A stretch of 12,153 nucleotides of DNA from contig WFOW01000127.1 of assembly GCA_015487895.1 (NCBI GenBank), positions 1-12,153 on the forward strand, given 5' to 3'. This DNA comes from Gammaproteobacteria bacterium (GTDB lineage: Bacteria > Pseudomonadota > Gammaproteobacteria > S144-34). The position numbers and the translations under genes are program-made. The notes under the pieces were generated by a model. The model saw nothing but the letters and a program-made list of their open reading frames with translations. It did no database searches and was not told the DNA's origin. Numbering within the stretch: position 1 is the first letter of the stretch; each line of letters opens with the position of its first letter. This document shows, in pieces, positions 1-12,153 of the stretch.

Positions 1-711
1 GCCCCGGTGCGCCGCTACATCGCCTACTTCCAGGCGTACACCAACACCTACGGCGAGGTGGAGCGCCTGCGCGCGCTCTACGACGAGGCGCTCGCCGAGC
101 CCGACGTGGTGGGGCTCTCGGTGGGCACACGCCCCGACTGCGTGCCGCCCGAGGTTCTGGATCTGCTGGCGGGCTACCGCGAGCGCGGGCTGGAGGTCTG
201 GCTCGAGCTCGGGCTGCAGTCGAGCTTCGACGCCACGCTCGCGCGCGTCAACCGCGGCCACGGATTCGCCGAGTACCGCGAGACCGTGCGCGCCGCGCGC
301 CGGCGCGCCATCCCCGTGTGCACCCACCTCATCGTCGGCCTGCCGGGCGAGGGCGCGCATCACGCGCGCGTGACGCTCGAGCGGGTGCTGGAGCTCGGCG
401 TCGAGGGGCTCAAGCTGCACCCGCTGCACGTGGTGCGCGGCACGCGGCTCGCGCGGGAATGGCGCGCCGGCGGCTACCGGCCCCTCGAGCTCGAGGAGTA
501 CGTGGGGCTCGCGGCCGAGCTCGTCGCCCGCACGCCCTGGGAGGTGGTCTTCCACCGCCTCACGGGCACGGCCCCGCGCGGGCTGCTGCTCGCGCCCGAG
601 TGGTGCGCGCGCAAGTGGGTCGTGCTCAACGGCATCGAGGCGGCGCTGCGCGGGGCCGGGCTGCGCCAGGGCGCCCTCGCCGGCGCCCCGCTCGCGGAGG
701 CGCTCGCGTGA
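1..711 (+). CDS. TIGR01212/YhcC-type radical SAM protein, 3' part only
   Basis: This is the C-terminal 236 residues of a radical SAM protein of the TIGR01212 (YhcC, Elp3-like) family. Recognisable family blocks are YIAYFQAYTNTYG at the very start, GLSVGTRPDC, ELGLQS, RVNRGH, HLIVGLPGEG, LKLHPLHVVRGT, FHRLTG and KWVVLN near the end. The reading frame is open to the first base and the CxxxCxxC motif that binds the 4Fe-4S cluster is missing, so roughly 75-85 N-terminal residues lie upstream of the window; the GTG at 7 is internal, not the start. The stop codon overlaps the ubiU start (GTGA), so the two genes are very probably co-translated. The substrate of this family is not known to me. The tight link to ubiU suggests a role connected with anaerobic metabolism, but this is inference. 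Confidence 0.88.
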   Translation, partial: APVRRYIAYFQAYTNTYGEVERLRALYDEALAEPDVVGLSVGTRPDCVPPEVLDLLAGYRERGLEVWLELGLQSSFDATLARVNRGHGFAEYRETVRAARRRAIPVCTHLIVGLPGEGAHHARVTLERVLELGVEGLKLHPLHVVRGTRLAREWRAGGYRPLELEEYVGLAAELVARTPWEVVFHRLTGTAPRGLLLAPEWCARKWVVLNGIEAALRGAGLRQGALAGAPLAEALA

Positions 712-1712
712 GGCGGCCGGAGCTCGTCTGCCCCGCCGGCACCCTGCCGGCCCTGCGCGCGGCGGTCGAGGGCGGCGCCGACGCCGTCTACGTCGGCCTG
801 CGCGGGGCCACCAACGCGCGCAACTTCCCGGGCCTCAACCTGACGCCGCGCGAGCTCGCCGAGGGCGTGCGCCATGCCCACGCGGCGGGCGCCCGCGTCT
901 TCCTCGCCCTCAACACCTATCCCGGCCCCGAGGAGTGGCCGGAGGCCGAGGCGGCGGTGGACGCCGCGGCCGAGGCGGGCGTCGACGCCCTCATCGCCGC
1001 CGATCCCGGCCTGCTCGCCCGCGCGCGCGAGCGCCACCCGGGGCTCGCCCTGCACCTCTCGGTGCAGGGCTCGGCCACCAACCGCCGGGCCATCGGCTTC
1101 TACCACGAGCGGCTCGGCATACGCCGCGTGGTCCTGCCGCGGGTGCTGTCGCTGGCGCAGGTGCGGCGCCTGGTCGAGCGGCTCCCCGTCGAGGTCGAGG
1201 TCTTCGCCTTCGGCAGCCTGTGCGTGATGGTCGAGGGCCGCTGCATGCTCTCCTCCTATGTCACGGGCGAGTCGCCGAACCGCTGCGGCGTGTGCTCGCC
1301 GGCGAAGGCGGTGCGCTGGGAGGAGGGCCCGGAGGGGCGCAGCGTGCGGCTGAACGGCGTGCTCGTCGAGCGCTTCGGCTCCGGCGAGCCGGCCGGCTAT
1401 CCCGTGCTGTGCAAGGGGCGCTTCCGGGTGGGCGGCCACGTCTACCACGCCATCGAGGAGCCCACGAGCCTCAACGTGCTCGACATCCTGCCGGAGCTGG
1501 TGCGCTGCGGGGTGGCCGCCCTCAAGGTGGAGGGCCGCCAGCGCAGCCCCGCCTACGTGGCGCAGGTCACCCGGGTGCTGCGCGAGGCGCTCGACGCCTG
1601 CCTCGCCGATCCCGACGGCTACCGGCCGGATCCCGCCTGGGTGGCGGCCCTCGACCGCGTCTCCGAGGGCAGCACGCACACCCTCGGGGCGCTCGACCGC
1701 CCGTGGATGTGA
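708..1712 (+). CDS. ubiU: UbiU, O2-independent ubiquinone biosynthesis Fe-S protein (U32 family)
   Basis: UbiU is a U32 'peptidase'-family protein that, together with UbiV, carries out the hydroxylation steps of ubiquinone synthesis without oxygen. The 334-residue product is close to the 331 of E. coli UbiU. It opens with PELVCPAGTLPALRAAVEGGADAVYVG and contains the signature region around EGRCMLSSYVTGESPN. Four cysteines at residues 172, 179, 196 and 235 have the same spacing as the E. coli cluster ligands 169, 176, 193 and 232. I chose the GTG at 708: it overlaps the upstream stop and has GGAGG at 696-700, seven bases ahead, and the protein then begins where the family begins. A longer open frame runs upstream to 318 but only as a shadow of the radical SAM gene. 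The stop is 10 bases before ubiV. Confidence 0.95.
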   Translation: MRRPELVCPAGTLPALRAAVEGGADAVYVGLRGATNARNFPGLNLTPRELAEGVRHAHAAGARVFLALNTYPGPEEWPEAEAAVDAAAEAGVDALIAADPGLLARARERHPGLALHLSVQGSATNRRAIGFYHERLGIRRVVLPRVLSLAQVRRLVERLPVEVEVFAFGSLCVMVEGRCMLSSYVTGESPNRCGVCSPAKAVRWEEGPEGRSVRLNGVLVERFGSGEPAGYPVLCKGRFRVGGHVYHAIEEPTSLNVLDILPELVRCGVAALKVEGRQRSPAYVAQVTRVLREALDACLADPDGYRPDPAWVAALDRVSEGSTHTLGALDRPWM

Positions 1713-1722
1713 GGCGGCCGCC

Positions 1723-2628
1723 GTGCGCCTGAGCCTCGCGCCCATCCCCTACTTCTGGCCGCGCGAGCGCGTCGAGGCCTTCTACGAGGCCGCCGCGGGC
1801 TGGCCCGTGGACGTGGTCTACCTCGGCGAGGTGGTGTGCGGCAAGCGCCTGGAGCTGCGGCTGGAGGACTGGATCGCCCTCGGCGAGCGGCTCGCCGCGG
1901 CCGGCAAGGAGGTGGTCCTCTCCACCCAGGCGCTGATCGAGGCCGAGTCCGAGCTCGCGCGCATGGAGCGGCTGTGCCGCAACGGCCGCTTCGCCGTCGA
2001 GGCCAACGACCTCGGGGCGGTGCACGTGCTCGCGGAAGCGGGTGTGCCCTTCGTCGTCGGCCCCCACGTCAACGTCTACAACGCGGCCACCCTGGGGCTG
2101 CTCGCCGGGCTCGGGGCGCGCCGCTGGGTGCCGCCCGTGGAGCTTCCGGGGCGGGTGCTGGCGCGGGTGCTCGCCGGACGGCCCCGCGGCCTCGAGGTCG
2201 AGGTCACGGCCTACGGGCGGCTCGCGCTCGCCTTCTCCGCGCGCTGCTTCACCGCCCGTGCCGACAACGTCCCCAAGGACGCCTGCGAGCTGCGCTGCCG
2301 CCACGATCCCGAGGGCCGCCTCATGGAGACCCAGGACGGCCGGGCGCTGTTCGTCGCCAACGGCGTCCAGATCCAGTCGGCCGCGCCCTGCAACCTCGCC
2401 GCCGAGCTCGGCGCCATGCGGGAGATGGGGGTGGACCTGCTGCGCGTGGTTCCGGACGCGAGCACCACCGCCGAGGCGGTGGGCATCCTCGCCGAGGCCG
2501 CAGCGGGACGGCGCGAGCCCGCCCAGGCCGCCGCCGATCTCGCCGCCCTGCGGCCCGGTGTCGGTGCCTGCAACGGCTATTGGCACGGCCGCGCCGGGCT
2601 CGACTGGCGCGGCGCGCTGCCGGCCTGA
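1723..2628 (+). CDS. ubiV: UbiV, O2-independent ubiquinone biosynthesis Fe-S protein (U32 family)
   Basis: UbiV is the partner of UbiU in a heterodimer, each subunit holding a 4Fe-4S cluster, needed for anaerobic ubiquinone hydroxylation. The product has 301 residues, the usual length, and begins MRLSLAPIPYFWPRERVEAFY. The cluster cysteines are visible at 39, 175, 188 and 192; Cys39 is at the same number as in E. coli, and the 13- and 4-residue spacings of the last three also match. Family blocks include VYLGEVVCGKR, PHVNVYNAATL and the C-terminal GYWHGRAGLDW. The start is a GTG with GAGG at 1711-1714 eight bases ahead. It follows ubiU after 10 bases and surely shares its mRNA. Its stop lies only three bases from the stop of the opposing ubiT gene. 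Confidence 0.95.
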   Translation: MRLSLAPIPYFWPRERVEAFYEAAAGWPVDVVYLGEVVCGKRLELRLEDWIALGERLAAAGKEVVLSTQALIEAESELARMERLCRNGRFAVEANDLGAVHVLAEAGVPFVVGPHVNVYNAATLGLLAGLGARRWVPPVELPGRVLARVLAGRPRGLEVEVTAYGRLALAFSARCFTARADNVPKDACELRCRHDPEGRLMETQDGRALFVANGVQIQSAAPCNLAAELGAMREMGVDLLRVVPDASTTAEAVGILAEAAAGRREPAQAAADLAALRPGVGACNGYWHGRAGLDWRGALPA

Positions 2629-2631
2629 GGC

Positions 2632-3180
2632 TCAGGGCTGGCGCGCGGGCACCTGCGCGGCCGGCACGCCCGCGCCCTGCGCCAGGGCCGCGGCGGCGGC
2701 GCGCAGCAGGCGCGCCGCGCCCGCCGCGGCCGCGAGGCCGCCCAGGCGGGCGCCGAGGGCGGCCCGCAGCATCGTCTCGGGGGTCCAGTCGAGGGCGTCG
2801 AGGCGGTTCTTGAGGTAGAGCCCCGTCTCGGTGTCCCCCTCCAGCACGAGGCGCCGCTGGAAGAAGAGGGTGTCCGGATCCTCGGCGCGCAGGGCGAGCG
2901 CGAGGAAGGCCTCCACCGGGCCGCGGATGCGCACCTCGGCATGGGCAGGGTCGGCCGGCCACAGCCAGCGCCCCCGGGCCACCAGGGCCAGCGTGCGCCC
3001 CGCGTCCGTCAGCTCGAGCGCCACCACCCGGCCCTCGACCGCGTCGAGGTCGGCGAGGGCGTCCTGCGCGGCGAGCAGGCGCGAGGCGGCGAGCGCGAGC
3101 GCCGCCGCCTCCGCCGGCGCGGGCAGGAGGCGCACGGCCGCGCGCACGAGCGCGGGTGGCGGTGCCGGGAGCCGCAGCAT
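2632..3180 (-). CDS. ubiT: UbiT, SCP2-domain lipid carrier of anaerobic ubiquinone synthesis
   Basis: UbiT is an SCP2-fold accessory factor that binds prenyl-quinone intermediates and is required with UbiU/UbiV when oxygen is absent. The 182-residue product is very rich in Ala, Arg and Leu, but keeps the strongly conserved block at about residues 100-125 (EDPDTLFFQRRLVLEGDTE, then GLYLKN), nearly identical to E. coli UbiT. The SCP2 domain spans about 38-130 and the C-terminal tail is a low-complexity Ala/Arg helix. I place the start at the ATG at 3180 because the N-terminus then aligns with E. coli UbiT within five residues; the next in-frame ATG (3228) would add an Arg-rich leader and sits inside the FNR-like box. 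No Shine-Dalgarno precedes 3180. The gene points towards ubiV, tail to tail, so it has its own promoter. Confidence 0.92.
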   Translation of the reverse strand: MLRLPAPPPALVRAAVRLLPAPAEAAALALAASRLLAAQDALADLDAVEGRVVALELTDAGRTLALVARGRWLWPADPAHAEVRIRGPVEAFLALALRAEDPDTLFFQRRLVLEGDTETGLYLKNRLDALDWTPETMLRAALGARLGGLAAAAGAARLLRAAAAALAQGAGVPAAQVPARQP

Positions 3181-3214
3181 GGGTGCATACTGGTGCGCTC
3201 GGGGCCGCCGCGTC

Positions 3215-3228
3215 TTGACCCGGATCAT
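3215..3228. promoter_or_regulatory. FNR/ANR-type box between ubiT and copA
   Basis: TTGAC-CCGG-ATCAT matches the FNR/ANR consensus TTGAT-N4-ATCAA in 8 of 10 specific positions. Its centre is 41.5 bp from the ubiT start codon, the classic class II activator distance if transcription begins at or near that codon; a weak -10-like CAGTAT (3192-3187, reverse strand) fits this. Control of anaerobic ubiquinone genes by an FNR-type factor makes biological sense. The site is a sequence match only, and a chance match cannot be excluded. Confidence 0.6.
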
Positions 3229-3249
3229 TGCGGGTGTCGCCGGCCGCCC

Positions 3250-3280
3250 TGGACCTGACACCGGCGCCAAGGTTTAGAGT
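3250..3280 (+). promoter_or_regulatory. MerR/CueR-type copper-responsive promoter of copA
   Basis: A -35 like TGGACC (3250-3255) and a -10 like TAGAGT (3275-3280) are separated by 19 bp, the over-long spacer typical of MerR-family activated promoters. The CueR-like half-sites ACCTGAC (3253-3259) and CCAAGGT (3267-3273) span 21 bp, as in known copA operators; the right half fits well, the left half is degenerate. The expected start of transcription, about 3287, is one base before the copA ATG. No cueR gene is present in the window. Confidence 0.65.
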
Positions 3281-3287
3281 CGTCGTC

Positions 3288-5534
3288 ATGGACACCACGA
3301 GCGAGCGCACCGTGCGCCTTTCCATCTCCGGCATGAGCTGCGCCGGCTGCGTCAAGAGCGTCGAGGACGCGCTGCGCGCGGTCCCCGGGGTGCGGGAGGC
3401 GAGCGTCAACCTCGCCGAGCGCAGCGCCGTGGTCGTCGGCACCGCGCCGGCCGGGGCGCTCATCGAGGCCGTACGCGGGGCGGGCTACGACGCCGCCGAG
3501 CTCACGGGCCTCGACGACGACGAGCGCCGCGAGCGGCAGGAGCGCGAGCACTACCGGCGCCTCATGCGCCAGTTCGTGGTGGCCACGGCCTGGGGCCTGC
3601 CCCTGCTCGCCGGCGCCTACCTGGACTGGTTCCCGGGCTACGCCACGCCGGGCGGGCGCCTCTTCTGGCTCGCGGCCGGCCTGGTGACGGCGGCGGTCAT
3701 GTACTACAGCGGCCGCCACTTCTTCATCGGCGCCTGGAAGGCCTTCCGCGCCCACAACGCCAACATGGACACCCTCATCGCGCTGGGCACCGGCAACGCC
3801 TGGCTCTACTCGATGGGCGTGGCGCTGTTCCCGGACCTGGTGCCGGAGGTCGCGCGCGAGGCCTACTACGACGCGGCCGCCATCATCATCGGCTTCATCA
3901 ACCTGGGCCAGGCGCTGGAGATGCGCGCGCGCGGGCGCACGTCGGAGGCCATCCGCCGGCTCATCGGCCTGCAGCCCAAGACGGCGCGCGTCATCCGCAA
4001 CGGCCGGGAGATGGACGTGCCCATCGAGGAGGTGGGCCTCGACGAGACCATCCGCGTGCGGCCCGGCGAGCGCATCCCGGTCGACGGCGTCATCATCGAG
4101 GGCCGCTCCAGCGTGGACGAGTCCATGCTCACGGGCGAGCCCATGCCGGTGGAGAAGGGCCCCGGCGACGAGGTCATCGGCGGCACCATCAACGTCTCGG
4201 GCACCTTCCTCTACCAGGCCAAGCGCATCGGGCGCGACACCGTGCTCGCCCAGATCATCGAGATGGTGCGCCGCGCCCAGGCCACCAAGCCGCCCATCGG
4301 GCGCCTGGTGGACAAGGTGGCCTCGGTCTTCGTGCCGACGGTGCTGATCGTGGCCGTCGTCACCTTCCTCGCCTGGTTCAACCTGGGCGGCGAGGAGCGC
4401 CTCAGCTACGCGGTGGTGACCTCGGTCACCGTGCTCGTGATCGCCTGCCCCTGCGCCCTGGGTCTCGCCACGCCCATCTCCATCATGGTGGGCGTCGGCA
4501 AGGCCGCCGAGCACGGCATCCTGATCCGCAACGGCGAGGCCCTGCAGCGCGCCTGCGAGCTCACGGCCGTGGTGCTCGACAAGACCGGCACCGTGACCGA
4601 GGGCAGACCCAGCGTCACGGAGCTCGTGCCCGCCGAGGGCCATGACGAGGACGAGCTCCTGCGGCTCGCGGCCGGCGTCGAGCGCGGCTCCGAGCATCCC
4701 CTCGCCCACGCCATCCTCGAGGCGGCCTCCGCGCGCGGCCTCGAGGCCCCGGAGCCCGAGGGCTTCGAGGCCATCGCCGGCCACGGCGTGCGCGCGCGCG
4801 TGGACGGCCGCCTGGTGCTGTTCGGCAACGCGCGGCTGATGGCGCGCGAGGGCGTGGACGTCTCGGTGCTGGAGGCGCGCGCCGCCGAGCTCGCCGCGCG
4901 CGCCCGCACCGCCATGTACCTGGCGGCCGACGGCAAGGCGGTGGGGGTGGTCGCCGTCGCCGACCGCATCAAGCCGGACGCCGCCGACGCCATCCGGCGC
5001 CTGCACGCGCGCGGCCTCAGGGTGGTGATGCTCACCGGCGACCAGCGCCGCACCGCCGAGGCGGTGGCGCGCGAGGTCGGCGTGGACGAGGTCGTCGCCG
5101 AGGTGCTGCCCCAGGACAAGGCCGCCAAGGTGGCCGAGCTCCAGGCGCGCGGCGAGGTGGTGGCCATGGTCGGCGACGGCATCAACGACGCCCCCGCGCT
5201 CGCGCAGGCCGACGTCGGCTTCGCCATCGGCTCCGGCACCGACGTCGCCATCGAGAGCGCCGACGTCACCCTCATGCGCGGCTCCCTGCACGGGGTGGCC
5301 GACGCGATCGAGATCTCGCGCGCCACGCTGCGCAACATCAAGCAGAACCTGTTCGGCGCCTTCGTCTACAACACGCTCGGCATCCCCGTCGCCGCCGGCG
5401 CGCTCTATCCCTTCACGGGCATGCTGCTCAACCCCATCGTCGCCGGCGCCGCCATGGCCATGTCCTCGGTGACGGTGGTGACCAACGCCAACCGGCTGCG
5501 CTTCTTCCGGCCGTCCGCGGAGGGCCGCGCATGA
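3288..5534 (+). CDS. copA: CopA, P1B-1-type Cu(I)-exporting ATPase
   Basis: This inner-membrane P-type ATPase pumps Cu(I) out of the cytoplasm. The 748-residue product has one N-terminal metal-binding HMA domain with GMSCAGC (Cys18, Cys21), the actuator TGE (282-284), the membrane Cys-Pro-Cys site (387-389), the phosphorylated Asp431 in DKTGT, the SEHPLA nucleotide-binding motif, TGD (583-585) and GDGIND (629-634). The P1B-1 copper signatures in the last two helices are also present: Tyr694-Asn695 and Met723 with Ser727. All catalytic residues are intact. The start is the ATG at 3288, just ahead of the first HMA strand; a TTG at 3228 in frame would lie upstream of the promoter. There is no Shine-Dalgarno and the promoter ends eight bases before the ATG, so the mRNA may be leaderless. 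Its stop overlaps the next gene. A cbb3-oxidase-supply role (FixI/CopA2) cannot be excluded, but the CueR-like promoter favours detoxification. Confidence 0.95.
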
Positions 5535-5899
5535 GCCCCGCCGATCTCGCCGTCAACCTCGCGGGCGTCGCGCTCATCGCCTTCATCGTCTGGTGGTTCT
5601 GGCTCTCGCACGGGCGCACCGAGCGCGCCGCCGGGACGGGCCCCGTCGAGATCGTGGCCGACGAGGGCGTCTACACGCCCTCGCGCATCGAGGTGCCCGC
5701 GGGCAGGCCCGTCGTGCTGCGCTTCCTGCGCAAGGACCCGAGCCCGTGCGCCGAGAAGGTGCTGATCGACCGCATCGGGGTGGCGGTGGAGCTCCCGGTG
5801 GGCGAGCCGAAGGACGTGGTCGTCACCCTGCCGGAGCCCGGCGAATACGAGTTCACCTGCGACATGCGCATGTACCGCGGCGTCCTCGTCGCGCGCTGA
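5531..5899 (+). CDS. Membrane-anchored cupredoxin-like copper-binding protein
   Basis: The 122-residue product has one hydrophobic helix at about residues 7-25 and then a cupredoxin-like beta domain (PF13473 type). Typical family features are [22 protein letters not shown] and [10 protein letters not shown]. Cys73, Cys110, Met112 and Met114 are the likely copper ligands. The ATG overlaps the copA stop (ATGA) and has GGAGGG at 5519-5524, six bases ahead, so it is translationally coupled to copA and very probably handles the same metal. The positive residues lie after the helix (His27, Arg29, Arg32) while the N-terminus has only an acidic residue, so the side of the membrane on which the domain sits is uncertain. 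It could take Cu(I) from CopA in the periplasm or deliver it in the cytoplasm. Confidence 0.85.
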
Positions 5900-5914
5900 G
5901 CCCGCCTGCCGGGC
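5900..5914 (+). other. Short GC hairpin after the copper operon
   Basis: GCCCG and CGGGC can pair around a five-base loop immediately after the cupredoxin stop codon. There is no run of T behind it, so it is not a convincing intrinsic terminator; it may simply end or protect the mRNA. The rest of the interval up to 6122 holds no gene that I can support, only the ECF-type promoter and a palindrome listed separately. Confidence 0.25.
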
Positions 5915-6035
5915 GCCGGGCTCCCGGTGGGATTGGGCCGCGTCGATGACCGGCGACGGAAGGCATATGAGGGGCTGGAGCGGGCCGCGCATCTTGGGGG
6001 GCGGCAGACCGGCCCGCGGCGCCCGTCCGCGCTCT

Positions 6036-6049
6036 TCTCCCCGGGGAGA
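6036..6049. repeat. 14-bp perfect palindrome upstream of the lipoprotein promoter
   Basis: TCTCCCCGGGGAGA is a perfect palindrome ending 18 bp before the GGAATA element at 6068. It could be an operator for a dimeric regulator. In such GC-rich DNA a chance occurrence is possible. Confidence 0.35.
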
Positions 6050-6067
6050 GCCCGGAATCAGGCGTCC

Positions 6068-6099
6068 GGAATAGGCGGGGGCGCTCGCGCGTCTCTGGG
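6068..6099 (+). promoter_or_regulatory. ECF-sigma-type promoter of the PEGA/SHOCT lipoprotein gene
   Basis: GGAATA (6068-6073), 16 bases, then CGTCT (6090-6094). Over 32 positions, 26 are identical to the element before the secreted DsrE gene (8613-8644), including the spacing. The likely transcription start is about 6101, giving a leader of roughly 20 bases with the ribosome-binding site AGGAGG at 6109-6114. The best candidate to read it is the ECF sigma factor encoded at 7688-8263. Confidence 0.75.
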
Positions 6100-6122
6100 G
6101 GGATGCCCAGGAGGGAGGCCCG

Positions 6123-6623
6123 ATGATGCGAACGCACCGCCTCGCCACGGCGCTTGCCGCCGCGACCCTGGCCTTCGGCGCCACAGGCTGTGTGGGGCCG
6201 CTGCGGGAGTCCGGTGGCGGTGTCCACACCATTCGTGTTCTCTCCGAGCCGCCGGGCGCCACCGTGCTGGCCGACGGCCGCGAGCTCGGCACGACCCCGC
6301 TCGTGATCCGGCCGGGCGAGGTCTTCCCGGCGCGCTTCGTGGGCCGCGAGTACCGCTATGCCGGCACGCTCGCCCTGCGCCGGCCAGGATGCAGGCCCTG
6401 GAGCGTGCAGGTGGACGATGCCGTGCTGGCGAGGGACGTCGTCGCCAGGCTCGAGTGCGGCCCCGGGGCAGCGGTGCCGGCATCCGTCCGCGAGAAGCCC
6501 ACCGTGAGCGCCGGGGATCCCGTGGCGGAACGGCTGCGCCGGGCGCGGCGCCTGCACGAGGAGGGGCTCATCACGGACGAGGAATACCGCGCCCTGCGCC
6601 GGCGGATTCTCGAGAGCCTGTAG
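6123..6623 (+). CDS. Lipoprotein with PEGA and SHOCT domains
   Basis: The 166-residue product starts with a lipoprotein signal: basic MMRTHR, a hydrophobic Ala/Leu stretch and a lipobox-like ATGC with Cys23. The residue at -3 is Ala, a weaker lipobox than usual. Residues 36-63 (RVLSEPPGATVLADGRELG and following) form a PEGA-type beta unit, often found in surface or envelope proteins. Residues 136-165 (RRARRLHEEGLITDEEYRALRR) are a C-terminal SHOCT helical hairpin, usually an oligomerisation element. Start: ATG at 6123 with AGGAGG eight bases ahead; the ATG at 6126 is equally possible. It has its own ECF-type promoter and converges with the anti-sigma gene, 82 bases away. The molecular role is unknown; an envelope-stress product of the sigma regulon is my inference. 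Confidence 0.85.
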   Translation: MMRTHRLATALAAATLAFGATGCVGPLRESGGGVHTIRVLSEPPGATVLADGRELGTTPLVIRPGEVFPARFVGREYRYAGTLALRRPGCRPWSVQVDDAVLARDVVARLECGPGAAVPASVREKPTVSAGDPVAERLRRARRLHEEGLITDEEYRALRRRILESL

Positions 6624-6705
6624 CCCCCTGGCGCGCGGGGCGGCCGGAATCCATGCACCCGCGGCACCCGCGCGGGCGCCGTCCCCGGAGCTCTGCCTCC
6701 GCCGC
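6624..6705. other. Convergent gap with an 18-bp near-palindrome
   Basis: The 82 bases between the two convergent stop codons hold a GC-only imperfect palindrome at 6663-6680 (GGCACCCGC / GCGGGCGCC, one mismatch), with no T-run on either side. A bidirectional termination or mRNA-end role is possible but not shown. I see no gene here. Confidence 0.3.
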
Positions 6706-7425
6706 TCAGACCTTGATGTACACCCAGCCCTGCTGGAGGCGGGTCACGATCTGCTCCAGGGCGCCGGGGATCACCTCCGCCTCCGGGAGGAGGCGCACGT
6801 CGACACCCATGAGGCGGAACTTCTCGATGGTGCGGCTGCAGGCGAGGATGCGCACGTTGTCGTAGCGGTGCGCGAGGCGCCGCAGGCGCGCCGCGTACGG
6901 GGAGCGGTCCGCCCGCAGCAGGTTGAGCCCCTCGGTGTTGGCCACGATCTCGACCTGCACGATGCGGCCCTCCGCGCGGCTCGTCCGGAGCAGCCGCTCC
7001 ATCCGGTCGAGCGCCGCCCCGAAGCGGGCCGGGTCGCTGGTGCTCACGTGCAGGATGATCCGTCGGGTCTCCGAGGCCGGCGTGAGGGCCAGGGCCCGGA
7101 AGGCGAGCGCCTCGGCCTGCAGGGTCGCGTCCCGGGCCATCCAGCCGGAGAGGGTGCCCACCGCCAGCAGGCAGAGCGCCGCGGCCAGCGCGCGCCACCG
7201 GCGCGCTCCCCCCTGGGGGCGGCCCCGCTCGGGACGCGGCGGCGAGGCGTAGGCGTGCTGCACGAGCTCCTTCACCGCACGCAGCTCGCACACGCGCCGC
7301 GCCACCTCGCCGTCGCTGCAGGCGAGGCGGTGCATCCGGGCGTGATCCTCCTGATCCAGCTCGCCGTCCACGAAGGCGTTCAGGCGTTCCTCCTCGGGCG
7401 GACAGCCGTGATCCTCTCTAGCCAT
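6706..7425 (-). CDS. Transmembrane anti-sigma factor with extracytoplasmic DsrE-like domain
   Basis: The 239-residue product has three parts. Residues 10-60 resemble an anti-sigma domain (RLNAFVDGELDQEDHARMHRLAC..., a common opening of ECF anti-sigma proteins); it has HxxxC (His32, Cys36) but not the second Cys of the classical zinc motif. An Arg-rich linker (63-78) is followed by one membrane helix at about 79-97; by the positive-inside rule the N-terminus is cytoplasmic. Residues 121-239 form a DsrE-like domain (RRIILHVSTSD, VEIVANTEGLNLLRAD, NVRILACSRT, LEQIVTRLQQGWVYIKV) clearly homologous to the secreted protein at 8732-9178, including the conserved Cys196. The ATG at 7425 has GGGAG 7-8 bases ahead. 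The likely target is the ECF sigma factor encoded upstream on the same strand. I do not recognise this fusion as a named family. Confidence 0.85.
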   Translation of the reverse strand: MAREDHGCPPEEERLNAFVDGELDQEDHARMHRLACSDGEVARRVCELRAVKELVQHAYASPPRPERGRPQGGARRWRALAAALCLLAVGTLSGWMARDATLQAEALAFRALALTPASETRRIILHVSTSDPARFGAALDRMERLLRTSRAEGRIVQVEIVANTEGLNLLRADRSPYAARLRRLAHRYDNVRILACSRTIEKFRLMGVDVRLLPEAEVIPGALEQIVTRLQQGWVYIKV

Positions 7426-7426
7426 G

Positions 7427-7609
7427 TCACCGCTCTCCCGGTGGTCGAAGCTTGTCTGGGAACCGAGCCCTGCCGGTGGAGCCCAGCCGGCCTCCCGGAC
7501 GGGGCGGCCGCTCCCCCTCGGCTTCCCTTGCCGGAAACCCTGATCGATCCGCTGCGCGGATCGAACCAAGGCGCTTCGCGACCATTCTGATCGCTTCCTG
7601 TATTGTCAT
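7427..7609 (-). CDS. Possible small ORF directly ahead of the anti-sigma gene
   Basis: A 60-codon frame starts at an ATG with GGAGG about 4-5 bases ahead and stops one base before the anti-sigma start (TGAcATG), the layout of translational coupling. The first 22 residues (MTIQEAIRMVAKRLGSIRAADR) could form an amphipathic helix; the rest is Arg/Pro/Gly rich, as chance frames in GC-rich DNA are. No homolog comes to mind. It may be a leader peptide or only an accident. Confidence 0.25.
   Translation of the reverse strand: MTIQEAIRMVAKRLGSIRAADRSGFPAREAEGERPPRPGGRLGSTGRARFPDKLRPPGER
7544..7564. repeat. Inverted repeat, 9-bp arms, 3-bp centre
   Basis: TCGATCCGC (7544-7552) and GCGGATCGA (7556-7564) pair perfectly around TGC. 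It lies about 120-140 bases ahead of the anti-sigma start. It could be an operator or a tight RNA hairpin; no regulator can be assigned. Confidence 0.5.
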
Positions 7610-7614
7610 GCGCC

Positions 7615-7628
7615 TCCATGCGCATGGA
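7615..7628. repeat. 14-bp perfect palindrome with adjacent repeat
   Basis: TCCATGCGCATGGA reads the same on both strands. CATGCGC also occurs at 7607-7613, ten bases (one helix turn) from the copy at 7617-7623 inside the palindrome. This is the layout of a protein-binding site. It overlaps the region just upstream of the possible small ORF. Confidence 0.45.
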
Positions 7629-7632
7629 CCGT

Positions 7633-7656
7633 CCCGCGGCCATCCCTGGCCGCGGG
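7633..7656 (-). repeat. Perfect hairpin 1 (9-bp stem, 6-base loop)
   Basis: CCCGCGGCC (7633-7641) pairs with GGCCGCGGG (7648-7656). It abuts hairpin 2 with no base between them. On the reverse strand it is the second of the two structures met by transcription coming from the sigma gene. No T-run follows in that direction. Confidence 0.6.
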
Positions 7657-7683
7657 GAAGCCCTGAAATTTATTCAGGGCTTC
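7657..7683 (-). terminator. Perfect hairpin 2 just after the sigma gene
   Basis: GAAGCCCTGAA (7657-7667) pairs with TTCAGGGCTTC (7673-7683) around a five-base AT loop, an 11-bp perfect stem. It begins four bases after the sigma stop codon on the reverse strand. There is no T-run, so it may be a partial terminator, an attenuator or an RNA 3'-end stabiliser that sets the sigma to anti-sigma ratio. The function is inferred. Confidence 0.5.
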
Positions 7684-7687
7684 CTGC

Positions 7688-8263
7688 CTATTTGACCCGC
7701 CGCATCACCGTTACCGTTCCCCGCGCCGCCCTGCGGCCCGCGCCGGGTCTTCCCTCCTCGAGGAGCATCCCCCTCAGCGCCCGGCGCGCCCGGCACAGCC
7801 GGCTCATCACCGTCCCCACGGGTATCCCCAGCGCCTCCGCCGCCTCGGCGTAGGAGTAGCCCTCCAGGTCGACCAGGGCGACCACCTCGCGCTGGGCTGG
7901 GGGGATGCGCATCATGGCCGCCCTGACCCGCTCGACCGTGGCCTCACGCTCGCACTCCCATTCCGGTGTCGCCGTCTCGGCATGGGAGTGCGGATGGATC
8001 TCCTCGGGCACCTCGCGTCCCGCCCGCCGCAGGTGGTCCCGCCAGCAGTTCGCCATGATGCGCACCACCCAGCGCTCCACCTGCTCCACGCCGCGGAGCT
8101 GGCCCGCCCCCTGCAGCGCCTTGGCCGCCGCCTGCTGCACCAGATCGTCCGCCAGGTACGGGTCGTTGCACCAGGCGAACGCGAGGCGGTAGAGCATCTC
8201 GCGGCGCTGCTCCAGGTGACGGCGCACGGCCCCTATCCGGCGCAGCCGCTCGATCGGCCCCAT
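7688..8263 (-). CDS. ECF-type RNA polymerase sigma factor
   Basis: The 191-residue product has the two domains of an extracytoplasmic-function sigma factor. Sigma region 2 spans about 20-82 (EMLYRLAFAWCNDPYLADDLVQ... and VERWVVRIMANCWRDHLRR, the -10 recognition part). Sigma region 4 spans about 118-167 (RIPPAQREVVALVDLEGYSY, then AEALGIPVGTVMSRLCRARRALR, the helix-turn-helix that reads the -35). Between them is a His/Glu-rich linker (HPHSHAET). The start at 8263 has AGGAGG eight bases ahead within a longer GGA repeat; longer upstream frames are not needed. Its own upstream region carries the same GGAATA-16-CGTC element as two other genes, so it is probably autoregulated. The adjacent DsrE-bearing anti-sigma factor is its likely partner. 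Confidence 0.95.
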   Translation of the reverse strand: MGPIERLRRIGAVRRHLEQRREMLYRLAFAWCNDPYLADDLVQQAAAKALQGAGQLRGVEQVERWVVRIMANCWRDHLRRAGREVPEEIHPHSHAETATPEWECEREATVERVRAAMMRIPPAQREVVALVDLEGYSYAEAAEALGIPVGTVMSRLCRARRALRGMLLEEGRPGAGRRAARGTVTVMRRVK

Positions 8264-8361
8264 TTCCCCCCTCCTCCTCCGGGCTTCTGCGTCCCCGTCG
8301 GGCTCCCGCTCCCTGCTGGCGCGGGACCCGGCAGGCCGGACCCTTCGACCTTCCGGGAATG

Positions 8362-8391
8362 TTAGGACGTGAGCAGCGCGGTTTCTATTCC
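8362..8391 (-). promoter_or_regulatory. ECF-type promoter of the sigma gene (autoregulatory)
   Basis: Read on the reverse strand: GGAATA (8391-8386), 16 bases, CGTC (8369-8366), followed by CTAA. The distance between the two elements is exactly that of the lipoprotein and DsrE promoters, while the spacer sequence differs. The likely start of transcription is about 8358, leaving a leader of some 95 bases before the sigma ATG. Confidence 0.7.
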
Positions 8392-8410
8392 CCCTCCGCG
8401 AGGCTGGCGA

Positions 8411-8460
8411 TGGTGCATCTTCCACCGGCTTCCTGGGGCACGGCGGTGCATGGTGCACCA
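8411..8460. repeat. GGTGCA repeat cluster with a 10-bp palindrome
   Basis: GGTGCA occurs at 8412-8417, 8445-8450 and 8452-8457. The last copy is inside the perfect palindrome TGGTGCACCA (8451-8460), and 8445-8459 also forms an inverted repeat around TGG. It lies between the two divergent ECF-type promoters and could bind a second regulator. Confidence 0.35.
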
Positions 8461-8612
8461 CCCTTCGCCGGACATCCCGGCGACCTTCCTGGAGGGACGC
8501 ATCCTTCCCGCCGTGCTCAGGAAAGGCGTGGGGCTTGCATGTGGGACGCCGCGACCCGTGCGCGCGGGATGCGGGATGTCGCGGGGCCGGCCGTCCCGCT
8601 GGCCGGCATGGC

Positions 8613-8644
8613 GGAATAAGCGGGCGCGGTCGTGCGTCTTTAGG
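8613..8644 (+). promoter_or_regulatory. ECF-type promoter of the DsrE-porin unit
   Basis: GGAATA (8613-8618), 16 bases, CGTCT (8635-8639), then TTAGG. It is 26/32 identical to the element at 6068-6099. The likely start of transcription is about 8646, giving a leader of about 86 bases before the DsrE ATG. Confidence 0.75.
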
Positions 8645-8731
8645 CAAGGCGCGCCGGAAGCGGACGGGCGTGCGGGCCCGCCGCGCGGCACGGGCGCGCC
8701 GCACAGGCACTGGGACGGAGGAGCGATTCCG

Positions 8732-9178
8732 ATGCTGAGAAGAAGACTGCTCGCGCTGGCGGCCGCCGCGGCCGCGGGGCTCGCCTGGTTCCAGCCGGCT
8801 CCGGCGGCGGAGGAGAAGCCCTTCGCCGACGTCAAGGTCGTCCTTCAGATCAGCGATCCGCAGCCCATGAAGCAGACGCTGGTGCTGAACGTCGCCAACA
8901 ACCTGCTGCGCCACTACGGCCCGGACAAGGTCGACATCGAGATCGTCGCCTTCGGGCCGGGGCTGCGGCTGCTGTTCGCCGACAACATCAACCGCGGCCG
9001 GATCAAGGGCCTCGCCGACAACGGCGTGCGTTTCGCGGCCTGCAACAACACCATGCGGAAGATGACCAAGAAGCTGGGGCGCGAGCCCGTGCTCGTGCCG
9101 CAGGCCACGCGGGTGAGCGCCGGCGTGGCGCGCATCATCGAGCTTGTGCAGAAGGGCTACATCCTGGTCAAGCCCTGA
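8732..9178 (+). CDS. Secreted DsrE-like protein
   Basis: The 148-residue product has a clear Sec signal peptide (MLRRRLLALAAAAAAGLAWF, cleavage after Ala25 or Ala26 in PAPAA) and then a DsrE/F-like domain to the end: KVVLQISD, VDIEIVAFGPGLRLLFAD, GVRFAACNNT with Cys104, LVPQATRVSAGVARIIELVQKGYILVKP. DsrE-fold proteins commonly transfer or bind sulfur through a cysteine and often form oligomers; most are cytoplasmic, but this one is exported. Its closest relative in the window is the extracytoplasmic half of the anti-sigma factor (6706-7425), with matching blocks and the same Cys. The start has GGAGGAG at 8717-8723, eight bases ahead. It is followed by the porin gene after 61 bases and shares the ECF-type promoter at 8613. 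The true substrate is unknown. Confidence 0.88.
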   Translation: MLRRRLLALAAAAAAGLAWFQPAPAAEEKPFADVKVVLQISDPQPMKQTLVLNVANNLLRHYGPDKVDIEIVAFGPGLRLLFADNINRGRIKGLADNGVRFAACNNTMRKMTKKLGREPVLVPQATRVSAGVARIIELVQKGYILVKP

Positions 9179-9239
9179 CGCGATCGGTGACCTGCGGACG
9201 AACAACGAAAACACGACCCGCATTACGGGAGGAGCAGAC

Positions 9240-10634
9240 ATGAAGGTGCAGACCAAGCGGACGGCCCTGGCCGCGGCCTGCGCGGCCTCGGCCTTGCTTG
9301 CGAGCGGTGAGGCGCTGGCGGTCAACTGGCTGAAGATGCAGGGCACCGAGCCCCCCGGCGCGGCGGCCCGCGCGCGTGTCTGGGGCTTCATCCAGCCCGA
9401 GTACCAGCAGACCAAGGGGACCAAGCTCAGGGCCGGCGGCTGGGCCGGGCAAAGGGCGATCTTCAACCAGGTCCGCCCCGACCTCAAGAGCGATTCCGGC
9501 TTCAACATCATCCGCGCCCGTCTCGGCGTGCGCGGCACCGGCTTCCCGCTCGACAGCAAGGTCAACTATTTCTTCCTCATGGAGGCCGGCAACAACGGCA
9601 TCACGCGCCAGGGCGGGGGCAGCGTCAAGATCACCGACGCCAGCGTCACCCTCAACCACATCAAGGGCCTGCGCATCCGGATCGGCCAGTTCAAGACGCC
9701 GGGCGCGGACGAAGGGCTGCGGGCCATCCACGTCTTCGACTACATCAACTTCACCAACGCCACCAACCAGCTCCTGCTGGAGCGCTTCTTCGACGGTGAC
9801 GGTTCCCAGGACGCACCGGGCCAGCCCGTCAACAGGCCGAATGGCCCCGTGAGCGCCTTCCGCGACGTCGGCATCCAGCTCTTCGACTGGTTCACGACCG
9901 GGAGCTGGGAGCACACCTATGCGGTGATGGTGGGCAACGGCAACGGCATCACCCGCGGGGACAACGACGACAACCGCGAGCTGTACCTGTACTGGGCCTC
10001 GGAGCTGCTCTTCCCCGGCGCGAGCCCCTTCCCCTCGGGCGCGCACCTGGCTCCGCCCTCGTGGTCGGCCGACCACCACGGCCCGCGCGGGGCGCGCTAC
10101 CAGGGGCTCAAGCTCTTCGCCTGGTACCAGGACGGCAAGCGCACGCTCACCAAGGAGAACCCGGGCGAGTACGACCGCACGCGCTGGGGCTTCGGCTTCA
10201 CCTACCGCAAGGGCAAGTGGCGCGGCGGTGCGGAGTACATCCGGGCCAAGGGCATGATCTTCAGCGGCACGGACGGCGGCGCCCTGCCCGGGGCTGCCAA
10301 CAACGCCGGGACAGCGGTGGCCGACTTCAACGTGGTGACGGACGGCAAGGCCGACGGCTGGTACGTCGACGTCGGGTACCTGGTGCACCCCACGGTCGAG
10401 CTCGATCTGCGCTACGACGTCCTCAACCGCAACACGCAGTCGGCGAGCCTGGAGCGCCAGTTCGAGACGTGGACGCTCGGGATGCAGTACTTCTTCAACA
10501 AGAAGAGCCGCCTCATCCTCAACTACGAGTTCCGCGACGCCGAGGCGCCGAACCTGCCCGGGACCCATCCGGCGAACAGGATCCTGTCTGGCATGGACGA
10601 CCGCCTGTCGGGGCAGCTCCTCATCATCTTCTGA
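9240..10634 (+). CDS. OprO/OprP-type porin (phosphate-selective porin family)
   Basis: The 464-residue product has a signal peptide (MKVQTKRTALAAACAASALLASGEALA, cut after Ala27) and a beta-barrel ending in Phe (GQLLIIF), as outer-membrane proteins do. Features of the O/P porin family (PF07396) include GFIQPEYQ, FNIIRARLGVRG, LRIRIGQFKTP, FRDVGIQLFDWF, TRWGFGFTYRKGKW, GWYVDVGYLVHPTVELDLRYD and GMQYFFNKKSRLILNYEFRD. Alternating aromatic/polar strands run through the length. The ATG at 9240 has GGGAGGAG at 9227-9234. The family is named for phosphate or polyphosphate channels, but specificity cannot be read from sequence, and other anions are possible. It lies 61 bases after the DsrE gene with no visible terminator between them, so it is probably co-transcribed under ECF control. 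A strong terminator follows. Confidence 0.88.
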   Translation: MKVQTKRTALAAACAASALLASGEALAVNWLKMQGTEPPGAAARARVWGFIQPEYQQTKGTKLRAGGWAGQRAIFNQVRPDLKSDSGFNIIRARLGVRGTGFPLDSKVNYFFLMEAGNNGITRQGGGSVKITDASVTLNHIKGLRIRIGQFKTPGADEGLRAIHVFDYINFTNATNQLLLERFFDGDGSQDAPGQPVNRPNGPVSAFRDVGIQLFDWFTTGSWEHTYAVMVGNGNGITRGDNDDNRELYLYWASELLFPGASPFPSGAHLAPPSWSADHHGPRGARYQGLKLFAWYQDGKRTLTKENPGEYDRTRWGFGFTYRKGKWRGGAEYIRAKGMIFSGTDGGALPGAANNAGTAVADFNVVTDGKADGWYVDVGYLVHPTVELDLRYDVLNRNTQSASLERQFETWTLGMQYFFNKKSRLILNYEFRDAEAPNLPGTHPANRILSGMDDRLSGQLLIIF

Positions 10635-10659
10635 GGCGAGACCCCTCCGCGATCGCGTG

Positions 10660-10686
10660 GCCCCGCCTTCCGGCGGGGCTTCTTTT
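10660..10686 (+). terminator. Intrinsic terminator after the porin gene
   Basis: GCCCCGCC (10660-10667) pairs perfectly with GGCGGGGC (10672-10679) around a four-base loop, followed by TTCTTTT. This is a classical rho-independent terminator. Its T-run ends one base before the left end of the insertion sequence. Confidence 0.9.
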
Positions 10687-10687
10687 G

Positions 10688-10715
10688 GGCTCTCATGCTG
10701 TTTTCGTGGGCAGGG
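10688..10715 (+). repeat. Left terminal inverted repeat of the ISL3 element
   Basis: The end begins GGCTCT and shares the core TTCGTGGG region with the right end: positions 1-6, 9-10, 13-15, 17-23 and 25-28 are identical. The transposase stop codon (10693-10695) lies inside this repeat. Confidence 0.85.
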
Positions 10716-11961
10716 TCTCGCGCCCCGGCAGCGGCGGGCAGAAGCCGCCGAGCTTGAGGAATGCGAGGCTGATGAACGCCTCTACGTTGCGGAAGCCGAA
10801 GGCGATGCGGTGCAGCAGCCGCAGCTGCGTGTTGCAGGCCTCGATGCGGGCGTTGGTCAGGCGGTGACGAAGGGTGGCCTCGATGCGTGCGCGGTGGCGG
10901 CGCACGGTGCGGGCAAGGGCGACGAAGGGCGCAAGGCGCGAGCGGCTGGCCCAGGCGAGCCAGCGCTCGAGCCGTGCGAGGCCGGCCTCCGGGGTGGGGG
11001 CCTGGAAGACCGAGCGCAGGGCCTCCTTGAGGAGGTAGGCGCGGTAGAGGGGGCGGTTGGTGCGGGCCAGCCCGGCCAGGCGCTCGCGCTCGGCCTCGGC
11101 GAGGCGCTCGGGGGCCTTCCAGAGGACCCATCGGGCGCGCTGCAGGTCGCGGGCCTCGGCGCGGTGGCCGCTGCGGCGCAGCCGCCGCCACAGCTCGCGG
11201 CGGACGGCATCGACGGCGCGCGTGGCCCATTGGACCACGTGGAAGGGGTCGAGGCAGACGGTCGCCTGCGGGGCGTAGGCGCGCACCACGGGGGCGATCC
11301 ACTCGGCCGCATCGGCGCTGACCAGCCGCAGCCGCCGGGCCCGCTCCGGGCCGAGGGCCTCGAAGAAGCCGGCCACGGCGGCGCGGTCGCGCCCCGGGGC
11401 CAGCCACACCAGCCGCCCGGTGTCATGGTCGACCACCACCGTCAGATAACGCTGCCCGCGCCGGTAGCTGAACTCGTCGATGCCGATGCGCCTCAGCCCC
11501 GCCAGCGGGTCACGCCCGGCCCGGGCCTCGGCCCCCACCCGCTCGACCATCGCCCCCACCGCACGCCAGCCGACGCGCATCAGCTCGCAGACGGCCGTGC
11601 GCGAGGTCCGCACCGCAAGCCAGGCGCACTGGTCCTCGAAGGCCTTTGTGTGCCGCGCCCCCGCGCGCGCCCACGGCACCTCGGCCACCACCACCCCGTG
11701 CTCCGGACAGCGCACCCGCACCGCCTCGGCCTCCAGCCAGACCCGCACCGTGCCCATGTCCAGCCCGCGCCAGCGCCGCCGCCCCCCGCCACGGTCATAG
11801 CCCGCACAGCGCCGACCGCACCGGCTGCAGCGCCGCCGCCCACGCCGCAGCGGCCGCACGGCGACCCGCAGCGCCTGCCCGGCCTCGTCGAAATCGACCT
11901 CCTCGACCACGACATCCTTGAGTCCCAGCAGCTTGCGCCATACTCTGCTCCTGGTCGCCAT
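10693..11961 (-). CDS. ISL3-family transposase
   Basis: The 422-residue product catalyses cut-and-paste movement of the element. An N-terminal zinc-binding part has CSRCGRRC (Cys45, Cys48, Cys52) and CPEH (Cys85, His88), followed by a helix-turn-helix region. The DDE catalytic core is complete: Asp162 in GIDEFSYRRGQRYLTVV, Asp238 in CLDPFHVVQW and Glu374 in NARIEACN. The C-terminal signature LHRIAFGFRNVEAFI is typical of the family. I take the ATG at 11961, preceded by a GGAGG-rich site, rather than the in-frame ATG at 12000. There are no internal stops or frameshifts, so the enzyme may be active. Confidence 0.93.
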   Translation of the reverse strand: MATRSRVWRKLLGLKDVVVEEVDFDEAGQALRVAVRPLRRGRRRCSRCGRRCAGYDRGGGRRRWRGLDMGTVRVWLEAEAVRVRCPEHGVVVAEVPWARAGARHTKAFEDQCAWLAVRTSRTAVCELMRVGWRAVGAMVERVGAEARAGRDPLAGLRRIGIDEFSYRRGQRYLTVVVDHDTGRLVWLAPGRDRAAVAGFFEALGPERARRLRLVSADAAEWIAPVVRAYAPQATVCLDPFHVVQWATRAVDAVRRELWRRLRRSGHRAEARDLQRARWVLWKAPERLAEAERERLAGLARTNRPLYRAYLLKEALRSVFQAPTPEAGLARLERWLAWASRSRLAPFVALARTVRRHRARIEATLRHRLTNARIEACNTQLRLLHRIAFGFRNVEAFISLAFLKLGGFCPPLPGRETLPTKTA

Positions 11962-12037
11962 CGCCTCCCTCCTCGAGCATCGATTCAGCTTTGGGTTCAC
12001 GCCGAATCATGCCCGGGAGGCGGGGCGACCTCCTACC

Positions 12038-12065
12038 CCCTACCCACGAGAACGACAGAAGAGCC
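12038..12065 (-). repeat. Right terminal inverted repeat of the ISL3 element
   Basis: Read inward on the reverse strand it starts GGCTCTTCTGTCG and carries TCGTGGGTAGGG, matching the left end in 22 of 28 positions. The transposase start lies 76 bases inside it. Confidence 0.85.
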
Positions 12066-12093
12066 AGATTGACCATAGCTCAGCGGAGCGGGC

Positions 12094-12153
12094 TTGCGCG
12101 TCGCTGCGGTGGTGCTCGCCGCGCTCCACTATCTCGCAGCGTACGTGGCGCTC
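12094..12153 (+). CDS. Possible 5' end of a membrane protein gene
   Basis: A frame opens at TTG (12094) with GGAG at 12085-12088, five bases ahead, and runs to the window edge. The 20 visible residues, (M)RVAAVVLAALHYLAAYVAL, look like a first membrane helix. An upstream stop (12076-12078) limits the frame. With only 20 codons this is a weak call. Confidence 0.3.
   Translation, partial: MRVAAVVLAALHYLAAYVAL

Follow-up and report, generated by a model that had tools for sequence, protein, structure and literature searches.

The window, a stretch of 12,153 nucleotides from a Gammaproteobacteria bacterium, carries on its minus strand an open reading frame (6706..7425; ATG at 7425, stop at 6706) that is a real gene and codes for a 239 residue protein, interpreted as a transmembrane anti-sigma factor with a predicted periplasmic DsrE domain. 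The gene for a 191 residue ECF sigma factor with regions 2 and 4 (7688..8263, minus strand; TIGR02937, 78.3 bits against a cut-off of 42.9) lies immediately upstream on the same strand, and the intergenic gap between the two is 262 bases. Divergent from the sigma gene, on the plus strand, are a gene for an exported DsrE-like protein (8732..9178; Pfam DsrE, 18.3 bits, under the cut-off; signal-peptide-like start by eye) and, at its 3' side, a gene for a porin (about 9240..10634, the start being taken from the open reading frame; Porin_O_P, E 2.8e-11). Pattern scanning places an ECF promoter-like site, GGAATA-N16-CGTC, ahead of each of these gene pairs, at 8366..8391 on the minus strand toward the sigma and anti-sigma genes, and at 8613..8638 on the plus strand toward the exported DsrE and porin genes. 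A third such site (6068..6093, plus strand) lies 29 bases ahead of a gene downstream of the anti-sigma gene and pointing toward it (6123..6623, plus strand), which codes for a PEGA/SHOCT protein by family matches, with a lipoprotein-like start by eye, and which is a predicted third target.

Right after the sigma stop codon, the minus-strand RNA has a strong 12-bp hairpin (7656-7684; fold z-score -4.4) within the unusually long gap between the sigma and anti-sigma genes, and this hairpin could shift the ratio of the two proteins. Elsewhere in the window, an SCP2-domain gene lies beside, and divergent from, a pair of Peptidase_U32 genes (636-3270), presumably the UbiU-UbiV-UbiT arrangement of anaerobic ubiquinone synthesis. 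A heavy-metal P-type ATPase with an HMA domain is followed by a cupredoxin-like protein (3228-5899), probably a copper-handling pair, and an ISL3-family transposase on the minus strand (10693-12000) adjoins the porin gene.

Class I anti-sigma factors have an N-terminal helical domain and one membrane helix, and their genes lie beside a co-directional ECF gene. In the window protein, the N-terminal anti-sigma-type domain (residues 12–59; 7249..7392, minus strand) is predicted with high confidence to contain three helices (H12-19, H25-37 and H39-59); the HxxxCxxC zinc motif is absent, the zf-HC2 match is under the cut-off, and residues 4–41 match the profiles of MucA (E 0.33) and RseA (E 0.44) only weakly. 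A membrane segment follows at residues 79–97 (7135..7191, minus strand), as judged from hydropathy and predicted structure. The net charge is +5 before this segment and 0 after it, which fits an inside-to-outside orientation that would place the N-terminus inside and the DsrE domain in the periplasm. Of 31 family members, 29 have their hydropathy maximum at this segment (P0049 and P0055 have it elsewhere), and positive charge is higher before than after the segment in all 29. Residues 121–239 (6709..7065, minus strand), the putative sensor, have the DsrE fold according to structure prediction, profile and fold comparison, and the closest solved structure is MTH1491 (1l1s). The domain misses the Pfam PF02635 cut-off (21.2 versus 22.7 bits), and six of 31 family members match that profile at E 0.01; the outer domain is therefore classed as DsrE-like by fold and profile and is not called a PF02635 member. 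A sequence-only reading had proposed this order of anti-sigma domain, membrane helix and DsrE-like outer domain with a conserved Cys196; the predicted structure and the alignment bear it out, and no structure unlike DsrE was found for the outer domain.

Cys196 (codon 6838..6840, minus strand) is the sole cysteine of the DsrE domain and, by alignment and predicted structure, ends the strand formed by residues 191–196. It is placed after the fourth strand and aligns with a cysteine of 1l1s, at what we take to be the position of the active cysteine of DsrE itself. A family search yielded 177 matching proteins at E<=1e-5, of which 120 were aligned together with P0002 to give 121 sequences. Among the matches listed, Cys196, Gly166, Leu212, Trp234 and Tyr236 are present in 121 of 121, His126 in 120 and Cys46 in 118; the residues near Cys196 (H126, G166, R171, W234 and Y236) are kept in 120–121 of the 121, every DsrE domain contains exactly one cysteine, and the HxxxCxxC motif occurs within the first 75 residues of only one sequence. 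Judged from sequence, a lone invariant cysteine would suit a sulfur carrier, or a persulfide or thiosulfonate sensor, better than an internal disulfide; the Cys-S-thiosulfonate that one DsrE homolog is reported to form with tetrathionate (excerpts of PMC4175335) lends weight to this interpretation.

Gene neighborhoods were compared in the best 80 of 300 confirmed GTDB genome stretches. Many of these 80 loci come from organisms named as sulfur oxidizers (Thiobacillus, Sulfuricella, Sulfuriferula, Thiohalobacter), and named carriers include Sulfuriferula multivorans TTN, Thiobacillus thioparus DSM 505 and Sulfuricella sp. T08. An HMM search places an ECF sigma gene directly upstream and on the same strand in all of the best 80 loci, with the matched segments of sigma and anti-sigma factor no more than 20 bases apart in 75; the domain order beside ECF genes, for which a profile search had been suggested from the sequence, thus recurs in 80 of these 80. 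An exported DsrE gene is divergent in 60 of the best 80 loci, with a porin gene behind it in 37 of the 60. The DsrE gene is at another place in three of the 80, and an exported DsrE above the score limit is absent from 17, where the flanking DNA is very short in some. The exported DsrE of the window and the DsrE domain of the anti-sigma factor are homologous (hhalign E 7.4e-27, 30% identity), and Cys104 of the former aligns with Cys196 of the latter. The cysteine at this position is present in 97% of 72 exported DsrE sequences, and 60 of the 72 pass a rough signal-peptide test, in which the window's own sequence was mis-framed.

Several loci depart from this layout. The sigma/anti-sigma pair in L059, L066, L067, L071 and L106, which form one subgroup, is not beside exported DsrE and porin genes; it is flanked by a different conserved cluster on one side and, on the other, by genes that look groEL/groES-like by eye. 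Two sigma/anti-sigma-DsrE pairs are present in each of L050 (5453-8386) and L113 (4654-9454), and the genomes G082, G131 and G198 each contain three full-length fusion copies. On a Paracoccus denitrificans plasmid (L184, 3809 and 4328-5090), GGAATAA...CGTA sites occur by a sigma factor, and the anti-sigma-like neighbor, compared by eye, shares the style of the inner domain and has a different C-terminal part, another sensor. The neighbor of a related Azospirillum sigma factor has, again by eye, a similar N-terminal motif and a different C-terminal part.

GGAATA-N16-CGTC emerged, facing both ways, from a dyad search of 55 sigma/DsrE intergenic regions. Its word pair GGAA...CGTC occurs in 47 regions toward the sigma gene and in 54 toward the DsrE gene, against an average of 0 to 0.2 in shuffles, and a relaxed pattern is found in 61/61 regions toward sigma and 60/61 toward DsrE, a set that overlaps the discovery set. 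The 80 loci and the window (81 sequences, 831 kb) contain 152 sites, of which 78 precede sigma genes, 64 precede exported DsrE genes and 10 lie elsewhere; the reversed pattern, scanned at spacing 16 only, gives none in the same 831 kb. The site ahead of the PEGA/SHOCT gene is seen in the window only among the 81 sequences. The window's own genome (2.3 Mb) has six sites, three of them in the window, and none with the reversed control; those at L116, L120 and L121 have no convincing target and were treated as chance. The regulon predicted for the window's organism comprises only the sigma operon, the exported DsrE and porin genes, and the PEGA protein gene. The site matches the published ECF26 promoter consensus (-35 GGAAT, -10 CGTC) of the sulfite response in Sinorhizobium and Starkeya (excerpts of PMC6527743), and the sigma factor is named ECF26-like because of this match, the name resting on the promoter and not on the sigma sequence.

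Of 370 sampled class genomes, 73, from 41 families, carry the fusion at full length, defined as a match that starts at model position 15 or earlier and reaches position 235 or later. soxB is found in 72 of these 73 versus 90 of the 297 others (Fisher 8.5e-30, phylogeny ignored) and dsrA in 59 versus 65 (counts not phylogenetically independent), and all 73 have soxB or dsrA. As a control, soxB occurs in 133 of 256 genomes with RseA versus 29 of 114 without it (Fisher 1.2e-6, phylogeny ignored); RseA is thus associated as well, but far more loosely than the fusion. In a phylum sample, four of 397 genomes carry the full-length fusion, all in the window's class. A wider spread to other classes was considered and rejected, as 16 places in 14 genomes, presumed to be Alphaproteobacteria, are without the anti-sigma domain where read. 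Ten of these places, in nine of the genomes (L174-L183), code for DsrE proteins that are related to the sensor domain and whose starts look, by eye, like secretion signals, and the sigma HMM gave no match on those ten stretches.

In some relatives, sox genes adjoin the sigma/anti-sigma pair. The gene order in L098 is sigma, anti-sigma, soxX, soxY, soxZ, soxA, soxB and a yeeE-like gene, the last called from NCBIfam matches below cut-off, and L096 has the same cluster pattern. The divergent side of L061 contains a yeeE-like gene, soxY, a gene of the soxZ cluster and soxA; promoter-like sites facing both ways lie in between. Two candidate proteins, in L038 and L100, group with SoxB.

The promoter pattern was also scanned in two sets of genomes. 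The first set, scanned with a pattern ending in CGTCT, comprises 14 genomes (G002, with the DsrE part only, at a contig end, and 13 others that carry the whole fusion) and yields 38 sites versus 6 with the reversed pattern. The second set was scanned with a slightly different pattern ending in CGTC; seven fusion genomes give 44 sites versus 19 reversed, a moderate excess, and six fusion-less soxB genomes give 10 versus 21 reversed. A site within 3 kb upstream of soxB and on its strand is present in 8 of the 21 scanned fusion genomes, five of the 14 in the first set (G082, G084, G121, G164 and G288) and three of the seven in the second (G225, G247 and G373), versus none of the six fusion-less soxB genomes. 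Such positions account for 11 of the 82 fusion-genome sites, against an expected 0.05. In the other 13 of the 21 fusion genomes, no site lies within 3 kb upstream of soxB, and two of these 13, G002 and G057, lack a soxB match. Many sites outside the core locus fall inside open reading frames, some of them queC-like by eye, and are probably chance occurrences.

The gene just past a site was typed over NCBIfam cut-offs as SoxX in G082, G084 and G164 and as SoxB in G288, and over Pfam cut-offs as Sulf_transp in G084, G382 and, where the site is doubtful, G082, as TusA in G121 and as a thioredoxin-like protein in G124. No family was found for one G082 protein downstream of a site, and the SoxB identity in G084 and G121 is taken from the class-genome soxB survey. 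G082 and G198 each have a site inside a gene that looks queC-like by eye, with YeeE encoded ~270 bases downstream, and these were not counted as transporter targets; the sulfur-transporter targets counted as robust are those in G084, G382 and L061. When the sox loci of the window's own genome and of the sister genome G001 were scanned with a relaxed pattern, each yielded a single weak match, which in neither case lies upstream of the sox genes on their strand; the window organism's sox contig starts 1.5 kb before the soxB match, and the operon start may be missing, and in G001 about 1.3 kb is visible beyond a gene that is soxX-like by eye. The link to sulfur that had been guessed from the sequence is supported by the co-occurrence with soxB and dsrA, by the sox genes adjoining the pair in some genomes, and by the shared promoter preceding sox or sulfur-transport genes in some relatives.

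We propose that the protein is a sulfur-sensing anti-sigma factor in the membrane, partner to an ECF26-like sigma factor and equipped with a single-cysteine periplasmic DsrE sensor, that switches GGAATA-N16-CGTC promoters, and we assign this reading a probability of roughly 0.68. At rest, by analogy with its class, the N-terminal helical domain would keep the sigma factor at the membrane. The signal would be periplasmic reduced sulfur such as thiosulfate, or a derived sulfane-sulfur or thiosulfonate carrier, upon which Cys196 would be modified or the DsrE domain would bind a sulfur-loaded partner, possibly the exported DsrE from the adjoining gene. The sigma factor would then be released, presumably through conformational change or proteolysis, and the free sigma factor would transcribe its own operon and the exported DsrE and porin genes from GGAATA-N16-CGTC promoters, and in some relatives also sox genes and a gene for a YeeE-type sulfur transporter. 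The topology, which is read from charge, and likewise sigma binding, promoter use, the identity of the signal and the release step are predicted parts of this model. Tentatively, the exported DsrE may be a carrier that hands sulfane sulfur or a thiosulfonate, formed outside the cytoplasm, to Cys196, such that sulfur flow itself, through trans-persulfidation from carrier to sensor, would open the sigma switch for sox.

It is also conceivable, if rather unlikely, that the DsrE domain serves solely for docking, and that the exported DsrE, by binding to it, signals how much sulfur it carries or how abundant it is, possibly as negative feedback, without chemistry at Cys196 of the anti-sigma factor. 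Consistent with docking, the exported DsrE, itself a predicted sigma target, is divergent in 60 of the best 80 loci with a promoter-like site in common, the exported and anti-sigma DsrE families are homologous (E 7.4e-27), and a DsrE homolog has been reported in a heterocomplex with its partner TusA (excerpts of PMC4175335). However, docking alone makes it hard to explain why Cys196, the domain's only cysteine, is invariant in 121/121 sequences among the matches listed, and 17 of the best 80 loci have no exported DsrE above the score limit, though several of them hold little upstream DNA. The signal could instead be sulfite, as reported for the ECF26 systems of Sinorhizobium and Starkeya, with an indirect link to sox through the sulfite that accompanies thiosulfate oxidation. 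The promoter consensus is identical to that of the ECF26 sulfite regulon (excerpts of PMC6527743 and PMC3511301), yet sulfite dehydrogenases are not among the typed targets, which belong to the sox, sulfur transport, TusA and thioredoxin-like groups, nor among the core DsrE and porin targets, and we consider sulfite sensing unlikely.

Two more general roles appear highly improbable. A single reactive cysteine would be compatible with oxidation sensing, and the protein could be a general periplasmic thiol-redox or oxidative-stress sensor with no tie to sulfur oxidation; soxB, however, is present in 72 of 73 fusion genomes versus 133 of 256 genomes with RseA, a generic envelope-stress anti-sigma factor, and among ten typed targets there is no oxidative-stress gene except that for one thioredoxin-like protein. 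RseA and MucA resemble the anti-sigma/DsrE protein in overall anatomy. The weak MucA and RseA profile matches at residues 4–41 (E 0.33 and 0.44) would agree with an envelope-stress factor of the RseA type whose DsrE fold acts merely as a protease-gated plug, a role that is at odds with the retention of Cys196, H126, G166, R171, W234 and Y236 in 120–121 of 121 sequences among the matches listed and with the strong tie of the fusion to sox/dsr genomes.

Several described systems share parts of the proposed sulfur-sensing switch. The ECF26 factors RpoE1/RpoE4 of Sinorhizobium meliloti and SigE/RpoE1 of Starkeya novella likewise combine an ECF sigma factor with an adjacent anti-sigma gene, respond to sulfur compounds and use -35 GGAAT and -10 CGTC elements, and ECF26 control of sulfite oxidation has been reported (excerpts of PMC6527743 and PMC3511301). 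Their targets, as far as these excerpts go, center on sulfite dehydrogenases, whereas the targets predicted here are the exported DsrE and porin genes and, in some relatives, also sox; the same excerpts assign most ECF26 anti-sigma factors to the COG5662 type and make no mention of a DsrE domain, the putative sensor here. The protein resembles class I anti-sigma factors (RseA, MucA, RsiW and RskA) in its predicted N-terminal helical domain, its predicted single membrane helix and the adjacent co-directional ECF gene (excerpts of PMC7406223), and differs in the outer DsrE fold and in the zinc motif, present in one of 121 sequences among the matches listed. SoxR/SoxT1B of Hyphomicrobium denitrificans also reports external sulfur to sox and includes a YeeE-like protein, but it consists of a repressor and a transporter-like protein, with no sigma/anti-sigma pair in the excerpts of PMC11582611, and TspS/TspR, a sigma-54 two-component control, is a further example of sulfur-sensing regulation (excerpts of PMC12194929). 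Set beside the DsrE/DsrF/TusD/YchN fold, the DsrE domain here is predicted to be periplasmic and not a cytoplasmic sulfurtransferase, and it is tethered by a membrane helix to an anti-sigma-type domain. A precedent from another phylum is found in Arcobacter butzleri. Its ECF sigma-2 is reported to raise sox expression, but the word DsrE is absent from the available text of PMC3445524.

Among the matches listed for DsrE or sulfane sulfur with anti-sigma and sox or sigma in the open-access literature, there is no DsrE-type anti-sigma factor. A text match to 'dsre' in PMC3511301 is the reporter DsRed in the reference list, and the DsrE and anti-sigma words in the excerpts of PMC10512742 refer to other proteins. 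The parts of the system are of known kinds, and the anti-sigma/DsrE combination appears to be a new variation on them.

The sensing of extracytoplasmic reduced sulfur and the induction of sox in beta- and gammaproteobacterial oxidizers seem poorly known. If the proposed reading is true, a DsrE-gated ECF switch, whose fusion is present in 73 of the 370 class genomes, would provide a sensor together with a promoter that is already defined and a regulon that is predicted, and Cys196 would offer a one-residue handle on sensing. ECF26-type control would be widened from sulfite detoxification to sulfur lithotrophy, and sulfur oxidizers would sense external sulfur by a membrane switch and then activate the genes for its use.
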